Origin: Chitinophagaceae bacterium
Lineage (GTDB): Bacteria; Bacteroidota; Bacteroidia; Chitinophagales; Chitinophagaceae
Direction of reading: 5' to 3'
DNA length: 64,000 nt
Assembly (NCBI GenBank): GCA_023957155.1
Contig: JAMLHK010000006.1
Location: 124,001-188,000, forward strand
Under the pieces are notes generated by a model. It did not search any database and was not told the DNA's origin. It saw nothing but the letters and a program-made list of their open reading frames with translations. Positions 1-64,000 of the stretch are shown here, in pieces; position 1 is the first letter of the stretch, and every line of letters begins with the position of its first letter. Made by a program: the position numbers and the translations under genes.

Positions 1-236
1 ATGCCCGGTACCGGTTTCCGGTTAATCCGCCGATGTCGAAGGAAGAATATCATTACCGTTCTATATTCAGTGAACATTTTCCTTCCGATGCGGCAGCGGC
101 CTGTGTGCCTTCGGTACCCTCGGTGGCCTGCAGCACACCGGAAGCGTTGGCCTGGGACAAATCTTTCCAGAATCTCAATGATCCTTCAGGACGTGCAGTG
201 GCCCGTGTACACAATATGGCGTATGAAGAAAAGTAA
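1..236 (+). CDS. asnB: Asparagine synthetase B (glutamine-hydrolysing), C-terminal end only
   Basis: The window opens inside this gene; only the last 77 codons are present, read from base 3 to the TAA at 234-236. The tail holds the typical AsnB C-terminal run: NPPMSKEEYHYR, then ACVPS..PSVACSTPEAL, then DPSGRAVARVHN, which follow the end of E. coli AsnB closely. AsnB makes asparagine from aspartate, glutamine and ATP in the cytosol. The glutaminase half and the ATP-binding site lie upstream of the window. A second reading frame is also open here but encodes nothing recognisable. Confidence 0.9.
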   Translation, partial: ARYRFPVNPPMSKEEYHYRSIFSEHFPSDAAAACVPSVPSVACSTPEALAWDKSFQNLNDPSGRAVARVHNMAYEEK

Positions 237-352
237 ATCTATAGCCGGCACCCGGTGAGGGAAGATCAGTGCACCGGTAAAGTTTGAATGATAAACCCTG
301 AAATCCGGATAAGAGTGCCAAAACAGAAGTTACAAGAAATATAAATTATAGC

Positions 353-556
353 CTACTCAGGCAAAACAGGGCCGTAATGCAATTTCTTTCCTATCTGCTC
401 CCTGTTGGGAAAAAGAATATCATGGGCGGTCTCGTATCCTTCATCCGCAACCTGGTTCAACATACTTTTCTCTTTACAGCGCCGGGCAGCATATAGAGCA
501 AGCCCGGCAACCAAACCAACGGCTATAGCAACGAGTATTTTATCCGCTTTTTTCAT
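353..556 (-). CDS. Small single-pass membrane protein, unknown function
   Basis: A 67-residue protein with an N-terminal hydrophobic segment (about residues 7-23, rich in A, V, L and G) after the start MKKADK, followed by a basic patch (RRCKEK) and a short polar tail. This suggests an inner-membrane anchor with a small soluble end. An A/G-rich purine stretch precedes the ATG on the minus strand. It faces away from the oxidoreductase gene downstream and is convergent with asnB. I do not recognise the family; its layout recalls YtxH-like small membrane proteins, but no motif proves that. Confidence 0.6.
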   Translation of the reverse strand: MKKADKILVAIAVGLVAGLALYAARRCKEKSMLNQVADEGYETAHDILFPNREQIGKKLHYGPVLPE

Positions 557-855
557 CTTGTGATTTTTATAGATATAAAGGTAAATCAGTCGGGCGGATT
601 GTATGTTAAATTATGGTAAAATAAAAAACAATATAGCTTATGAGTGAGGCCTTTAGAGATCATTGTCAAATACAATAACTTGCTGTACGAAGCGAAATAG
701 TCCACCTGTGCACCGGTATGTACTGTTCTCTGACCTGTTCATTCCGGGAGTTCCGGGTGTTCAAAAAAAAACTAATTTCGCCGGCGAAGTGTTTGGTATA
801 AAACATCTCACATTATACGATGCACCCCAAGGCGGGGTAATTTCATATTATTGAC
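557..855. other. Intergenic region between divergent genes
   Basis: About 300 bases of AT-rich sequence between the divergent small membrane protein and the FAD/Fe-S oxidoreductase; it should hold both promoters. A 63-codon open frame at 663-854 resembles no protein and has no convincing ribosome binding site. No clear hairpin or operator was found. Confidence 0.4.
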
Positions 856-3786
856 ATGATGACAACTCTATTAGCACAGCTCTCCCAAACCCTGGAAGGA
901 GATTTATATAGTGATAAAACGATCAGGACCTTATATGCAACCGATGCATCGGCATATCGCGAAATGCCTTTGGCTGTTGCTACACCCCGCACTACTGATG
1001 ATATAAAAAAGCTGGTTGCATTTGCCAGGGCGCAAAAAGTTTCTCTCATTCCCCGTACAGCAGGCACTTCGCTGGCAGGACAGGTAGTGGGGCAGGGTAT
1101 TGTGGTGGATGTGTCTAAATACTTTACAAAGATCATTGAGCTGAATAAGGAGGAAGGCTGGGTTCGCGTACAGCCGGGGGTGATACGCGATGAGCTGAAC
1201 ATGTTTTTAAAACCGCACGGCTTGCTTTTCGGGCCGGAAACCTCTACGGCCAATCGTGCTATGATCGGTGGTATGGTAGGGAATAATTCCTGCGGTTCCA
1301 ATTCACTGGTGTATCGCAGTACGCGCGAACATCTGCTGGAGATCAAAGCCCTGTTGAGCGATGGGTCGGAGGTGGAATTCAGATCGCTGGATGTTGAGGC
1401 TTTCCAGGCTAAATGTGATGCGCCGGGTCTGGAAGGAAAAATTTATAAAAATATACGAAGTCTGTTGAGCAATCCCGAAACACAGGATGAAATCAGGAGA
1501 GAGTTTCCCAAGAAAACGGTAGAGAGAAGAAATACCGGGTACGCGGTAGACATGTTACTGGAAACAGCTCCTTTTACCCCGGGTGCTGAAGATTTTAATT
1601 TCTGTAAACTGATTGCCGGGTCGGAAGGTACCCTGGCTTTTATTACAGAGATCAAGTTGAACGTGGTCCCTCTTCCGGGGGAATCGGGTTTGCTATGCGT
1701 ACATTTTAATACAATAGACGAATCGCTGAGGGCCAACCTGATCGGATTAAAATATCGTCCTTCAGCGAGCGAACTGATAGATCATTATATCCTGGAATGT
1801 ACCAAGGATAATATTGAGCAGCGAAAGAACCGCTTTTTTGTGCAGGGGGATCCGGGAGCTATCCTGGTAATAGAAATTGCAAGAGACAGCAGGGAGGAGA
1901 TCATTGCCGTAGCCCATCAGATTGAGTCCGAAATGAAGGCTGCAGGGTTAGGCTATTATTTTCCTTTATTATTCGGAGATGATACCAAAAAGATATGGAC
2001 GCTGCGAAAGGCCGGGCTGGGGTTATTAAGTAATCTGCCGGGCGATGATAAAGCCGTTCCGGTAATTGAAGATACGGCCGTAGATGTACAGGATCTGCCC
2101 GAATATATCCGGGAGTTTAATGAAATTCTTAAGAAGTACAATTTATATTCCGTGCATTACGCACATGCCGGAAGCGGTGAAATTCATTTGCGGCCTATTA
2201 TTAATTTAAAGACGGAAGAAGGGAACCGGCTTTTCCGCACCATTGCCGAAGAAATTGCTATACTGGTAAAAAAATATAAAGGCTCTTTAAGCGGGGAGCA
2301 TGGCGATGGCAGGCTGAGAGGAGAATTTATACGGCAGATGATCGGTGAAAAGAATTATCAGCTGCTTAAAGAAATTAAGAGGGCGTGGGATCCGGGCAAT
2401 ATCTTCAACCCCCATAAGATTGTGGATACGCCGCCTATGAATACGATGCTTCGTTATGAGCCTGGCCGGAAGATGCGGGAGTTTAAAACGGTTTTCCGGT
2501 TCCCCAAACAGAATATATTACAACATGCCGAACAATGCAATGGTTCGGGAGACTGCCGTAAAACCCATTTGTCGGGAGGAACGATGTGCCCTTCTTATAT
2601 GGCCACCAAAAATGAAAAAGATACCACAAGGGCAAGAGCAAATATCCTGCGGGAATTTCTTACACATTCCGATAAAGAAAACCCGTTTGATCATAAAGAG
2701 ATCCGGGACGTAATGGACAACTGCCTGAGCTGCAAAGGATGTAAATCGGAATGTCCTTCCAATGTAGATATAGCCAAGTTAAAAGCAGAGTTCCTGCAAC
2801 AATATTTCGATGCCAATGGAGTTCCGTTAAGGAACCGTTTGATCGGCAACTTCGCTGCATTATCCAAAGCCGGAGCATTAGTGCCGGGATTATATAACCT
2901 GGTCATGACGGGTAAGCTGACTGCCGGTCTGGTAAAGCGGGTTGCTGGTTTTGCTTCCCGGCGTTCTATGCCTCTGCTGTATAAAACAACATTAGAACGC
3001 TGGTATCATAAACACAAAAAACAGGTTACCGGGAGCTTTAATCGCAGGGTATATCTTTTTTGTGATGAGTTTACCAACTATAACGATACAGAAACAGGCA
3101 TTAAAGCCATTTTGCTGCTGGAGCGTTTAGGGTATGAAGTGATCATTCCGCAGCATATTGAAAGCGGGCGCTCCTGGCTTTCCAAAGGACTTCTGAGAAA
3201 AGCAAAGACAATAGCAGAAAAAAATGTGAAGTTATTATTGCCCTTAGTAAGCGAACAGACACCGTTGATCGGTATTGAACCTTCGGCTATTCTTAGTTTC
3301 CGTGATGAATATATTGATTTAGCCGATGATGCTATGCTCGAAGAGACAAAACGCCTGTCGAAAAATGTCTTTACGATTGATGAGTTCTTAAGCCGCGAAG
3401 CAGAAGCCGGCCATATCACGGCAGATGCGTTTACTTCGGAAAAAAGAAAAGTGCTTTTTCACGGGCACTGTCACCAGAAATCGCTTTCATCCGTTACTTC
3501 ATCTGTAAAGATCTTATCGCTTCCCAGGAATTATTCTGTGCAGGTTATTCCTTCGGGCTGTTGCGGTATGGCCGGATCCTTCGGCTATGAAAAGGAACAT
3601 TACGAGCTTTCCATGCAGATCGGTGAGCTGGTATTGCTTCCTGCTGTGCGTAAGCAGCCGGAAGAGGTTATTATTGCAGCTCCCGGAACAAGTTGCCGTC
3701 ATCAAATAAAAGACGGCGCTTCCAGGAAGTCTTACCACCCGGTGGAGATATTATATGACGCGCTGGCAGATACCCGGGAAATATGA
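856..3786 (+). CDS. FAD-binding oxidoreductase with Fe-S and CCG domains (GlcD/GlpC-type fusion)
   Basis: A 976-residue fusion enzyme. Residues about 35-260 form a PCMH-type FAD-binding domain (PRTAGTSLAGQ, GGMVGNNSCGSNS), followed by an FAD-oxidase C domain (HAGSGEIHLRP, GEHGDGRLR). A ferredoxin-like part comes next, with the cluster motif CLSCKGCKSECP from Cys623, and the C-terminal part carries Cys-rich (CCG) elements HGHCHQK near 869 and SGCCG near 902. Such proteins oxidise D-lactate, glycolate or another 2-hydroxy acid and pass electrons to the membrane quinone pool; YdiJ of E. coli has the same order. The substrate cannot be read from sequence. Two ATGs are adjacent (856, 859); either may be used. 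Confidence 0.9.
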   Translation: MMTTLLAQLSQTLEGDLYSDKTIRTLYATDASAYREMPLAVATPRTTDDIKKLVAFARAQKVSLIPRTAGTSLAGQVVGQGIVVDVSKYFTKIIELNKEEGWVRVQPGVIRDELNMFLKPHGLLFGPETSTANRAMIGGMVGNNSCGSNSLVYRSTREHLLEIKALLSDGSEVEFRSLDVEAFQAKCDAPGLEGKIYKNIRSLLSNPETQDEIRREFPKKTVERRNTGYAVDMLLETAPFTPGAEDFNFCKLIAGSEGTLAFITEIKLNVVPLPGESGLLCVHFNTIDESLRANLIGLKYRPSASELIDHYILECTKDNIEQRKNRFFVQGDPGAILVIEIARDSREEIIAVAHQIESEMKAAGLGYYFPLLFGDDTKKIWTLRKAGLGLLSNLPGDDKAVPVIEDTAVDVQDLPEYIREFNEILKKYNLYSVHYAHAGSGEIHLRPIINLKTEEGNRLFRTIAEEIAILVKKYKGSLSGEHGDGRLRGEFIRQMIGEKNYQLLKEIKRAWDPGNIFNPHKIVDTPPMNTMLRYEPGRKMREFKTVFRFPKQNILQHAEQCNGSGDCRKTHLSGGTMCPSYMATKNEKDTTRARANILREFLTHSDKENPFDHKEIRDVMDNCLSCKGCKSECPSNVDIAKLKAEFLQQYFDANGVPLRNRLIGNFAALSKAGALVPGLYNLVMTGKLTAGLVKRVAGFASRRSMPLLYKTTLERWYHKHKKQVTGSFNRRVYLFCDEFTNYNDTETGIKAILLLERLGYEVIIPQHIESGRSWLSKGLLRKAKTIAEKNVKLLLPLVSEQTPLIGIEPSAILSFRDEYIDLADDAMLEETKRLSKNVFTIDEFLSREAEAGHITADAFTSEKRKVLFHGHCHQKSLSSVTSSVKILSLPRNYSVQVIPSGCCGMAGSFGYEKEHYELSMQIGELVLLPAVRKQPEEVIIAAPGTSCRHQIKDGASRKSYHPVEILYDALADTREI

Positions 3787-4095
3787 AACTGGTGTGTTCC
3801 GGATTTATGCCCTCCGGCTGCATAATTTGAATTTTTTCAGCAGAGGTAAATGTATCAGGCAGGCACTTTATATCATTGTAATTGCTCAATTTCTCTTGAA
3901 TATTTATTATTATTTTAGCCGGGAGGAACTCCCATAATCCGCCGATGACGGATCATTCATCCTTTGTGTACCTGCCTGCCGGAACGGGCAGGTTTTATGA
4001 ATGAAAAATTTTATGTACGTTTGAACTGTCCTGTTTGATACCAGCCTGCTGCCCCGCCGGGACTTCCGCTGGAGTGATCTCAAAGCATAATAAAT
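3787..4095. other. Spacer with a probable terminator
   Basis: 309 bases between the oxidoreductase and the DUF4256 gene. Apart from the GC hairpin at 3970-3993, nothing recognisable was found. An open frame at 3755-3937 overlaps the end of the oxidoreductase and looks spurious. Confidence 0.4.
3970..3996 (+). terminator. Candidate rho-independent terminator
   Basis: ACCTGCC (3970-3976) pairs perfectly with GGCAGGT (3987-3993) across a 10-base loop and is followed by a short T run. It lies about 180 bases after the oxidoreductase stop, so it may end that transcript. Confidence 0.4.
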
Positions 4096-4653
4096 ATGAA
4101 AAAGAAATTGCCGGAAAATCAAATCAAAAAATTACTGGAAACGCTCAGCGTACGATTTGAAAAGAATAAACACCGCCATAAAGGAATAGCATGGAATGAA
4201 GTGGAAGCCCGCCTGTTGTCAAAGCCGGATAAGTTATGGTCGCTGGATCAGATGGAGATCACCGGAGGAGAGCCTGATGTTATAGGGTATGATAAAAAAG
4301 AAGGGGTATATGTTTTTTGTGACTGCTCAGCCGAAAGTCCGAAAGGGCGGAGGAGTTTATGTTATGATACTGCGGCGTTGGAATCCCGGAAAGAACATAA
4401 GCCTAAAAACAGTGCTATGGGTATGGCAGATGAAATGGGAATACAAATGCTCAATGAAGAGCAATATCTTAAATTACAGGAAACCGGGCATTTTGATACC
4501 AAAACCTCAAGCTGGCTGATGAGCCCCGATAATGTAAGAGACCTGGGGGGAGCCATTTTTGGAGACTTCCGTTTTGGAAGGGTGTTTTTTTACCATAATG
4601 GCGCTGAATCTTATTACGCGGGAAGAGGCTTTAGAGGGCGGTTAGAAGTATAG
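4096..4653 (+). CDS. DUF4256 family protein
   Basis: A 185-residue soluble protein with the features I associate with DUF4256: GIAWNEVEARL near residue 35, a middle stretch with GGEPDVIGYD, CDCSAESPKGRRSLCYD, and a C-terminal GGAIFGDFRFGRVFFYHNGA. The family has no established biochemical role. There is no signal peptide or membrane segment, so it is probably cytosolic. It stands alone, convergent with the DCC-family gene that follows after 21 bases. Family assignment is from memory of these motifs. Confidence 0.75.
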   Translation: MKKKLPENQIKKLLETLSVRFEKNKHRHKGIAWNEVEARLLSKPDKLWSLDQMEITGGEPDVIGYDKKEGVYVFCDCSAESPKGRRSLCYDTAALESRKEHKPKNSAMGMADEMGIQMLNEEQYLKLQETGHFDTKTSSWLMSPDNVRDLGGAIFGDFRFGRVFFYHNGAESYYAGRGFRGRLEV

Positions 4654-4674
4654 TTTTTTATGATAAGAAAATGC

Positions 4675-5082
4675 TCACAGGAATCTTCCTTTTAGCTCAG
4701 GTGTTGGAAGCATACAGCTTTCAGATTTACCAAACCATTGATACCTGTTTCGGGCCACCCAATCATAGACAGCATCCCGGATGAATGGAGGAATGATAAT
4801 CAACGCGTACAATAATATCCATAATCCCTCCAGTCTTCTTACCACCCGTAACGCCGCGGTACTCTTTGTATATGCTTTTTTATTTTCAATCAAAACGAAA
4901 GAGTCGAATCTGCCGGGTGATAACCGGTATAGCTCCAGGAGTTGCTGCCCTGTATTACTTTGCAAGGAGGTAAAATAGAATGTTTTCTTTTTATCTTTTT
5001 TAATAACAAATTGTACGCTGTTATTACAAAGATTGCATACGCCATCGAAAAGTATTACCGGGTTTTCGTTTTCTTTCACCAT
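4675..5082 (-). CDS. DCC family thiol-disulfide oxidoreductase-like protein (DUF393)
   Basis: A 135-residue protein with the defining N-terminal motif FDGVCNLCN (Asp13, Cys16, Cys19), followed by FVIKKDKK, FTSLQS, a middle STAALRVVRRLEGLW and a hydrophobic stretch near residues 90-105. The DxxCxxC motif gives the family its name and lies in a thioredoxin-like fold. Substrates are unknown; many members are membrane-associated. The gene is convergent with DUF4256 and divergent from the large outer-membrane protein gene. Confidence 0.85.
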   Translation of the reverse strand: MVKENENPVILFDGVCNLCNNSVQFVIKKDKKKTFYFTSLQSNTGQQLLELYRLSPGRFDSFVLIENKKAYTKSTAALRVVRRLEGLWILLYALIIIPPFIRDAVYDWVARNRYQWFGKSESCMLPTPELKGRFL

Positions 5083-5261
5083 GTAAAGTTACAGATGAAG
5101 AATTATAAGGGTATAGCTTTCTGCATTGTTTGGGGTACTTTAGGACTATCGTATGCTTATTTTCTATATTATTTCATCCGGCAGGATCCCCCCATTTTCT
5201 TCTTTTTCCCTTTGATATACAATAATTTCTAACTTTAAGCATTGTTACAAAAAAGGAAGGA

Positions 5262-8200
5262 TTGAAAAACCGGCTGCTATTATTATGGTTGTGCTTACTG
5301 GGTGTACAATGGGGATTTACGCAACAAAATCCTTCGCTGTCGAACCTGCGCAACAAAATCCTTCCCATTACTTCGGATACCCTTTTTTTAGACACATTAA
5401 GTATTGTACCGGGAAGTTTCTTTATCTCGGGAGTAGACAGCAACAGCTATACCCTGGATTTTTTTAACGCCTGGTTACTATGGAAGAAAAAGCCCGGCAC
5501 CGATAGTGTGGCGGTGTCTTACAGAACGTTCCCCGGTAAGATCAATACCGTTTATCAGCGTATGCGGTTCGATAGTATCAGTGCCAATTTCATGGCTCCG
5601 CCGGTAAGAATGCCTTATTCCAGTTCACTTCAAAATTCCATTTTTGATTTTGGTAATATCAATTATAACGGAAGCTTTGGCAGGGGGCTTTCTTTCGGTA
5701 ACCAGCAGGATGTGGTGCTCAATTCTACGCTTAACCTGCAAATGAATGGTTATCTGGCCGACAGTATTCAGCTTGCCGCAGCCATAACGGATAGTAATAT
5801 TCCCATTCAGCCGGATGGCAATACCCAAAACCTGAATGAATTTGATAAGGTGTTTATTCAGTTTAAAAAAGGAGGCTGGCATTTTGATATCGGCGATATA
5901 GATATCCGGCAACAGAAGCATTATTTCCTCAACTATTACTCCCGGTTGCAGGGTGCCGCTTTTGAACAGAAGAGTAAAATAGGTGCATCGGTAACCAATA
6001 ACCTGATGCTGAGCGGTGCTGTGGCAAAAGGAAAGTACACCCGGAATATATTTAACGGGATAGAAGGTAACCAGGGACCGTACCGGTTACAGGGACCGAA
6101 TAATGAGCTGTTTTTTATCGTACTGGCCGGTACAGAACGCGTGTATTTAGATGGTGAGCTGATGCAGCGGGGCGAAGACCAGGATTATGTGATCAATTAC
6201 AATACTGCTGAGCTGACCTTTACTCCAAAGCGTATGATCACTAAGGATAGCCGTATACAGGTGGAGTTCGGGTATGCCGACCGTAATTACCTCAATTCGC
6301 AATGGTTTGTATCTGATGAGGCGGTTGTGAACCAGAAGTTGAAAGTGCGGTTAGCCGCCTATTCAAATGCCGATGCCAGGAATATGCCTGTAAACCAGGC
6401 GCTTGATCCCCGGCAGAAGCAGTTCCTTGCGGATATTGGTGACAGTGTACACCAGGCGCTGTATCCTTCGCAGGTATTGGATACTTTTTCTGCGAATAAA
6501 GTATTGTATAAAAAAGTAGATACGGTTTTTAATAGTACGATGCACGATTCCGTGTTTGTATATTCTACTTCGCCTGCTGATACGTTATATAACCTGGTTT
6601 TTACGGAAGTGGGACAGGGAATGGGGGATTACGTACCGGACGAAACTAATGCCGCAAATGGAAAAGTATTTAAATGGTTATCTCCGGATGCCAATAACAA
6701 CAGGCAGGGACGGTATGCCCCGGTGATCTTACTGATAGCGCCGAAAAAACAGCAGTTGCTGAGTGTTGGTGCAGATTATATGATTTCCGAACACACGCAG
6801 ATCAGTACGGAAATGGCGGTGAGCAGCTATAACAACAACAGCTTCTCCCAAAAAGATAAAAGTGATGATAAGGGCTTTGCTATGAAATGGGCAGCGAATG
6901 ACAGCCGCCCATTGAAAAAAAGTTCAGAAGGACTGACTTTATCAAGCAGCCTGAGCTATGAATGGGTGCAGGACCGGTTTAAGCCAGTTGAACGATTGAG
7001 AAATGTGGAGTTTTACCGGGGATGGGGACTGCCGTTAAACCCGGTATCGGCAGCTACTGAAAATCTTTTTCATGCCGGTATTGAATTGAGTGCAGCAAAA
7101 GGAAACCGGCTTCGCTACCAGTTTGAAAACTATAACCGGTCTGACGGGTATCATGGTGTACGGAACCGTATACTGCACCGGGCAGATTATGGTAACTGGC
7201 ATTTTAATAACCAGTTTGATATTACCGGGTTTCAACTGCCTGAACTAAAAGGGTATTATGTGAAGCCCTTTATAGATGTGGCACGGGATTTTCCTAAAAT
7301 AGGCAATTACCGGATAGGGGGAGGATACACGGCAGAGCGAAATGAAGCACAATACCGGCAGCTTGATTCTTTGCAGATCGGCAGCTTTTCTTATGCCAGT
7401 TGGCAGGTTTATCTTAAATCGCCTATGGATAAGCCGGATAAGTGGGGAATAACATATTCTACCCGGAGCGATAAGCATCCCTACGGGGCAAATCTCCTGT
7501 CGTCTGACCGGAGCCATAATGTTAATGCCTATACCGAATTACTTAAAAACGAAAAGCACCAGTTAAAGGTTAATCTTACATACAGAAAGCTGGATATTAT
7601 TGACGCTAAGGTTACCTCGCAGAAACCGGAAGAAACGGTTTTGGGCAGGGCGGAATATTTTATTAATGAGTTTAAGGGACTGATCAACGGAAATGCGTTA
7701 TATGAAGTGGGTACCGGGCAGGAGCAAAAGCGCAACTTTACCTACGTGGAAGTTCCTCCCGGGCAGGGGGAGTACACGTGGAATGATTACAATGATAACG
7801 GTATTCCCGAATTAAACGAGTTTGAGCTGTCCCAGTTTCGCGACCAGGCTAAGTACATTCGTATCTTCACGCCCACCAATGATTTCGTTAAAGCAAATTA
7901 TCTTCAGTTCAATTATAGTTTTGTCATCAACCCGCGATCTGTAATTGATATATCCACAGCCGGTAACTTTCAAAAGCTTATAGCAAGATTCTATTTTCAG
8001 AGTTCGTTGCAGATATACAAAAAAGAAAACTCGGGTAAGCTCCAGTTTAATCCGTTTGCCGTGCCTTTGTCTGATACCTCCTTAATTGTGCTGAACCAGG
8101 TTTTCAGTAATTCTTTTTCCTTCAATCGTTTCAGCAGTGTCTGGGGTATAGACATCAACAATATCCGTAACGGTAATAAGGCTTTCTTAACCTATGGATA

Positions 8201-8747
8201 TGAAAGCAGGGAGGGTAACGACTGGAATATAAAAACCAGGTGGAACATCACCCGGTCTTTTTTGCTGGAGCTGCTGGGAAAAAACGGGTTGAATAAGTTA
8301 GTGACGCCAGGTTTTGATAACCGCAATTACCGGATTAAGTCGCAGGGGATTGAGCCACGTTTATCATTTATCAGGGGAACAGATTTCAGGGTTGCCATGG
8401 GATACCGGTACGACAATAAGCGTAATACAGATTCCACCCAAAAGGCAATAATAAACGCGTTAAGCAGCGAGGTAAAATACAATGTGCTTTCCAGTAGTGT
8501 GGTTACGGCTAAATTTACCTACAGCCGGATTAAATATACCGATCCCGGGAATGCAGATAAGCCGAATACCAGTGTTTCCTATATGATGCTGGATGCTTTA
8601 TTGCCGGGTAAAAATTATTTATGGACTATTGATTTTACCAAGCGTCTTACTTCCTATCTCGAGCTGAATTTTCAATATGAAGGCAGGAAAGCAGGTACTT
8701 CAAATACCGTACATATCGGGCGGGCTTCGCTGAGGGCCTTGTTTTAA
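5262..8747 (+). CDS. Large predicted outer-membrane beta-barrel protein
   Basis: A 1161-residue protein with a signal peptide at residues 1-21 (hydrophobic LLLLWLCLLGV, then FTQQN). Much of the rest consists of alternating hydrophobic and aromatic strands, ending in ASLRALF with a terminal Phe as in outer-membrane barrels. Near residues 270-350 is a motif run VYLDGELMQRGEDQDYVI then SRIQVEFGYADRNY, also found in SprA-type Bacteroidota surface proteins. Near 830 is WNDYNDNGIPELNEFE, which recurs in large outer-membrane proteins of this phylum. Function is unknown. The start is a TTG; AAGGAAGG sits only one base before it, so a nearby alternative start is possible. A decayed copy of its last codons lies about 630 bases downstream. 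Confidence 0.75.
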   Translation: MKNRLLLLWLCLLGVQWGFTQQNPSLSNLRNKILPITSDTLFLDTLSIVPGSFFISGVDSNSYTLDFFNAWLLWKKKPGTDSVAVSYRTFPGKINTVYQRMRFDSISANFMAPPVRMPYSSSLQNSIFDFGNINYNGSFGRGLSFGNQQDVVLNSTLNLQMNGYLADSIQLAAAITDSNIPIQPDGNTQNLNEFDKVFIQFKKGGWHFDIGDIDIRQQKHYFLNYYSRLQGAAFEQKSKIGASVTNNLMLSGAVAKGKYTRNIFNGIEGNQGPYRLQGPNNELFFIVLAGTERVYLDGELMQRGEDQDYVINYNTAELTFTPKRMITKDSRIQVEFGYADRNYLNSQWFVSDEAVVNQKLKVRLAAYSNADARNMPVNQALDPRQKQFLADIGDSVHQALYPSQVLDTFSANKVLYKKVDTVFNSTMHDSVFVYSTSPADTLYNLVFTEVGQGMGDYVPDETNAANGKVFKWLSPDANNNRQGRYAPVILLIAPKKQQLLSVGADYMISEHTQISTEMAVSSYNNNSFSQKDKSDDKGFAMKWAANDSRPLKKSSEGLTLSSSLSYEWVQDRFKPVERLRNVEFYRGWGLPLNPVSAATENLFHAGIELSAAKGNRLRYQFENYNRSDGYHGVRNRILHRADYGNWHFNNQFDITGFQLPELKGYYVKPFIDVARDFPKIGNYRIGGGYTAERNEAQYRQLDSLQIGSFSYASWQVYLKSPMDKPDKWGITYSTRSDKHPYGANLLSSDRSHNVNAYTELLKNEKHQLKVNLTYRKLDIIDAKVTSQKPEETVLGRAEYFINEFKGLINGNALYEVGTGQEQKRNFTYVEVPPGQGEYTWNDYNDNGIPELNEFELSQFRDQAKYIRIFTPTNDFVKANYLQFNYSFVINPRSVIDISTAGNFQKLIARFYFQSSLQIYKKENSGKLQFNPFAVPLSDTSLIVLNQVFSNSFSFNRFSSVWGIDINNIRNGNKAFLTYGYESREGNDWNIKTRWNITRSFLLELLGKNGLNKLVTPGFDNRNYRIKSQGIEPRLSFIRGTDFRVAMGYRYDNKRNTDSTQKAIINALSSEVKYNVLSSSVVTAKFTYSRIKYTDPGNADKPNTSVSYMMLDALLPGKNYLWTIDFTKRLTSYLELNFQYEGRKAGTSNTVHIGRASLRALF

Positions 8748-8749
8748 AT

Positions 8750-8782
8750 GGAAAACGGAAGTAGGTTTACTCCCGGTTTTCC
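8750..8782 (+). terminator. Hairpin after the outer-membrane protein gene
   Basis: GGAAAAC (8750-8756) pairs with GTTTTCC (8776-8782) directly behind the stop codon, with further inner pairing between GGAAGTA and TACTCC. No long T run follows, so it is a weaker terminator candidate than its second copy at 9382-9414. Confidence 0.5.
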
Positions 8783-8797
8783 ATGACTTGTCCACCC

Positions 8798-8860
8798 TCA
8801 AATGCTTAAAGCATGAATTATCAAAATCAGGTAATTTCATTTTTCGTTTTTCCTGATTTA
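8798..8860 (+). repeat. Spacer repeat B, copy 1
   Basis: An approximately 63-base element containing the palindrome ATGCTTAAAGCAT and a hairpin with arms AATCAGG and CCTGATT around a T-rich loop. A close copy in the same orientation lies at 9244-9307. Confidence 0.65.
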
Positions 8861-8879
8861 AGGGACTAAGTATTTATCA

Positions 8880-8892
8880 GGCGCAGCGCGCC
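8880..8892. repeat. Short GC palindrome, copy 1
   Basis: GGCGC-AGC-GCGCC, a perfect 5-bp stem with a 3-base loop, followed two bases later by AATATT. It is one of three similar elements in this spacer. Confidence 0.55.
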
Positions 8893-8933
8893 AAAATATT
8901 TGTAGTCAAAAGGGCTTCAACACATTTCTCTAA

Positions 8934-8946
8934 GCCGCAGCGCGGC
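8934..8946. repeat. Short GC palindrome, copy 2
   Basis: GCCGC-AGC-GCGGC, a perfect 5-bp stem, again followed two bases later by AATATT. Confidence 0.55.
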
Positions 8947-9088
8947 GCAATATTAAATTGTTTGATAAATTATGAAATATAAACATCTCCTATGGCTAAC
9001 ACCTATGCACAAAAAGGAATGTCTATTTGACTTTTTTGACCAGGAATGATAGATAGCCCATCTGCATGAAACCGGTTTTAAATATTAC

Positions 9089-9101
9089 GGCGCTATGCGC
9101 C
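9089..9101. repeat. Short GC palindrome, copy 3 (opposite orientation)
   Basis: GGCGC-TAT-GCGCC. On the minus strand it reads GGCGC-ATA-GCGCC and is followed two bases later by AATATT, so the flank as well as the stem is shared with copies 1 and 2. Confidence 0.55.
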
Positions 9102-9243
9102 TTATTACTTTTTCTCTATTTTTTTCCTACAAATAATTAAGGCTGCTCTGCAGCTTATCTGCCGGTTATCTTTGTTGTGTTGTAAGCTTTGCTGTTATGC
9201 GGACGATCTCCGGCAGACCGGGGTTTATACCTCACTTATCTAC

Positions 9244-9307
9244 TCCTGAAATGCTCAAAGCATAAACTATTGAAATCAGGTGATTTCATTTTTGTTTTTC
9301 ATGATTT
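9244..9307 (+). repeat. Spacer repeat B, copy 2
   Basis: Counterpart of 8798-8860, with the palindrome-like ATGCTCAAAGCAT, then GAAATCAGG and a T-rich loop. It lies upstream of the decayed gene tail, whereas copy 1 lies downstream of the intact one, so the two repeat pairs are nested (tail, B ... B, tail). Confidence 0.65.
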
Positions 9308-9333
9308 GCTGATCTAAGTTGGACAAGTTGGGA

Positions 9334-9378
9334 AATGCCATACATATCGGGCAGGATTCGCCGGGAGCCTTATTTTAA
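9334..9378 (+). pseudogene. Decayed 3' end of a second copy of the outer-membrane protein gene
   Basis: This stretch reads NAIHIGQDSPGALF and a TAA stop, against NTVHIGRASLRALF and stop at the end of the intact 1161-residue gene. The base-level similarity runs on through the stop and into the hairpin behind it. No reading frame of the gene remains upstream, so only a few codons plus the 3' flank survive. Confidence 0.65.
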
Positions 9379-9381
9379 ATG

Positions 9382-9414
9382 AAAAACCGGAAGTAAGTTT
9401 TACTCCCGGTTTTT
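9382..9414. terminator. Bidirectional terminator
   Basis: AAAAACCGG (9382-9390) pairs perfectly with CCGGTTTTT (9406-9414), with A and T tracts on either side. It lies 30 bases after the stop of the minus-strand coiled-coil gene and is a diverged copy of the hairpin at 8750-8782. Confidence 0.7.
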
Positions 9415-9443
9415 GAATATTATTTTCTGATTATGGTTACGTA

Positions 9444-10421
9444 TTATCCGAAAATACCACCTTTTTTAAGGGTAACCGCACCTTCACCGATCTTAAAGCC
9501 ATTCTGGTATACTTCTACCTTATAAGTGCCGGGTTTGTATTTGTCGGTTTGCTTCAGATCGAAGCTTACGTTTTTACGTTTTCCCTGCTCGTAATCAATG
9601 GATACTTTATTGGTAAATTCTTTGTCCCCTTCTTCTCTTGTGTTTACAGTACCGGAGCCCAGCCCTTCCTCTTTCACTACTTCTCCTTCGGGATTAACCA
9701 CAACAATGTAAAGATCCTTGGTTCCCGTAAGGGTGAGACGGTTCTCCACATCAAATGAAACCCGGAGCTTGTCAGCTTTTTTGGCTTTAGCCGTTACCTT
9801 CTCTTTCCCGCTTTTCTTTTCGTCAATAGCTGCAAGTTGGAAATTCGTAGCATTCAGGGTGGAGCCTACATCTACTTTACCGCTCAGGTCTTTGTTTTCC
9901 GCCAGCTTGGTATCTAATGTTTCTGTCAGCTGTTTCTTTTCTGTTGTCAGTTGTACGTTATCAGCGGTAAGCTGCCGGTTTTCACCCTGGAGTCTTTCTA
10001 TTTCTTTTACGTATTCTTCAATTTTACCGTTCAACTGGTTGATCAGTTTGCGGGCTTCTGCCAGGTCGGCCGCGCTTGCATTTTGTTTGCTGATCAGCGT
10101 TTTGATCCGGCTTCTCATCGAGGCTACATCTTTGTCGCGTGTTTTAACCAGACTGTCGAGCTTGCTATTTTCGGAAGTCATTTTATCTAAGCGGATTTCT
10201 GCAGCCTGGTAATCTGTTAAAAGCTGGTTTCTTACCGAATCCAGAGAGGCATATTGAACATCCTTTTGTTGAATTACTTCCTTGGTTTTACTTTTATCAT
10301 AGATAATGTAGCCCCAGGTACCTAATAATGCGGCAATTAATACACCGTATATAATACCGCGATTATCTTTCCTGGGTGGTTGAGGCTGGCTTGAAGCCGA
10401 GGGATAGTTGGACGTGCTCAT
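9444..10421 (-). CDS. Membrane-anchored coiled-coil protein, unknown function
   Basis: 325 residues. A Pro/Ser/Gln-rich start (residues 1-20) is followed by one membrane segment (about 24-42, IIYGVLIAALLGTWGYIIY). A long coiled coil (about 50-190) follows, with heptad-like runs such as LQGENRQLTADNVQLTTEKKQL. A C-terminal beta-rich domain (about 210-325) contains KDLYIVVVNPEGEV and TYKVEVYQNGFKIGEG. The layout suggests a short cytoplasmic tail and a periplasmic rod ending in an immunoglobulin-like domain. I do not recognise a named family. The gene is divergent from the exonuclease gene, 39 bases away. Confidence 0.75.
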   Translation of the reverse strand: MSTSNYPSASSQPQPPRKDNRGIIYGVLIAALLGTWGYIIYDKSKTKEVIQQKDVQYASLDSVRNQLLTDYQAAEIRLDKMTSENSKLDSLVKTRDKDVASMRSRIKTLISKQNASAADLAEARKLINQLNGKIEEYVKEIERLQGENRQLTADNVQLTTEKKQLTETLDTKLAENKDLSGKVDVGSTLNATNFQLAAIDEKKSGKEKVTAKAKKADKLRVSFDVENRLTLTGTKDLYIVVVNPEGEVVKEEGLGSGTVNTREEGDKEFTNKVSIDYEQGKRKNVSFDLKQTDKYKPGTYKVEVYQNGFKIGEGAVTLKKGGIFG

Positions 10422-10460
10422 ATTGGTTTATTTTTTTTATTTTATGCAATTTAAGAGATT

Positions 10461-11189
10461 ATGATAAGTCAGATTAACTTAACAAATTTACTGGTTATTG
10501 ATATAGAAACTGTTCCCGGAGCGCCTGATTTTCAACTATTACCGGAAAACTGGAAGGAGCTCTGGCAGGACAAGATTTCCAAAACCATGCCAGAAAACAT
10601 TTTGCCCGACCAATCTTATCTCCAAAAGGCGGGTATCCTGGCAGAATTTGGCAAAATAATTTGCATTTCCACGGGGTTCTTTTATAACGATGCAGAGGGT
10701 AATTTATGTTTTAAACTGAAATCTTTTAGTGGGGATGATGAAAAAGAGGTGCTCGGTGCTTTTGTAGATCTGCTTAATACTTTTCGGGCTAAAAGGGGCA
10801 ATTTTGCCATTGCAGGGCATAATTTGAAAGAATTTGACATCCCTTATATCTGCCGGCGAATGCTGATATTGAATATGTCCTTACCGGAATATTTACAGCT
10901 GAGCGGTAAGAAACCCTGGGAGACCAACCTGGTGGATACGATGGAATTATGGAAATTCGGGGATTATAAAAATTATATTTCCCTGAAGTTACTTGCCGCT
11001 GTGCTGGGTATTGACACGCCTAAGGATGATATTGACGGTAGTATGGTAAAGGAAGTGTATTATGTTGAAAAAAACCTGCCCCGTATTGTAACTTATTGCC
11101 AGAAAGATGTGGTTACCGTGGCCAATGTCATACTCCGGTTTAAGCAGTTGCCTTACCTGAAGAAAGAAAATATCCTGATCGTAGAATAA
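10461..11189 (+). CDS. Predicted 3'-5' exonuclease related to the DNA polymerase B exonuclease domain
   Basis: 242 residues. The N-terminus has LLVIDIETVPG (exonuclease motif I, with the D-x-E metal ligands), followed by AGHNLKEFDIPYICRR (motif II, Asn and Asp) and YCQKDVVTVANV near the C-terminus (motif III, Y-x3-D). This order defines the DnaQ-like fold, in the PolB-exonuclease-like group (DNA_pol_B_exo2). It probably trims DNA 3' ends in repair; the exact pathway is not known. holA follows after 56 bases on the same strand, which fits a shared DNA-replication theme. Confidence 0.85.
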   Translation: MISQINLTNLLVIDIETVPGAPDFQLLPENWKELWQDKISKTMPENILPDQSYLQKAGILAEFGKIICISTGFFYNDAEGNLCFKLKSFSGDDEKEVLGAFVDLLNTFRAKRGNFAIAGHNLKEFDIPYICRRMLILNMSLPEYLQLSGKKPWETNLVDTMELWKFGDYKNYISLKLLAAVLGIDTPKDDIDGSMVKEVYYVEKNLPRIVTYCQKDVVTVANVILRFKQLPYLKKENILIVE

Positions 11190-11245
11190 AAATAATGCAG
11201 ACAATGGGCAGCCGGTAAATCCCGGAGCTTATTTAAATTACCATA

Positions 11246-12244
11246 ATGAGTATTGAAAAGATTATTACAGACTGGAAACAAAAGAAGTTTGAACCGGTGT
11301 ACTGGTTAGAGGGAGAAGAGAATTTTTATATTGACCAACTGGTGGAATATGCAGAGCATCATATCCTGGCTGAATCGGAAGCGGGATTTAATTTATCTGT
11401 TTTTTACGGCAAGGATGCAGTTTGGTCTGACCTGATCAATGCCTGCCGGCGATATCCTGTGTTTTCGGATAAGCAGGTGGTTATATTAAAGGAGGCCCAG
11501 CAGATGAAGGATATTGATAAGCTGGAAGGATATATTGAGCATCCGTTGCCGTCAACGGTATTAGTTGTGGCGCACAAAGAAAAAAAGATAGATGGACGGA
11601 GCAAGCTGTCCAGGCTGCTAAAGCAGCATGCGGTGGTGCTGAGTACGAGGAAACTTTTTGAAAACCAGTTACCCGAGTGGACGGTTAACCAGGTGCAGAA
11701 GAAAGGATACAGTATAACCCGTGAGGCGGTAATATTGCTGGTAGAGCATATCGGTAATGACCTGAGCCGCATTAATAATGAGATTAATAAATTATTGCTC
11801 AACCTGGCAGGTCGTACATCCATTACCGTAGAGGATATTGAGCTGTACGTTGGTGTCAGTAAAGAATATAATGTTTTTGAATTACAGGAGGCCCTGCAGC
11901 GGAAAGACATGGCAAAAGCCATCCGGATTATCCAGTATTTTGGATCCAATCCCAAAGCGGCTCCCCTGCAGATGATCCTGCCTTCCCTGTATGGCTTCTT
12001 TAGCAAGGTTTACCAGCTGTTTGGCATCCAGTCGCAGGATGAGAAAGCAGCGGCGGCAGCTATCGGGGTCAATCCCTACTTTATGAAAGGGTATCTTCTG
12101 GCAAAAAAAAATTATGGATTTGCCGGGGTTGAGCAGGCTTTGTTATTGCTGCATGAGTACAATCTCAGGAGTGTTGGCGTACATGATGCGGGAACCGAAG
12201 ACGCCTCGCTGGTGAAGGAAATGGTATGGAAGATCATGCAATAA
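11246..12244 (+). CDS. holA: DNA polymerase III subunit delta
   Basis: 332 residues, a usual HolA length. The start IITDWKQKKFEPVYWLEGEENFYIDQLVEYAE is typical of the Bacteroidota form, and the middle has the family pattern RLLKQHAVVLSTRKLFENQLPEW and GNDLSRINNEINKLLLNL. The delta subunit opens the beta clamp ring as part of the clamp loader during replication. The C-terminal third is helical (collar domain). It ends at a bidirectional terminator facing the cytochrome gene. Confidence 0.92.
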   Translation: MSIEKIITDWKQKKFEPVYWLEGEENFYIDQLVEYAEHHILAESEAGFNLSVFYGKDAVWSDLINACRRYPVFSDKQVVILKEAQQMKDIDKLEGYIEHPLPSTVLVVAHKEKKIDGRSKLSRLLKQHAVVLSTRKLFENQLPEWTVNQVQKKGYSITREAVILLVEHIGNDLSRINNEINKLLLNLAGRTSITVEDIELYVGVSKEYNVFELQEALQRKDMAKAIRIIQYFGSNPKAAPLQMILPSLYGFFSKVYQLFGIQSQDEKAAAAAIGVNPYFMKGYLLAKKNYGFAGVEQALLLLHEYNLRSVGVHDAGTEDASLVKEMVWKIMQ

Positions 12245-12281
12245 AAACGGGCATACCGCTTATGGAATGGCATACCCGTTA
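12243..12281. terminator. Bidirectional terminator between holA and the cytochrome gene
   Basis: AACGGGCATACC and GGCATACCCGTT form a 12-position stem with two mismatches, flanked by an A run on the left and TTAAAAT on the right. Its position between two convergent genes fits termination in both directions. Confidence 0.6.
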
Positions 12282-12305
12282 AAATCCGGTACAAAGAAGT
12301 TATGT

Positions 12306-12734
12306 TTATCGTCCGGGAGGCGGAGCAGGGAGTGTTATTTTACTTTCAGGATGTGTTTTCCCGTTATGGCAGGTAATACAGGTAATGGCTGCCGCAGACT
12401 GATCTCCTCCGTGGTTAAAATATTTTTTATTGATTTTTGCCGTCATACGCATCATATTGCGGGCTACATTTTTTTCCGGTTTTTCATCGCTGGAGAAATC
12501 AAGTTTCTTTGCGTCTGTTTTGGAAGGTGCATGACAATGGCTGCATTTAACGCCTAAGGATACATTAAATCCCTTCATGATCTTCTCCAGCTCTTCATGG
12601 GTAATGTCTTTAGGCAGTACTTTCAGGTTGGGTTTTGGTCCTTTATCCTGAACCGTGGTAGCAGCTATCCCTATGGTAAGAATAAAAATTAAAGATATTC
12701 CTGCCAGGAGCTTCTTCTTGTGAAATGAATACAT
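12306..12734 (-). CDS. Exported dihaem c-type cytochrome
   Basis: 142 residues with a membrane anchor or signal at residues 8-25 (KLLAGISLIFILTIGIAATT) and two haem c attachment motifs, CSHCH (64-68) and CITCH (119-123). Between them lies NMMRMTAKINKKYF. This arrangement matches the short Bacteroidota and Acidobacteria proteins related to the photosynthetic reaction-centre cytochrome c subunit domain, although nothing suggests photosynthesis here. It is probably a periplasmic electron carrier. No uncleaved second membrane segment is seen. Confidence 0.8.
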   Translation of the reverse strand: MYSFHKKKLLAGISLIFILTIGIAATTVQDKGPKPNLKVLPKDITHEELEKIMKGFNVSLGVKCSHCHAPSKTDAKKLDFSSDEKPEKNVARNMMRMTAKINKKYFNHGGDQSAAAITCITCHNGKTHPESKITLPAPPPGR

Positions 12735-12829
12735 GGTGTGTGTTTTTGTGCGTTAAAGTAAAGTTTTCTTTTTTATATACCAATTTTATTTTCCCTTTCT
12801 TTGGTATATTCATTTTTCAATCTTATGTT

Positions 12830-13180
12830 ATGAATTACAGGTTTAGACTCGCTGTATGTGTTCTGGCGTTTGCCTGCTTATTGACATTATATAGCTGTAA
12901 AAAAGATAAACATTCAGGATGTTATTCAGCTACGGTAATTCATATTGGCGGGGGATCTGCCGATCCGTGTCAAAGCCATATTGCTATGCTTCTTACGGAT
13001 GTGGAAGATGTTCCGGCAGGTACTAAAGTGACGTTAATTTCTCATCAGAAGGATCTTAATCTGACGCTCAATCAGACTATTTATTTTAAGCTGCACATGC
13101 GCAATAAAATTGTTCCCGGGGTATTGCCGGGTTGTGCGCTGGATCCCACCGATAATTTTCAAATTGATTTGTGTGATTAG
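12830..13180 (+). CDS. Small predicted lipoprotein, unknown function
   Basis: 116 residues from the ATG at 12830, chosen because it starts a good lipoprotein signal: MNYRFRLAVC, a hydrophobic core, then the lipobox LYSC with Cys23 and a polar KKDKHS. Upstream in-frame ATGs would add about 35 residues of unlikely sequence. The mature part has five further Cys (for example DPCQSH and GCALDPTDNFQIDLCD), which could form disulfides in the periplasm or on the surface. I do not recognise the family. Confidence 0.65.
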   Translation: MNYRFRLAVCVLAFACLLTLYSCKKDKHSGCYSATVIHIGGGSADPCQSHIAMLLTDVEDVPAGTKVTLISHQKDLNLTLNQTIYFKLHMRNKIVPGVLPGCALDPTDNFQIDLCD

Positions 13181-13265
13181 ACAGAAAGGGTTGTTACGGG
13201 TACGAACCTGGATTTGATAGCTAACGATAAGGATTAGCTGTACTTTTGTGCTATATTCACACCGC

Positions 13266-14522
13266 ATGATAAAAGATATACTACTGGTATTTATATTGCT
13301 CGCGGCTTATTTGTCACCGGCTGCACAACCGGTGAATATCCTCTCTGAAGGACAGTGGAGGGGAGAGCTGGTAAGAGAAGACGGTAATAACATTGTCTTT
13401 AATTTTGAGGTATACCGGAAAGCAGGAAAAACCGCTTTTAACCTTCGGAATGCCGGGGAGCGTTTGACGGTTGACGATATGGTGCTTCAGGGTGATTCCG
13501 TCTTTATCCGGCTGCCTTTTTTTGATTCACAATTCAGGGCGGCTTTTATAAGTGATGAAGAAATAAGAGGATCATGGATAAAGCGCCTGGCAGACCGTGA
13601 CCTGGTCATGCCTTTTTTTGCCGTTCGTACAGGAAAGAAAAACATCCGTTTTAAAACCGTCAATAAAAAGCCCATTGCGAAAGTTACAGGACGCTGGTCG
13701 GTTACTTTCTTTAATCCGGCTACGGAAAGAGAAACAAAGGCCGTTGGGGTATTTCAGCAGAAGGGAGCCCTGTTAACCGGTTCTTTTATTACGCCTTCCG
13801 GTGATTATCGTTACCTGGAAGGAGTAGTAGATGGTGATTCCCTGAAGCTTTCGGGTTTTGACGGAGGCTATGCCATTTATTTTACAGCGAAGATTAATGA
13901 CGGGCAAACCATCAGCGGGGGAAAGTATTTTTCCGGCGCAGGGGTTGTGCCCCGGAGTTGGGAAGCATATAAAAATCCGGCGGCAGCGCTTCCTGATAGT
14001 CTTACTTTAGTAAATCTTAAGCCGGGCGTATCGCCGAAATTAAGTTTCTCTTTTAATGATGTGGAAGGAGTACCGGTTTCTTTTAATGAACCCGGATTTA
14101 AGGATAAGGTGGTGATCATCCAACTGTTGGGATCCTGGTGCCCCAACTGCCTGGATGAAACGGTGTTTATGAATGAGATATACCGGAAGTATAAAATGAA
14201 GGGGGTGGAAATATTGGGACTTGCCTATGAGAGAACCGCGGATTTTAACCGCTCCCGGATAAGCGTAAAAAATTTTATGAATCGTCTGAAGGTAACTTAC
14301 CCCGTACTTATTGCCCCGGTGGCTGCAGATGATCCGAAAAATGTCGACAAAACGCTGCCCCAGTTAGAAAAGATTTCTGCTTTTCCTACTACCATTTTTG
14401 TTGACCGGAAGGGAGAAATCCAAAAAGTACATACCGGGTTTAATGGTCCGGGTACCGGTGCCGAATATGAAAGGCAGAAACGAATATATATAGATATTAT
14501 CGAGGATCTGCTGGCAAGGTAA
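13266..14522 (+). CDS. TlpA-like thioredoxin-fold protein, secreted
   Basis: 418 residues from the ATG at 13266, which starts a signal peptide (MIKDILLVFILLAAYLSPAAQ). Residues about 20-240 are beta-rich and unrecognised. The C-terminal part (about 255-418) is a TlpA/AhpC-type thioredoxin domain with active site GSWCPNC (Cys292 and Cys295), FPTTIFVDRKGEI carrying the cis-proline, and a C-terminal helix. It most likely reduces or handles disulfides in the periplasm. It runs into the convergent J-domain gene with only 14 bases between the stops. Confidence 0.85.
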   Translation: MIKDILLVFILLAAYLSPAAQPVNILSEGQWRGELVREDGNNIVFNFEVYRKAGKTAFNLRNAGERLTVDDMVLQGDSVFIRLPFFDSQFRAAFISDEEIRGSWIKRLADRDLVMPFFAVRTGKKNIRFKTVNKKPIAKVTGRWSVTFFNPATERETKAVGVFQQKGALLTGSFITPSGDYRYLEGVVDGDSLKLSGFDGGYAIYFTAKINDGQTISGGKYFSGAGVVPRSWEAYKNPAAALPDSLTLVNLKPGVSPKLSFSFNDVEGVPVSFNEPGFKDKVVIIQLLGSWCPNCLDETVFMNEIYRKYKMKGVEILGLAYERTADFNRSRISVKNFMNRLKVTYPVLIAPVAADDPKNVDKTLPQLEKISAFPTTIFVDRKGEIQKVHTGFNGPGTGAEYERQKRIYIDIIEDLLAR

Positions 14523-14536
14523 AAGTCATCCGTCCG

Positions 14537-15187
14537 CTATTGGCTTGCCCGGTAAATAAACAGGCATACCAGGATCGTGATCAGTAATACGAATACCGGG
14601 TAAATTTTCTCCCAGTAGTATTGTTGTTTCGCTGTTTTAATAAACCTCCTGATCTTTTTTATAACCGCATCATCTGTTCCGGCTATCGCAACTAAAGGAT
14701 CTGTAACAGCAGTGATATGTTTAAACGGTATAACCCGGGCGGCGGACAGCAGCTGAGTAATAATTTTTTCATTTATCTTTTCTTCTTTATGGAAGAGCAG
14801 CAGGTTGATGTTTGGCGCCGACAGGATCTCATTCATGCGGAGAAAGATACCTTCCCTGTTTGCCCGGAATATATCCATTTGGGCAACCTCGTTATTGAGC
14901 CGGGTACATTCGTTTAGAATACCCAGGGGATCGTTATAGTTACCGGAATGGTTATGGGCAGACGGGAAATGTAATTTCCACTCAAAATGATATTTTGCTC
15001 TTTTTGAAGGGTGGGATAACGTTTCATAAGCTTCCTGTATTTCTCTGAACTGCAGGGTGGCAAGCTCACGCTCTGCATTTTTATCCGGATGATATTGTAA
15101 TGCAAGTTTCCTGAACTTCTTTTTGATCGTATCCGGGCTGCAATCAGGAGTAACTCCTAAGGTTTTATAATAGTCTTTAAAAGCCAT
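14537..15187 (-). CDS. J-domain protein with C-terminal membrane anchor
   Basis: 216 residues. Residues 4-68 are a J domain (YYKTLGV, helix [13 protein letters not shown], the HPD motif at 33-35, then [18 protein letters not shown]). J domains stimulate the ATPase of DnaK. The Gly/Phe and zinc regions of true DnaJ are absent, so this is a type III co-chaperone. A hydrophobic stretch near residues 193-213 ([15 protein letters not shown]) should anchor it in the inner membrane. The middle part is unrecognised. Confidence 0.88.
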
Positions 15188-15276
15188 ATTCCGGCATACA
15201 AACTTCTATAAAAATTGTAACACTTAAATAATTTTTTCAGCGTGCATTTCTCTTTGGTGAGTAAATGCCAAATAAA

Positions 15277-15316
15277 AAGGTCAGCAGTAAAAGCTTTTGC
15301 TTTCGTTGCTGACCTT
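15277..15316 (-). terminator. Terminator of the T9SS cargo gene
   Basis: A perfect 10-bp stem, AAGGTCAGCA (15277-15286) with TGCTGACCTT (15307-15316). On the minus strand it is followed by TTTTTATT. It lies 27 bases behind the stop of the minus-strand gene at 15343. Confidence 0.8.
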
Positions 15317-15342
15317 CAGGGGTACGTTGTATTCGGTTCTTC

Positions 15343-17004
15343 TTACTGTTTCACCAGTTTTATTGCATCAACGGTGCCGTCTTTATTGATGATCTGCAAT
15401 AAATAGATACCATTGGGAATATGCTGAATATGAATAGACAGGGTTCCCTGGTTTTGCGAAGGCACATACTTCATCACCGTTTGTCCGCCGGCGGATACTA
15501 TATTTACCTGTGCTATGGCTTTGCCGCTTTGGATATTTACCTGGCTGGGTGCAGGGTTGGGATATACTTTGACCGCCGTATTTCCATTGCACTGGATGCG
15601 TACGGGCTTCATTTCTGTACCGCTGTATTTACCATCAAAATCAACCTGTATAATACGGTAGTAATTGATCCCGCTTGCCGGCGCTTCATCGGTAAATTCG
15701 TACGATTGTACGGAAGTACTGTTCCCCGCTGCTCCCACGCGCCCGATGGCCGTAAATGTTTCCCCGTTAGTGCTGCGCTCTACAACAAAATGACTGTTGT
15801 TCTGTTCCATTCCTGTTTCCCATTTCAATAAGGCCTTACAGTTTTCTGCTTTTGCGGTAAAGGAAATAAAGCTTACCGGGAGGATGGCATTTTGAATACT
15901 TCCGATAGCGATTGCCGTAATAACTTTATTTGCCGGGATGATGCCACTGAGTAAAGAGCCTTTTGTTAGCCCGGTAGCGCCCGTTGTTCCCAAAGGGATC
16001 CATTTGAAATTTTGTATATCGTATCCTACCAGCCTTAAATCGGCAGCAGTAGCTCCGGTAAGCGTTAAGCCCGGGATAGAAACCGTAATTGTCTGGTTGT
16101 TTGTAAGTGCTTCAGCTCCTTTATAGCCAGGTCCTCCGGGATTGGCTTCAGTTGCATCAAGATAATGCCAGTCCCAGAAACCTACCGGGATAATCGTTTT
16201 GATCGTATTGTCCAGGTAACCATTGCTCGTTGGATTAGGAATTCCCTGGGTCGGGTCTACGGTAGTATTGGGGTCGCCATCCACCCATCCAACGGTTAAT
16301 AAATATACAGGATCCTCAAAGGTTCCGTTTCTTTTTAGCTGGTATACTTCTGAACCGTTCCCTACCGGGAAAATAAATTCTCCGCCATGTCCTAATACGT
16401 CATCATCTCCAAGCGGGTAATTCACTTCGCTTACAAATCCGTCTACATGCTGGGCATCGGTAAGCCCTCCTTCATAAAAAGCGCTGTTGGGAAATACGAT
16501 GGCGCTTTCTACGGGGTACTGCCGGTTTGTTGTTGTTATACCGTTATTAAAATATAAGGCCCTACCCACCATGATGCCCCCCGAAACTTCTCCGTAGGGA
16601 GTAAGCGTACCCTGGCGATGGTTGGTAATATGCATGATATTTCCAGCCCCGATATTGAAACGAACCGTATCAAATACGATGATCCCTCCATTCCCCGAAA
16701 TCTCATTGGTTCCCTGGTATAAAAAGTAATCTGTGTTATTACCTGTTCTGCCATAAGGATCGGGGTAAGGACCCTCATTGAATAGCGTAAGCCAGCCGCC
16801 GCCGTTATTTACAATAAAGTTATGGTTGGTATGATTATACCTTACGCCTCCCAATCGTTTGGTAATATGGGGAACAGAAGTGCCGCCGGGATCCGATACA
16901 TCACTATGTGTACCAGCTAAAAGCTCAAGGTCATTTATTTCGTACTGTGCTGTTACAGCAGTAGTAAATAATAGCGCTACAATAAAAAGTAGAGTTGGTT
17001 TCAT
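15343..17004 (-). CDS. Secreted protein with type IX secretion (type A) sorting domain
   Basis: 553 residues. A signal peptide is seen at 1-19 (MKPTLLFIVALLFTTAVTA). The body has many Gly, Asn and Thr residues and looks like a beta-rich surface protein (for example GGGWLTLFNEGPYPDPYGRTGN). A region near 375-460 resembles a fibronectin or immunoglobulin-like module (LLKWETGMEQNNSHFVVERS then INYYRIIQVDFDGKYS). The last about 75 residues are a type A sorting domain (VKVYPNPAPSQVNI, then IPNGIYLLQIINKDG and KLVKQ), which directs export across the outer membrane by the type IX secretion system. The function of the cargo is unknown. Confidence 0.88.
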   Translation of the reverse strand: MKPTLLFIVALLFTTAVTAQYEINDLELLAGTHSDVSDPGGTSVPHITKRLGGVRYNHTNHNFIVNNGGGWLTLFNEGPYPDPYGRTGNNTDYFLYQGTNEISGNGGIIVFDTVRFNIGAGNIMHITNHRQGTLTPYGEVSGGIMVGRALYFNNGITTTNRQYPVESAIVFPNSAFYEGGLTDAQHVDGFVSEVNYPLGDDDVLGHGGEFIFPVGNGSEVYQLKRNGTFEDPVYLLTVGWVDGDPNTTVDPTQGIPNPTSNGYLDNTIKTIIPVGFWDWHYLDATEANPGGPGYKGAEALTNNQTITVSIPGLTLTGATAADLRLVGYDIQNFKWIPLGTTGATGLTKGSLLSGIIPANKVITAIAIGSIQNAILPVSFISFTAKAENCKALLKWETGMEQNNSHFVVERSTNGETFTAIGRVGAAGNSTSVQSYEFTDEAPASGINYYRIIQVDFDGKYSGTEMKPVRIQCNGNTAVKVYPNPAPSQVNIQSGKAIAQVNIVSAGGQTVMKYVPSQNQGTLSIHIQHIPNGIYLLQIINKDGTVDAIKLVKQ

Positions 17005-17461
17005 ATAAAAAGTTTATTGAGGGTCTGTGCTAATGCTGTAAAACCGGATTATAACGGTTACTCAAAGAATAGAGGAAAAGATTGGATGATCAGGGTATTC
17101 GGGAGGTTCTTAACAGGAAGATTTCAAATGAGTCGGCCAAATAGGAATTGGTTCTTTCAAATTATAGTTAGGTCAGGTGTTAAGGGGCGTGAAGATACTA
17201 ATCTTCTGCAATCGAAATTAAACTACGGAATAAATTTCTGTAAAATTTCTAAATATACATACGCAGGAATGATGTTCATGGTTTATAAAATAGTGTGCTT
17301 TTAAAAATATTGTTATAAATTGTTGTGTATCAGTTATTTATGATCGTTGTTTCAGACGTTATCAAATGGTAAATTGTTATAGATTAACCATTGCATAACC
17401 TAAAAGAGGCAGGTTTTATAGAAACCCGCCTCTTTCGGTATGATATAAAACCGGTACGATG
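17005..17461. other. Gene-free spacer upstream of the T9SS cargo gene
   Basis: 457 AT-rich bases that should hold the promoter of the cargo gene (minus strand). The open frame at 17017-17304 does not resemble a protein. The only clear structure is the pyrophosphatase terminator at 17403-17435. Confidence 0.5.
17403..17435 (-). terminator. Terminator of the pyrophosphatase gene
   Basis: AAAGAGGC (17403-17410) pairs with GCCTCTTT (17428-17435). After one mismatch the stem continues with GGTTT and AAACC. It lies 27 bases behind the stop of the minus-strand hppA. Confidence 0.8.
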
Positions 17462-19669
17462 CTATTTATTATTTACAGACGTAAGCGTTGTTACCTGCTC
17501 GGTTGCCTGTTTTTTAATAGTTGCCTGGTCTGTTTTGGTGTTGTACAACTCGGCTAAAGTAGGTGCGATAACCAAGGAAACAATTGACATCAGTTTGATG
17601 AGGATATTCATAGAAGGACCGGACGTGTCTTTGAACGGATCACCAACGGTATCTCCTGTAACGGATGCTTTATGAGGATCAGATTTTTTATAGAAGAGCT
17701 CTCCGTTGATCTCTACTCCCTTTTCAAATGATTTTTTTGCATTATCCCATGCACCGCCGGCGTTGTTTTGAAACATACCCATCAGTACTCCGCTAACGGT
17801 GGCACCGGCTAAAAATCCGCCTAATGCTTCCGGTCCGGCTAAAAATCCGATAACGAGCGGAGAAACTATGGCAATAGCACCGGGAAGCAACATTTTTTTA
17901 ATGGAAGCATCTGTTGAAATCGCCACACATTTTTCATATTCAGGTTTTCCTTTGCCTTCCATAATACCGGGTATGGTACGGAACTGGCGGCGGACTTCCT
18001 CTACCATGCTCATGGCAGCCTCACCTACGGCGCGTATGGCGAGGGATGAAAAAATGAAGGGGATCATTCCGCCTACGAAGAGAGCTGCTAATACTTTAGC
18101 GTGGTAAATATCAATGCCGTCAATTCCGGCAACGCCTACAAAAGCGGCAAATAAAGCTAATGCGGTTAATGCTGCTGATGCAATAGCAAAGCCTTTGCCG
18201 GTAGCGGCTGTAGTATTGCCTACGGCATCGAGTACATCTGTTTTTTCACGAACTTCTTTGGGCAGCTCGCACATTTCTGCTATACCGCCTGCATTGTCGG
18301 CTATCGGGCCAAATGCATCAATAGCCAACTGCATAGCCGTAGTAGCCATCATACCGGCAGCGGCAATGGCCACACCGTAAAGACCGGCAAACTCGTATGA
18401 GCCCCATATTCCTCCTGCCAGCACCAGGATAGGTAAAAATGTAGATTCCATACCTACTGCCAGTCCCCCGATTACGTTGGTAGCATGACCGGTAGACGAC
18501 TGGCGGATAATGGAAAGTACGGGTCTTTTACCCATAGCGGTATAATATTCCGTGATAATGCTCATTAAAGCGCCTACAAGAAGACCAACACCGATTGCAC
18601 CGAGAACACCCCACTTGGTAAATTCATGGCCGCGTAATGACATCGTATCCGGTAAAATATAGGATACCAGCGCTACGGATGCCAGGGCGGTAAGTATTAT
18701 GGAACCCCAGTTACCCATATTCAGCGCCTTTTGCACATTGTCTGTATTGATGCCTGCTTTATCGCTTACTTTTACAAACCAGGTACCCACAATGGAAAAG
18801 ATAACCCCAACCGCTGCAATTAACATCGGCAGGAGAATCGGGGCCATTCCGCCAAAATGATCTCCTTCCGACAGGGTTTCCTGCCCGAGTACCATGGTAG
18901 CCAGCACCGTAGCTACATAAGAACCGAACAGATCGGCTCCCATACCGGCCACATCACCCACGTTATCACCTACGTTATCGGCTATGGTAGCGGGGTTACG
19001 GGGGTCGTCTTCGGGAATTCCTGCTTCTACTTTACCCACCAGGTCAGCACCCACATCAGCTGCTTTGGTATAAATACCACCGCCTACACGGGCAAATAAA
19101 GCGATACTTTCCGCGCCGAGTGAAAACCCGGTTAACACTTCAATGGCTTTTAACATCGCCTGTCCGTATTCTGCAGATCCCGGAGTTAAACCGCTGACAA
19201 AATTCAGGTATAGAATGATGAATACGCTGCCCAAACCCAATACTGCCAGACCGGCAACACCCAGCCCCATAACGGTACCACCGGTAAAAGAAACCGACAG
19301 CGCTTTGCTCAGGCTTGATTTAGCTGCCTGTGCCGTACGCACATTACTTTGAGTGGCAATACGCATGCCGATATACCCGGCAACGGCGCTAAATACGGCG
19401 CCGGCTACAAAGGCAATGGCAATAGACCAGTGAGAGTGTGGATTTGCCTGGGCCATAATACCCAATAAAACAGCTACTATCGCTACAAAATAGCCCAATA
19501 TTTTCCATTCGGATTTCAAAAAAGCCATTGCACCTTCGGCAATGTAGCTGCTGATTTCCTTCATACGGTCAGAGCCCGCATCCTGTTTTACAACCCATTT
19601 GAATTTTGCATAAGTGTAAATTAATCCAACCAGCCCCAGAACGGGAACGAGATAAAACAATTTATCCAT
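17462..19669 (-). CDS. hppA: Membrane-bound ion-translocating pyrophosphatase, K+-dependent type
   Basis: 735 residues with about 16 hydrophobic segments. It couples pyrophosphate hydrolysis to H+ (or Na+) pumping across the inner membrane. The substrate-binding run [22 protein letters not shown] and [19 protein letters not shown] is intact. The motif [10 protein letters not shown] has Ala488 and Gly491 where K+-independent enzymes carry Lys and Thr, so this copy should need K+. Whether it pumps H+ or Na+ cannot be settled by eye. It is monocistronic with its own terminator. Confidence 0.95.
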
Positions 19670-19739
19670 AAACGTTGAGTTCTTGTATGTTAAGTTTTTA
19701 GGACGGCAAAAATAGGGGTTTCAGGCTGAAAAACACCAT

Positions 19740-21257
19740 TTAACTAAAATTATCGCCGGTTTTCAGCCGTATAAAAGCACGGGGTATATATTCGATAATA
19801 TCGCCGGCCAGAAGGGCTTCTTCCGATTGTATACGGGCAGCGATATCTCCCGCCAGTCCATGCAGATAAACACCGGTTAAAACAACCTGTTCCGTATTAC
19901 CGTTTTGCGCATACAGACCCAATAATATCCCGGTAAGCACATCGCCGCTTCCTGCTGTGGCCATCCCGGGATTCCCGGTAGGGCTGAAGTAGCCTTTCCC
20001 GCCAGGTGTGGCTATAAAAGAGTAATGTCCCTTCAGTACAATATAGATATGTAGTGCTTTTGCTTTTTGCCGGGCTAACTCAAGTCGTTCAAAATCATTG
20101 ACGGAAGGACCAAACAGCTTTTCAAATTCTTTGGGATGGGGAGTAAGAATAGTGTTAGGCGGTAATGCAGCGAATAATTGCGGGGTATCCGATAAAATAT
20201 TTAAGCCGTCTGCATCAATGATCAGGCGTTCCGGTTTTTTGCTTAGCAACGTTTTTAATACAGTGGTTCCCGATTCATATTGTCCCAGTCCGGGACCAAT
20301 AGCATAGGCATCATAATTATGTTGCAGTGTTAAGGACGTATGGTATTTTTCATGGGGATCGGTTACGCACATCACTTCGGGGACAGCGGTTTGTAATACC
20401 GGGTATCCGCAGGAAGGTATATAACAGGTAAGCTTACCTGCTCCGCTGCGCATGCCTGCCCTGGCGCTGAGTACGGCAGCACCCATCATGCCGTAGCTCC
20501 CGGCAATAAGCGCTGCATTTCCGTAGGTGCCCTTATGCGAAAACCGTTTACGGGGCTGAATGAAGGTGCGAATATGTGCTTCGTCAAGCAGCTCATAATC
20601 AGCCGGGGTTTCGTTGTAATATCCCGGGTGCAGACCGATGTCCATTACCTCGATGTTCCCGGTATATGCTGCATTTTCGGCTAATAAAAAAGCCGGTTTC
20701 AATACCTGGAAGGTTAAGGTATGAACCGCGTGTATTACGGTACCCCCTTTTGAGCTTTTATCTGTAAACAACCCGCTGGGCATATCAATAGCAATAACAG
20801 GCACGCCGGATGAATTGATATGATGGACTAATTGCTGAGACAGTCCTTCCAGGGGGCGGTTAAGCCCATAGCCGAACAGCGCATCTATAACGATATCGGA
20901 TGAACGGATAACAGGGAAAAGGCTTTCTTCCTCCAGCAGCTCTATCCGGTTGGTTATTGCCTGTAGCCTTTCCAGGTTAATAAGAAAATCGCCGGATCGT
21001 GTAGTGTTGTTCCCGGATAAGTAGATCTGTACCCGGTAGCCTTTTTGTATAAGCATGCGGGCTATAGCCAAACCATCGCCGCCATTATTGCCCGGTCCGC
21101 AAAAGATCACGATTTGTTTATGGGATGGGATATTCGCCGCCATCCACTGGCAGCAACTTGTTGCGGCTCTTTCCATCAGCTCGGCCGAGTTAACCGGCTC
21201 ATGTTGCACGGTATATTGATCCCATGCTTTGATTTGCGCTGCGGTAAAAAGTTTCAT
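19740..21257 (-). CDS. nnr: Bifunctional NAD(P)H-hydrate epimerase and ADP-dependent dehydratase
   Basis: 505 residues with two domains. Residues about 1-215 are the YjeF_N epimerase (IFCGPGNNGGDGLAIARML; DALFGYGLNRPLEG; AIDMPSGL). Residues about 225-500 are the ribokinase-like dehydratase (GSYGMMGAAVLSARAGMRSGAG; IDADGLNIL; LTPHPKEFEKL; GNPGMATAGSGDVLTGI). Together they repair hydrated NADH and NADPH in the cytosol. The gene is 33 bases downstream of the serine hydrolase gene on the same strand and may be co-transcribed with it. Confidence 0.95.
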   Translation of the reverse strand: MKLFTAAQIKAWDQYTVQHEPVNSAELMERAATSCCQWMAANIPSHKQIVIFCGPGNNGGDGLAIARMLIQKGYRVQIYLSGNNTTRSGDFLINLERLQAITNRIELLEEESLFPVIRSSDIVIDALFGYGLNRPLEGLSQQLVHHINSSGVPVIAIDMPSGLFTDKSSKGGTVIHAVHTLTFQVLKPAFLLAENAAYTGNIEVMDIGLHPGYYNETPADYELLDEAHIRTFIQPRKRFSHKGTYGNAALIAGSYGMMGAAVLSARAGMRSGAGKLTCYIPSCGYPVLQTAVPEVMCVTDPHEKYHTSLTLQHNYDAYAIGPGLGQYESGTTVLKTLLSKKPERLIIDADGLNILSDTPQLFAALPPNTILTPHPKEFEKLFGPSVNDFERLELARQKAKALHIYIVLKGHYSFIATPGGKGYFSPTGNPGMATAGSGDVLTGILLGLYAQNGNTEQVVLTGVYLHGLAGDIAARIQSEEALLAGDIIEYIPRAFIRLKTGDNFS

Positions 21258-21289
21258 GAGCTGTGCTTGGAACCGTAAAGGTAGTGGAT

Positions 21290-22453
21290 TTAATCCTCTG
21301 TATCCTCGTCAGATGCGTAATCGCCGAAAGCGGGGAAGAGCTTCTTTGCCTGGTAGATATTCCGGTTGTATTTATTACCCAATATAATTATGGTAGCGGA
21401 ATCTTTCAGGATACGGGCAAAAACGGTATTGTTGCCATGCCACCAGCCGTTATGGAAGATTATTTTTTCATTGTTGGGATATTCCAGCATTCTCCAGCCT
21501 AATCCGTAGTTTTTTATTCCTTTCTTTTCATAGCTGTAGCCTGAATATGCGGAATCTAAGGTAGATGGTTTGAATAGATTGCCATAGCTGAGGGCAGTTT
21601 CCCATTTCAACAGGTCACGAACAGTGCTGTAAATGTTTTTATCGCCGTATACTGCGTCTAAGTAAGTAAATGCTTCGCGTTGATTTTTGTAATTATAGGA
21701 CGGCAATGCGCTTAGGGAGTCAGACATGGTGAATACATAGCTGTCGGTCATGCCCAGCGGGGTAAAGAAATTTTCATGAATGTACTGGGGGTAAGGCAGG
21801 TCGCTCACTTTTTCAATAATAAGCGCCAGCAGGGCGTAGTTGGTATTACAATAGTGAAAAGACCGGTCGGGGCGGCCAACCTGTAATTTGGTTTTATTGG
21901 TAATCAGGAATTGGAGGATATCGGAGTTGTATACGATTCTTTTCCTGTCCCACCCCAATTGCTCCATGACATGAACATAATTGGGCAGCCCGCTCCTGTG
22001 ATTCAATAAGGTTTTTACCGTAACTCCCTGATAGGGGAAGCCAGGCAGATAAACCGATACTTCATCGTTGATATTTAATTTTTCTTCTTCCCATAGCTTC
22101 AGCACGGCCATTGCGGTAAAGGTCTTGGAAACGGAGGCTAAGTGCAGCGCACTGCCGGCATTGATGGGATCCTTAGTTGCGAAATTGCTGTAGCCGGCAT
22201 ATTTTTCAAAGATGATCTCTCCCTTTTTTGCAACGAGAAACTCCCCGTTGAAATGGCTTTTTTCTAAGATATCATGGTAGAACTGCTCCGAAGCATGACG
22301 ATATTTTTCAAATTCCGCTTTCGGAATACCGGAATGATGCAAAACAGAATCATTGGCCGGAGCGACTGCAGGCTTGTTTTTTTTGATGGTTGTGTAATAA
22401 CAACCGGGTGCAAAAAACGAGATCAGTAAAAGGTAGAAAATTAAATTTTTCAT
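21290..22453 (-). CDS. Serine hydrolase of the beta-lactamase/class C PBP family, lipoprotein
   Basis: 387 residues. The N-terminus is a lipoprotein signal (FYLLLISFFAPGC, lipobox APGC). Catalytic motifs are in order: SVSK (LHLASVSKTFTAM) with the nucleophilic Ser, YCN (HYCNTNYALLALI), and HNGWWHG in the place of the KTG triad. Such proteins are esterases, D-amino peptidases or PBP-like enzymes; the substrate cannot be told. A cell-envelope location is expected. It is divergent from serA, with 75 bases between the starts. Confidence 0.88.
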   Translation of the reverse strand: MKNLIFYLLLISFFAPGCYYTTIKKNKPAVAPANDSVLHHSGIPKAEFEKYRHASEQFYHDILEKSHFNGEFLVAKKGEIIFEKYAGYSNFATKDPINAGSALHLASVSKTFTAMAVLKLWEEEKLNINDEVSVYLPGFPYQGVTVKTLLNHRSGLPNYVHVMEQLGWDRKRIVYNSDILQFLITNKTKLQVGRPDRSFHYCNTNYALLALIIEKVSDLPYPQYIHENFFTPLGMTDSYVFTMSDSLSALPSYNYKNQREAFTYLDAVYGDKNIYSTVRDLLKWETALSYGNLFKPSTLDSAYSGYSYEKKGIKNYGLGWRMLEYPNNEKIIFHNGWWHGNNTVFARILKDSATIIILGNKYNRNIYQAKKLFPAFGDYASDEDTED

Positions 22454-22528
22454 CTGGATATCGTGAGAAAGGAACGTTGAAATACAATTACTTATTATTT
22501 TCGCGTTGCAATTTTACAAATATTATCC

Positions 22529-23767
22529 ATGAGTGACAAAAAACGAACCAGTTATCCCAAAGAGAAGATAAATATTTTATTACTCGAAAATATCAGTGAG
22601 CAGGCGGTACAACATTTTAAAAGATCAGGTTATACTTCAATAAAAAGGATCGCAGGGGCTTTACCGGAGAAAGAGTTGATCAGGGAAGTAAAAGATGTAC
22701 ATTTATTAGGCATTCGTTCCAAATCACAAATCACCCCGGCAGTATTGAAAGCCGCAGGCAAGCTGCAGGCTATAGGTTGTTTTTGCATTGGCGTTAACCA
22801 GGTTAACCTTGGTCAGGCCAGGGCTGGAGGTGTTGCGGTATTTAACGCTCCCTATTCAAATACCCGGTCGGTGGCGGAGCTGGTTATCGGGCTTTCTATC
22901 ATGCTCATTCGCCGTATTCCTGATAAGAACAAAGCTGCACATGAAGGTATATGGCTCAAAGAATCAAAAGGCAGTTATGAATTGCGTGGAAAAACTTTAG
23001 GTATCATTGGCTATGGAAATATCGGTGCGCAGGTGAGCGTACTGGCGGAAGCGTTGGGTATGAAGGTGATCTTTTATGATGTCGTTACGCGTCTCCCGTT
23101 AGGGAATGCCCAGTCGCGTAAAAGCATGAAAGAAGTATTGCAGGAGTCGGATATTGTAACCCTGCATGTTCCGGAAACCGTGCAAACAAAAAACCTGATC
23201 AGTGCATCCGTGTTTAAGCATTTTAAAAAGGGAGCCATCCTGATTAACTATGCCCGCGGGCAGGTTGTAGACCTGGATGCACTGGCTCTTGCCTTGCAAA
23301 ACGGACAGCTATCCGGCGCGGCAATTGATGTGTTTCCGGTTGAGCCTGAAAAAAACGGGGATACCTTTTATGTCCCGCTGCAGCAGCTGCCTAATGTTAT
23401 TCTTACGCCGCATATAGGCGGATCTACCGAGGAAGCGCAGACCAATATAGGTGAAGATGTAAGCACGAAGCTGGTCAATTACTTAGAAGCGGGTATTTCT
23501 ACCGGATCACATACCGTACCCGAGCTGGCTATGCCTTTGCAGGAAGGCGCTCACAGGATATTACATATTCATAAAAATGTACCCGGTGTATTATCACAGA
23601 TTAATACCCGCTTGTCTTCTCATCATATTAATATACTGGCGCAGTATCTTAAAACCAATGAGGATATCGGTTATGTAGTGCTGGACGTGAATAAAAATCT
23701 TTCCAAAGAAGCAGTGGCCTTGCTGAAGGATATTAAGGAAACCATCAAGGTAAGAGTATTGTATTAA
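22529..23767 (+). CDS. serA: D-3-phosphoglycerate dehydrogenase with ACT domain
   Basis: 412 residues, close to E. coli SerA along the whole length (LQAIGCFCIGVNQVNL; FNAPYSNTRSVAELVIG; LGIIGYGNIGAQV; LTPHIGGSTEEAQTNIG; HIHKNVPGVLSQIN). It oxidises 3-phosphoglycerate to phosphohydroxypyruvate, the first step of serine synthesis. The Rossmann motif GYGNIG and the catalytic Arg, Glu and His regions are present. The last about 75 residues are the ACT domain that binds serine in E. coli, so feedback control by serine is likely. No serB or serC is adjacent. Confidence 0.96.
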   Translation: MSDKKRTSYPKEKINILLLENISEQAVQHFKRSGYTSIKRIAGALPEKELIREVKDVHLLGIRSKSQITPAVLKAAGKLQAIGCFCIGVNQVNLGQARAGGVAVFNAPYSNTRSVAELVIGLSIMLIRRIPDKNKAAHEGIWLKESKGSYELRGKTLGIIGYGNIGAQVSVLAEALGMKVIFYDVVTRLPLGNAQSRKSMKEVLQESDIVTLHVPETVQTKNLISASVFKHFKKGAILINYARGQVVDLDALALALQNGQLSGAAIDVFPVEPEKNGDTFYVPLQQLPNVILTPHIGGSTEEAQTNIGEDVSTKLVNYLEAGISTGSHTVPELAMPLQEGAHRILHIHKNVPGVLSQINTRLSSHHINILAQYLKTNEDIGYVVLDVNKNLSKEAVALLKDIKETIKVRVLY

Positions 23768-23864
23768 GTTGTTTTTGATTTACGGAAACGTTTGTGTGAA
23801 ATTTAGAGATAGGAAGGTGAAATAGGTATTCCGGTTTGATTTTCTTCTACCTTTAAGCAATTTC

Positions 23865-24920
23865 ATGCAAATGTTACACCAGGTATTACAGGCATTCGGT
23901 TTCGATTTTACGCTGCTGGAGGTAAAGCCTTTCGGCTCCGGTTTAATTAATAATACGTGGAAGGTTAGCCGGAAGGACAATGAGGATGCCTATATTTTAC
24001 AGCGCGTAAATCATCATGTTTTCAAATCACCGCAGGATATAGCGCATAATATCCGTAAGATCGGCCATTATCTTTCGATACATCATCCCGGCTATCTTTT
24101 TGTACGGCCGCTGCATACATTACAGGGAGAAGATATGTATTTTATGGAGGGGGAGGGTTTTTTCCGCCTCGTGCCTTTTGTCAGGAAATCGCATACGGTT
24201 GATGTAGTACAAACTCCGCAGCAGGCCTATGAGGCAGCAAAGCAATTCGGGCGGTTCACACATTTGCTGGGTGGTTTCCCGGTACATGAGTTAAAAGTCA
24301 CTATTCCTGATTTCCATAATCTCAGTCTCCGGTATGAACAGTTTCTTGAATCGCTGGAAACCGGTGATGCCGGTCGTATTAAAAGTGCGGGGAAGGAGAT
24401 CAGGTGGTTGAAAGAACAGGATTATATTGTACGGAGATTTGATGCCATGAAGCAGAACCCGGATTTTAAGATCAGGGTTACACATCATGATACCAAGATC
24501 AGCAATGTTTTATTTGATGAGAAATTCCGGGGCGTGTGTGTAATAGATTTAGATACCGTAATGCCGGGATATTTCATCAGTGATGTGGGTGATATGATGC
24601 GCACCTGTCTTTCACCGGTGAGCGAAGAAGAAAAAGATTTTTCCAGGATTGAGATCAGGGAAGCGTATTATAAAGCTATAGTAGAGGGATATCTCGAAGG
24701 CATGGAAGATGAGCTTAGTGTTTCGGAAAGGGGCGCTTTTTTTGATGCGGCCTGTTACCTGGTGTATATGCAGGCGCTGCGTTTTATTGCTGATCACCTG
24801 AATAATGACCGGTATTACGGCGCAAAATATGAGGGGCATAATTTTATACGGGGTACAAACCAGATTGCCCTGCTGAAAAGGATCCTGGAAAAAGAAGCCC
24901 TTCTCAGAAGCATGGTTTAA
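23865..24920 (+). CDS. APH-family phosphotransferase (NahK-like kinase)
   Basis: 351 residues of the aminoglycoside phosphotransferase/choline kinase fold. The N-terminal lobe has GSGLINNTWKV and ILQRVNHHVF. The catalytic loop is HHDTKISNVLF, with Asp209 and Asn214, followed by VIDLDT, the metal-binding Asp segment. Within the fold it most resembles sugar kinases such as N-acetylhexosamine 1-kinase rather than resistance enzymes (recollection of the family, not a search). Convergent with the slyD-like gene, 15 bases apart. Confidence 0.82.
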   Translation: MQMLHQVLQAFGFDFTLLEVKPFGSGLINNTWKVSRKDNEDAYILQRVNHHVFKSPQDIAHNIRKIGHYLSIHHPGYLFVRPLHTLQGEDMYFMEGEGFFRLVPFVRKSHTVDVVQTPQQAYEAAKQFGRFTHLLGGFPVHELKVTIPDFHNLSLRYEQFLESLETGDAGRIKSAGKEIRWLKEQDYIVRRFDAMKQNPDFKIRVTHHDTKISNVLFDEKFRGVCVIDLDTVMPGYFISDVGDMMRTCLSPVSEEEKDFSRIEIREAYYKAIVEGYLEGMEDELSVSERGAFFDAACYLVYMQALRFIADHLNNDRYYGAKYEGHNFIRGTNQIALLKRILEKEALLRSMV

Positions 24921-24935
24921 CCGAAAGCTATAGGT

Positions 24936-25445
24936 TTAGTGGCAGCCGCAGCCATCATTACCGCAGCAGCTGTCTCCATGAGCATGTCCATGATGCACAT
25001 GACCATGTGATAGCTCTTCATCGGTAGGCTGCCGGATACTTTGTATAGTTACCGTATACTGCAATGTTCTTCCGGCGAGCGGGTGATTGCCGTCTAATAC
25101 GATCTTGTTGTCGTCTACATCGGTAACTAATAATTCCTGTCCGTCGGAAGACTGGACCAATGTTCCCGGCTGCAGCTGATCGGCGCCTTCGGGAAATTGA
25201 TCCCGCATCACTTCAAATACCAGCTCCGGATTGAACTCTCCGTAAGCTTCTTCGGGAGACAGCAGCACCTTTTTTTCTTCGGCTGTTTGTAAGCCTTCGA
25301 GGGCTGCTTCCAGGCTTTGCAATATGTTACCGTGGCCGTGCAGGTATTCCAGGGGTTCCGATTCCATATTACTGTCAACCACGGTTCCGGTTTCGTCTGT
25401 GGCAAAATATTGTATGCTGATCACTTTATCTTTTTCAACGATCAT
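24936..25445 (-). CDS. slyD: FKBP-type peptidyl-prolyl isomerase, SlyD type
   Basis: 169 residues. The FKBP part is split by an IF domain, as in SlyD: VISIQYFATDETGTVVDSN; EPLEYLHGHGNILQSLEAALEG; EAYGEFNPE; then NHPLAGRTLQYTVTI. It isomerises Xaa-Pro bonds and acts as a chaperone in the cytosol. The tail (from about residue 148) is His/Cys-rich, with repeated HGH and HHGHAHG followed by CCGNDGCGCH. This could bind nickel, zinc or copper, as the SlyD tail does in hydrogenase and urease maturation; no such genes are nearby. Confidence 0.92.
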   Translation of the reverse strand: MIVEKDKVISIQYFATDETGTVVDSNMESEPLEYLHGHGNILQSLEAALEGLQTAEEKKVLLSPEEAYGEFNPELVFEVMRDQFPEGADQLQPGTLVQSSDGQELLVTDVDDNKIVLDGNHPLAGRTLQYTVTIQSIRQPTDEELSHGHVHHGHAHGDSCCGNDGCGCH

Positions 25446-25492
25446 AATCTTTTTTTTAAAATGTACTTAGTGGGTGAAAATTATATTTTCAT

Positions 25493-26011
25493 TTATGATA
25501 AGGCAGACAGGGAAGCCAGTTTTTGGGCAACCCAGCTTTCTTTAACATGGATGATCCAGTTGTTTTCCAGCTCCTGTTTGGTTTGCACGGTATTATTGAA
25601 ATATAGTGTTTCCGGTGTAATAAAGTGATTCTGCGCCGCATAGCTTAACTGGCTCATGGGCAGCAGTTGTATCTTGTCTTTTACCACAAAGGCCAGGGTT
25701 TGCCTGTTGAATAAGCTTATGCTGAAATGTTTTTCTATTTCTTTGATCATCCGGTCTAAGCTGTCATTGCCGCATCCGCTCACCTGGGTGTGGCTTTCAT
25801 CTGCCATAATAATAATAAACTGCCCGAAGAAAACGGTAGCAAAGTTCCTTACGGCGGCCCCGTGTGCATGCCATTGTTGCGAAAAATTGTTCAGCATATC
25901 TTCCACCTGTAATACTTCGGGTAAGGTAAACACCCGGCTGCTCTGAAATATCCATACCCGGGATGATGCTGAAAAGTCTGCGGGAAGGAGATGCTGATAT
26001 GCTAAATTCAT
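25493..26011 (-). CDS. Conserved Bacteroidota protein of unknown function
   Basis: 172 residues from the ATG at 26011, which begins MNLAYQHLLPADF. The frame stays open further upstream, but that extra part reads like noise. Marked runs are SRVWIFQSSRVFTLPE, FFGQFIIIMADES, VSGCGNDSLDRMIKEIE and DTLYFNN-type sequence. I recall close relatives from Bacteroidota that databases label ABC transporter ATPase, a label with no support here: no Walker A motif is present. It is most likely a small cytosolic protein. Confidence 0.7.
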   Translation of the reverse strand: MNLAYQHLLPADFSASSRVWIFQSSRVFTLPEVLQVEDMLNNFSQQWHAHGAAVRNFATVFFGQFIIIMADESHTQVSGCGNDSLDRMIKEIEKHFSISLFNRQTLAFVVKDKIQLLPMSQLSYAAQNHFITPETLYFNNTVQTKQELENNWIIHVKESWVAQKLASLSALS

Positions 26012-26174
26012 AACGCAAAAATAGGTTATTCCGTGCTGAGTGGCAAAAAGGCATATTTGCCTTAGTGTGTATTTCCTTCGCATACCGCAATACGGAAACT
26101 CGCGGCCATGATGAAGGGGCATAGTATGGTGTGCTGAAAACCTAAACTTTTTGTTACTTCGTAGATCATATAAT

Positions 26175-27104
26175 ATGCACAGATTCAATTGTATAATAAT
26201 CAGGGTTTTCCTTGTTGCCGTATTATTTTTTTTTATAGCGGAAGCAGCATACACCCAGCACTTTCTTCCTCCTTCTGACCGTTACCGGCCGGACCGGCTT
26301 AAAAAAGTAGTGATTACCGAGGTGGCTGTAGGCGCGGCAATGAGTATAGGACTGAATTATTTATGGTATAAAAAATTTCCCCGGAGCCGGTTTCATTTTT
26401 TTAACGATAACAGGGAATGGCTGCAAATGGATAAAATGGGTCATGCCGCTACGGCCTATAATATAGGGGTGTTGCAATATGATATGATGCGCTGGTGCGG
26501 TGTAAAAAAAAATGACGCTATCCTCATTGGTTCTGCTACTGCTTTAGGCGGGTTAGCGATCGTTGAGTTTTTTGACGGCTTCTCCACGCACTGGGGCTTT
26601 TCCAAAGGCGATATGCTGGCTAACTTAGTGGGTACGGCTATATTTGCTTCGCAGCAGCGCTGGTGGGACCAGCAACGGGTAACTATGAGATTTTCAGCTC
26701 ATTTTTCACCGTATGCGCAGTATCACTCCGGTGAATTGGGAAAATCATGGGCTTCGCGTATTCTTAAAGATTACAATGGTCAGAGCTACTGGCTGTCTTT
26801 TAATATTAAATCCTTCCTGCCGGCTTCTTCTTCTTTTCCCAACTGGCCGTCTGTTTCTTTAGGGTATGGAGTTGAAGGGCTGATCGGCGGACATTTTAAT
26901 CCCGATAGTATTAAAGGAAAGCCCATCCCGTCTTTTGAACGCAATCGCCGGTTTATGCTGTCGCCTGATGCAGATTGGTTCAGGATACCTGCTGCTGCGC
27001 CGGTAGAAGCTGCAGCATACCTGCTGAAGCCGTTTAAGTTTCCCGCACCGGCACTGGAGATCAATTCAAAAGGGAAATTCAGACTTTACGGGTTATATCA
27101 TTAG
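26175..27104 (+). CDS. DUF2279 family protein, probably membrane-associated
   Basis: 309 residues from the ATG at 26175, chosen because it gives a signal peptide (residues about 8-28, IIRVFLVAVLFFFIAEAAYTQ). The body has the DUF2279 pattern DKMGHAATAYNIGVLQYDMMRWCG, GGLAIVEFFDGFSTHWGFSKGDMLANLVG and QQRWWDQQR, with several membrane-like or amphipathic helices. The function of the family is unknown. The conserved D-K-x-x-H and D-x-x-x-N residues look like a metal or phosphate site, but that is a guess. Confidence 0.8.
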   Translation: MHRFNCIIIRVFLVAVLFFFIAEAAYTQHFLPPSDRYRPDRLKKVVITEVAVGAAMSIGLNYLWYKKFPRSRFHFFNDNREWLQMDKMGHAATAYNIGVLQYDMMRWCGVKKNDAILIGSATALGGLAIVEFFDGFSTHWGFSKGDMLANLVGTAIFASQQRWWDQQRVTMRFSAHFSPYAQYHSGELGKSWASRILKDYNGQSYWLSFNIKSFLPASSSFPNWPSVSLGYGVEGLIGGHFNPDSIKGKPIPSFERNRRFMLSPDADWFRIPAAAPVEAAAYLLKPFKFPAPALEINSKGKFRLYGLYH

Positions 27105-27147
27105 CCAGGGTTATCCGTGAGCAGGATGTTAAACCGGTATATAGGTA

Positions 27148-28398
27148 TTAAGATACCGAAGAGGCATCGGCTTCAGCCCATTCTTTCACTAAGTTTTCGA
27201 TTTTATCCTCTGCATGGTAAAAGGAAGCGATTTTTTTGATGACCTCTTCAACAAGGGCATCGGGACAGGAAGCCCCGCTGGTTATAAGCAGTTTTGCAGG
27301 AGTATGCGTAGGCAGAAAACCGGTGGTTTCCGATTCTTGTTTATTATGAAAATTATAGTGTAAGATTTTTTCTTTTGAAAGGATCTTATCCGCGTTGTTG
27401 ATAAAATAAGTGGGTAGTTTTTCTTCACATAGCTCTACCAGGTGAGAAGTATTGGAGCTGTTGTAGCCGCCTACAACGATTGCAATATCGGCATCTGTAC
27501 TTAACATCCCGGTAACCGCCGACTGGTTGTCATTGGTTGCATAGCACAGGGTATCCCTTGTATCGGCAAAATGCAGGTCCAGGGTATCTTCGGTTAGCCC
27601 GTAGTGTTGGATCATCACCTGTTTGAAATAATCGGCGATAGCCTGGGTTTCGGCAGCCAGCATAGTAGTCTGATTGACTACTCCAACCCGCTGCAGGTCT
27701 CTCCGCGGGTCAAATCCGGGGGAATATCTTCCTTCAAATGCTGTGCTGAATGTGGCTGCATCTTCTTCCCCGGTAATGTATTTTCCAAGCTCAATAGCAT
27801 CTTTCATGTTTTTAACCACCACTACCGGGGCGTTAATAGCGCTATGCGAAAAAGTGGCCCGGGTTTCTTCGTGCTGGGGTTTGCCGTGTATGATAACACT
27901 ATAGCCTCTTCTTGCAATCTGCTCGGAGCGGTTCCATACTTTTTCCACAAAAGGGCAGGTGGTGCTGAATCGTTTGGTTTCCAGCCCGATATTATGCAGT
28001 CGCTTTTCAATTTCCAGGGTAGTGCCGAAGGCTGGTGTGATCACGATATCTTCGGGAGTCAGTGATTCAAATGGAAATAACTGCTTCCCGCGGGTGTCCT
28101 GCAGAAATTGGACACCTCTCTCTTTCAGGTCTTCATTTACATGAGGATTATGGATCATTTCGCTCAGCAAAAAGATCCGCTTACCCGGGTTTTCATCTAC
28201 GGTGCGGAAAGCAATTTCAATTGCGTTTTCCACTCCGTAACAAAATCCAAAATGCCTGGCGAGGTAAATATCTACTTCACCGAGGCGGAGCAGGGTAGGG
28301 CTGAAATCTTTTTTCATCTTATCCTGCTGCCTGCGCTTTTGTTTGATGGCAGAGATAAGCGGGCTGCGATATATAACAGGAACATTAAACTGTTTCAT
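27148..28398 (-). CDS. ispH: 4-hydroxy-3-methylbut-2-enyl diphosphate reductase
   Basis: 416 residues from the ATG at 28398; upstream in-frame codons give unlikely sequence. It is the last enzyme of the non-mevalonate isoprenoid pathway and makes IPP and DMAPP by an Fe-S cluster-dependent reduction. Three conserved Cys regions are visible: HFGFCYGVENA, FSTTCPFVEKVWN and ITSGASCPDALVEEV. Also present are SEMIHNPHVNEDL and VVGGYNSSNTSHLVELC. It is about 100 residues longer than E. coli IspH because of extra sequence at the N-terminus and internal inserts, as in other Bacteroidota. It stands behind phnY but belongs to core metabolism. Confidence 0.93.
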   Translation of the reverse strand: MKQFNVPVIYRSPLISAIKQKRRQQDKMKKDFSPTLLRLGEVDIYLARHFGFCYGVENAIEIAFRTVDENPGKRIFLLSEMIHNPHVNEDLKERGVQFLQDTRGKQLFPFESLTPEDIVITPAFGTTLEIEKRLHNIGLETKRFSTTCPFVEKVWNRSEQIARRGYSVIIHGKPQHEETRATFSHSAINAPVVVVKNMKDAIELGKYITGEEDAATFSTAFEGRYSPGFDPRRDLQRVGVVNQTTMLAAETQAIADYFKQVMIQHYGLTEDTLDLHFADTRDTLCYATNDNQSAVTGMLSTDADIAIVVGGYNSSNTSHLVELCEEKLPTYFINNADKILSKEKILHYNFHNKQESETTGFLPTHTPAKLLITSGASCPDALVEEVIKKIASFYHAEDKIENLVKEWAEADASSVS

Positions 28399-28523
28399 GT
28401 AGATGGAGATGCAATAGCGCAAAGGTACGAAGTTTGCCCTAACCTGCCCGGTTGAAGGGGAATGCGTTTGCCCTGGAATTTTACACGGGCGCATTCCAGG
28501 TTTTCACTAAGGTAGTTCTCCGG

Positions 28524-29936
28524 CTACCAGGGTAATGAAAAGGTTTTTACGTATGTAAAACATTTCATTGCTTCAATTACGCCTTCCTTAATGCCCAGTC
28601 CCGAATCTTTGATCCCTCCGAAGGGAGAGCTCTCTATGCGGTAGCCGGGTACTTCATTAATATTTACGGTGCCTACCTTTAGTTCTTTTATAAAACGGAG
28701 TGCATAATCCATGTTTTTTGTAACAATTCCGGATGATAATCCATATGCGGTAGAATTTGACAGGGCTATGGCATCGTCAATATCCCTGAAGGTTAATATA
28801 GGGGCTAATGGTCCGAATGATTCCTGTACCACCATTTGGGCATCCCGTGGTACCTCGTCAATAACCGTAGGTTCTAATAATGCGCCTTTGCGTTTTCCGC
28901 CGAGCAGCACTTTTGCTCCCTGTTCCACCGCTTTATGTATTACGCTTTCCAGGTAGACAGCTGCGGGTTCGTCTATAACCGTTCCCACTTTAGTATCCGG
29001 GTCAGCGGGATCACCGCACCGGTATGTCTGGGCTTTAGGTAAAAATTTTTCCAGGAAGGCTGCTTTAATTTTTTCGTGTACCAGGATGCGCTTAACGGCA
29101 GTGCAGCGTTGTCCGCTGTTCCGGAAAGATCCTTCGGCAGCCAGGAGAACGGCGGTGTCTATATCTGCATCTTCCATAATGATCAGCGGGTCGTTTCCGC
29201 CCAATTCAAGGATCACTTTTTTATAGCCTGCGGAACCGGCAATGCGCTTACCTACAGCAACGCTTCCCGTAAATGAGATGATATCAATGCGCGGGTCTTT
29301 AACAAGAGGCTCCGCGATTTCAGCCGTAGGACCCAGCAGGGTACTCAGCATATAATGCGGTAGCCCGGCCTCATAAAGTAATTCGGTAAGCAGTATTGCC
29401 GTCAGGGGTGTTTTCTCGGAAGGCTTTAAAATCACCGGTGTGCCAACGGCTAAAGCGGGTGCCAGCTTGTGTACTACCTGGTTGAGAGGATGATTAAAAG
29501 GGGTGATACAGGCTGCCAGCTTAAGCGGTTCGCGGAGGGTGAATATTTTTCTCGCTTTTCCCTGTGGAGAGATATCGCATGAAAAAATCTGCCCATCGTC
29601 TTTTAAGCTTTCCATTGCGGCAAACATCAATACATCATGGGCTCTTCCGGTTTCATATATTGCTTCGCGGATTGCCAGCCCTGACTCGGCGCTGATGGTT
29701 TGAGCAAACTCGTCTTTGCGGGCAATCAGTAATTGCCTTGCCTTATCTAAAATACTGAAGCGGTCGTAGCGGGTTAATGCTTTTCCCCCATTCAACCCTG
29801 CCTGGATAGCCTGTTCAACATGAGATGCATTAGCCAAAGTAACGGTGCCTACTAAACGATGATCATAAGGGCTTTTTACTTCGAGGACAGAATCGCTTTG
29901 AATGGCTGTTCCGGCAACATAACACGTCATTTTCAT
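28524..29936 (-). CDS. phnY: Phosphonoacetaldehyde dehydrogenase
   Basis: 470 residues of the aldehyde dehydrogenase superfamily. Catalytic and cofactor motifs are ELGGNDP (general base Glu), SGQRCTA (nucleophilic Cys) and FGPLAPI. The signature TPFNHPLNQVVHKLAPA with a His after FN, and the C-terminal FGGIKDSGLGIKEGV then YVKTFSLPW, match PhnY rather than generic dehydrogenases. PhnY oxidises phosphonoacetaldehyde to phosphonoacetate with NAD+. The gene begins 21 bases after phnA, so the two form an operon whose next step is PhnA. Specificity is inferred from motifs plus this neighbour. Confidence 0.85.
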   Translation of the reverse strand: MKMTCYVAGTAIQSDSVLEVKSPYDHRLVGTVTLANASHVEQAIQAGLNGGKALTRYDRFSILDKARQLLIARKDEFAQTISAESGLAIREAIYETGRAHDVLMFAAMESLKDDGQIFSCDISPQGKARKIFTLREPLKLAACITPFNHPLNQVVHKLAPALAVGTPVILKPSEKTPLTAILLTELLYEAGLPHYMLSTLLGPTAEIAEPLVKDPRIDIISFTGSVAVGKRIAGSAGYKKVILELGGNDPLIIMEDADIDTAVLLAAEGSFRNSGQRCTAVKRILVHEKIKAAFLEKFLPKAQTYRCGDPADPDTKVGTVIDEPAAVYLESVIHKAVEQGAKVLLGGKRKGALLEPTVIDEVPRDAQMVVQESFGPLAPILTFRDIDDAIALSNSTAYGLSSGIVTKNMDYALRFIKELKVGTVNINEVPGYRIESSPFGGIKDSGLGIKEGVIEAMKCFTYVKTFSLPW

Positions 29937-29957
29937 GATAAGTAGTTTAGTTGTTAA

Positions 29958-31196
29958 TTATCTTGTTCCGTTGATTGTAAAATCAAATACGTTAAAATTC
30001 CTGGGGTCTCCCCAGGCTTTCATACGATAAGCTGCATTCAGGGGATGAGAGATCACCAGGGGTACCATCTCCTCGTATCTTCCTCCGTGCGAACGGAGTG
30101 TTCCGTCCAACGCGGTAAGATCATGATATTGCGGACGCCGCCCCAGCACCACATCTCTGGAAGACATCACGACCAGGTCCCCGGTACGGTCTTCGGGTTG
30201 TTCCAGCAGGCTTGTTGCAGTAGCTTTATCGTGCACTTCGGTTATACCCGGCTGGGCAGACAGCCAGTTTTTTACCGTACTTATTTTTTCTTTGTCGTTA
30301 ATGTGTACTACTACGTAAGAGCCGAGGGCGCCATGATGCTTAACATAGGGGTCGGTGATGGGGCAGATAACGCGGAACCCTTGTCCAAACGCAGCTTCCA
30401 GCATCTCTTCTATAAATAATACATTCGGCTCCCCGTTTGCTTTTACCTTAGCGTTCATGCCGTGATCGGCTGTTGCGCCCACAATAGCGCCGGTTGCGAG
30501 CAACCGGCCGATCTCTGTATCCATCTGTTCGTAAAAGGCCAGTGATTCCTCCGCTTCGGGAGCGTAGGTATGCTGCATGTAATCGGTGAGCGACAGGTAT
30601 AGAAAGTCGGCCAGCCCCTGTTCTATCAATGCGGCGCCGGCGCGTAATACAAACAGGCTGGCATCTGCGCTGTAGATGGCAGGCGTTGGATAACCGGTTA
30701 TTTTTTCCGCATCATCCAGTCCATGCGTTTCCTTTTTGGCTAAGTTGGCTTTTTCGGCGGAAAAGGCAATGCCGTTCAATTTATAGGAAAGAATATCGCG
30801 GAGCTTTTCTTTTGCGGTTACTACGGCTACTTTACGGCCGGCATCGGCTGCTGCGGACAGGATGGTTCCCGCACGGAGATAGTTCGAGGAATTCATCATC
30901 ACTTCTTCATCTTTGACCGCATCATAAAAAAAGTTACCACATATACCATGTATAGCAGGTGAAACACCGGTTACGATGGAGGAGTTATTCACGTTCGTAA
31001 AAGAAGGTAAAGCGCCGCGAACCATTCCCCGGAAGCCCGATTTACTCATTTGCTGAAGATGCGGCAACCGCCCGTGGGCCGCCGTGATATCTAAGTATTC
31101 ATCCGCACAGCCATCAATACAAATCACAACAATAGGTTTCGGTGCAGGATGGTATGTTATGCCGTTAACGGAAAATGAAGAAGTAGAAACAGACAT
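29958..31196 (-). CDS. phnA: Phosphonoacetate hydrolase
   Basis: 412 residues of the alkaline phosphatase/nucleotide pyrophosphatase fold. It cleaves phosphonoacetate to acetate and phosphate. Metal-site and catalytic pieces are CIDGCADEYL at the start, PSFTNVNNSSIVTG (catalytic Thr in FTN), HGICGNFFYD, TAKEKLRDIL, YMQHTY and ATADHGMNAK, then RSHGGRYEEMVPL near the end. This pattern is characteristic of PhnA. A XRE-cupin regulator gene sits 115 bases upstream on the same strand. No phnW transaminase is present in the window. Confidence 0.88.
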   Translation of the reverse strand: MSVSTSSFSVNGITYHPAPKPIVVICIDGCADEYLDITAAHGRLPHLQQMSKSGFRGMVRGALPSFTNVNNSSIVTGVSPAIHGICGNFFYDAVKDEEVMMNSSNYLRAGTILSAAADAGRKVAVVTAKEKLRDILSYKLNGIAFSAEKANLAKKETHGLDDAEKITGYPTPAIYSADASLFVLRAGAALIEQGLADFLYLSLTDYMQHTYAPEAEESLAFYEQMDTEIGRLLATGAIVGATADHGMNAKVKANGEPNVLFIEEMLEAAFGQGFRVICPITDPYVKHHGALGSYVVVHINDKEKISTVKNWLSAQPGITEVHDKATATSLLEQPEDRTGDLVVMSSRDVVLGRRPQYHDLTALDGTLRSHGGRYEEMVPLVISHPLNAAYRMKAWGDPRNFNVFDFTINGTR

Positions 31197-31311
31197 GATA
31201 TGTGTTTATAAATGCTAAAATATATTATAGCTAAATTAAACATTTTATTAAATAAAAGCTGAATTTTATTTGTATATGCGGTCTGATAGCCGGAACCGGG
31301 GAGTGGAGAGG
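31197..31311 (-). promoter_or_regulatory. AT-rich promoter region of phnA-phnY
   Basis: The 115-base gap between the regulator stop and the phnA start is very AT-rich, with repeated ATTTTATT and TTTATTAAATAAA, an imperfect palindrome. It probably holds the phnAY promoter and possibly the operator. No exact -7/-33 pair can be fixed by eye. Confidence 0.35.
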
Positions 31312-31902
31312 CTAATCTTTGCTGCTGTTGATGAAGTAGTAGATGACAAGCATCAGCGCATCGGTAGTGCCCACATTAGCAGGACGGTGTGAGAGTCTGC
31401 CGTCAAAAAAGAGAGTGTCTCCTTCTTCCAGGATGTATTTCTCATCCTCAATTTCGTATTCTACCCTGCCTTTAATAATATATTTGAATTCATAAGCGTC
31501 TGTGCGGATCATCTGGGTACGGCGGGCTCCTTTTTTGAGTTCAAGCAGGATGGTATCAACCGGTCCTCCTTCCATATTACGGGTTATGATCCTTTTGTAT
31601 TTGAAGCCCTTGGCGGGTTCTTTTTCGAATGGCTGGTAGGTGCTTGCCGGCTTGATGATGATTCTTTGCTTTCCTTCTTTATTGTGACTGATATCCTCAA
31701 AGAAATCTTTCAGGTCAATATTGAGTGCCAGTACAATATTCATTAAGACAGGTAATGAGGGTACCGTACGGTTGTTTTCTATTTGTGAGATAAGCCCCTT
31801 GCTTACCTGGGCTTTGGTAGCCAGGTCCTGAACTGTTTTTTTCTGGCTTTTCCGGGTTTCTTTTATTTTATTGCTGATTTGAATGAGTACATCCTCCTGC
31901 AT
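31312..31902 (-). CDS. XRE-family regulator with cupin domain
   Basis: 196 residues from the ATG at 31902; an in-frame ATG 27 bases earlier is possible. Residues about 10-65 form a helix-turn-helix (RKSQKKTVQDLATKAQVSKGLISQIENNRTVPSLPVL). Residues about 115-190 form a cupin (KGARRTQMIRTDAYEFKYIIKGRVEYEIEDEKYILEEGDTLFFDGRLSHRP). Such proteins sense a small effector through the cupin. Placed directly before phnA on the same strand, it is the likely regulator of phosphonoacetate use, an inference from position only. Confidence 0.88.
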   Translation of the reverse strand: MQEDVLIQISNKIKETRKSQKKTVQDLATKAQVSKGLISQIENNRTVPSLPVLMNIVLALNIDLKDFFEDISHNKEGKQRIIIKPASTYQPFEKEPAKGFKYKRIITRNMEGGPVDTILLELKKGARRTQMIRTDAYEFKYIIKGRVEYEIEDEKYILEEGDTLFFDGRLSHRPANVGTTDALMLVIYYFINSSKD

Positions 31903-32119
31903 AGGTATAGTTTTTAGGCTATGAATCAAATGTAATATTAAGCCTTTTTTGGGGTATAATAAGGAGAAGGACAGTGCGATAAGATGCGGGCTATGATAAA
32001 ACAGGTAAAAATGGGCTGTTGTACATTGTTCCGGATCATCTTTAATAGTTTTTGTATCTTTCTGTTCCGGTTTCCGGGACGAAACATTAAGGTATGCTTA
32101 CCTTTTAATTATCAATGGG

Positions 32120-32725
32120 ATGCCTTTACTGGTAATTGTACGACACGGACAATCACAATGGAACCTGGAAAACAGGTTTACCGGCAATGAAGATGTGCCG
32201 CTTACGGAATTGGGTAAGGAAGAAGCGCGTAAGGCAGGAGAAAAGCTGAAGAATATCCTGTTTGACCGTGCTTTTACTTCTTTGCTGAAAAGAGCGGAAG
32301 AAACGCTTTCCGTTATTTTAGGTGAAATTGATCAGATGCAGTTGCCCGTAGTAAAAAGCGCTGCATTAAATGAAAGGAATTACGGGGCGCTCCAGGGGCT
32401 GAACAAAGCGGAAGTATCGGAAAAGTATGGCGCTCACCAGGTTGCGGCGTGGAGGAGAAGCTATGATATACGTCCGCCGGAAGGGGAGAGCCTGAAAGAT
32501 ACTGCGGGGCGGGTCATTCCCTATTATCAGCAGGAGATAGAGCCTTTATTGATCGCAGATAAGAACATCCTGGTTGTGGCTCATGGTAACAGCTTACGGG
32601 CATTGATGATGTATCTTGAAAAGATAAGCCCGGAAAAAATAGCCGATGTTGATATACCCACAGGCGCACCGAGGATCTATACCTTCAGCAGTCATTTAAA
32701 GCTGGTAGATGCGCTGTATCTGTAA
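32120..32725 (+). CDS. gpmA: 2,3-bisphosphoglycerate-dependent phosphoglycerate mutase (short form)
   Basis: 201 residues. The motif VIVRHGQSQWN carries the phosphorylated His9. LNERNYGALQG holds the catalytic Glu, and VVAHGNSLRAL the second His. The enzyme interconverts 3- and 2-phosphoglycerate in glycolysis. It is about 50 residues shorter than E. coli GpmA. Most of the missing part is the loop between WRRSYDIRPP and GESL and the C-terminal tail, so it is a compact variant rather than a truncated gene. It stands alone. Confidence 0.9.
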   Translation: MPLLVIVRHGQSQWNLENRFTGNEDVPLTELGKEEARKAGEKLKNILFDRAFTSLLKRAEETLSVILGEIDQMQLPVVKSAALNERNYGALQGLNKAEVSEKYGAHQVAAWRRSYDIRPPEGESLKDTAGRVIPYYQQEIEPLLIADKNILVVAHGNSLRALMMYLEKISPEKIADVDIPTGAPRIYTFSSHLKLVDALYL

Positions 32726-32797
32726 AGTCTGTACGGCGCTGTAAGCGGAAAAATAGTTTGTGGTCTAATTTTATATACTACAAAGGCTATGTGTTCT

Positions 32798-32863
32798 TTC
32801 CGGTCTGACGCTGTCGCGTACCGACCGGAAGAGCTGCGGTCGGTACCGCAGGTCAGACCGCAG
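32798..32863. repeat. REP-like palindromic element, copy 1
   Basis: Two hairpins in tandem. The first (32798-32830) has arms TTCCGGTC and GACCGGAA, with a second inner stem ACGC/GCGT around TGTC. The second (32834-32851) has arms CTGCGGT and ACCGCAG around CGGT, and the outer CTGCGGTC also matches GACCGCAG at 32856-32863. The first hairpin recurs unchanged at 34130-34162 and almost unchanged at 33271-33299. Confidence 0.8.
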
Positions 32864-32962
32864 TTCGGGGGATTCTTTCTGTCGTTTCTTCAATATGCAC
32901 CTATAACAAAAGAATATTGTATATTTACTCCATCCTCTTTTTTATAATCAGAATCTACTACG

Positions 32963-33196
32963 ATGAATTACAGTTCTCTTGGAATCAGTATGCCGGGTTC
33001 GGGATCAGATGTTCTTTTAATAGCTATCGGCGCCCTCATATTTATTTATTGGGTCAAAACATTGGTGCACATACTCAGAACACATTTCAGTGATGTTTCA
33101 GTCAAAATATACTGGCTGATTATTGTTTTAGTATTTAATGTAGCCGGGGTATTGGTTTATGATCTGTTTGGAAGATCAAAGCACCGGCAGGCTTAG
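32963..33196 (+). CDS. Small membrane protein with PLDc_N-like domain
   Basis: 77 residues with two hydrophobic segments, about 17-35 (DVLLIAIGALIFIYWVKT) and 50-68 (IYWLIIVLVFNVAGVLVYDLFG). The second half has the layout of the phospholipase D nuclease N-terminal (PLDc_N) domain: W-x6-P/N-x2-G-x2-Y. It is not a phospholipase and only shares this membrane module. It stands between two REP-like repeats. Whether it is translated is not certain from sequence alone. Confidence 0.65.
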   Translation: MNYSSLGISMPGSGSDVLLIAIGALIFIYWVKTLVHILRTHFSDVSVKIYWLIIVLVFNVAGVLVYDLFGRSKHRQA

Positions 33197-33270
33197 GATA
33201 GCTGATTTTGTTCTTCGTAAGTGCTTCACGGCAGGGTACGCACGCCCCACCTGTGTCGTGAATGCTCTTC

Positions 33271-33323
33271 CCGGTCTGACGCTATCGCGTACCGACCGGC
33301 AAGCCTGCGGTCGGCACCGCAGG
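33271..33323. repeat. REP-like palindromic element, copy 2
   Basis: Two hairpins: 33271-33299 (arms CCGGTC and GACCGG, inner loop differing by one base from copy 1) and 33304-33323 (arms CCTGCGGT and ACCGCAGG around CGGC). It lies between the small membrane protein gene and the convergent OmpA-type barrel gene. Confidence 0.8.
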
Positions 33324-33381
33324 TCTTTGTTACCGTTGATTTCTATGCCCAACACGAACCGCCCCCCTATTGTAATAAACA

Positions 33382-33406
33382 CAAAAGCCCCAGGTAATCC
33401 CGGAGC
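33382..33406 (-). terminator. Weak terminator candidate for the barrel gene
   Basis: AGCCCCAGG and CCCGGAGCT pair with two mismatches around TAAT. It lies 33 bases beyond the stop of the minus-strand barrel gene, and on the minus strand a T-rich stretch (TTTTGTG) follows. Confidence 0.35.
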
Positions 33407-33438
33407 TTCCGTGCTTAACTTAAAATATTTTTACATAA

Positions 33439-34023
33439 TTATTTATCTGAACCAAAGATGTAAGATAAACCGACATGGAAGCCTCCTACCTTAATATTGG
33501 CACCACTGTCGGCAATTTTAGTAATACCTAAATTGTAACGTGCACCGATACCGAGCCCGTTAGACAGTTTGTAACCTGCACCAAGCCCCCATGAAAAATT
33601 TATTGTTTTAAAGCCATCTTTTATATCCACTGAATTACCATTATACCCTATCTTGGCTGATGTTAAAAAGCCTATCTGCGGGCCTGTTTCTGCATAAAAT
33701 CCGCTTGGGTTATTATACTGGATAAGAACAGGAATGTTAACATAATCCGTTTTATACGTTGCTTTTTCTCCGGATTGTTTATATGTACAACCTTCCATAG
33801 AGTAAAGCAATTCCGGCTGAAGGCTGAACATTTCATTCAGACCAATATTAACGAGGCCTCCCCCCGCAATTCCTATTCTGAACTTAGGTGAAAGATTCTC
33901 TATTTTGGCGTCATCCCCGGAAAGCGTTGAGAAATTAACCCCGGCTTTTATACCGAACTTAACCTGAGCCTGCCCAATAAAGACAGCAGCAGTAAATACA
34001 GAAAGGAAAATAATCTTTTTCAT
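33439..34023 (-). CDS. Outer-membrane beta-barrel (porin family) protein
   Basis: 194 residues from the ATG at 34023, chosen because it starts a clear signal peptide (MKKIIFLSVFTAAVFIGQAQ); the open frame extends 24 codons further up without looking like protein. The mature part is a small eight-strand-type barrel (KFGIKAGVNFSTLSG at the start, then GGLVNIGLNEMFSLQPELLYSMEG and YVNIPVLIQY, ending HVGLSYIFGSDK). This pattern is the OMP_b-brl_2 domain common in Bacteroidota. The function of individual members is unknown. Confidence 0.88.
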   Translation of the reverse strand: MKKIIFLSVFTAAVFIGQAQVKFGIKAGVNFSTLSGDDAKIENLSPKFRIGIAGGGLVNIGLNEMFSLQPELLYSMEGCTYKQSGEKATYKTDYVNIPVLIQYNNPSGFYAETGPQIGFLTSAKIGYNGNSVDIKDGFKTINFSWGLGAGYKLSNGLGIGARYNLGITKIADSGANIKVGGFHVGLSYIFGSDK

Positions 34024-34129
34024 AAATTTGATGGTTTGGGTGTGAATAAACGTCAAAGTTATATTTAAAGTATCTAATTCCACGTATTTATACATATAAC
34101 ACTGCCGGTATATAGGAAGTTTTTTTCCT

Positions 34130-34162
34130 TTCCGGTCTGACGCTGTCGCGTACCGACCGGAA
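34130..34162. repeat. REP-like palindromic element, copy 3
   Basis: The same 33-base hairpin as 32798-32830, with every base matching. It lies four bases beyond the stop of glnS and could act as its terminator or as an mRNA-stabilising hairpin. Confidence 0.8.
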
Positions 34163-34166
34163 AGAA

Positions 34167-35831
34167 CTATTTCCTGCTTTCTTTCACCCAGGTATCTTTC
34201 AGCGTTACCGTTCTGTTGAATACCGGGTGTTCAGGAGTAGAATCTTTATCGGGGGTAAAATATCCTTTACGGATAAATTGGTATTTGTTTCCTTCTTTCG
34301 CTTCTTTCAGGGAATTTTCAATATATGCCTCTTTTATGATCTGCAGGGAGTTGGGATTAATATACCTGGTAAAATCACCTTCTTCCCCGGTGGGGTTTTC
34401 TACCGTAAACAACCGGTCGTATAGCCTCACCTCGGCTTTTGCCGCGTGGGCTGTACTCACCCAGTGAATAGTGCCTTTGGCATGGATACCCGAGGTGTCG
34501 TTACCGCTCCTGCTTTCGGGTATATAGCTGCATTGAATTTCGGTAATATTGCCCTCCTTATCTTTAATATAGTTTTCGCATTTTATTATATAGGCGCTTT
34601 TAAGCCGTACGATAGCTCCGGGAGCCAGCCTGAACCATTTTTTTACCGGAACTTCCATGAAATCTTCTCTTTCTATCCACAACTCGCCGGAAAACATCAC
34701 CGGTCTTGTGCCGCCGTTATTTTCTGCCTCGGGGTTATTTTCGCTCCATACTTCTTCTGTTTGATCTTTCGGATAGTTTGTAATTACCAGCTTCACCGGG
34801 TCCAGAACAGCCATACGTCTTATGGCTATCTTATTCAGATGTTCCCTTACACAAAACTCCAGCAGACTCATGTCTACCATGTTCTCTCTTTTGGCCACAC
34901 CGATCCGGTCACAAAAATCACGGATGCTTTCGGGGGTAAAGCCCCTGCGCCGCATACCGCTGATGGTGGTCATCCGCGGATCGTCCCACCCCTGCACGTG
35001 ATTTTCATTCACCAACTGCATTAATTTGCGTTTGCTGGTTATGGTGTAGGTGAGGTTGCGGCGTGCAAACTCATATTGCCGCGAGGGGTAGATCTCTAAT
35101 TTCTCAATCAGCCAGTCGTATAATTCCCTGTGCGGAACAAATTCAAGCGTACAAATGGAATGGGTAACTTTTTCAATGCTGTCGCTCTGCCCGTGGGCTA
35201 AATCATACATGGGATAAATACACCACTTATTTCCTGTACGGTGATGATGAGCGTGCTTAATCCGGTATAATACCGGGTCGCGCATGAGCATATTGCTGTG
35301 CGCCATATCAATTTTGGCCCGGAGGGTCTTACTTCCGTCTTTAAATTCTCCGTTTCTCATCCGTTCAAAAAGATCCAGGTTTTCATGAACGGAGCGCCCG
35401 CGGTACGGGCTGTTCTTTCCGGGTTCCGTAGGCGTACCTTTCAGGGCTGCAATTTCTTCTGAGCTGCTGTCATCTACGTAGGCCAGTCCTTTATTGATCA
35501 GGGTTATGGCATACTGGTATAGCGTATCAAAGTAGTCGGAAGCATAAAGCTCGTTTTTCCATTCAAAGCCCAGCCATCGTACATCTTCTTTAATGCTCTC
35601 CACAAATTCGGTTTCTTCGGTAACGGGATTGGTATCATCGAAACGCAGGTTGGTATACCCCCCGTATTTTTGAGTGAGCCCGAAATTCAGGCAAATGCTG
35701 GAAGCGTGTCCTATATGAAGATAGCCATTGGGTTCGGGTGGAAAGCGGGTAATGATCTGGCGGTATTTGCCGTTTTTCAGGTCTTCTTCAATTATTTCCT
35801 CAATAAAGTTGAGCCCTTTTTCTTCGGTCAT
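34167..35831 (-). CDS. glnS: Glutaminyl-tRNA synthetase
   Basis: 554 residues from the ATG at 35831; E. coli GlnRS has the same length. The HIGH motif is in [14 protein letters not shown] and the KMSKS counterpart in SKRKLMQ. The sequence then has [19 protein letters not shown] and a two-barrel anticodon-binding part. It charges tRNA-Gln directly, so an amidotransferase route is not required for glutamine. The upstream open part of the frame has no features and is not counted. It follows the CHU_C gene by 59 bases on the same strand. Confidence 0.96.
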
Positions 35832-35890
35832 TGCTGCGGTTTTCGTTTTGGGCACAAATGTAAGCGTTAGTGCAGTAAATTCACCATTCC

Positions 35891-36901
35891 CTATCTTATC
35901 AATGTTACGGTTCCGGTAAGCAACAACTCTCTTTTTAGTATAAAATCGTGGTATATACAATAATAAACGTATGAGCCCGGATCGGCTTTTTTCCCATTTA
36001 TCGTTCCGTCCCAGCCCCGGGAAGGTTCTTTGGATTCAAATACTTTTTTGCCATAGCGGTCAAAAACCGTGAAGTGATAAGAACTAACCGGACAAAAAAC
36101 GCCGGGTTTAAAAGAATCGTTCAGCTTGTCATTGTTAGGTGTAAAAGCATTGGGGAAGCTTACACAGCGGGTATTACAGAGCACCACCCGTACGGTATCG
36201 CTAAGCGTGCCACAAATATTATTGGCTTTTAACATATAGCTGCCGGCTTCCGTTGCTAATAGTTCCGGGGAGGTGCTGCCGTTATGCCACGTATAGCTGG
36301 TGTATTTTTCTTCAACGGTTTGCAATACCACACCTTTAACCCCGCAGGGAATAAGAATGTCATCTCCCAGGTTAAAGTTGGGTTTTTTAATTACCTCCAC
36401 GGTTAATTTCGCTCTCGGGCTTTCACATCCCAGTATCGTTTGCGTAACATAATAATAGGTTGTTCCGGTATCGGAAGTAGAAGGAACAGGTGCAACAGGG
36501 TTTCCGTCCGAGGAGGTCGGCGAGCTGTACCAGGTTAAGTCTTTACCCCGTGCCACGAGAGGGGAGGCCGGCTGGTTAAAACACAGCAGTGCATCGTCAA
36601 CAACGGGTTGTTGTATCAGCGAGTTAAAGAGCATTGTTACGGTATCCGTAACGGGCAGGCAGGCAGGATCGGTTGCGGTAACCCAGTATTTGCCGGATTG
36701 ACTTATTTTAATGCTGTTACCCGTTTCTCCTGTTGACCAGGCATAAGAAATACCCGGTACGGAGGGTAAGGTCAGGGTATACGTAGTATCTGCGCAAATA
36801 ATAAGGGTATCTTTGGGTATGATATCGGAAGCGGCCGGGCACTGTCCCATACTTATGTTAACATATAATACCAGCGTTAAAGCTGCTATAACTGATTTCA
36901 T
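35891..36901 (-). CDS. Secreted protein with gliding-motility-associated C-terminal domain
   Basis: 336 residues. A signal peptide is seen at about 1-20 ([20 protein letters not shown]). Two or three immunoglobulin/PKD-like repeats follow, with recurring stretches ([45 protein letters not shown]). The last about 90 residues are the CHU_C domain: [16 protein letters not shown], then [16 protein letters not shown] and [19 protein letters not shown]. This tail targets the protein to the type IX secretion system (type B). It lies upstream of glnS and is probably expressed from its own promoter. Confidence 0.9.
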
Positions 36902-37005
36902 GGATATTGTTATTTAAAACCGCTTCTTTAGCGTAAAATATCGTACCAAACCCACCTTTAATGTATTAATTTCGATAAAATAACGTCAAAACAGGCAAAA
37001 TCTTT

Positions 37006-37036
37006 TTTGGTAGTAACGATATTTTACGGAACTTTG
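37006..37036 (+). promoter_or_regulatory. Candidate promoter of rpmB-rpmG
   Basis: TTTG (37006-37009) and GAACTTTG (37029-37036) are separated by 19 bases. They fit the Bacteroidetes -33/-7 promoter pattern TTTG and TAnnTTTG with one mismatch. The start codon of rpmB lies 20 bases downstream. Confidence 0.4.
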
Positions 37037-37056
37037 CCGTCCCAAAAAAAAGGATT

Positions 37057-37293
37057 ATGGCCAGAGTATGTCAGGTTACCGGTAAGGTTCCCATCACAGG
37101 AAATCGGGTATCACATTCTAATATTAAAACAAAGCGCAGATTTTTACCCAATCTGCAGACCAAGCGTTTTTTCCTGGCAGAAGAAGACAGGTGGATCACC
37201 CTGAAAACCTCTACTGAAGGATTGAGAACAATCAATAAAAAGGGACTGTATGCGGTGGTTAAGGAATTAAGAGCGCAGGGAGAAAAAATCTGA
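37057..37293 (+). CDS. rpmB: Ribosomal protein bL28
   Basis: 78 residues, the usual length. The N-terminus [22 protein letters not shown] and the middle [22 protein letters not shown] are characteristic of L28. It is part of the large ribosomal subunit. It begins a three-gene run with rpmG and a DUF4295 gene, 22 and 47 bases apart, as usual in Bacteroidota. AAAAAAAAGGATT precedes the ATG. Confidence 0.96.
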
Positions 37294-37315
37294 TCACATT
37301 TAAAATTTATAAGCA

Positions 37316-37498
37316 ATGGCTAAGAAAGGCAACAGGGTGCAGGTAATTCTGGAGTGTACTGAACATAAAAACAGTGGTGAGGCGGGAACCAGCCGTTATA
37401 TTACCACTAAAAATAAAAAGAACACCCCTGAGCGCTTGGAGCTGAAAAAGTTTAACCCTATCTTAAAAAAGGTTACTGTTCACAAGGAGATTAAATAA
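37316..37498 (+). CDS. rpmG: Ribosomal protein bL33
   Basis: 60 residues: [18 protein letters not shown] then [25 protein letters not shown]. This is the L33 sequence pattern. Only one Cys is present, so the zinc-binding four-Cys form of L33 is absent and the protein should not need zinc. It lies 22 bases after rpmB. Confidence 0.95.
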
Positions 37499-37545
37499 TC
37501 ATCCCTGTGGTATGCAGGTTTAATTAAAAAGTTCAAAACAGAATC

Positions 37546-37719
37546 ATGGCAAAAGCAGCTAAAACCGCGATAAAAACAAAGGATCAGAAATCTGCAGCGG
37601 AATCGAAGAACTGGACGAAGGTAGTACGTACAATACGCAGCCCTAAATCCGGTGCGTATACATTTAAAGAATCTATCGTACATAAGGATAAGATTAAAGA
37701 GTTCCTGGCTCAGAAATAG
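37546..37719 (+). CDS. DUF4295 family small protein
   Basis: 57 residues, found by reading the frame between rpmG and ftsY: it starts MAKAAKTAIKTKDQKSA and ends with KIKEFLAQK. It is Lys-rich and basic (KNWTKVVRTIRSPKSGAYTFKES). DUF4295 proteins regularly follow rpmB and rpmG in Bacteroidota, so a link to the ribosome is likely, but the role is unknown. It lies 47 bases downstream of rpmG. Confidence 0.85.
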   Translation: MAKAAKTAIKTKDQKSAAESKNWTKVVRTIRSPKSGAYTFKESIVHKDKIKEFLAQK

Positions 37720-37739
37720 TCAAAGAATTGGTAAGGGCG

Positions 37740-37776
37740 TATAAAGCTGTCACGATATTTGTCGCGATGGCTTTTG
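37740..37776 (+). terminator. Candidate terminator after the ribosomal protein run
   Basis: AAAGC and GCTTT plus an inner near-match TCACGA/TCGCGA make an imperfect hairpin that ends in TTTTGTTGTCTT. It lies 21 bases beyond the DUF4295 stop. Confidence 0.35.
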
Positions 37777-37939
37777 TTGTCTTAAGTAATGAGATGGAAT
37801 ACAGCGAAGCAGAGCAATACGACCGGCAGGCTACCGGGATATCCGCTACTGGTTGATGTTTGACCCGCCGGAAACTTGCCGGAACGAAAAATTGAAATGT
37901 GCCCCGGATTGTAAACCCGGGATTTTAAATTAATATACT

Positions 37940-38917
37940 ATGGGTTTTTTTGGAAAATTGTTCGGAAAAAAGGAAAAGGAAAGTCTGGATGAAGGACTGC
38001 AGAAGACGAAGGAGAATTTTTTATCGAAGATCACAAAGGCGATAGCAGGTAAAGCCACCGTAGATGAAGAAGTGTTGGATGAATTGGAAGAAGCTTTGAT
38101 TACTGCTGATGTAGGACTGGATACTACGGTAAAGATAATCGAAAGGATAGAGGCGCGTGTGGCGAGAGATAAGTACCTGAATACGGCCGGACTGAATACC
38201 ATCTTGCAGGAAGAAATGGAAGCCATGCTGGCTAATGTTCCGGAAAAGAATACCTACGGTTTTAATACGGAGCTGCCCGCCAGGCCTTACGTAATCCTGG
38301 TGGTAGGGGTAAACGGGGTAGGAAAAACGACTACCATCGGTAAGCTGGCGCACAATTTTAAGCTGGCCGGTAAATCTGTTTTATTGGGCGCTGCCGACAC
38401 ATTCCGGGCGGCTGCGGTTGATCAGCTTACGATCTGGAGTGAAAGAGTAGGCGTGCCGATTGTAAAAAAGGAGATGGGGAGTGATCCTGCTTCTGTGGCT
38501 TTTGACACCGTAAACAGCGGTGTATCAAAAGGCGTTGATGTGATATTGATTGACACGGCTGGTCGCCTGCATAATAAGGCGCACCTGATGGAGGAGTTGA
38601 GTAAAATAAAACGGGTAATACAAAAAGTAATACCGGAAGCGCCGCATGAAGTGATGCTGGTTTTGGACGGATCAACAGGTCAGAACGCGTTAGAGCAGGC
38701 TAAACATTTTACTGCGGCAACGGAAGTAACCGCATTAACCATTACTAAGTTAGATGGTACGGCAAAAGGCGGTGTGGTATTATCTATAGCGCATCATTTC
38801 AATATTCCCGTAAAATTCATTGGCGTGGGCGAAAAGATGGAAGACCTGCTGGTATTTGACAAGCATGAATTTGTAGACAGTCTTTTCAGTCTTAACTCCT
38901 CTAAAAAAGATACATAA
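37940..38917 (+). CDS. ftsY: Signal recognition particle receptor FtsY
   Basis: 325 residues. The NG domain has the G1 motif GVNGVGKTTTIGKLA, then GAADTFRAAAVDQL, DTAGRLH and TKLDGTAKGG. It is the GTPase receptor that docks ribosome-SRP complexes at the inner membrane. The long acidic A domain of E. coli FtsY is missing; instead the protein starts with a short basic, Phe-rich stretch (MGFFGKLFGKKEKESLDE). This is common in Bacteroidota. The radical SAM gene follows after only 3 bases. Confidence 0.96.
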   Translation: MGFFGKLFGKKEKESLDEGLQKTKENFLSKITKAIAGKATVDEEVLDELEEALITADVGLDTTVKIIERIEARVARDKYLNTAGLNTILQEEMEAMLANVPEKNTYGFNTELPARPYVILVVGVNGVGKTTTIGKLAHNFKLAGKSVLLGAADTFRAAAVDQLTIWSERVGVPIVKKEMGSDPASVAFDTVNSGVSKGVDVILIDTAGRLHNKAHLMEELSKIKRVIQKVIPEAPHEVMLVLDGSTGQNALEQAKHFTAATEVTALTITKLDGTAKGGVVLSIAHHFNIPVKFIGVGEKMEDLLVFDKHEFVDSLFSLNSSKKDT

Positions 38918-38920
38918 AAA

Positions 38921-40222
38921 ATGGCAGTATTAGAACAGTCCCCTTATGTGTTATATTCCAATGGTCAGGGCGATATCTTTGAAGATACTTCGTTGTATGC
39001 GGTGGGCAGAACCGGCTGGGATGCTTTGCCGGTGCCGGCGGAAGACTGGATCGCATTGCCGGAAGGAGGCTCTTTGTATGAGCTGCCCGGGCGAAGAGGT
39101 CTTGGCATTGATGTAATAACAGGAGAGATGCGTTTGTGTGAAAAAGGCTGGGCAGTTGCGGCTTTTATCCCGCCTGCTCATACCGGGTTATATCTTGCTG
39201 CTTACGAAAGCGGGCCTGAAGCGCCCGTGCTGCCTTTGTTTTGTTATACGGCTGCTGCCTGGTTGGATGGTGGTTTTTATGTGCCTGCAGTTCGTATTGA
39301 ACAGGATATCCGGCAGGAGTGCGGCGGTTTTGATGAAGAACGTATTCACCAGGGCGTGGATACCTTGCTGCATGCTTTTCCGCATAACCGCCTGGTGAAA
39401 CACCTGGCGGAAAACTGCTGCCTTACCTATCATTGTCCTGCTGCAAGAAATTATTTCATAGGAAGATGGGAATGTCCCGTCCCTTCATCCCCGGCATGTA
39501 ATGCCAACTGTATTGGCTGTATTTCTTTTCAGCCGGAGGAAGAAAGCATACCTTCAACACAGGACAGGCTGAATTTTAAGCCCACCCCGGAAGAGATTGT
39601 AGAGTTTACGGTGCCGCACCTGCAAACCGCTCCCTATCCTTTGGTGAGCTTTGGGCAGGGCTGCGAGGGTGAGCCGCTCCTGATGTGGGAAACCATCGCC
39701 CGGGCGATAACCGAAATTCGCCGTCATACCCCTAACGGGAGTATTAATATCAATACCAACGGCTCAAAGCCCGCAGCGGTAAAAGCTTTGTGTGAAGCAG
39801 GATTAAATAGCATACGGGTAAGTACCAATTCGGTGCAAAAGCATATCTATGAAGCGTATTACCGCCCCAATAATTATGTCTTTGAAGACATCATAGAAAG
39901 CTTGAAAATAGCAAGGAGCTACGGAGGCTGGACATCCATCAACTATTTTGTTTTTCCCGGCATGACCGACAGCGTGGAAGAATATGAAGCTTTACGAAAG
40001 CTGATCATAGACACGGATCTGCGTATGATACAGTGGCGTAATTTTAATATTGATCCCGACTGGTATTTGGGTAAGATTGGTGTGTATGAAACGGGTGAAT
40101 CTTTGGGTATAAAGCAAATGATGATGCTTATCCGGGAAGAATTTCCGCTTTTAAAATTTGGATACTTCAATCCTCCCATAGAAAGAATTAAAGGGAATTA
40201 TGAAATGGATTTTGCCCATTAG
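38921..40222 (+). CDS. Radical SAM protein with long N-terminal extension
   Basis: 433 residues. The Fe-S motif is SPACNANCIGC, with Cys193, Cys197 and Cys200, the CxxxCxxC pattern that binds the SAM cluster. It is followed by SFGQGCEGEPLL and INTNGSKPAAVKALCEAGLNSIRVSTNS, which are typical of radical SAM barrels. The first about 190 residues are unusual for the family and unrecognised. It starts 3 bases after ftsY, so translation is probably coupled. Other Bacteroidota often have rimO at this place; the motifs here are not those of RimO (no TRAM or UPF0004 parts). The substrate is unknown. Confidence 0.85.
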   Translation: MAVLEQSPYVLYSNGQGDIFEDTSLYAVGRTGWDALPVPAEDWIALPEGGSLYELPGRRGLGIDVITGEMRLCEKGWAVAAFIPPAHTGLYLAAYESGPEAPVLPLFCYTAAAWLDGGFYVPAVRIEQDIRQECGGFDEERIHQGVDTLLHAFPHNRLVKHLAENCCLTYHCPAARNYFIGRWECPVPSSPACNANCIGCISFQPEEESIPSTQDRLNFKPTPEEIVEFTVPHLQTAPYPLVSFGQGCEGEPLLMWETIARAITEIRRHTPNGSININTNGSKPAAVKALCEAGLNSIRVSTNSVQKHIYEAYYRPNNYVFEDIIESLKIARSYGGWTSINYFVFPGMTDSVEEYEALRKLIIDTDLRMIQWRNFNIDPDWYLGKIGVYETGESLGIKQMMMLIREEFPLLKFGYFNPPIERIKGNYEMDFAH

Positions 40223-40236
40223 GGAATATCCATGAT

Positions 40237-41778
40237 TTATCCGGCCCATCCTTCCCGATCGAGACTCCGGTATTGTATAGCTTCAGCAAGATGTTCTGTT
40301 TGGATAGGAATGCTTTCCGCCAGGTCTGCAATGGTTCGCGATACTTTTAGTATCCGGTCGTAGGCTCTTGCCGAAAGATTGAGCTTGTCCATAGCATTTT
40401 TTAAGAGGGATTGCCCGGTTGCATCAATTCCGCATATTTCTTTGAGCATTTTACTGCTGATCTGCGCATTGCAATAAATACCGGGCTGGCCGGAAAATCT
40501 TTTTTCCTGCAGGGCTCTTGCCCGGATCACCCGGCTTCTTATAGCCGCGGAGTCTTCACCGCTTTTTGGTGTAGATAACGCGGAAAAAGGGACAGGCGTA
40601 ACTTCCACGTGCAGATCAATCCGGTCTAAAAGCGGGCCCGAAATTTTATTCAGGTATTTTTGAACAGCGCCGGAGGGGCAGGTACATTCCTTTTCAGGAT
40701 GATTATAAAAGCCACAGGGGCATGGATTCATAGATGCAATAAGCATAAAGCTTGCCGGGAAGTCCACCGCTACTTTTGCCCTGGAGATGGTTACTTTTCT
40801 TTCTTCCATTGGCTGCCGCATTACTTCAAGAACGGTTCTTTTAAATTCAGGCAGTTCATCTAAAAATAATACGCCGTTGTGTGATAAGGATATTTCACCC
40901 GGCTGGGGAATGCCGCCACCGCCTACCAGTGCAGCATCGCTGATGGTGTGATGCGGAGAGCGGAACGGACGGCGTGAGATGAGCGTGGTGTTAGCCGGGA
41001 GCTTACCTGCCACACTATGTATCTTTGTTGTTTCCAGCGCTTCCTGTAACGATAACGGGGGTAATATGGACGGCAGCCGTTTAGCTAACATGGTTTTCCC
41101 GGCTCCCGGCGGACCGATTAATATGGCGTTATGACCACCGGCAGCGGCAATCTCCAGGGCACGTTTAATATTTTCCTGGCCTTTTACTTCACTGAAATCA
41201 TGCTCGAAGCGGTATTGCGACTGGTAAAATTCTTCTTTCGTATTAACGGCAACGGGCTGAAGACTGGTTTCATCCTTAAAAAAATGAATGACCTCGTTGA
41301 TATGACTTACGCCATATACCTGCAGGTTACTTACCATACCTGCTTCCCTGCTATTCTGTGAGGGTACGATCAAACCTTTAAACTGCTCTTTGGCCGCGGT
41401 AATGGCAATGGGCAATGCGCCTTTAATGGGCTGAATGTTCCCGTCCAGGCTTAGTTCGCCCATGATAATATATTCAGAGAGGCGTTCGGCATGAGCAATC
41501 TGCTCGCTGGCGCCGAGGATGGCCATGGCTATGGGTAAATCAAATGCAGAGCCGGTTTTTTTGATATCAGCCGGGGCAAGGTTAATGATCACCTTAGTAC
41601 GGGGCATATAATGTCCGATGCTTTTCAGTGCGCTTTCAATTCTCTGCGCGCTTTCTTTTACTGCATTGTCCGGAAGCCCTACCATATAGAATTTCTGACC
41701 GTTTGTAACATGTACTTCCACCGTAATGGTAAGAGCTTCTACGCCGTATACGGCGCTTCCAAAGGTTTTAATCAGCAT
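40237..41778 (-). CDS. comM: YifB/ComM family Mg-chelatase-like ATPase
   Basis: 513 residues. The N-terminal part has the YifB opening AVYGVEALTITVEVHVTNG, then GLPDNAVKESAQRIESALK. The AAA+ core has Walker A GPPGAGKTMLAKRLP, FRSPHHTISDAALVGGG, FLDELPEF and MNPCPCGFYNHPEKECTCP. The C-terminal domain ends with SYDRILKV-type sequence (NLSARAYDRILKVSRTIADLA). In competent bacteria this helicase-like ATPase drives branch migration of incoming DNA. It is widely conserved in non-competent bacteria too. Confidence 0.94.
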   Translation of the reverse strand: MLIKTFGSAVYGVEALTITVEVHVTNGQKFYMVGLPDNAVKESAQRIESALKSIGHYMPRTKVIINLAPADIKKTGSAFDLPIAMAILGASEQIAHAERLSEYIIMGELSLDGNIQPIKGALPIAITAAKEQFKGLIVPSQNSREAGMVSNLQVYGVSHINEVIHFFKDETSLQPVAVNTKEEFYQSQYRFEHDFSEVKGQENIKRALEIAAAGGHNAILIGPPGAGKTMLAKRLPSILPPLSLQEALETTKIHSVAGKLPANTTLISRRPFRSPHHTISDAALVGGGGIPQPGEISLSHNGVLFLDELPEFKRTVLEVMRQPMEERKVTISRAKVAVDFPASFMLIASMNPCPCGFYNHPEKECTCPSGAVQKYLNKISGPLLDRIDLHVEVTPVPFSALSTPKSGEDSAAIRSRVIRARALQEKRFSGQPGIYCNAQISSKMLKEICGIDATGQSLLKNAMDKLNLSARAYDRILKVSRTIADLAESIPIQTEHLAEAIQYRSLDREGWAG

Positions 41779-41972
41779 ATAGAACAGGTTAGCCTGAAGA
41801 ATGTAATGAAATTACAGAAATGATTTGATATAGGAAAATAAGCGGTTTTTAATTTTGATCTTTGTGTTATCCGTGAGACGCAAAGATCAAAAGCAGGCTG
41901 CATTGAAATGGGTAACATGGATCCTGCAACGGAACAGGTTTCCCGGACTTGTTTTGAAGCATATACCCGTGA

Positions 41973-43862
41973 TTATACATTCACCACCAGTACCGGTATT
42001 TTTAGGTCGTGCCTTACGGTGTTGATCGTTTGTCCGTGAATAAAATCCTGGAGCCCGCTGTGCCCATGTGCACCTATTACCAGCATATCGGCCTGGTGTT
42101 CTTTGGTTATCCGGACAATTTCCGCAGCCCTTTTGTAGAAACCGAGCGCAATGTCCACCTGGTACCCTTTTGCCTGTAAAGCGTTTTTATATACCAACAA
42201 CCTTTTTTCGTCTTCCTTAGTTTCATGATCATCGCTTTCTCTTCCGAGAAGTCTTGCCGATACGCTTTCTACTACGTGAATAAGCAAATAGCTGGCATGC
42301 GTATTACCCTGCGCGATAGCGTAAGAGATGAGCTTACTGTCGTTTTTGCTGAAATCGAGGGCAACAGCAATTTTTCCGAATTCCGGTATGCTGAGGTTAA
42401 TGCTGTCATTGATCTCCGGGTGTATAGTTTGGTGGGCGGGCAGTCCGGTTTTATGAAATAAAGGCCGGAAGCTGATATACAGTAACAGGCAGAAGAAGAA
42501 ACCGCCGGCTGCAATGAGTATTCCTTTCCAGAGCAGGTGATCCGGGTTTTGAAAAATTACAATGGTTTCTTCGGCAACCATCCTCATATTCAGGTATACC
42601 AGCACAATCGTAATGGTCCAGGCCAATACCCGGGTGAGGGGCTTAATGGCAAATATGCCCATCGTTTTTTTGTCGCTTACAAAATGAATAAGCGGGATAA
42701 CGGCAAAGCCTAATTGTAAGCTCAGGATAACCTGGCTCAGGATAAGTAGTGCGTTCAGCTCTTTATCGCCATAGATGCCAATAACAACCAATGCAGGTAT
42801 AATAGCCACGAGGCGGGTTATCAGCCGCCTTAGCATGGGGTTAATACGCAGCCGCAGGTATCCTTCCATAACAATTTGTCCGGCTAACGTACCGGTAACT
42901 GTTGAGCTTTGTCCCGCAGCGATCAGGGCAACAGCAAAAAGGGCGGAGGCCATATTGCTGCCCAGCAAAGGTGAAAGCAGCTGGTGTGCTTCTTCGATTT
43001 GCGCTACTTCGGTACGGCCTGTTTTATAGAAGGTGGCAGCGGCGAGTATGAGTATCGCGGCATTTACCAGGAAAGCGAGGTTCAGGGCAATGGTACTGTC
43101 AATCACATTCATCTTTAACGCATGCCGGATTCCTTTTTCATCTCTTTTAATTTTCCGGGTTTGCACGAGGGAAGAATGCAGGTACAAATTGTGCGGCATC
43201 ACGGTGGCGCCGATAATGCCAATAGCTATATATAGTGCTTCGTTGTTGGGCAGGCTGGGTATCAGCCCGGTAGCTACTTCCGCCATGTCGGGTTTGGCAA
43301 GCAGTATTTCAATTAAAAAAGCCACCCCGATTATTGCCACCAGCGCTATAATAAAGGCTTCCATTACCCGCATGCCCATACGTTGCAGAAATAATAGCAA
43401 AAATGTATCCAGGACGGTAATGCCCACGCCCCACAGCAAAGGGATCCCCGTAAGCAGGTGTAATCCTATAGCCATGCCCAGTACTTCTGCCAGGTCAGTG
43501 GCTGCAATGGCTATTTCGGCTAAGATATACAGGATGAAGTTGACGTATCGGGGATAGCTTTCGCGGTTAGCCTGGGCAAGATCTCTTCCGCGCACTATAC
43601 CTAATCTTGCAGAAAGACTCTGTAACAACAAAGCCATCAGGTTGCTCATGAGCAGCACCCAGATCAACGTATATCCAAACTTGCTGCCTCCGGCCAGATC
43701 GGTAGCCCAGTTGCCCGGGTCCATATACCCAACGCTGACTAAGTAGGCGGGACCCAGAAAAGCCATAGCTCTTTTCCATTTCGACTTGTGCCGCATCCCG
43801 GTGGTATCAATACTTTCATGCACTTCGCTTAAGGAAATATCAGAATGATTTTTATGACTCAT
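41973..43862 (-). CDS. mntH: Nramp-type divalent metal transporter fused to a UspA domain
   Basis: 629 residues. Residues about 30-440 form the Nramp permease with about 11 membrane segments, including the metal-binding DPGNW in segment 1 (GYMDPGNWATDLAGG) and MPHNLYLHS in segment 6 (ATVMPHNLYLHSS). The Met in the latter supports Mn2+/Fe2+ transport. Residues about 490-629 form a universal stress protein domain (IAVALDFSKNDSKLISYAIAQ and VIGAHGHSGLQDFIHGQT, with the nucleotide-binding G-x2-G-x9-G pattern). Import of manganese or iron is expected; the UspA domain may sense ATP. A palindromic box lies upstream. Confidence 0.92.
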   Translation of the reverse strand: MSHKNHSDISLSEVHESIDTTGMRHKSKWKRAMAFLGPAYLVSVGYMDPGNWATDLAGGSKFGYTLIWVLLMSNLMALLLQSLSARLGIVRGRDLAQANRESYPRYVNFILYILAEIAIAATDLAEVLGMAIGLHLLTGIPLLWGVGITVLDTFLLLFLQRMGMRVMEAFIIALVAIIGVAFLIEILLAKPDMAEVATGLIPSLPNNEALYIAIGIIGATVMPHNLYLHSSLVQTRKIKRDEKGIRHALKMNVIDSTIALNLAFLVNAAILILAAATFYKTGRTEVAQIEEAHQLLSPLLGSNMASALFAVALIAAGQSSTVTGTLAGQIVMEGYLRLRINPMLRRLITRLVAIIPALVVIGIYGDKELNALLILSQVILSLQLGFAVIPLIHFVSDKKTMGIFAIKPLTRVLAWTITIVLVYLNMRMVAEETIVIFQNPDHLLWKGILIAAGGFFFCLLLYISFRPLFHKTGLPAHQTIHPEINDSINLSIPEFGKIAVALDFSKNDSKLISYAIAQGNTHASYLLIHVVESVSARLLGRESDDHETKEDEKRLLVYKNALQAKGYQVDIALGFYKRAAEIVRITKEHQADMLVIGAHGHSGLQDFIHGQTINTVRHDLKIPVLVVNV

Positions 43863-43910
43863 TATATAAAAAATGAAAGCAGGGTTAATCTTTTTTGTTG
43901 TAATTCAATA

Positions 43911-43939
43911 TAACTAAGTTAAATTTTAGACTAATCTAA
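43911..43939 (-). promoter_or_regulatory. Putative DtxR/MntR-type operator upstream of mntH
   Basis: Two palindromes lie 4 bases apart: TAACT-A-AGTTA (43911-43921) and TTAGA-CTAA-TCTAA (43926-43939). The second resembles the TTAGG/CCTAA-type sites of DtxR-family metal repressors. They sit 49-77 bases before the mntH start, as expected for metal-dependent repression. Confidence 0.5.
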
Positions 43940-44062
43940 GAAATAATTCTGTTCTGTGAAAAAATATCGCAAACTTATTTTGCCGCAACGGGTTACCCTT
44001 TTGAAAGCAGCCGCTCTTAACGATGTTTTGTATGGAGAAAACTTTAAAAACATATATTTTAC

Positions 44063-45046
44063 ATGATGAAACCCTGTTATATGCAGAAATTTCTTACTAT
44101 TTGTATGGCTGTGCTGGTATTGATGGCATGTAAAAGTAAAAAAAAGGACCTGTCAGGTAATGAGCCGGTAGATATCAATGACTTTATCGCATTTTTCCGG
44201 GAGCTGCCGTTGCCCTATGAAATAGCAGATACCCAGATCAGCAGAAAACTGCCTGATTCGTTATTGATCAGCACGAAAGTATTGTCTCAGTTTGTTCCCG
44301 ACACGGTATACGGTAAAGATTATGGAAAAAATACACACCCCTTGTTTTATGCCCTGGGAAAAATACAGGTGGAGAAAAATGAAACCTACCTGTTAGTGAA
44401 AGCGGCTACCCCGTCACGGCAGGTGGCGTATGTTTTATGTTTTGACCAGGATAAAAATTTCAGGGCCTCAATGCCATTGGTAAAAAATAATGCCGACCGG
44501 CGAAAACGGATAACCGGCAGTATAGACAAGCGGTATGTTATTAATACCAGTGAAACTTATAAAGGACCCCAGGGGGAGTCTTTTTATAAATTGAATGCCT
44601 ACGTGTATAATAGTGCCGGTGTTTTTACACATATTAAAATAGAATCAAACGAGCCGGTAGTTCCCAAAGAAGTATATAACCCGATTGATACTTTTTCCCG
44701 TAAACATAAATGGTCGGGTGATTATGTCCAGGATAAGAAAAATTTTGTTTCCGTACGGGATGGGGAAACGGCTAAAAAGCTGTTGTTTTTTGTTCATTTT
44801 GAACGAAAGAACGATTGTTCCGGGGAACTGAAAGGCGAAGCTATACTGGTAAAGCCCGATATAGCTCAATACCGGCAGGTGGGTGATCCCTGTGTGTTGC
44901 AGCTGGCATTCTCCGGCAACAAGGTAACCATCAGCGAAATCGGGGCATGCGGCAATTACCGTGGTATTAAATGTATTTTTGAAGGCGCATATACAAAAAA
45001 GAAAGAAGCAGCGAAGCCAAAAGTAAAAGTCTCCGGAAAAAATTAA
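44063..45046 (+). CDS. Predicted lipoprotein of unknown function
   Basis: 327 residues. Residues 1-23 form a lipoprotein signal with lipobox LMAC and a following KSKKKDL. The rest has about 12 beta-strand-like segments, for example ETYLLVKAATPSRQVAYVLCFD and GESFYKLNAYVYNSAGVFTHIKIES. The gene starts a run in which the next gene follows after 13 bases, then mlaE and mlaF. This context suggests a role in the cell envelope, but the sequence itself gives no function. Three in-frame ATGs are possible (44063, 44066, 44081). Confidence 0.65.
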   Translation: MMKPCYMQKFLTICMAVLVLMACKSKKKDLSGNEPVDINDFIAFFRELPLPYEIADTQISRKLPDSLLISTKVLSQFVPDTVYGKDYGKNTHPLFYALGKIQVEKNETYLLVKAATPSRQVAYVLCFDQDKNFRASMPLVKNNADRRKRITGSIDKRYVINTSETYKGPQGESFYKLNAYVYNSAGVFTHIKIESNEPVVPKEVYNPIDTFSRKHKWSGDYVQDKKNFVSVRDGETAKKLLFFVHFERKNDCSGELKGEAILVKPDIAQYRQVGDPCVLQLAFSGNKVTISEIGACGNYRGIKCIFEGAYTKKKEAAKPKVKVSGKN

Positions 45047-45059
45047 CCAGGGAAGAATT

Positions 45060-46112
45060 ATGGGTGAGGAATATCATAACGAGATTTCACGAAAGAAAAA
45101 TGTTTACCCGGTAAGCAGGTCGTTTAAAAAATATCTGAAGCGATACGGGAGAGAAGTGCAGCTGCCTATTTCCTATGAGTCGCTGACCTATTTCCAGGGC
45201 GCTATGCCCTGTTACAATAAAAAGGGACAGGATACTTTATGGGAAACGGTATTTTATCATCATTCGCTTACTGCTGAAATTCATCATGCGTTGATCAGGA
45301 TATACTCCCTGATCAAAGCGGCCGGCGCCAACCGGGCTGAAGATCATTTACATGTAGAGCGGATTGATTTTTGTGTATTTGGTAATTCGCAGCCTTTCCG
45401 GGTGAAGATCGTGAATAACTACAACGATGTATACAGTTATCTCTACATCAAAAAAGCGGACGCTTCCCGTATTTTGGGTTTGGAGCTGGAACATCTCCTT
45501 TCTCCTTATTATATCAACTACCTGGTAGATAATGATACCCTGATCGAAGAACATATAGCCGGTGTTCCGGGGGATATGTTCATCAAAGAATTTCTACATC
45601 AGCCGGATTTTAATCCCATACGTATTGCCAAGGAGTTTGTGAAATTTAACGAACGCTGCTTTGCCCGCCTGTTGGGCGATATGAGGAGCTATAATTTTGT
45701 ATTTGATATTACGCAGGATTTTGATGATGTGCAATTCTGCATACGTGCCATTGATTTTGACCAGCAGTCTTATGAAGGAAGAAAAAACTTTTATTTACCA
45801 CAATTTTTCAAAGAAAACAGGGTTTTTGTAGAATTGGTGCAGCAGCACCTGAATGCGGAAGTAATTATCCAGTACCAGCAGGAAGAACGTGCGCAGCTCT
45901 TTAAGCGCATAAAGGCACAACGGCACCGGCTGCGCGACTTAAAAGCCTCTGTTGATCAGGATGAGCTGTCACCTCCTGAAAAGATTGCGCAGCTGAAGAA
46001 GGAACTGGCCGAGTATTTTGACAATGATAAATTTCTACTATGTCATAGTATGGCTGAAGTGCTTCGGTTGCAGTTGAGAGAGCTTGTGGTGACGCATTTA
46101 CATAGCAGCTGA
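45060..46112 (+). CDS. Kinase-like protein, divergent and unnamed
   Basis: 350 residues without signal peptide. I see a possible kinase-fold core: LYIKKAD (Lys131/132), LIEEHIAGVPGDM (Glu163/164 and a hinge-like G-x-P), then LLGDMRSYNFVFD (Asp207, Asn212) and IRAIDFDQQSY (Asp232, Asp234), in the order of the catalytic loop and metal-binding segment of APH/choline kinase-like enzymes. The C-terminal about 80 residues are charged and coiled-coil-like (QHRLRDLKASVDQDELS). It starts 13 bases after the lipoprotein gene and ends 72 bases before mlaE. The assignment is an inference from motif order only. Confidence 0.5.
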   Translation: MGEEYHNEISRKKNVYPVSRSFKKYLKRYGREVQLPISYESLTYFQGAMPCYNKKGQDTLWETVFYHHSLTAEIHHALIRIYSLIKAAGANRAEDHLHVERIDFCVFGNSQPFRVKIVNNYNDVYSYLYIKKADASRILGLELEHLLSPYYINYLVDNDTLIEEHIAGVPGDMFIKEFLHQPDFNPIRIAKEFVKFNERCFARLLGDMRSYNFVFDITQDFDDVQFCIRAIDFDQQSYEGRKNFYLPQFFKENRVFVELVQQHLNAEVIIQYQQEERAQLFKRIKAQRHRLRDLKASVDQDELSPPEKIAQLKKELAEYFDNDKFLLCHSMAEVLRLQLRELVVTHLHSS

Positions 46113-46184
46113 CGGGAAGAAGCATCAGGGAATATGATGATTGATTACTTTCAGGTATTTTTGTCTGATCTTTAAATAGCCTTC

Positions 46185-46922
46185 ATGAATTTTTTTAACC
46201 ATTTTGGCCGCTATATACTGATGATCAGGGGGATGCTGACTAAACCCGAAAACTGGAGAATGTACTGGAAAGAGCTTATGCACCAGTGTTCGGATATCGG
46301 TATCGGATCATTAGGTATTGTTATGGTGGTCGCTTTGTTTATCGGTGCCGTGTCAACATTGCAAACGGCATACCAACTGGTAAGTAATCTTATTCCCAAG
46401 TCTACTATTGCGCAAATTGTGCGTGATACGGTCATTCTTGAGTTTGCTCCCACGATCACCTGTATTGTACTTGCCGGCGTTGTGGGCAGTAAAATTGCCA
46501 GTGAGTTGGGTAATATGCGGGTCAGTGAGCAGATTGACGCGCTTGAAATTATGGGGATCAACACCAAGGCCTACCTGATCATGCCGAAAATACTGGCATC
46601 GTTTATTATGATCCCGCTGCTGGTGATCATTGCCGGTGTGCTGGGTATATGGGGTGGAAGGTTAGCCGGCGTGATGTCCGGTATTCTTGCTCCTGAAGAG
46701 TTTGACGGGGGGCTCCTGAGCGGATTTCTCCCTTTTAATGTGGCATTTGCCTTGTATAAGGCCTATACTTTCGCTTTTATTATTTCCAGCATTCCTGCGT
46801 ATTTCGGCTATTTTGTACAGGGTGGCGCGCTTGAGATAGGGAAAGCCAGCACAACAGCGGTAGTTACCAGTTGTATCATGATACTGTTTGCCGATTATAT
46901 ATTGGCTGCATTACTCTTATAA
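46185..46922 (+). CDS. mlaE: MlaE-type permease of a phospholipid ABC transporter
   Basis: 245 residues with about 5-6 hydrophobic segments. The family pattern is visible in VALFIGAVSTLQTAYQLVS, EFAPTITCIVLAGVVGSKIASELGNMRVSEQIDALEIMGI and the later ILAPEEFDG. It is the inner-membrane permease of a Mla-like lipid transporter, which moves phospholipids between inner and outer membrane. mlaF follows after 15 bases. No mlaD-type MCE protein is seen next to it in the window. Confidence 0.9.
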   Translation: MNFFNHFGRYILMIRGMLTKPENWRMYWKELMHQCSDIGIGSLGIVMVVALFIGAVSTLQTAYQLVSNLIPKSTIAQIVRDTVILEFAPTITCIVLAGVVGSKIASELGNMRVSEQIDALEIMGINTKAYLIMPKILASFIMIPLLVIIAGVLGIWGGRLAGVMSGILAPEEFDGGLLSGFLPFNVAFALYKAYTFAFIISSIPAYFGYFVQGGALEIGKASTTAVVTSCIMILFADYILAALLL

Positions 46923-46937
46923 ATTGAATACGTTCGC

Positions 46938-47738
46938 ATGATTGAGATTAAAGATCTGAAAAAAAGTTTTGGTGACAAAGTGGTCATTAACGGGGTGAGT
47001 GCGGTGATGGAAACAGGAAAAGCCAACCTGATTATAGGTGCCAGTGGCAGTGGAAAAACGGTTTTAATGAAATGCCTGGTAGGATTGTTTGAGCCCGATA
47101 GCGGCGAAATATTATACAGTGGCCGGAACTTTACGGAGATGGAGAATGAAGGGAGAAAAGAATTGCGTCAGCAGATCGGTATGCTGTTCCAGGGATCGGC
47201 ATTGTTTGACAGTCAGACGGTAGAGCAGAATGTGATGTTCCCGCTGAATATGTTTACGCGGCTCACCTACCCGGAGAAAGTAAAAAAAGTAAACGAAGTG
47301 CTTGAACGCGTTAACCTGAAAGACGCCAATAAAAAATATCCTGCAGAAATAAGCGGTGGGATGAAAAAGCGGGTAGGTATTGCACGTGCTATTGTGTTGA
47401 ATCCGAAATATCTTTTTTGCGATGAGCCCAATTCGGGACTAGATCCGCAAACTTCACTGGTTATTGATAAGCTGATATATGAGGTGACCAAAGAATATAA
47501 TATGACTACGGTGATCAATACCCATGACATGAACAGTGTAATGGAGATTGGCGACCATATTATTTATATGCACCAGGGAGAGAAGGAATGGGAAGGAAAT
47601 AATAAGCAGATCATTTACAGTAAAAGCAAAAAGCTCAACGATTTTATTTTTGCGTCTGAATTTCTGCAGGATGTAAAAGAAATGCGTATGCTGGAAGCAG
47701 AAGGGAAAGCGCCGAATGGAAAAAACGGGAATAAATAA
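46938..47738 (+). CDS. mlaF: MlaF-type ATPase of a phospholipid ABC transporter
   Basis: 266 residues. The ATP-binding cassette has Walker A GASGSGKTVLMK, the signature ISGGMKKRVGIARAI (SGGM form, typical of Mla/Ttg2 ATPases), Walker B YLFCDEPNSGLDP and the H-loop INTHDMNS. It powers the MlaE permease encoded 15 bases upstream. The final codons lie inside a hairpin (47720-47751) that should end transcription. Confidence 0.92.
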   Translation: MIEIKDLKKSFGDKVVINGVSAVMETGKANLIIGASGSGKTVLMKCLVGLFEPDSGEILYSGRNFTEMENEGRKELRQQIGMLFQGSALFDSQTVEQNVMFPLNMFTRLTYPEKVKKVNEVLERVNLKDANKKYPAEISGGMKKRVGIARAIVLNPKYLFCDEPNSGLDPQTSLVIDKLIYEVTKEYNMTTVINTHDMNSVMEIGDHIIYMHQGEKEWEGNNKQIIYSKSKKLNDFIFASEFLQDVKEMRMLEAEGKAPNGKNGNK

Positions 47739-47751
47739 TATACCGTTTTTT
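47720..47751. terminator. Bidirectional terminator between mlaF and sucD
   Basis: AAAAAACGG (47720-47728) pairs perfectly with CCGTTTTTT (47743-47751). The loop contains the mlaF stop codon. A and T tracts flank the GC part, so it could work for both convergent genes. Confidence 0.7.
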
Positions 47752-47783
47752 AGGACATGTATTGAACTAACGCAGGAACCGGC

Positions 47784-48683
47784 TTAGATCTTAACGGGTT
47801 GTTTAACTGCTTTCATCGCCAGTACTTCAGCCATTGTTTTTCCGATATCTGCCGGGCTGTCGGCTACCGTGATGCCACATTCCCGCAGTATTTTCATCTT
47901 CGCGGCGGCGGTATCATCTGCTCCGCCGACAATGGCGCCTGCATGTCCCATACGCCTGCCGGCAGGTGCGGTTTGTCCCGCTATAAAACCTACCACCGGT
48001 TTGGTTCCATGTAATTTGATCCATGCAGCAGCCTCCGCTTCCATACCCCCGCCAATTTCACCGATCATGACAATGCCATCGGTTTCATCATCGTTCATAA
48101 ATAATTCTACCGCATCTCTGGTTGTAGTACCGATAATAGGATCTCCGCCAATACCAATTGCAGTTGATATGCCCAATCCTGCCTTGGCTACCTGGTCTGC
48201 CGCTTCATAAGTAAGCGTTCCCGATTTGGAGACAATACCAATCCTTCCTTTCTTAAAAATAAATCCCGGCATAATGCCTACTTTACATTCGCCGGCAGTA
48301 ATAACACCCGGGCAGTTTGGACCAATAAGCCTGGAATCCGTGCCGGAAAGATAATGTTTGGCTTTAACCATGTCCTGCACGGGGATACCTTCTGTTATAC
48401 AAATAATCAGGGCGATGCCTGCTTCAGCCGATTCTATGATCGCATCAGAAGCAAAAGCCGGCGGTACAAATATGATAGAAACATCAGCGCCGGTTTGTTT
48501 CACTGCATCTGCCACCGTATTGAATACCGGGCGGTCAAGATGCTGCTGACCTCCCTTTCCGGGGGTTACCCCCCCTACCACCTGCGTACCGTATTCGATC
48601 ATCTGGGTAGCATGAAAAGTTCCTTCCGTTCCGGTAAATCCCTGTACAATTATTTTTGACTGCTTGTTTACTAAAACCGACAT
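47784..48683 (-). CDS. sucD: Succinyl-CoA synthetase, alpha subunit
   Basis: 299 residues, full length. The N-terminal CoA-binding Rossmann domain has [25 protein letters not shown]. The phosphohistidine site is in [13 protein letters not shown]. Also present are GPNCPGVI and KSGTLTYEA, then [10 protein letters not shown]. It forms with the beta subunit (SucC) the TCA-cycle enzyme that makes ATP or GTP from succinyl-CoA. The beta subunit gene is not in the window, so the two are unlinked here. Confidence 0.96.
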
Positions 48684-48858
48684 GATGTAAATAGTTACTA
48701 TGAAAGTAGATGCGCAAAAATAGGGGAATTTCAGGGATTATGAAGAAGCTGCCCAGATTTTGAAGTGCAATTCCTTGTTTTCCGGACTATATGCTGCTCT
48801 TATTCCTAGTATCTCCAAAAAGGCTGTTGCGTTATGTTATCGGGCTGTAAGAGGCTGT

Positions 48859-51276
48859 TTATTTTTCCTTTTCTAAGACCTCAAACCGCCGGGTAATACG
48901 CTCGCCCGCTTCATCAACAATTGTTATAAAATGTGTTCCGGGCGGGGGATTCAATGCCATCTGGTGCTGATGAATGGTGGTGCCTATAAAATCTTCATCT
49001 AAGTGCCAGAAAATTTTTGCTTCCGGTTTTTGATGAGCTGCCGTGAAAACCGTTCTTCCTCTTTGTCCGGAAATTTCGAGCGGAACATAAATTTTTGCCT
49101 CCGGCTCAGGATAGATCAGGGCTAAGGGTTTCCGTGTTTCCCAAACGGCACAACCGTCTTTGTACGGAGGTAACGGCTGGTAATCGAAATGTTTACGTTT
49201 ATAATACCATTCCATTACCGGTGGAAGCACCAGCCAGCTTTTATGTACCATAGCGGAAGGAGATATACAGTTTTCATTAACCCGGTATTGCTGACCCGGA
49301 TCTAAATGTATGAGGGTATGATAAGGGCAGAGCTGTACGTTGCCGGCTGCCGGTGAACCCTGTAGCGTATCAGTGTCTGTACAATCGGTATTGGCTCTGA
49401 AACCGGTTTGCCTGCATACGGAAACGGGAGTAAAGAGTCCCTCCGGTTCCGTAAACCAGGGCGATGCAGGTAACGCCCGGACAATATCAAACAGTACAGG
49501 CGCTGCAGTCTGCACCCCAATCAGCCCGGCTCGTCCTTCACCACTGCTATTGCCTACCCATACGGTAATTACAAAGCGGGAAGTAACTCCTATGGCCCAC
49601 GCATCCCGGAATCCAAAGCTGGTACCTGTTTTCCAGGCTACGCGCTGTGCCGCGCCGAATTGCTTCCACAGGGATTCCTCACCCGGACGCATTACTTCTT
49701 CCATTGCCTGGAACATATACCATATAGAAACCGGGTCTATAAAATTAAAGGTTGCGGATGGGCTGATATCACCGGCAGGAGAGGATCCGCTCCGGTTTGC
49801 GGGGTTTGTATAATAAGGCGCATGAAAATCCCGTGCTAATACCTTTCCTTTATTTTTCTTTGCGTGATTCAGTGTTCTTGCCATTCCTGCATATAGTCCG
49901 GCCAGGTCCCAGGGGGTAACTTCACATCCTCCCAGGATAAGCGACAGCCCATAATGATCTGCCGGCCGGTTTAAAGTACGGATACCTGTTTTCTTCAGGA
50001 GGTCATAAAACCGGGGGTATTTATAGTCGCGCAGCATACGTACTGCCGGTATGTTCAATGATCTTGATAATGCAAGATCAGCCGGTACAGCTCCGTCATA
50101 ATCCCGGTCGAAATTTTGCGGTGTATAGCCCCCGATCCGGGTAGGAATATCCGGAATGAGACTGTGCGGCAAGAGTAATCCGTCTGTTAACATACCGGCA
50201 TACAAAAAAGGCTTTAATGCGCTGCCCGGGCTTCGGGCGGAGGTAATCATATCCACATGACTCTGCAGCTCCGGGTTTTCCGGGTGGTATACGTTACCCG
50301 TATATGCCAGCGCTTTTCCTGTTTCTACATCTAATACCAGGGCGCAGGCGTTGTTAATGCCGTTGCCTTTTAAAATCCGGTGATGTTGTTCAACAATGCG
50401 GGTAACGGTATTTTGCAGGTTGCGGTTGATGGTGGTCTGAACCTGCGTATAACTGCCCTGAGGTGCTTCTTTCCTGAACCGTTGCAACAGGTGAGGCGCC
50501 AGTTGCGGTAAGGGCTGGGGGGCGTCTGGTAAGGGCTCAAGCTTGGCCAGCATACAGGTAGTGCTGTCTATTTTTTCTTCCCGGTATAGTTGATCTAAAA
50601 GACGGTTTCTTTTATGAAGCAAAACAGCCCTGTTTTTTCCGGGATGCACCAGAGAAGGTGCATTGGGCAGTACCGCTAAAGCCGCCATTTCCCCCCAGCT
50701 CAGCTTGTCTGCGCTTCTGCCGTAATATCGCCACGCAGCCGCATCCAGTCCAACTATATTACTGCCAAATGGTGCATGTGCTGCATATAAGGCCAGGATA
50801 CTGTTTTTGGAACGTGCTAATTCCAGTCTTACGGCTAAAATACTTTCAACCAGCTTCTGAAAAATATTCCTGCTTTTATTACGCGACAAACGGATGACCT
50901 GCATGGTAATGGTACTGCCGCCGCTTACGGTTTGTGCAGATTGCAGGTTTTGCTTTAATGCACGGAGCATGGCTAAGGGATCAATGCCCGGGTGATACCT
51001 GAAGCGTTTATCCTCAAAGCTGATGATACACTGCCTGAATTTCTCAGGCACATCATCATGATAGGGAAAGCGCCACTGCCCGTCTGCTGCTATGGCGGCA
51101 CCTAACAGTTCACCCTGTGCATCTTCTATAACATAAGAGGTGGGTGAGTGAAAGAGGGGATCAGGCAGGCAGAACCCGAACCATAACAGCCCGGCCATCA
51201 TCGCAATCCAAAATATGCGGCTTCTTGTTTTCAGCCTGCGAGCGTACCGGTATATGGCAGAAAGATAAGCTTTCAT
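48859..51276 (-). CDS. pbpC: Penicillin-binding protein 1C
   Basis: 805 residues. One membrane anchor near 20-38 is followed by the glycosyltransferase (SFEDKRFRYHPGIDPLA, GGSTITMQVIRLS) and the transpeptidase: SALK (SPGSALKPFLYAG), SLN (SRSLNIPAVRML) and KTG (WKTGTSFGFRDAW). The C-terminal about 90 residues are the PBP_C domain (RGRTVFTAAHQKPEAKIFWHL). It polymerises and crosslinks peptidoglycan. The upstream neighbour is the alpha-2-macroglobulin gene, 50 bases away, as in many Gram-negatives including E. coli (yfhM-pbpC). Confidence 0.95.
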   Translation of the reverse strand: MKAYLSAIYRYARRLKTRSRIFWIAMMAGLLWFGFCLPDPLFHSPTSYVIEDAQGELLGAAIAADGQWRFPYHDDVPEKFRQCIISFEDKRFRYHPGIDPLAMLRALKQNLQSAQTVSGGSTITMQVIRLSRNKSRNIFQKLVESILAVRLELARSKNSILALYAAHAPFGSNIVGLDAAAWRYYGRSADKLSWGEMAALAVLPNAPSLVHPGKNRAVLLHKRNRLLDQLYREEKIDSTTCMLAKLEPLPDAPQPLPQLAPHLLQRFRKEAPQGSYTQVQTTINRNLQNTVTRIVEQHHRILKGNGINNACALVLDVETGKALAYTGNVYHPENPELQSHVDMITSARSPGSALKPFLYAGMLTDGLLLPHSLIPDIPTRIGGYTPQNFDRDYDGAVPADLALSRSLNIPAVRMLRDYKYPRFYDLLKKTGIRTLNRPADHYGLSLILGGCEVTPWDLAGLYAGMARTLNHAKKNKGKVLARDFHAPYYTNPANRSGSSPAGDISPSATFNFIDPVSIWYMFQAMEEVMRPGEESLWKQFGAAQRVAWKTGTSFGFRDAWAIGVTSRFVITVWVGNSSGEGRAGLIGVQTAAPVLFDIVRALPASPWFTEPEGLFTPVSVCRQTGFRANTDCTDTDTLQGSPAAGNVQLCPYHTLIHLDPGQQYRVNENCISPSAMVHKSWLVLPPVMEWYYKRKHFDYQPLPPYKDGCAVWETRKPLALIYPEPEAKIYVPLEISGQRGRTVFTAAHQKPEAKIFWHLDEDFIGTTIHQHQMALNPPPGTHFITIVDEAGERITRRFEVLEKEK

Positions 51277-51326
51277 TAATCATTCAGTTAATCAGCTCCT
51301 GCAGTTGCAGCGCATGATATCTCAAA

Positions 51327-54300
51327 TCATTTCACTTCTACCCATTTGCCTTTTACCCCGGCACTGATGGTCTCATCATACATTGCTTCACAGTATGCGC
51401 CGGGTAAGAAATATCTTCCTTTATATGCTGCGTTCAGCATCACGTAATAGGTAAGGGTTTCGCCTTCTTTAATATCAAAATGCGTATACACCCGGTCATC
51501 ACGGATGTCGAGGTAATTATAGGGAGAAGAAGTATAGCTCCCTTCGTTATTTAACATACGGGTATTGAGTATTTCCCATCCGCCAGGGAAAAGCTGGGTC
51601 AGCGTCATGTTGCGGTATTTACCCCTGATGCCCGGATTGCGGATGCTTACCCTGGCTACAAAATCTGTTCCCTGTTCGATGCTTTCTGTGTTTACCGGGT
51701 TCCCGTTTAAGGTTACATAATCTACTTTTACAGATAACACATCGGGGTTGTTCTTCACTTCTGTTTCTTCCCCGGTAAGCGGCTGCCCCTGTATGATCAG
51801 CCGTGCATATAATATGTTTGTTCCTTTATTGATAACCGTGATTTTTTTATTGTTATCCGTCAGGCTCACCGGGATTTGTATCACCGGGGATGCAGAGCTG
51901 ATGTTCATGCTTTTTCCATTAACACCTGCAGCTGCCTGAATTTTCTTCCCGTCATTCGTATCGGTTCCGCAATATGCCGCAATAGCGATCAGGCTGTAGG
52001 CCGTGGTTTGGGTACTGTACCAGTTATCGGTAGCCAGCCGGGCCGTAACCACTTTCAGCACCTCACTGGCTTCTTTTCGTTTATTCATTAACGTGAGTGC
52101 TTCAAGCACCATCGCTTCATCACGCAGTCCCGAGCCATAGGAAATACCCGGCATCTGGCGTTCTTTAAAGGAATACGGTAACCCGGCAATTAAATCTGAT
52201 GCCACCTCTTGTTGTCCGGTCAGCTGATAGGCAGCGGCTAATCTCCACCCTGCTTCCGGCGACAGGTATTTGAATTCTTTCAGCCGGTTCATAGCGCCCA
52301 ACTCGGGGGCTTTGGCTAAAGCCAGCAGGTAAAGGCGATATGCCTGGGTCAGATCGCCGCCATAAAAGTTTGTGGTGGAAGGCATCCAGCGGGTTGCCTT
52401 ATTTCGCTGGTAGATCAGCCATTGCTGCAATAGCTCCGCCGGAACGATATATCCTTTCTCCCTGGCTTTAAGTAGAAAGTGTCCGGCATAGCTGGTGCCC
52501 CATTCATCGCTTTCCGCCAGTCCCGGCCAATAGCTGAACCCGCCATCCGGAAGCTGAAAATTTTTATACCGCTCAATACCGGCACGGATGTTTCTTTCCG
52601 TTTCCGCTTTTTTGCGGTCGCTTAGATCGGTTAACTGGCTGAGCACTAACTGGGGAAATACGGCAGAGGTAATTTGCTCAATACATCCATGCGGATATTG
52701 TATTAAATAGTCTAATCTTTTTTCGAGGTTCACAGGAGGTATGCCGGATAGCTCAAGCGTAGCTTTTCCGTTACCTGGTATGCCTAAAGGGATCGCTGTT
52801 TCATTCCATTGCTGCCCGGCGTGAAGCTCAGATGCCGCTACACGGGTCATTACCGGGTTCGGGTTGCGAACATCCAGCTCCACCTCGTAGGTTGCTTTTT
52901 CACTACCGCCTGAAGCCGTGAGCTGTACTTTACCCACGCCGGTATTTTCTTTCACTTTTACATCAAAGTAGAGCATCTTTTCTCCCGGAGAGGTAAAATC
53001 TACCTGTTGGGAAGCGTTACCCACGGTTTCCAGGTAGGCATTGCTATGAAGTGTTACGGTAACACGGGATATGTTTTTCTCCATGGCAAAAACCGTAACG
53101 GGCAGTTTAATGTTTTCCGTTGGACTTAACACCCGGGGCAGCGTGCCGAGGAGCATCAGCGGTTTTTTTACCGTGATTGTTTTTTCGGAGAAGCCGTAGG
53201 CATTTCCTCCGGAGGCAACAACCATCGTTCTTACTGAGCCGATATAGGGAGGTAATTGGAAGCGGTGGGTTTGCTTTTCTCCCTTTTTTAAATGAAATGG
53301 CCCGAGGTATTTAACTACGGGCTTGAAGCGGTTAGCCCGGCTTTCTTTGGCTCCTCCGCCTGCTGTTTCATCGCCTCCAATGGTTAATATCCGCTCAAGT
53401 TCCGCTCCCCACGCGCCGATTACGTTGTCGAACATATCCCAGCTTTTTACACCAAGCGCTTCTCTTGCAAAAAAGGCATCGTGCGGGTTGGGTGTCTTAA
53501 AGCGGGTAAGATCAAGCAGCCCGTCGTCTACAATGGCTACGCAATACGTCATAGGCAGTCCCGATGTTTCGGAAACGGTGATGTCTGTTTGTTGCTCGGG
53601 GCGTATAACATCCGGCATCTGTATCACCGGTTTGATCACGGTGCTTTTATCTTCAACCAATATGGGAATGACACCGTACATCCGAATGGGCAGATCATTT
53701 ATGGTTTGGGCATGAGGTTGTATCAGGCTTACATTGGCATAGATATTGGGCGCCATGCCGGCTTCTGCTTTAAAGGTATATGGTGTTTGACCGTCCTGCA
53801 TATCCAGCCAGTCTGTTTTAATAACCCTGCTGCCCGATTCAATGCTGATCAATGCCCGGCTGCCTTTACTGCCGGGTATTTGCAGGGTAATATTGTCTCC
53901 TACGTTATACTTCTCTTTATCGGAAGTAAAAGACAGCATGGCTGCTGCGGAAGGATCATCGGTATTGCCGCGGGTTTGCCACCAGGGATCATCAAAGTAT
54001 ACCACCTGTCCTGTTGTATGCCTGCTGCCGAGATCCCTGACCAAAACGAGGTAGCGGCCCCATTCACCACCCGGTGCGGATAAATTCCATTTACCCGAGC
54101 CGTTGGTTAAGCGAACGGTATCCTTCTTTAGTAATTTGTTATACGTGTTTTGTGTAAAATTGCTGAAGCCATCGCCGGTATTATCCCACCACCAGCGCCA
54201 GCTTACACGGTAAAGCGTTACTTCCATCCGTTGTGTTCCGGGTAGTGCATTCCCTTTTGCATCTACATTTACAACAGGCAGCTCATAGTTTTTATCGGTC

Positions 54301-56906
54301 AATAAAAATCCCCAGGGCTTCTGTCCCTCCGGAATACGGATGCCTGCGTAGCTTTTATAGGGGCTGTAGGGGATTACCATGTTGTCTACGCTGAATGCTC
54401 CACCGGGTTCGAACACTTTTATAAGCAGGCTGGCATTGAGCATACCCGGCGCATTTTTTATAGCGCCGAATGCGGTATTTACCCGGGCTTCACCCTGTTC
54501 ATTCAACCGGTTGTCAAAGATCGTTTTCATTTCAGTAGTATACCCCGAGGTGGGATCATCAAAATCATAGCCGGGGTATTTTTTGAAAACTGTTTTCCGT
54601 GCATATAGTGAAGCATCAATTTTAGCTTCGAGATTTTTTGCCGGTGCGCCAAACAACCATTGCGACTTTAAGGTACCGCCCGGTATACCATCGGTGCCTA
54701 AAACGGGATCATTGCCGAAATCCAGCGCGATCTTCAGGCGGTTGGGCATTACCGTTTCCACTTTTAGTCTTTTTTCAAAAACTGCACCACCCACTTTAAT
54801 CCTGGCCAGCCAGTTGCCTGTGGGAGAACTTACATCGGTGGACGTAGTAAACAGGTAAAAGCCGTGCTGGGCAGAGGTTTCCACCATCCGTTTATATAAC
54901 TGCCCCTGGGGGGTAATTAAATTTAACTCAACAGGATGGTCTTTAGGTAGTTTGCCGGCTTTGTCTTCCAGGATAAAGTTAATGTACATCGTATCGCCCG
55001 GTCTCCATACCCCGCGTTCTCCGAAAATAAAACCCTTAAGCCCGTTTCTTACCTCTATCCCCGATACATCAAAGCGGCTTAACAGGAGGGAGTTGCCGTC
55101 ATCTAATTTCAGATATCCTTTTTCGTTCCCTTTTTTGGCAATTAACAGGTAAGGTTTTTTGGGCAGGTTAAGATTAGCCATCCCGTTTTTATCACTCTTC
55201 GTCTTAATAAGCACCTGTTGCTGGTAATCGAGCAGTTCCAGCGTAACATCGCTCATGGGTTGTGCCGTAAGAATATCCGTTACTGCAATAACCATGCTGT
55301 TATCATTAGCTCTTTTAGCGGTAAGCCCGATATTGGAAGCAATGATGTTGCGGCTTGCCCATCTTTCTTTGTTATAGTAGGAAGGGCTGCAGGGATTGTC
55401 GCGCTGCTTCCAGTTATACCCGTAAGGATAATAAGCGTTATATACTTTCCAGAAGCCATCTTCGCTGTCTGAGGGTTCTCCTTCGCTACCGGTATACCAG
55501 TTGTAATATTCGTTATCTTCATCATCCTCTTCTTTGTTTGCGGTATGACAGGTATATAAAGAGTATTCCGGCCGAAAGCCTATCGTTACATGATAAATAG
55601 CGCCCGGCTCAGTTTTCAGGTACTGATCTATGTCTAATGAGAACTTTTGTTTGCGGTGCAGGTCGAGTGTTTTGTCGTTATCTAACCGGATCGTCTGCTG
55701 TACAACGGGTGTGGCTACACGCCGGAGGTCATATTCTCCATCGTAGTTATTTGACTGGAAAAACTGGGGGATATTATTCTCATAGATTTTAATGATGCTG
55801 ATATCCACCGCGTTGAGGTTAATTGTTTCAAATGGCAGTACCAGCTTGCCGGCGTTGGGAAGGATTACGCCCCGTCCCCGCATGGTAACGGAAGGCAGCC
55901 GGTTTTCAAAAAACAGGTTTGCCGTAAATGATTTATCTAACCTGTTGCCCCATACATTTTGTATTCCTTCATTAGCAGTGACGGTGTAGTTGCCTTCAAA
56001 ATTGTCGGGCACATATAATTTTACTTCGCTGCCGTCCATACTATAGCTGAGATCGGATTGCTGGCTTACCGTGATCAGCCCGTTCAGTTGCTGGCCGGTA
56101 GCAATGGCTTCGGAGAATTGAACAAGGATATAATTTTCCATCTCCTGTACACTCCGGATATCCAGTACTTTAAAATCGCCTATGGCCGGTATTTCCACAT
56201 TTTTACTTCCTTTTTCCTTTAGTCCCAGTGGTGTTCCGTCCCACTGTAGCTGCAGCGGGGATGCGGTTGTACCGCGTTTAATATTTCCTATAATGAATTG
56301 GTGGGTGCGGCTGCTTTCATTATGCTCCCATTTTATGGTGGCCGGCTTATCCAGGTACCGGGCGGTCAGCAATTTTTCTATATCTGCGGTTGATTCCATA
56401 TCTGCCGTTTCTATTGCACCGGAGAAGATCATGGTTTCCTTTGAATTTCCTTCTGCTTTCAGCCCGTTTTCTATTAGCAGGAATTCGGGCTTTGTTGCCT
56501 GTACGTTAAAGGTAAAGCTGGAAAAATTCTCGGGAACATCGGCGGCTTTACCCAGGTTAAAACGTACGGTATACATTTGTCCCGGGCTGAGGTATTCATC
56601 AGGTTTAAATTCTATCGTTCTTGCATCTGTCCAGTAAGCTTTGCCTTTTACCGAAGGCGTAAAGGAAAACATCGGATCTTTTAACGTCTCATTCAGCGTA
56701 TGTGTGGAAGGGGTTTCGGATGCTAAGCGTATCCGTATGGCAGACGTTTTTGATATTACTCCTGAAGTGTATCCTTCAATATACCTGCTGAAAGCCGGGT
56801 CAATAGAGTTTCTTTTTTCTTTTTGCTTACAGGCAAAGAATACAAAGGAGAATAATAATATCAGCGTGCAGGGCTGCACTATTCCGTATTTTAAAAGTTT
56901 CATCAT
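51327..56906 (-). CDS. yfhM: Bacterial alpha-2-macroglobulin family lipoprotein
   Basis: 1859 residues. A lipoprotein signal with lipobox FFAC stands at residues about 15-26. Several macroglobulin-like domains follow, including FIFGERGVWRPGDTMYINFILED (MG3-like), then the thioester domain with the intact CxEQ motif PHGCIEQITSAV (Cys1408, Gln1411) and helical YKNFQLPDGGFSYWPGL, ending in a receptor-binding-type domain. The thioester can trap attacking proteases covalently. In Gram-negatives it works with PbpC as a periplasmic guard. It starts the yfhM-pbpC operon. Confidence 0.94.
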   Translation of the reverse strand: MMKLLKYGIVQPCTLILLFSFVFFACKQKEKRNSIDPAFSRYIEGYTSGVISKTSAIRIRLASETPSTHTLNETLKDPMFSFTPSVKGKAYWTDARTIEFKPDEYLSPGQMYTVRFNLGKAADVPENFSSFTFNVQATKPEFLLIENGLKAEGNSKETMIFSGAIETADMESTADIEKLLTARYLDKPATIKWEHNESSRTHQFIIGNIKRGTTASPLQLQWDGTPLGLKEKGSKNVEIPAIGDFKVLDIRSVQEMENYILVQFSEAIATGQQLNGLITVSQQSDLSYSMDGSEVKLYVPDNFEGNYTVTANEGIQNVWGNRLDKSFTANLFFENRLPSVTMRGRGVILPNAGKLVLPFETINLNAVDISIIKIYENNIPQFFQSNNYDGEYDLRRVATPVVQQTIRLDNDKTLDLHRKQKFSLDIDQYLKTEPGAIYHVTIGFRPEYSLYTCHTANKEEDDEDNEYYNWYTGSEGEPSDSEDGFWKVYNAYYPYGYNWKQRDNPCSPSYYNKERWASRNIIASNIGLTAKRANDNSMVIAVTDILTAQPMSDVTLELLDYQQQVLIKTKSDKNGMANLNLPKKPYLLIAKKGNEKGYLKLDDGNSLLLSRFDVSGIEVRNGLKGFIFGERGVWRPGDTMYINFILEDKAGKLPKDHPVELNLITPQGQLYKRMVETSAQHGFYLFTTSTDVSSPTGNWLARIKVGGAVFEKRLKVETVMPNRLKIALDFGNDPVLGTDGIPGGTLKSQWLFGAPAKNLEAKIDASLYARKTVFKKYPGYDFDDPTSGYTTEMKTIFDNRLNEQGEARVNTAFGAIKNAPGMLNASLLIKVFEPGGAFSVDNMVIPYSPYKSYAGIRIPEGQKPWGFLLTDKNYELPVVNVDAKGNALPGTQRMEVTLYRVSWRWWWDNTGDGFSNFTQNTYNKLLKKDTVRLTNGSGKWNLSAPGGEWGRYLVLVRDLGSRHTTGQVVYFDDPWWQTRGNTDDPSAAAMLSFTSDKEKYNVGDNITLQIPGSKGSRALISIESGSRVIKTDWLDMQDGQTPYTFKAEAGMAPNIYANVSLIQPHAQTINDLPIRMYGVIPILVEDKSTVIKPVIQMPDVIRPEQQTDITVSETSGLPMTYCVAIVDDGLLDLTRFKTPNPHDAFFAREALGVKSWDMFDNVIGAWGAELERILTIGGDETAGGGAKESRANRFKPVVKYLGPFHLKKGEKQTHRFQLPPYIGSVRTMVVASGGNAYGFSEKTITVKKPLMLLGTLPRVLSPTENIKLPVTVFAMEKNISRVTVTLHSNAYLETVGNASQQVDFTSPGEKMLYFDVKVKENTGVGKVQLTASGGSEKATYEVELDVRNPNPVMTRVAASELHAGQQWNETAIPLGIPGNGKATLELSGIPPVNLEKRLDYLIQYPHGCIEQITSAVFPQLVLSQLTDLSDRKKAETERNIRAGIERYKNFQLPDGGFSYWPGLAESDEWGTSYAGHFLLKAREKGYIVPAELLQQWLIYQRNKATRWMPSTTNFYGGDLTQAYRLYLLALAKAPELGAMNRLKEFKYLSPEAGWRLAAAYQLTGQQEVASDLIAGLPYSFKERQMPGISYGSGLRDEAMVLEALTLMNKRKEASEVLKVVTARLATDNWYSTQTTAYSLIAIAAYCGTDTNDGKKIQAAAGVNGKSMNISSASPVIQIPVSLTDNNKKITVINKGTNILYARLIIQGQPLTGEETEVKNNPDVLSVKVDYVTLNGNPVNTESIEQGTDFVARVSIRNPGIRGKYRNMTLTQLFPGGWEILNTRMLNNEGSYTSSPYNYLDIRDDRVYTHFDIKEGETLTYYVMLNAAYKGRYFLPGAYCEAMYDETISAGVKGKWVEVK

Positions 56907-57041
56907 GCAAAAGGTGTTTTAGCTGAAAGACCGGAAAGTATGTTACTCCTGTTTAAAGGTTAATTATAAATGATATTCAGAGGCCAAGGTGCTGCTCTTA
57001 TTTTATGTATTGAAAGCAGGTATAGTTAAAAAAAACGTAAA

Positions 57042-57068
57042 AAAGCCGCTTCAGACCGGAGCGGCTTT
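57042..57068 (-). terminator. Terminator of the Cys-rich secreted protein gene
   Basis: AAAGCCGCT (57042-57050) pairs perfectly with AGCGGCTTT (57060-57068). On the minus strand a run of six T follows. It is 35 bases beyond the stop of the gene at 57104. Confidence 0.8.
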
Positions 57069-57103
57069 CTGTTTATAATTTATAATGTTTACCGGGCTGA
57101 AGA

Positions 57104-57487
57104 TTATCCTTCTGCTTTAACCTCTTCCACTACTAAGCTTTGGACCCCGTTCTTGCTAATTACTTTCCCGGTGATCTCAATATTTTCAGCGGCATGCTGG
57201 ATCGCTTTTTTATATGCATCGGCCTTTTTATGATCTTCTACCAAAAGGTATACTTTGCCATCGGCTTTGTTCAGTATCCCGGCAGGCAGACCTTTGTCCA
57301 AACATCCCTGGGCGCAGCCTTTATGTCCTTTTCCTGATGCTCCGCCGGTCATGTAACAAGACAGATCCAGCACTTCTCCTTTTATTGTTTTTGTACTTTG
57401 TGCAAAGCTGTCGGCAGAAAAGGAGAACAGCATTCCGGCGAGGAGAAAGCCGGATAATTTCACGTTGCGCATGTTTATTGTTTTCAT
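57104..57487 (-). CDS. Secreted Cys/His-motif protein, unknown function
   Basis: 127 residues with a signal peptide (about 1-29, ending FSADSFAQ). The mature part has GEVLDLSCYMTGG (Cys44) followed by GKGHKGCAQGCLDKGLPAGIL (His55, Cys58, Cys62) and a beta-rich C-terminus with NIEITGKVISKNG. This C..H..C...C spacing looks like a metal or haem site, and the end has an OB-like appearance. I recall related hypothetical proteins in Bacteroidota and Acidobacteria but no established function. A second ATG at 57472 is an alternative start. It is divergent from the haem-binding protein gene. Confidence 0.7.
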   Translation of the reverse strand: MKTINMRNVKLSGFLLAGMLFSFSADSFAQSTKTIKGEVLDLSCYMTGGASGKGHKGCAQGCLDKGLPAGILNKADGKVYLLVEDHKKADAYKKAIQHAAENIEITGKVISKNGVQSLVVEEVKAEG

Positions 57488-57590
57488 GATGAAGTGTGTT
57501 TATGAATGAATAAATTGAATATACGATAATAAAGGTACAAATTCCCCCATGCAAAGCTGTTTATATTAACTTTATGTCAAAAATGAGGCT

Positions 57591-58082
57591 ATGAACAGGT
57601 GGAAAAAGGCAGGTATAGTATTTATCATCATCTTCTTGGTTATCCAGATCCCGGCATTTACGCCTGAAAAAAACAATAGCGATGAAGAGCCGGTAGATGA
57701 TATTACCGCTGCGTACGATGTACCGATGGATATACTGATGCACCTGTATAATGCCTGCTATGATTGTCATTCCAACTATACCAAAGCCTATCCCTGGTAT
57801 TATCATATACAGCCTGTGAGCTGGTGGATGGACTGGCATATACGTGAAGGGAAGAAGGAATTAAATTTTTCTGAATTTGCCGCCTATGCCCCGGGTAAGG
57901 TAGCCCGGAAATATAAAGAAATAGAAGAAATGATGGAGAAGAAAGCGATGCCATTGAAATCTTACCTGCTGGTACATGATGAAGCGAAACTGAGCGATGA
58001 TGAGTACCGCGATATTGCCGTATGGGCTAAAAAAATGCAGGAAGATGTATCGGCGAAAGCAAATGCGGGGCAGCAACCGTAA
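57591..58082 (+). CDS. Haem-binding domain protein (cytochrome c-like)
   Basis: 163 residues. An N-terminal membrane anchor (residues 6-22, KAGIVFIIIFLVIQIPA) precedes a haem_bd domain with a single haem c motif CYDCHSN (Cys56, Cys59, His60), then YPWYYHIQPVSWWMDWHI and KSYLLVHDEAKLSDDEYRDIAVW. These proteins are exported haem carriers of unknown partner. It is the last ordinary gene before the AT-rich island; the downstream region carries the strong hairpin at 58232-58271. Confidence 0.85.
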   Translation: MNRWKKAGIVFIIIFLVIQIPAFTPEKNNSDEEPVDDITAAYDVPMDILMHLYNACYDCHSNYTKAYPWYYHIQPVSWWMDWHIREGKKELNFSEFAAYAPGKVARKYKEIEEMMEKKAMPLKSYLLVHDEAKLSDDEYRDIAVWAKKMQEDVSAKANAGQQP

Positions 58083-58231
58083 GGGATTTGTAACCTCATT
58101 TGTATAGCTTTTACCCCATCAGCTTTTAGTGTGATTCTGATGATGTTAATACGTTTACCTCTCGGGAAGTTGTTTTATTCTGTTGCGTATCTGAGTTGCC
58201 AAAGCCATTGCACAAATGGTATGTATAATTT

Positions 58232-58271
58232 CTAAATGTCAAGTTTTTTGCACCAAAAACTTGACATTTAG
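58232..58271. repeat. Perfect 17-bp hairpin
   Basis: CTAAATGTCAAGTTTTT (58232-58248) pairs perfectly with its complement at 58255-58271 around a 6-base loop. It sits 150 bases after the haem-binding gene and 10 bases beyond the remnant gene stop, so it may be a terminator or a leftover of a mobile element end. Confidence 0.7.
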
Positions 58272-58280
58272 GATTGCCTA

Positions 58281-58460
58281 TTATTCGGTTCCAGCCCAAA
58301 ATCCACGATTGTTTTCCCTGGCTTCCTGTTGAAGTTTCGCAAAGTCGTCAGCAAATTTCATGTTGGGTGTAATGCCAACAATATAATTTTTGTTTGCTAA
58401 TAGGATTACCAACTGCCTGCCAATTCCTGATGTCGAACCTACAATGATTGCTTTCTTCAT
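58281..58460 (-). pseudogene. Chimeric remnant: SDR head joined to a nuclease-like tail
   Basis: A 59-codon frame. Residues 1-31 (MKKAIIVGSTSGIGRQL, then LLANKNYIVGIT) are the Rossmann beginning of a short-chain dehydrogenase, including the TSGIG glycine motif. Residues about 34-57 (FADDFAKLQQEARENNRGFW) look like the very end of a staphylococcal-nuclease-type protein. Neither domain is complete, so this is most likely a scar from a deletion joining two genes, and unlikely to be functional. Confidence 0.55.
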
Positions 58461-58500
58461 TTGAATATCAGGGTCTTTCTAAAGTGAAGGAGAATGGTTT

Positions 58501-58612
58501 AGGGCTTGGTGTAAGCGGGGATTTTTAACACTATTGCTGATTAGAATTACTACTGTTTGTTTTAAATCTTCCGTTCATTAGAAATTCGTCAGCCCCGCTT
58601 ACGCCAAACCCT
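58501..58612. repeat. 20-base inverted repeat pair
   Basis: AGGGCTTGGTGTAAGCGGGG at 58501-58520 matches the reverse complement of 58593-58612 at 18 of 20 positions, with 72 bases between. It lies directly outside the left end of the defence-like block. Confidence 0.6.
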
Positions 58613-58613
58613 T

Positions 58614-58628
58614 GTTGGCGGTAGTTTT
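58614..58628 (+). repeat. Left candidate island end repeat
   Basis: GTTGGCGGTAGTTTT. The same sequence, inverted and with two differences, is at 63390-63404. The two copies face each other and bracket the methyltransferase operon and its insertion sequence. Confidence 0.4.
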
Positions 58629-59364
58629 ATTTTTTAATTTTAGAAGCATATAATAATTCTTCAATTGTCATACGATATTGAAGTTTTATGTTATCAATGT
58701 CTTTCCTTTTAGCATTGTATTGTATTCGGTGAGCCGAAAAATTTCCAACTTGTCTAAACTTGTCTAATACTTCTAAACTGTCTTTTGATAAAGTATATGG
58801 CTTGTTACTACAAGTGTGATTGATTATGTAACTCAAATTTTTAAAACCATTATTATTGTCCGTTATTTGGTATTCTAACTTTACAGCTTCATAGGAATGA
58901 ATTAACAGTATTTCTAATAGCCGTCTCATTAGCACAGCACAACCATCAAAAATGTTGTTGTTGTATGATGCGTTAATCTGTTTTGCTATATTTTCTATGT
59001 ATCCACGAGTTGATTTAATTAAACTGTCGGGTAAAACAGTGTCATCTGTAAGAATTTCTTCACTAAGATTAGTTACAAAAGAAAATTTCGCTGACAATTC
59101 TTGAGAGTACTTACTTACAGGTTTATATGAATTAGGCTTTGTTCCTTTTGTTACATTCTTAGAGGCTCTCAAATCATTTTTAAGATATGTTTGATTATAT
59201 TTTGGCAAATCACAATCAACAAAACACTTATTTACTTCTGATAAAGTTAGTTCGGTTTGGGTAGTAGCATAATAATACCAAATGAAAGAAGTTGCAAGTT
59301 CTCTCTTCGTTGCATTTTCATTTATTAAAAGTTGTGCAAGTTTCTTAATCTTGTTCATTTTCAA
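58627..59364 (-). CDS. Unrecognised protein: winged-helix-like N-terminus and DUF4145/HEPN-like C-terminus
   Basis: 245 residues, last gene of the restriction-modification operon, overlapping the previous gene by 20 bases. Residues about 1-85 resemble a winged helix (ATKRELATSFIWYYYATTQ, then TYLKNDLRASKNVTKGTKPNSYKPV). Residues about 120-240 have the pattern of DUF4145-type HEPN domains: IFDGCAVLMRRLLEILLIHSYEAV and then LDKFRQVGNFSAHRIQY, with Arg204 and His212. HEPN proteins are often RNases or helpers in anti-phage systems. The Arg-His spacing (seven residues between) is longer than the classical R-x4-6-H, so catalysis is uncertain. Confidence 0.6.
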   Translation of the reverse strand: MKMNKIKKLAQLLINENATKRELATSFIWYYYATTQTELTLSEVNKCFVDCDLPKYNQTYLKNDLRASKNVTKGTKPNSYKPVSKYSQELSAKFSFVTNLSEEILTDDTVLPDSLIKSTRGYIENIAKQINASYNNNIFDGCAVLMRRLLEILLIHSYEAVKLEYQITDNNNGFKNLSYIINHTCSNKPYTLSKDSLEVLDKFRQVGNFSAHRIQYNAKRKDIDNIKLQYRMTIEELLYASKIKK

Positions 59365-59998
59365 TTTCTAAGTCATTATTATTTTCACTTGCTTCTTGAT
59401 TGGATACTTTAGTCTTCCTAACTCTTGGTTTCCTCTTCTTTGTTGTGGAATTACCGTTTAGGATATTGATTGATGCATCACAACCCGATTCAGTAATCAT
59501 TAATTCATCGTCCGTAAGGCTTGAAATGTAAAGTTTCTTTGTTAGGCTATTTAAGCTAACTGTCAATGCTTTGCGTCTGGAATCGCTAAATACTTTATGT
59601 TCTCTTAGTGTATCAAGAATAGATTGTCTTGTGAACGAATCTTTTCCGAAGTTTGAATTTATATAGCAAACAATTAGTATTACTTCAGGTTCAGATTTTG
59701 TGAGACCTTTTATTAGAACATCTTTCATTTGTATGGACTTCATATTATTCGGCAATAGTCCATTATGATTACTTACGTTTGGTAGGTCTTTGGGTTCTGC
59801 TAACACCAAATTATTTTGTTGGTAATGTATGTTCTGATTAATTACTTCCTTTTGAGAATTATCTGTCTGGGCAATCAATCCAAATTTGTCAAGCAAATAT
59901 TTTACAACTCTAATTTTTGCTGTATCATCAAGTCTTGACAATGCTCTTGAGCATTTCTCAATAGCGTCAGTTTCAAAATCGTCATCAAAATGTCTCAT
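59345..59998 (-). CDS. Unrecognised protein, winged-helix-like with basic tail
   Basis: 217 residues, third gene of the operon, 45 bases after the endonuclease gene. The first 40 residues contain a helix IEKCSRALSRLDDTAKIRVVKYLLDKFG that recurs at the N-terminus of many small phage- and island-borne proteins. Residues about 95-175 look like a winged helix (EPEVILIVCYINSNFGKDSFTRQSIL then VSLNSLTKKLYISSLTDDELMITESG). The tail is Lys/Arg-rich (TTKKRKPRVRKTK) and then acidic. DNA binding is plausible. I do not know the family. It ends inside the start of the next gene (20 bases overlap), which suggests translational coupling. Confidence 0.6.
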   Translation of the reverse strand: MRHFDDDFETDAIEKCSRALSRLDDTAKIRVVKYLLDKFGLIAQTDNSQKEVINQNIHYQQNNLVLAEPKDLPNVSNHNGLLPNNMKSIQMKDVLIKGLTKSEPEVILIVCYINSNFGKDSFTRQSILDTLREHKVFSDSRRKALTVSLNSLTKKLYISSLTDDELMITESGCDASINILNGNSTTKKRKPRVRKTKVSNQEASENNNDLEIENEQD

Positions 59999-60043
59999 AT
60001 TTTAGTATTTTAACTATCATTTAGTTTGTTTTGGGGAATAAAA

Positions 60044-60754
60044 CTAAAAAGAACTTTGGGATAACTTATTTATTTCTCTCGCAATCTCGTTTATTACTTC
60101 TTCGTTTTTGATTTTGTCGTCAATGCTGAAAACTATGAATACTTGTCCACAGAATTTTTTAGTAAAGTTGTCAAAACTTGCTTTCATTCGTTCTGTCGCT
60201 GAATAATTGCCAAAATTTGCTTTTGCTGTTACAGGTTTTATTTGAATACCAAATGCTTTGTCGCCAACCCAACCCAAATAATCAATGTCACCTGCGTGAT
60301 CAAGTTCGGGGTCGCTTTCTTCAAATTTTACATTCGGAAATTCTTTTGCCAAATTATCTTCAATGACAGATTTTTCACGAATAAAACTGTCAAAAGTTCT
60401 GTTGATTGTTAGGTTATGAATGTAATCAATACAGTCTTGTAATGTGAGTTGATTAAACGCTTCTGTCCATTCGGGAATTACGATTACTCTAATTTTTTCG
60501 TAAAGTCGTTCGCCCAATTCAGCTAAACTTTCTTTCGTTATTTTTATTGGTGTTTTGCCATCTGTGTTTGCATTTCCAAAATACCATTGTTCCCAATCTT
60601 CAATAGTTTTCGGCTGACATTCACGAATGAGAGCCATTACAGCACCAACCTTGTTTGGTCGTGAAAGTTGATAGGTTTGAGTTGCGTAATTGAGAACTTT
60701 TTCCTTTTTACCAAATTCCTTTGAATATCGTTTTATTACTTGTTTTTTAGCCAT
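60044..60754 (-). CDS. Type II restriction endonuclease, MjaI-like family
   Basis: 236 residues. It overlaps the methyltransferase by 8 bases. The sequence matches the pattern I remember for MjaI-type endonucleases (LGERLYEKIRVIVIPEWTEAF; LQDCIDYIHNLTINRTFDSFIREK; SDPELDHAGDIDYLG). A PD-(D/E)xK-like active site is seen as GDIDYLGWVGDKAFGIQIKP, with Asp156, Asp158, Gln171 and Lys173 in a D..QxK order. MjaI cuts CTAG, so CTAG is a possible target here, but that rests on family memory. It belongs with the methyltransferase upstream. Confidence 0.75.
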   Translation of the reverse strand: MAKKQVIKRYSKEFGKKEKVLNYATQTYQLSRPNKVGAVMALIRECQPKTIEDWEQWYFGNANTDGKTPIKITKESLAELGERLYEKIRVIVIPEWTEAFNQLTLQDCIDYIHNLTINRTFDSFIREKSVIEDNLAKEFPNVKFEESDPELDHAGDIDYLGWVGDKAFGIQIKPVTAKANFGNYSATERMKASFDNFTKKFCGQVFIVFSIDDKIKNEEVINEIAREINKLSQSSF

Positions 60755-62075
60755 TTTGTTGTTCTTGCAAGAGGTTTAAAAATTTGTTCTTGTATTTAAA
60801 ATCTATATCGCTGTCCACTTGCACCAAACCGTTCTTGACTAAATGAGCATTGATAAATGTTTTGTTTTCCAAATAGAGATAACACAACAAATTATTTTCG
60901 TTGTCGTGTTTTATATTGTCGTATTTCAAGAAAACTCGCTTCCCTTTCGTTTTGTCAATGATAAATTTTGTTGCTTTTCCGTTGATAATTGGGTCTTCTT
61001 TTATGCCAATGAGTTTTATTGTTAAGTCGTTGTTTAAGCGAATTTTTTCAGGGCTGATAACTTCTTTTACCGTATAAAGTTCTTCTCGTTTGGTTGAACT
61101 GTCTTTGTCAATCTTAGAACCAAACTGTAATTTTTTTACGTCAATTTTTTTGTCAAGCGTATGCGGGTCTTTGAAAATGTAAGGTTGTTTCTTGATTTCT
61201 TTTTCAAAGTCTGTTTTGATTGGTTGCTGTTCTATAAATTCATAAGTCGTTCCGTTCAAATCCTTTTGATGAATTTCCAGTTTCTCTTTGATGAATGGAA
61301 TAAATTCGGGATTGATTTCATAACCAACCGAATTTCTGTCCAAATTTTTTGAAGCCAATGCAGTTGTTCCGCTTCCCGCAAAAGGGTCAAGAACTGTTTC
61401 GCCAACGAATGAAAACATTTTAATTAAACGTTTCGGTAATTCTTCGGGAAACATTGCAATGTGGTTGTTTTGTCTTGCACCTGCAAAATTCCAATGTCCT
61501 GCAAAAAAGGTATTCCATTCTTCTGCGGTCATTTTGGAAAGCTCCTTTTGTTCTTTCGTTGGTTTGGGTGCATCACCCAACTTTTTGAAAACGAGAATAA
61601 ACTCGTAATCCAATTTCAAGATTCCGTTTCTTGGATACGGATATGAACCCATTTGAACGCCACCGCCCGTGGTGTTGGAAGTCGTAACTTTTTGCCAAAT
61701 GATTGCACCCATATAGTCAAAACCGATGTTCTCGCAGAATTTGATGATTTCTTCACGAATAGGAATGACTTTGTAACGTCCGTAATAAACTGCTCTTGCG
61801 AATTGGTCGCCAATGTTCACACATAACCTGCAACCGTTGTGAAGAGTACGGTAGCACTCTTTCCAAACTAAATTCAGGTTGTTGATGTAATTTTCGTAGT
61901 TGTCGTGAAAACCAATTTGGTTGTCTGTTCCGTAGTCTTTGAGTTGCCAATACGGTGGCGATGTAATAGCCAAATGCACCGAATTGTCGGGCAATTCCGC
62001 CATTTGTCTGCTGTCGCCATTTACTATTTTGTGGTGTGTATTCAATGCTAAATTCTTTGGTACAAAGTTAGTCAA
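60747..62075 (-). CDS. DNA methyltransferase (beta class, N4C/N6A) with degenerate SNase-like C-terminus
   Basis: 442 residues. Motif IV TSPPYW (residues 38-43) comes before the SAM-binding motif I DPFAGSGTT (230-238), the beta-class order; SPPY suggests N4-methylcytosine. Residues about 333-440 look like a staphylococcal nuclease domain (LYTVKEVISPEKIRL, TIKLIGIKED, FINAHLVKNGLVQV). Its key residues are changed: the GDT and R..D positions read SPEK and KLIGIK, and the G-R pair before the AYV strand is NN. It is therefore probably not a nuclease. The start is a TTG at 62075; an in-frame TAA at 62085-62087 excludes a longer start. An IS ends 17 bases before the start. Confidence 0.85.
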   Translation of the reverse strand: MTNFVPKNLALNTHHKIVNGDSRQMAELPDNSVHLAITSPPYWQLKDYGTDNQIGFHDNYENYINNLNLVWKECYRTLHNGCRLCVNIGDQFARAVYYGRYKVIPIREEIIKFCENIGFDYMGAIIWQKVTTSNTTGGGVQMGSYPYPRNGILKLDYEFILVFKKLGDAPKPTKEQKELSKMTAEEWNTFFAGHWNFAGARQNNHIAMFPEELPKRLIKMFSFVGETVLDPFAGSGTTALASKNLDRNSVGYEINPEFIPFIKEKLEIHQKDLNGTTYEFIEQQPIKTDFEKEIKKQPYIFKDPHTLDKKIDVKKLQFGSKIDKDSSTKREELYTVKEVISPEKIRLNNDLTIKLIGIKEDPIINGKATKFIIDKTKGKRVFLKYDNIKHDNENNLLCYLYLENKTFINAHLVKNGLVQVDSDIDFKYKNKFLNLLQEQQNG

Positions 62076-62081
62076 AATGTA

Positions 62082-62091
62082 GGGTTATGGT
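62082..62091 (+). repeat. Target-site duplication of the IS, left copy
   Basis: GGGTTATGGT directly before the left IS end; identical to 63327-63336. The match is perfect over 10 bases, a usual duplication length for ISAs1-family elements. Confidence 0.85.
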
Positions 62092-63326
62092 CAGGGATTT
62101 CGCTTTTAAAGTTTGAGGACTAATTCCCTGTAGGCATCGTTGTGAGCCGCCCTAAGTCTTTTGAGGGGTTTGGTTTTAATTACGGTCTTCTCATTTTCAA
62201 TGAGTCCTAAAGCAACCTTATTAATAATATTGGAGTTTTGAGCTGAGTTGCCTATTTTTTTCAATTGTCCGTCCTCATTGTAGAGTACATCCAGTTCCCA
62301 GTGAAGATTGTTTTCAATTGACCAATGCGACCTGACAGCATCGTTTAACAGCGTTGCATCAGGCTTTAGTGATGATATATAATAGCGATATTCCTGCGAC
62401 CGAACGCCTGTTTTCTTAATGGTGCGAAAAGATTGGATGCGCACTAAAGTGTTGAGTTTTGCCCACTGCTCCCTATCCTGAAAGTACACATCTTTAACAG
62501 CAATGGTTTCGCATATTCTTTTCTCTATCCTGCCATGACCCATAGCGCTTTTTTCAGATACACATCTTAGTGAGGTCCCGTTAAAAATGTCTTCTATCTG
62601 GTCTTTTAAATACTTCTGATTATCCTTCACCTGAAGTATGTAGTCAGCTTTCTTCTCTACTATCTTTTTAGCGATTTCTTTCTGACAGCCCATAGCATCA
62701 ATGGTAACAATGCTGCCTTCCAGAAAAAGAATATCCAGCAGGGCGGGTATGGCTGTAATCTCATTTTCTTTTTCTGATACCTCTACCTGACCTATGCACA
62801 GCCTGTTGCCCGCACAAAAGGCGCTGACAATGTGTTGAGGGTACTTACCTCCCAAAGACGCCGCCCCCCTTATCGTTTTGCCGTCAATAGGCACTACTTT
62901 ACCCTTTGCCCTCTCTGTCACAGCCTGCACCCATTCAAAAAAGCATTTGGAAAATGCCTGGGGCGCTAATGCACTAAAAAAATCACTGATGGCATCATGA
63001 GAGGGTATTTTCTTAAACGGATAGAATTTGCGCAGCCAGTCTGTTTTTAAATTGCCAAACTCTTCTATTGTTGTCCATGCTGTACAACCGCATACAGAGG
63101 CTGAAATAGTTAAAAATATTATCTCTTCAAGACTGTAAAGGATATTGCCTTTGCTAAGGCGACGGGGATCTTTCAATGATTGAAAACTTTCTTTGAATAC
63201 AATTAGTGGACTGTACTCCTCCTGGGTAGTAGTGGTCATTTTTTTTTATATGGCTGACCTTAGCCGTTATCACACAAATATACTATTGGTCTCTTTATCT
63301 AAAAAATCTTAAAAGCGAAATCCCTG
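62092..63326 (-). mobile_element. ISAs1-family insertion sequence, complete
   Basis: A 1235-base element with perfect 18-base terminal inverted repeats (CAGGGATTTCGCTTTTAA at 62092-62109 and its complement at 63309-63326), one intact transposase gene and perfect 10-base target duplications. The ends and duplication show no decay, so insertion was recent. It sits 6 bases upstream of the left duplication-to-methyltransferase junction, with the transposase reading in the same direction as the methyltransferase. Confidence 0.93.
62106..63239 (-). CDS. ISAs1-family transposase (DDE)
   Basis: 377 residues. Conserved pieces are VPIDGKTIRGAASLGGK, the first catalytic Asp in IDGK; VTIDAMGCQKEIAKKIVEKKADYIL with the second Asp; and SHWSIENNLHWELDVLYNED with the catalytic Glu region. 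This DGKTIRG...DAMGCQ...HW.IEN pattern is the ISAs1 family signature. The gene fills the element almost end to end; its stop is within the left inverted repeat zone. No frameshift is seen, so the element should be active. The start is an ATG at 63239. Confidence 0.95.
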   Translation of the reverse strand: MTTTTQEEYSPLIVFKESFQSLKDPRRLSKGNILYSLEEIIFLTISASVCGCTAWTTIEEFGNLKTDWLRKFYPFKKIPSHDAISDFFSALAPQAFSKCFFEWVQAVTERAKGKVVPIDGKTIRGAASLGGKYPQHIVSAFCAGNRLCIGQVEVSEKENEITAIPALLDILFLEGSIVTIDAMGCQKEIAKKIVEKKADYILQVKDNQKYLKDQIEDIFNGTSLRCVSEKSAMGHGRIEKRICETIAVKDVYFQDREQWAKLNTLVRIQSFRTIKKTGVRSQEYRYYISSLKPDATLLNDAVRSHWSIENNLHWELDVLYNEDGQLKKIGNSAQNSNIINKVALGLIENEKTVIKTKPLKRLRAAHNDAYRELVLKL

Positions 63327-63336
63327 GGGTTATGGT
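63327..63336 (+). repeat. Target-site duplication of the IS, right copy
   Basis: GGGTTATGGT directly after the right IS end, identical to 62082-62091. Confidence 0.85.
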
Positions 63337-63389
63337 GTAGAAAGTTAGTAAGGTCTTTGTCTGTCCCCTGATGTTTGGTGTGTCGCCCA

Positions 63390-63404
63390 AAAATTACCGC
63401 TAAC
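63390..63404 (-). repeat. Right candidate island end repeat
   Basis: On the minus strand GTTAGCGGTAATTTT, against GTTGGCGGTAGTTTT at 58614-58628: 13 of 15 bases agree, in opposite orientation. It lies about 50 bases from the end of the phosphopantetheinyl transferase gene. Confidence 0.4.
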
Positions 63405-63453
63405 GTATCGCTTCGTGCTATACCAGGGTGTTCGTTATCTGCCGTTAAACGGA

Positions 63454-64000
63454 TCAGGTGAGTACCCAGACCAGGCACAGCGCTTTAAAGTTAACAAAAG
63501 GGAGGGATAATGCCGTTGGTTTTTCTTTTAAAAACAGGCCCTGCATATTCCCTTCTCCCGGGATGGAGCCTATATCTTCGGGTGGTTCTATCCTGATCTG
63601 GTTAGAAAAGTTAACTTCACCGTTGCCGTACCATTTAAAAACGGCTTCTTTAGCGCTCCAGAGCAGTGTTAGTTTGCGCAGGTAAGTGTTTTCAGCTGCC
63701 ATATTTTCAGCAGGCATCATATCCCTCCCGTTTTCCAAAATGTTTAATTCCTGCTGATGTAGAAATTTATGTTGTACGCGCTGCAGCTTAGAAGTAGGAA
63801 TTTCGATATCAATGCCTACCCGGTGTGAACGGCTTACGATAGCAGCGGCATAATTGCCACAGTGAGAAATGGAGAAGTGAAAGGCCTCATCAGGTAGGAA
63901 CGGCTTTTTGGTGTTGGCTATTTTAATCAGCGCATGGGGAAATTCCGGGAACAGGAAACGCAGCAGGTAACGGCCTGCCAAATGTTGCAGCCGCTTATGC
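63454..64000 (-). CDS. 4'-phosphopantetheinyl transferase (Sfp type), 5' end beyond the window
   Basis: At least 182 residues; the frame stays open to the window edge, reading KRLQHLAGRYLLRFLFPEFP. The first start codon seen inside the window (a TTG) is not needed. Signature pieces are FHFSISHCGNYAAAIVS, VGIDIEI (metal-binding Asp and Glu) and WSAKEAVFKWYG, in which the K-E-A is the CoA-binding signature. The enzyme attaches phosphopantetheine to acyl or peptidyl carrier proteins. It is the chromosomal gene on the right of the island. Confidence 0.88.
   Translation of the reverse strand, partial: HKRLQHLAGRYLLRFLFPEFPHALIKIANTKKPFLPDEAFHFSISHCGNYAAAIVSRSHRVGIDIEIPTSKLQRVQHKFLHQQELNILENGRDMMPAENMAAENTYLRKLTLLWSAKEAVFKWYGNGEVNFSNQIRIEPPEDIGSIPGEGNMQGLFLKEKPTALSLPFVNFKALCLVWVLT

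Follow-up and report, generated by a model that had tools for sequence, protein, structure and literature searches.

Genes for HEPN-domain proteins, those of the DUF4145 family included, have been known since 2013 to be embedded in restriction–modification (R–M) operons, and their products were then predicted to form a second, suicidal line of defence (Anantharaman 2013, PMC3710099). The same paper lists DUF4145 in operons with R–M, TerD, McrB/C and symE toxin genes, describes the Rx4-6H motif of DUF4145 as mostly conserved (80%), proposes that HEPN domains devoid of it bind RNA but do not act as catalysts, and reports some of these motif-less proteins to be toxic (PMC3710099). Other described systems come close in one respect or another. 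PrrC, a HEPN domain fused to an ABC ATPase, guards the type Ic R–M system PrrI and targets tRNA-Lys (PMC3710099); PD-lambda-5 is an RM+Abi system (Vassallo 2022, PMC9519451); and the BREX-associated BxaP, an experimentally tested defence protein with a DUF4145 domain, is encoded by a single gene and has a weak HEAT-like match at its C-terminus (PMC10799925).

Here, we analyse a locus of a Chitinophagaceae bacterium within a 64-kb stretch of contig (hereafter, the window), in which an R–M pair (M and R) is followed by two further genes (A and B). As in the operons described in 2013, a DUF4145/HEPN protein lies within an R–M operon, but B lacks Rx4-6H and is nearly always paired, and the pair is absent from the description of those operons in the part of that paper drawn on here (PMC3710099). 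Like PrrC, B is a HEPN protein linked to an R–M operon and a possible backup; unlike PrrC, A–B has neither an ATPase match nor Rx4-6H. B relatives weakly match PD-Lambda-5_A models (one model matches 6 of 15 members, best E 7e-5; another matches one member, E 6.1e-6), but A and B are separate small genes. Finally, the PDC-M34A model of the PADLOC candidate PDC-M34, which no paper found in our literature searches names, matches two partners of B relatives, both of the DUF5343 class (L157, 1.2e-40; L133, 6.4e-12), whereas the window's A is without a match and none of 15 scanned B proteins matched any PDC-M34 model. HEPN genes inside R–M operons are thus already known; for the A–B pair, literature searches returned no paper describing it.

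Anatomy of the locus

The four open reading frames (ORFs) lie on the minus strand in the order M–R–A–B and were first annotated with an 8-bp overlap, a 45-bp gap and a 20-bp overlap between successive genes (Table 1). Positions, shared strand and spacing were recovered from the ORFs as the initial annotation had given them, and the AT-richness that it had claimed is reflected in a GC content of 0.29 to 0.37 for the four genes versus 0.44 for the window. Two starts deserve adjustment. M probably begins at TTG 62045, rather than at TTG 62075 as previously annotated, because the N-termini of seven near homologues read M(K/T)T..H..IINGDSR. In B, a TTG start at 59364 is followed two codons later by an ATG at 59358, where the closest relative also starts; with the latter, the A/B overlap is 14 bp.

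Table 1. Features of the locus (positions in the window).
Feature	Position	Strand	Basis
M, MjaI-type DNA methyltransferase with SNase-like C-terminal domain	60747..62045	-	Pfam PF01555 and PF00565, PADLOC, homologue N-termini
R, MjaI-type restriction endonuclease	60044..60754	-	Pfam PF09568, PADLOC
A (P3), predicted winged-helix protein	59345..59998	-	AlphaFold2, Foldseek, L116 homologue, hhalign
B (P4), predicted winged helix and HEPN-fold DUF4145 (alternative TTG start)	58627..59358	-	PF13643, AlphaFold2, Foldseek
ISAs1-family insertion sequence, immediately upstream of M	62092..63326	-	NF033564, E 4e-105
Imperfect inverted repeat shortly 3' of B, its 20-nt arms separated by 72 nt	58501..58612		Sequence
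Whole extra block, between the Haem_bd and 4'-phosphopantetheinyl transferase genes	58083..63453		Comparison with congener G740

The ISAs1 element has 23-nt terminal inverted repeats and is flanked by a 10-bp duplication, GGGTTATGGT, at 62082–62091 and 63327–63336. In a congener (G740), the matches to the Haem_bd and 4'-phosphopantetheinyl transferase genes are only 42 bp apart, and the block holding both modules looks to have been acquired horizontally. The inverted repeat 3' of B resembles an attC site and so brought an integron cassette to mind; this reading was set aside, as both ends of the repeat appear to deviate from the attC consensus and one part-copy of it was found elsewhere in the same genome (C5:20894–20939). 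Positions 57900–63600 contain no Rfam match, and a scan for promoters and terminators gave numbers close to chance (18 versus 17.0 and 5 versus 4.0).

The restriction–modification pair

M and R are an ordinary MjaI-type type II R–M pair. R matches RE_MjaI (PF09568) with E 7.8e-28 and 97.8 bits (cut-off 22.7) and the PADLOC model REase_II with 1.3e-93, and M combines an N6_N4_Mtase domain (PF01555, 2e-42) with an SNase-like tail (PF00565) and matches PADLOC MTase_II with 6.5e-179. The motifs TSPPY and DPFAGSGTT are recognisable by eye in M, so that a cognate beta-type (T)SPPY methylase, which we take to be of the m4C type, adjoins R with an 8-bp overlap.

The pair probably methylates and cuts CTAG. 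Indirectly as to specificity, CTAG occurs twice in the window versus 64 expected occurrences, and its ratio is 0.21 across 59 RE_MjaI regions versus 0.66 across 76 other loci, likewise an indirect measure; in the genome from which the window comes, the CTAG-pair pattern was found 0 times versus 78 for the reversed (GATC) pattern, a weak control. M.MjaI has been placed among the CTAG m4C methylases (PMC5867850).

Predicted folds of A and B

AlphaFold2 predicts for A a helical hairpin (residues 6–38), a disordered linker, a winged helix (residues 91–180) and a disordered basic/acidic tail, with a pLDDT of about 90 in the winged helix and 68.6 overall. Foldseek aligns it with MarR/PadR-like winged helices (best E 0.024, all above 0.001), and Pfam yields a sub-threshold match only. 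A homologue (54%) is found at L116, the locus of the closest A–B relative, the flanks of which hold no relative of M or R. The profile of A with this homologue matches a zinc-ribbon class of B partners (A11) with an hhalign probability of 94, and did not match classes A9, A10 and A12 (probabilities 0.3, 14 and 0.2), the DUF5343 class being among the non-matching ones. We think that A is a DNA-binding, sensing or restraining partner of B.

B is 245 aa long, and its sole Pfam match, to DUF4145 (PF13643), is marginal (E 5e-5; 23.6 bits versus a gathering cut-off of 23.1). The AlphaFold2 model (pLDDT 94.8) consists of a winged helix (about residues 3–98) and a helical HEPN domain (residues 113–240), and Foldseek relates it to the HEPN protein AF0298 (2hsb; probability 0.99, TM 0.74 on target, E 0.77), with no match at E <= 0.001; a search of the PDB by sequence gave nothing useful (best E 0.53). 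The guesses that A is a winged-helix protein and B a winged helix plus DUF4145/HEPN-like domain are accordingly borne out by prediction. No PADLOC model matches A (E up to 1) or B, and neither protein has a Pfam match to a controller-type (XRE) helix-turn-helix.

The B alignment and tree hold 65 rows, namely, the window, 63 loci and L042; 14 of 77 loci were omitted by hand as near-duplicates, truncated or of uncertain start (L111, L123, L130, L137, L141, L146, L147, L149, L151, L159, L162, L169, L173 and L176). Rx4-6H is present in none of the 65 proteins, whereas His212, Arg147, Glu151 and Cys142 are invariant in all of them and position 204 is K/R in 63. The RNA-directed second defence suggested in the initial annotation is weakened because the motif is missing throughout: RNA cutting by B appears less likely. 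B could instead be a non-catalytic HEPN protein that makes up, together with A, a complex of the nucleic-acid-binding or transcription type like that suggested for MtlR, in which case the pair would play no part in defence. The missing motif, together with the RNA binding proposed for motif-less HEPN domains (PMC3710099), speaks for this alternative, but the conserved residues, basic position 204 among them, look like an active or binding site, and the phage and R–M contexts described below also count against it; we consider it unlikely.

A and B form a two-gene module

Relatives of B occur at 76 loci in many phyla. When one viral copy is added, a nearby partner from one of five classes is present at 70 of 77 loci, a figure that is only a tally since the partner-class profiles were built from those same partners. 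BLAST clustering lends independent support to this near-constant pairing: the partner clusters cover 38, 19 and 11 loci, compared with 6 for the family of neighbours that ranks next. Partner class also tracks the B tree, with 8 changes versus a shuffled mean of 25.2 (none of 200 shuffles was as low), and all 29 short B proteins in the 65-row tree have a partner of the DUF5343 class. The farthest partner lies 431 bp from B (L168), and one is on the opposite strand (L139). Genes were called with a simple longest-ORF script, which over-extends some starts. A and B are a module separate from M–R, and the four genes constitute two modules. In the PDB, the DUF5343 class has a weak match to Cas12m (E 0.004).

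HEPN toxins are classic components of toxin–antitoxin systems, and the adjacent, co-directional two-gene unit expected of a type II system is the layout of the A–B pairs: two small genes, with an upstream partner that, at 49 of 77 loci, either overlaps B by no more than 14 bp or stops within 9 bp of its start. A might thus neutralise a HEPN-fold toxin B, with island stabilisation as the main role of the pair. The predicted DNA-binding-type domain and disordered stretches of A would suit an antitoxin, and toxicity has been reported for HEPN proteins without the motif (PMC3710099). Against this, one partner class has the reversed order, with the partner downstream of B; five B loci are without a recognised partner (L160, L165, L167, L174 and L183), besides one that holds a B fragment only (L176); and at L159 the partner is broken into two ORFs while the adjacent B is intact. 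We judge a toxin–antitoxin system of this kind to be rather improbable.

The pair is also present in three phage contigs of IMG/VR, in which (gene names assigned by eye) it adjoins an integrase gene (L111), follows tail and lysis-type genes (L193) or precedes a terminase gene immediately (L194). IMG/VR has no match to A, alone or combined with the L116 homologue, and the phage collection none to the window's B or that of L140. Among plasmids, one from Ochrobactrum weakly matches the B of L040 (E 4e-4) and carries a partner-like gene, and the window's B has one weak match, in Halorubrum (E 2e-3); no plasmid matches A or the B of L041.

Association of A–B with R–M genes

The initial annotation had described the four genes as one operon and stated that recurrence of A and B directly behind MjaI-like pairs in unrelated hosts would support a single system. 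Other MjaI-type systems resemble this one in that R matches PF09568 and a relative of M is found in 56 of 59 other RE_MjaI regions (phmmer), but A and B, here downstream of R, are absent from all 59. These regions stem from 58 of 62 other matching genomes, and some are cut off by a contig edge only a few kb away; G248, G010, G107 and G320 were excluded as weak or fragment matches. A fixed four-gene system was therefore rejected. Its tight version fails by the refuting condition that the initial annotation itself had set, namely that both genes be found mostly away from R–M genes: an R–M gene that directly adjoins the unit on the same strand was recognised at only 7 of 76 B loci.

What stands is a physical link that recurs in unrelated hosts. 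The seven cases comprise about five kinds of R–M gene, and include the same-strand orders M–R–A–B (with EcoO109I-like and NgoMIV-like enzymes) and Res–Mod–A–B, with gaps of -4 to about 200 bp; the links look to have arisen independently. On the B tree, the R–M label shows 8 changes versus 8.6 when shuffled (180 of 500 shuffles were as low), a scatter that would equally be expected if the units had landed at random in DNA rich in defence genes. Methyltransferases (MTases) were counted near B and farther away: with a looser motif, defined after a strict motif had missed Pfam-confirmed MTases, they make up 7 of 361 neighbours within 3 kb versus 0 of 401 farther away (p 0.005), a count that misses L136 and includes both of the near copies L172 and L173. 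The strict motif gives 3/361 versus 0/401 (p 0.11), and profiles partly built from near matches give 9/361 versus 1/401. These counts register recognisable MTases, not lone restriction enzymes; neighbour counts disregard L140, which duplicates L111, as well as ORFs shorter than 100 aa. With PADLOC, MTases are the commonest matches in the near set, where single models match as many as 5 of 138 proteins; the 25 families listed, out of 48, for the far set (99) include no MTase.

Two alternatives turn on these numbers. A–B may be an independent accessory pair, defensive or not, that landed beside R–M genes in a defence-rich or mobile block and is functionally unlinked to them. The empty MjaI-type regions, the 69 of 76 B loci without a recognised adjacent R–M gene and the unclustered R–M label all favour such mere proximity, but the same-strand orders recurring across unrelated R–M types and the near/far contrast argue against it; we regard it as a possible though not a probable explanation. 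Alternatively, A–B might regulate R–M expression in the manner of a controller protein, as the winged helices predicted in both proteins and the position of the pair 3' of the R–M genes would allow. However, those 69 loci offer no visible adjacent R–M gene to control, neither protein has a controller-type Pfam match, and the R–M types that adjoin A–B are unrelated to each other, and we consider regulation very improbable.

Preferred reading and significance

We lean, by a modest degree, towards A–B being a portable two-gene module of defence or abortive infection, here behind a CTAG-type R–M pair. B, as the effector, would be kept inactive within an A–B complex, would be released upon phage infection or restriction failure, and may then halt growth via RNA or translation; A–B would in this way add a second layer, of the abortive-infection type, beside M–R. 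More speculatively, and with clearly lower confidence, A–B could be an unnamed, widespread two-gene immune module whose HEPN effector, its active site rebuilt (R147, E151 and H212), is kept in check by interchangeable partners of the winged-helix, DUF5343 or zinc-ribbon kind. Such a module would have plugged repeatedly onto unrelated R–M operons, there to sense that restriction has failed, and would also work alone.

DUF5343 and other unannotated proteins are now grouped as partners of one HEPN family. The pair also makes one ask by what means a HEPN domain can work when its catalytic arginine is missing. A–B is a concrete portable unit, encountered both away from R–M genes and behind several unrelated R–M systems, and the backup hypothesis is therefore testable by placing a single pair after different R–M pairs.

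Anatomy and setting of the four-gene block

The four genes have the positions, minus-strand orientation, overlaps and gap that the initial annotation gave them (see the table), and the block is AT-rich, as also noted there, with a GC content of 0.37 for M, 0.34 for R, 0.32 for A and 0.29 for B versus 0.44 for the window. The likely true starts are a TTG (62045) for M and an ATG (59358) for B. By Pfam and PADLOC, M and R are an MjaI-type restriction-modification (R-M) pair. M ends in an SNase-like domain (PF00565, E = 1.4e-6), a tail that seems usual in the family since the PADLOC methyltransferase (MTase) model covers M over almost its full length. Pfam returned a sub-threshold match only for A and, barely over the cut-off, DUF4145 for B.

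Coordinates of features in the window and at related loci
Feature	Location	Position	Remarks
M	window, minus strand	60747-62045/62075	8-bp overlap with R
R	window, minus strand	60044-60754	45-bp gap to A
A (P3)	window, minus strand	59345-59998	20-bp overlap with B
B (P4)	window, minus strand	58627-59358/59364	
Apparent insertion	window	58083-63453	
ISAs1 element	window	62092-63326 (62082-63336 with duplication)	23-nt inverted repeats, 10-bp target duplication
Dehydrogenase-like stretch	window, minus strand	58200-58626	short; resembles, by eye, the start of a short-chain dehydrogenase
Perfect inverted repeat	window	58232-58271	17 nt
Larger imperfect inverted repeat	window	58501-58612	
Next large gene	window	51327-56906	alpha-2-macroglobulin-like by eye
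Transferase and large-gene relatives	own genome, contig C2	71939-78303	second phosphopantetheinyl transferase
Three-gene version	L189	6734-8630	two genes of different partner classes ahead of B
Three-gene version	L191	6527-8414	two genes of different partner classes ahead of B
HEPN/RES-type protein	L042 (genome G099)	653-1828	PF18870, PF08808; divergent, adjoining an A-B pair

The block and its surroundings look like an insertion, given the spacing of flanking genes in congeners: in one (G740), matches to the genes on either side (Haem_bd and phosphopantetheinyl transferase) lie 42 bp apart with the flanks aligned, and in seven more (G731, G732, G733, G735, G736, G737 and G739) 117 to 610 bp separate the transferase match from that to the window's next large gene. 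The dehydrogenase-like stretch and the inverted repeats are perhaps junction debris of mobile DNA. The ISAs1 element lies upstream of M, 46 bp from its likely start, and the R-M promoter may therefore be affected. The second transferase and large-gene relative in the window's own genome are spaced as in G739 and represent either a paralogue or a contaminating contig.

Comparison with other MjaI-type regions

The RE_MjaI (MjaI-type endonuclease) domain was matched in 63 genomes of a 395-genome phylum sample, the window's own among them, and 59 regions from 58 of the others were examined. Relatives of M were found by phmmer in 56 of these; neither phmmer nor profiles of B and its five partner classes found A or B in any, so that the suggestion that all four genes form one system was not borne out. 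In the whole phylum sample A was matched in three genomes and B in five (own genome counted in each), weak matches in G083 and G011 looking spurious; a class-level sample of 395 genomes had B in four.

CTAG occurs twice in the window versus 64 expected (ratio 0.03), and its ratio is 0.21 across the 59 RE_MjaI regions versus 0.66 across 76 B loci, sets that differ in taxonomy and of which the B-locus genomes are unscreened for such enzymes; these values are in keeping with CTAG as the target of the MjaI-type pair. GGCC is likewise depleted in the window (113 observed versus 230 expected).

A and B as a portable pair

Scanning 84,980 species genomes once with a B alignment yielded 76 confirmed loci, a lower bound because one strict peptide pattern was used; by record title they belong to Bacteroidota, Pseudomonadota, Cyanobacteria, Chloroflexi, Acidobacteria, Gemmatimonadota, Firmicutes and others. 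With a viral copy (L111) added, 70 of 77 loci have, at most 431 bp from B, a partner gene of one of five classes: P3-type (in this tally, the window and L116 only), zinc-ribbon, DUF5343 and two winged-helix-type classes, one of them placed after B. Of the 16 DUF5343-class partners scanned, 14 matched PF17278, and the class has a conserved element at the C-terminus that is strand-helix-like. Profile comparison linked the zinc-ribbon class both to P3 (94) and to the class following B (87); P3 showed no link to the three classes other than zinc-ribbon.

A and B travel together, as shown by the clustering of partner genes and by the agreement of partner class with the B tree. BLAST clusters of partners span 38, 19 and 11 loci, every other neighbour family reaching six at most, and partner class changes eight times on the tree versus a shuffled mean of 25.2 (0 of 200 shuffles as low). 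All 29 short B proteins in the 65-row tree are partnered by the DUF5343 class.

Among 2.9 million IMG/VR contigs scanned, the pair occurs in three: by eye, it adjoins a phage integrase in L111 (this stretch and Pseudomonas locus L140 are apparently the same), follows tail and lysis-type genes in L193 and precedes terminase genes in L194. An Ochrobactrum plasmid has a weak B match with a gene in the partner position; two phage-collection searches did not find the pair. The unclassed partner at L132 resembles, by eye, that in L194. At L165, L167 and L183, B carries at its N-terminus a long extension that looks like a coiled coil, and no separate partner gene was recognised; at L167 B adjoins a gene that is Mrr-like by eye.

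Predicted structures and the HEPN site

The AlphaFold2 models recover the folds proposed initially, a winged helix in A and a winged helix plus HEPN-like domain in B. In B (mean pLDDT 94.8), a winged helix (residues ~3-98) and a short linker precede a helical domain (113-240). No Foldseek match to B had E ≤ 0.001; the top row was a MarR protein (E = 0.44), the HEPN protein AF0298 scored a probability of 0.99 (TM 0.74 on target), and Csm6 and HepT were among the rows. A is predicted to comprise a helical hairpin (6-38) and a winged helix (91-180, pLDDT ~90), the remainder being mostly disordered, and it matched MarR, LmrR and PadR-type proteins (best E = 0.024). A and B may have related winged helices, since the zinc-ribbon partner profile matches two B proteins (7.6e-6 and 1.1e-4).

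Across 65 aligned B proteins, Cys142, Arg147, Glu151 and His212 are invariant and Arg231 is present in 64. The canonical catalytic motif, Rx4-6H, occurs in none of them, and B was not placed among the catalytic HEPN RNases. Five residues before the His stands Gly (61) or Ala (4), and Lys or Arg lies eight residues ahead of it in 63. PMC3710099 describes the motif as mostly conserved in DUF4145 (80%), and also HEPN families without the Arg, for which other basic residues could substitute, a proposal of RNA binding without cleavage for some HEPN proteins, and toxicity of HEPN proteins that lack the motif.

Adjacency to R-M genes

R-M genes directly adjoin the unit on the same strand at seven of the 76 loci, the window being an eighth case. 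By Pfam names, the orders are C5 MTase - EcoO109I-like REase - A - B (L136), MTase - NgoMIV-like REase - A - B (L155), A - B - MTase (L187) and B - C5 MTase, with 235 bp between them and no partner gene (L165); a Res-type helicase or its remains, a Mod-type MTase, A and B follow one another at L172, its near copy L173 and L178 (the L172/L173 MTases by profile). At L179 a Vsr gene lies 10 bp past B.

In the main of three versions of a near/far count, MTase genes numbered 7 of 361 at less than 3 kb versus 0 of 401 farther away (p = 0.005). Mapped on the tree of B proteins, the R-M label (nine rows, including L171 and L179) changes eight times versus a shuffled mean of 8.6, a pattern that looks like repeated independent neighbourhood rather than inheritance. 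The flanks of the closest relative, L116 (63% for B, 54% for A), hold no relative of M or R; a PIN-like gene (by eye) lies downstream of its B.

Place among known systems

The literature searched (which excluded bioRxiv preprints and the majority of subscription papers) contained no mention of DUF5343 or PDC-M34 and no description of the A-B pair; DUF4145 occurs in seven of its papers. The HEPN/R-M theme is already established (PMC3710099, PMC12839542), and PMC9519451 describes PD-lambda-5 as being of the RM+Abi type. The four-gene anatomy and its reading as two modules are well supported, and a defence role is likely for A-B, the mechanism of which we infer. HEPN proteins coupled to R-M are a known kind, and the A-B pair of the window is a variant of it.
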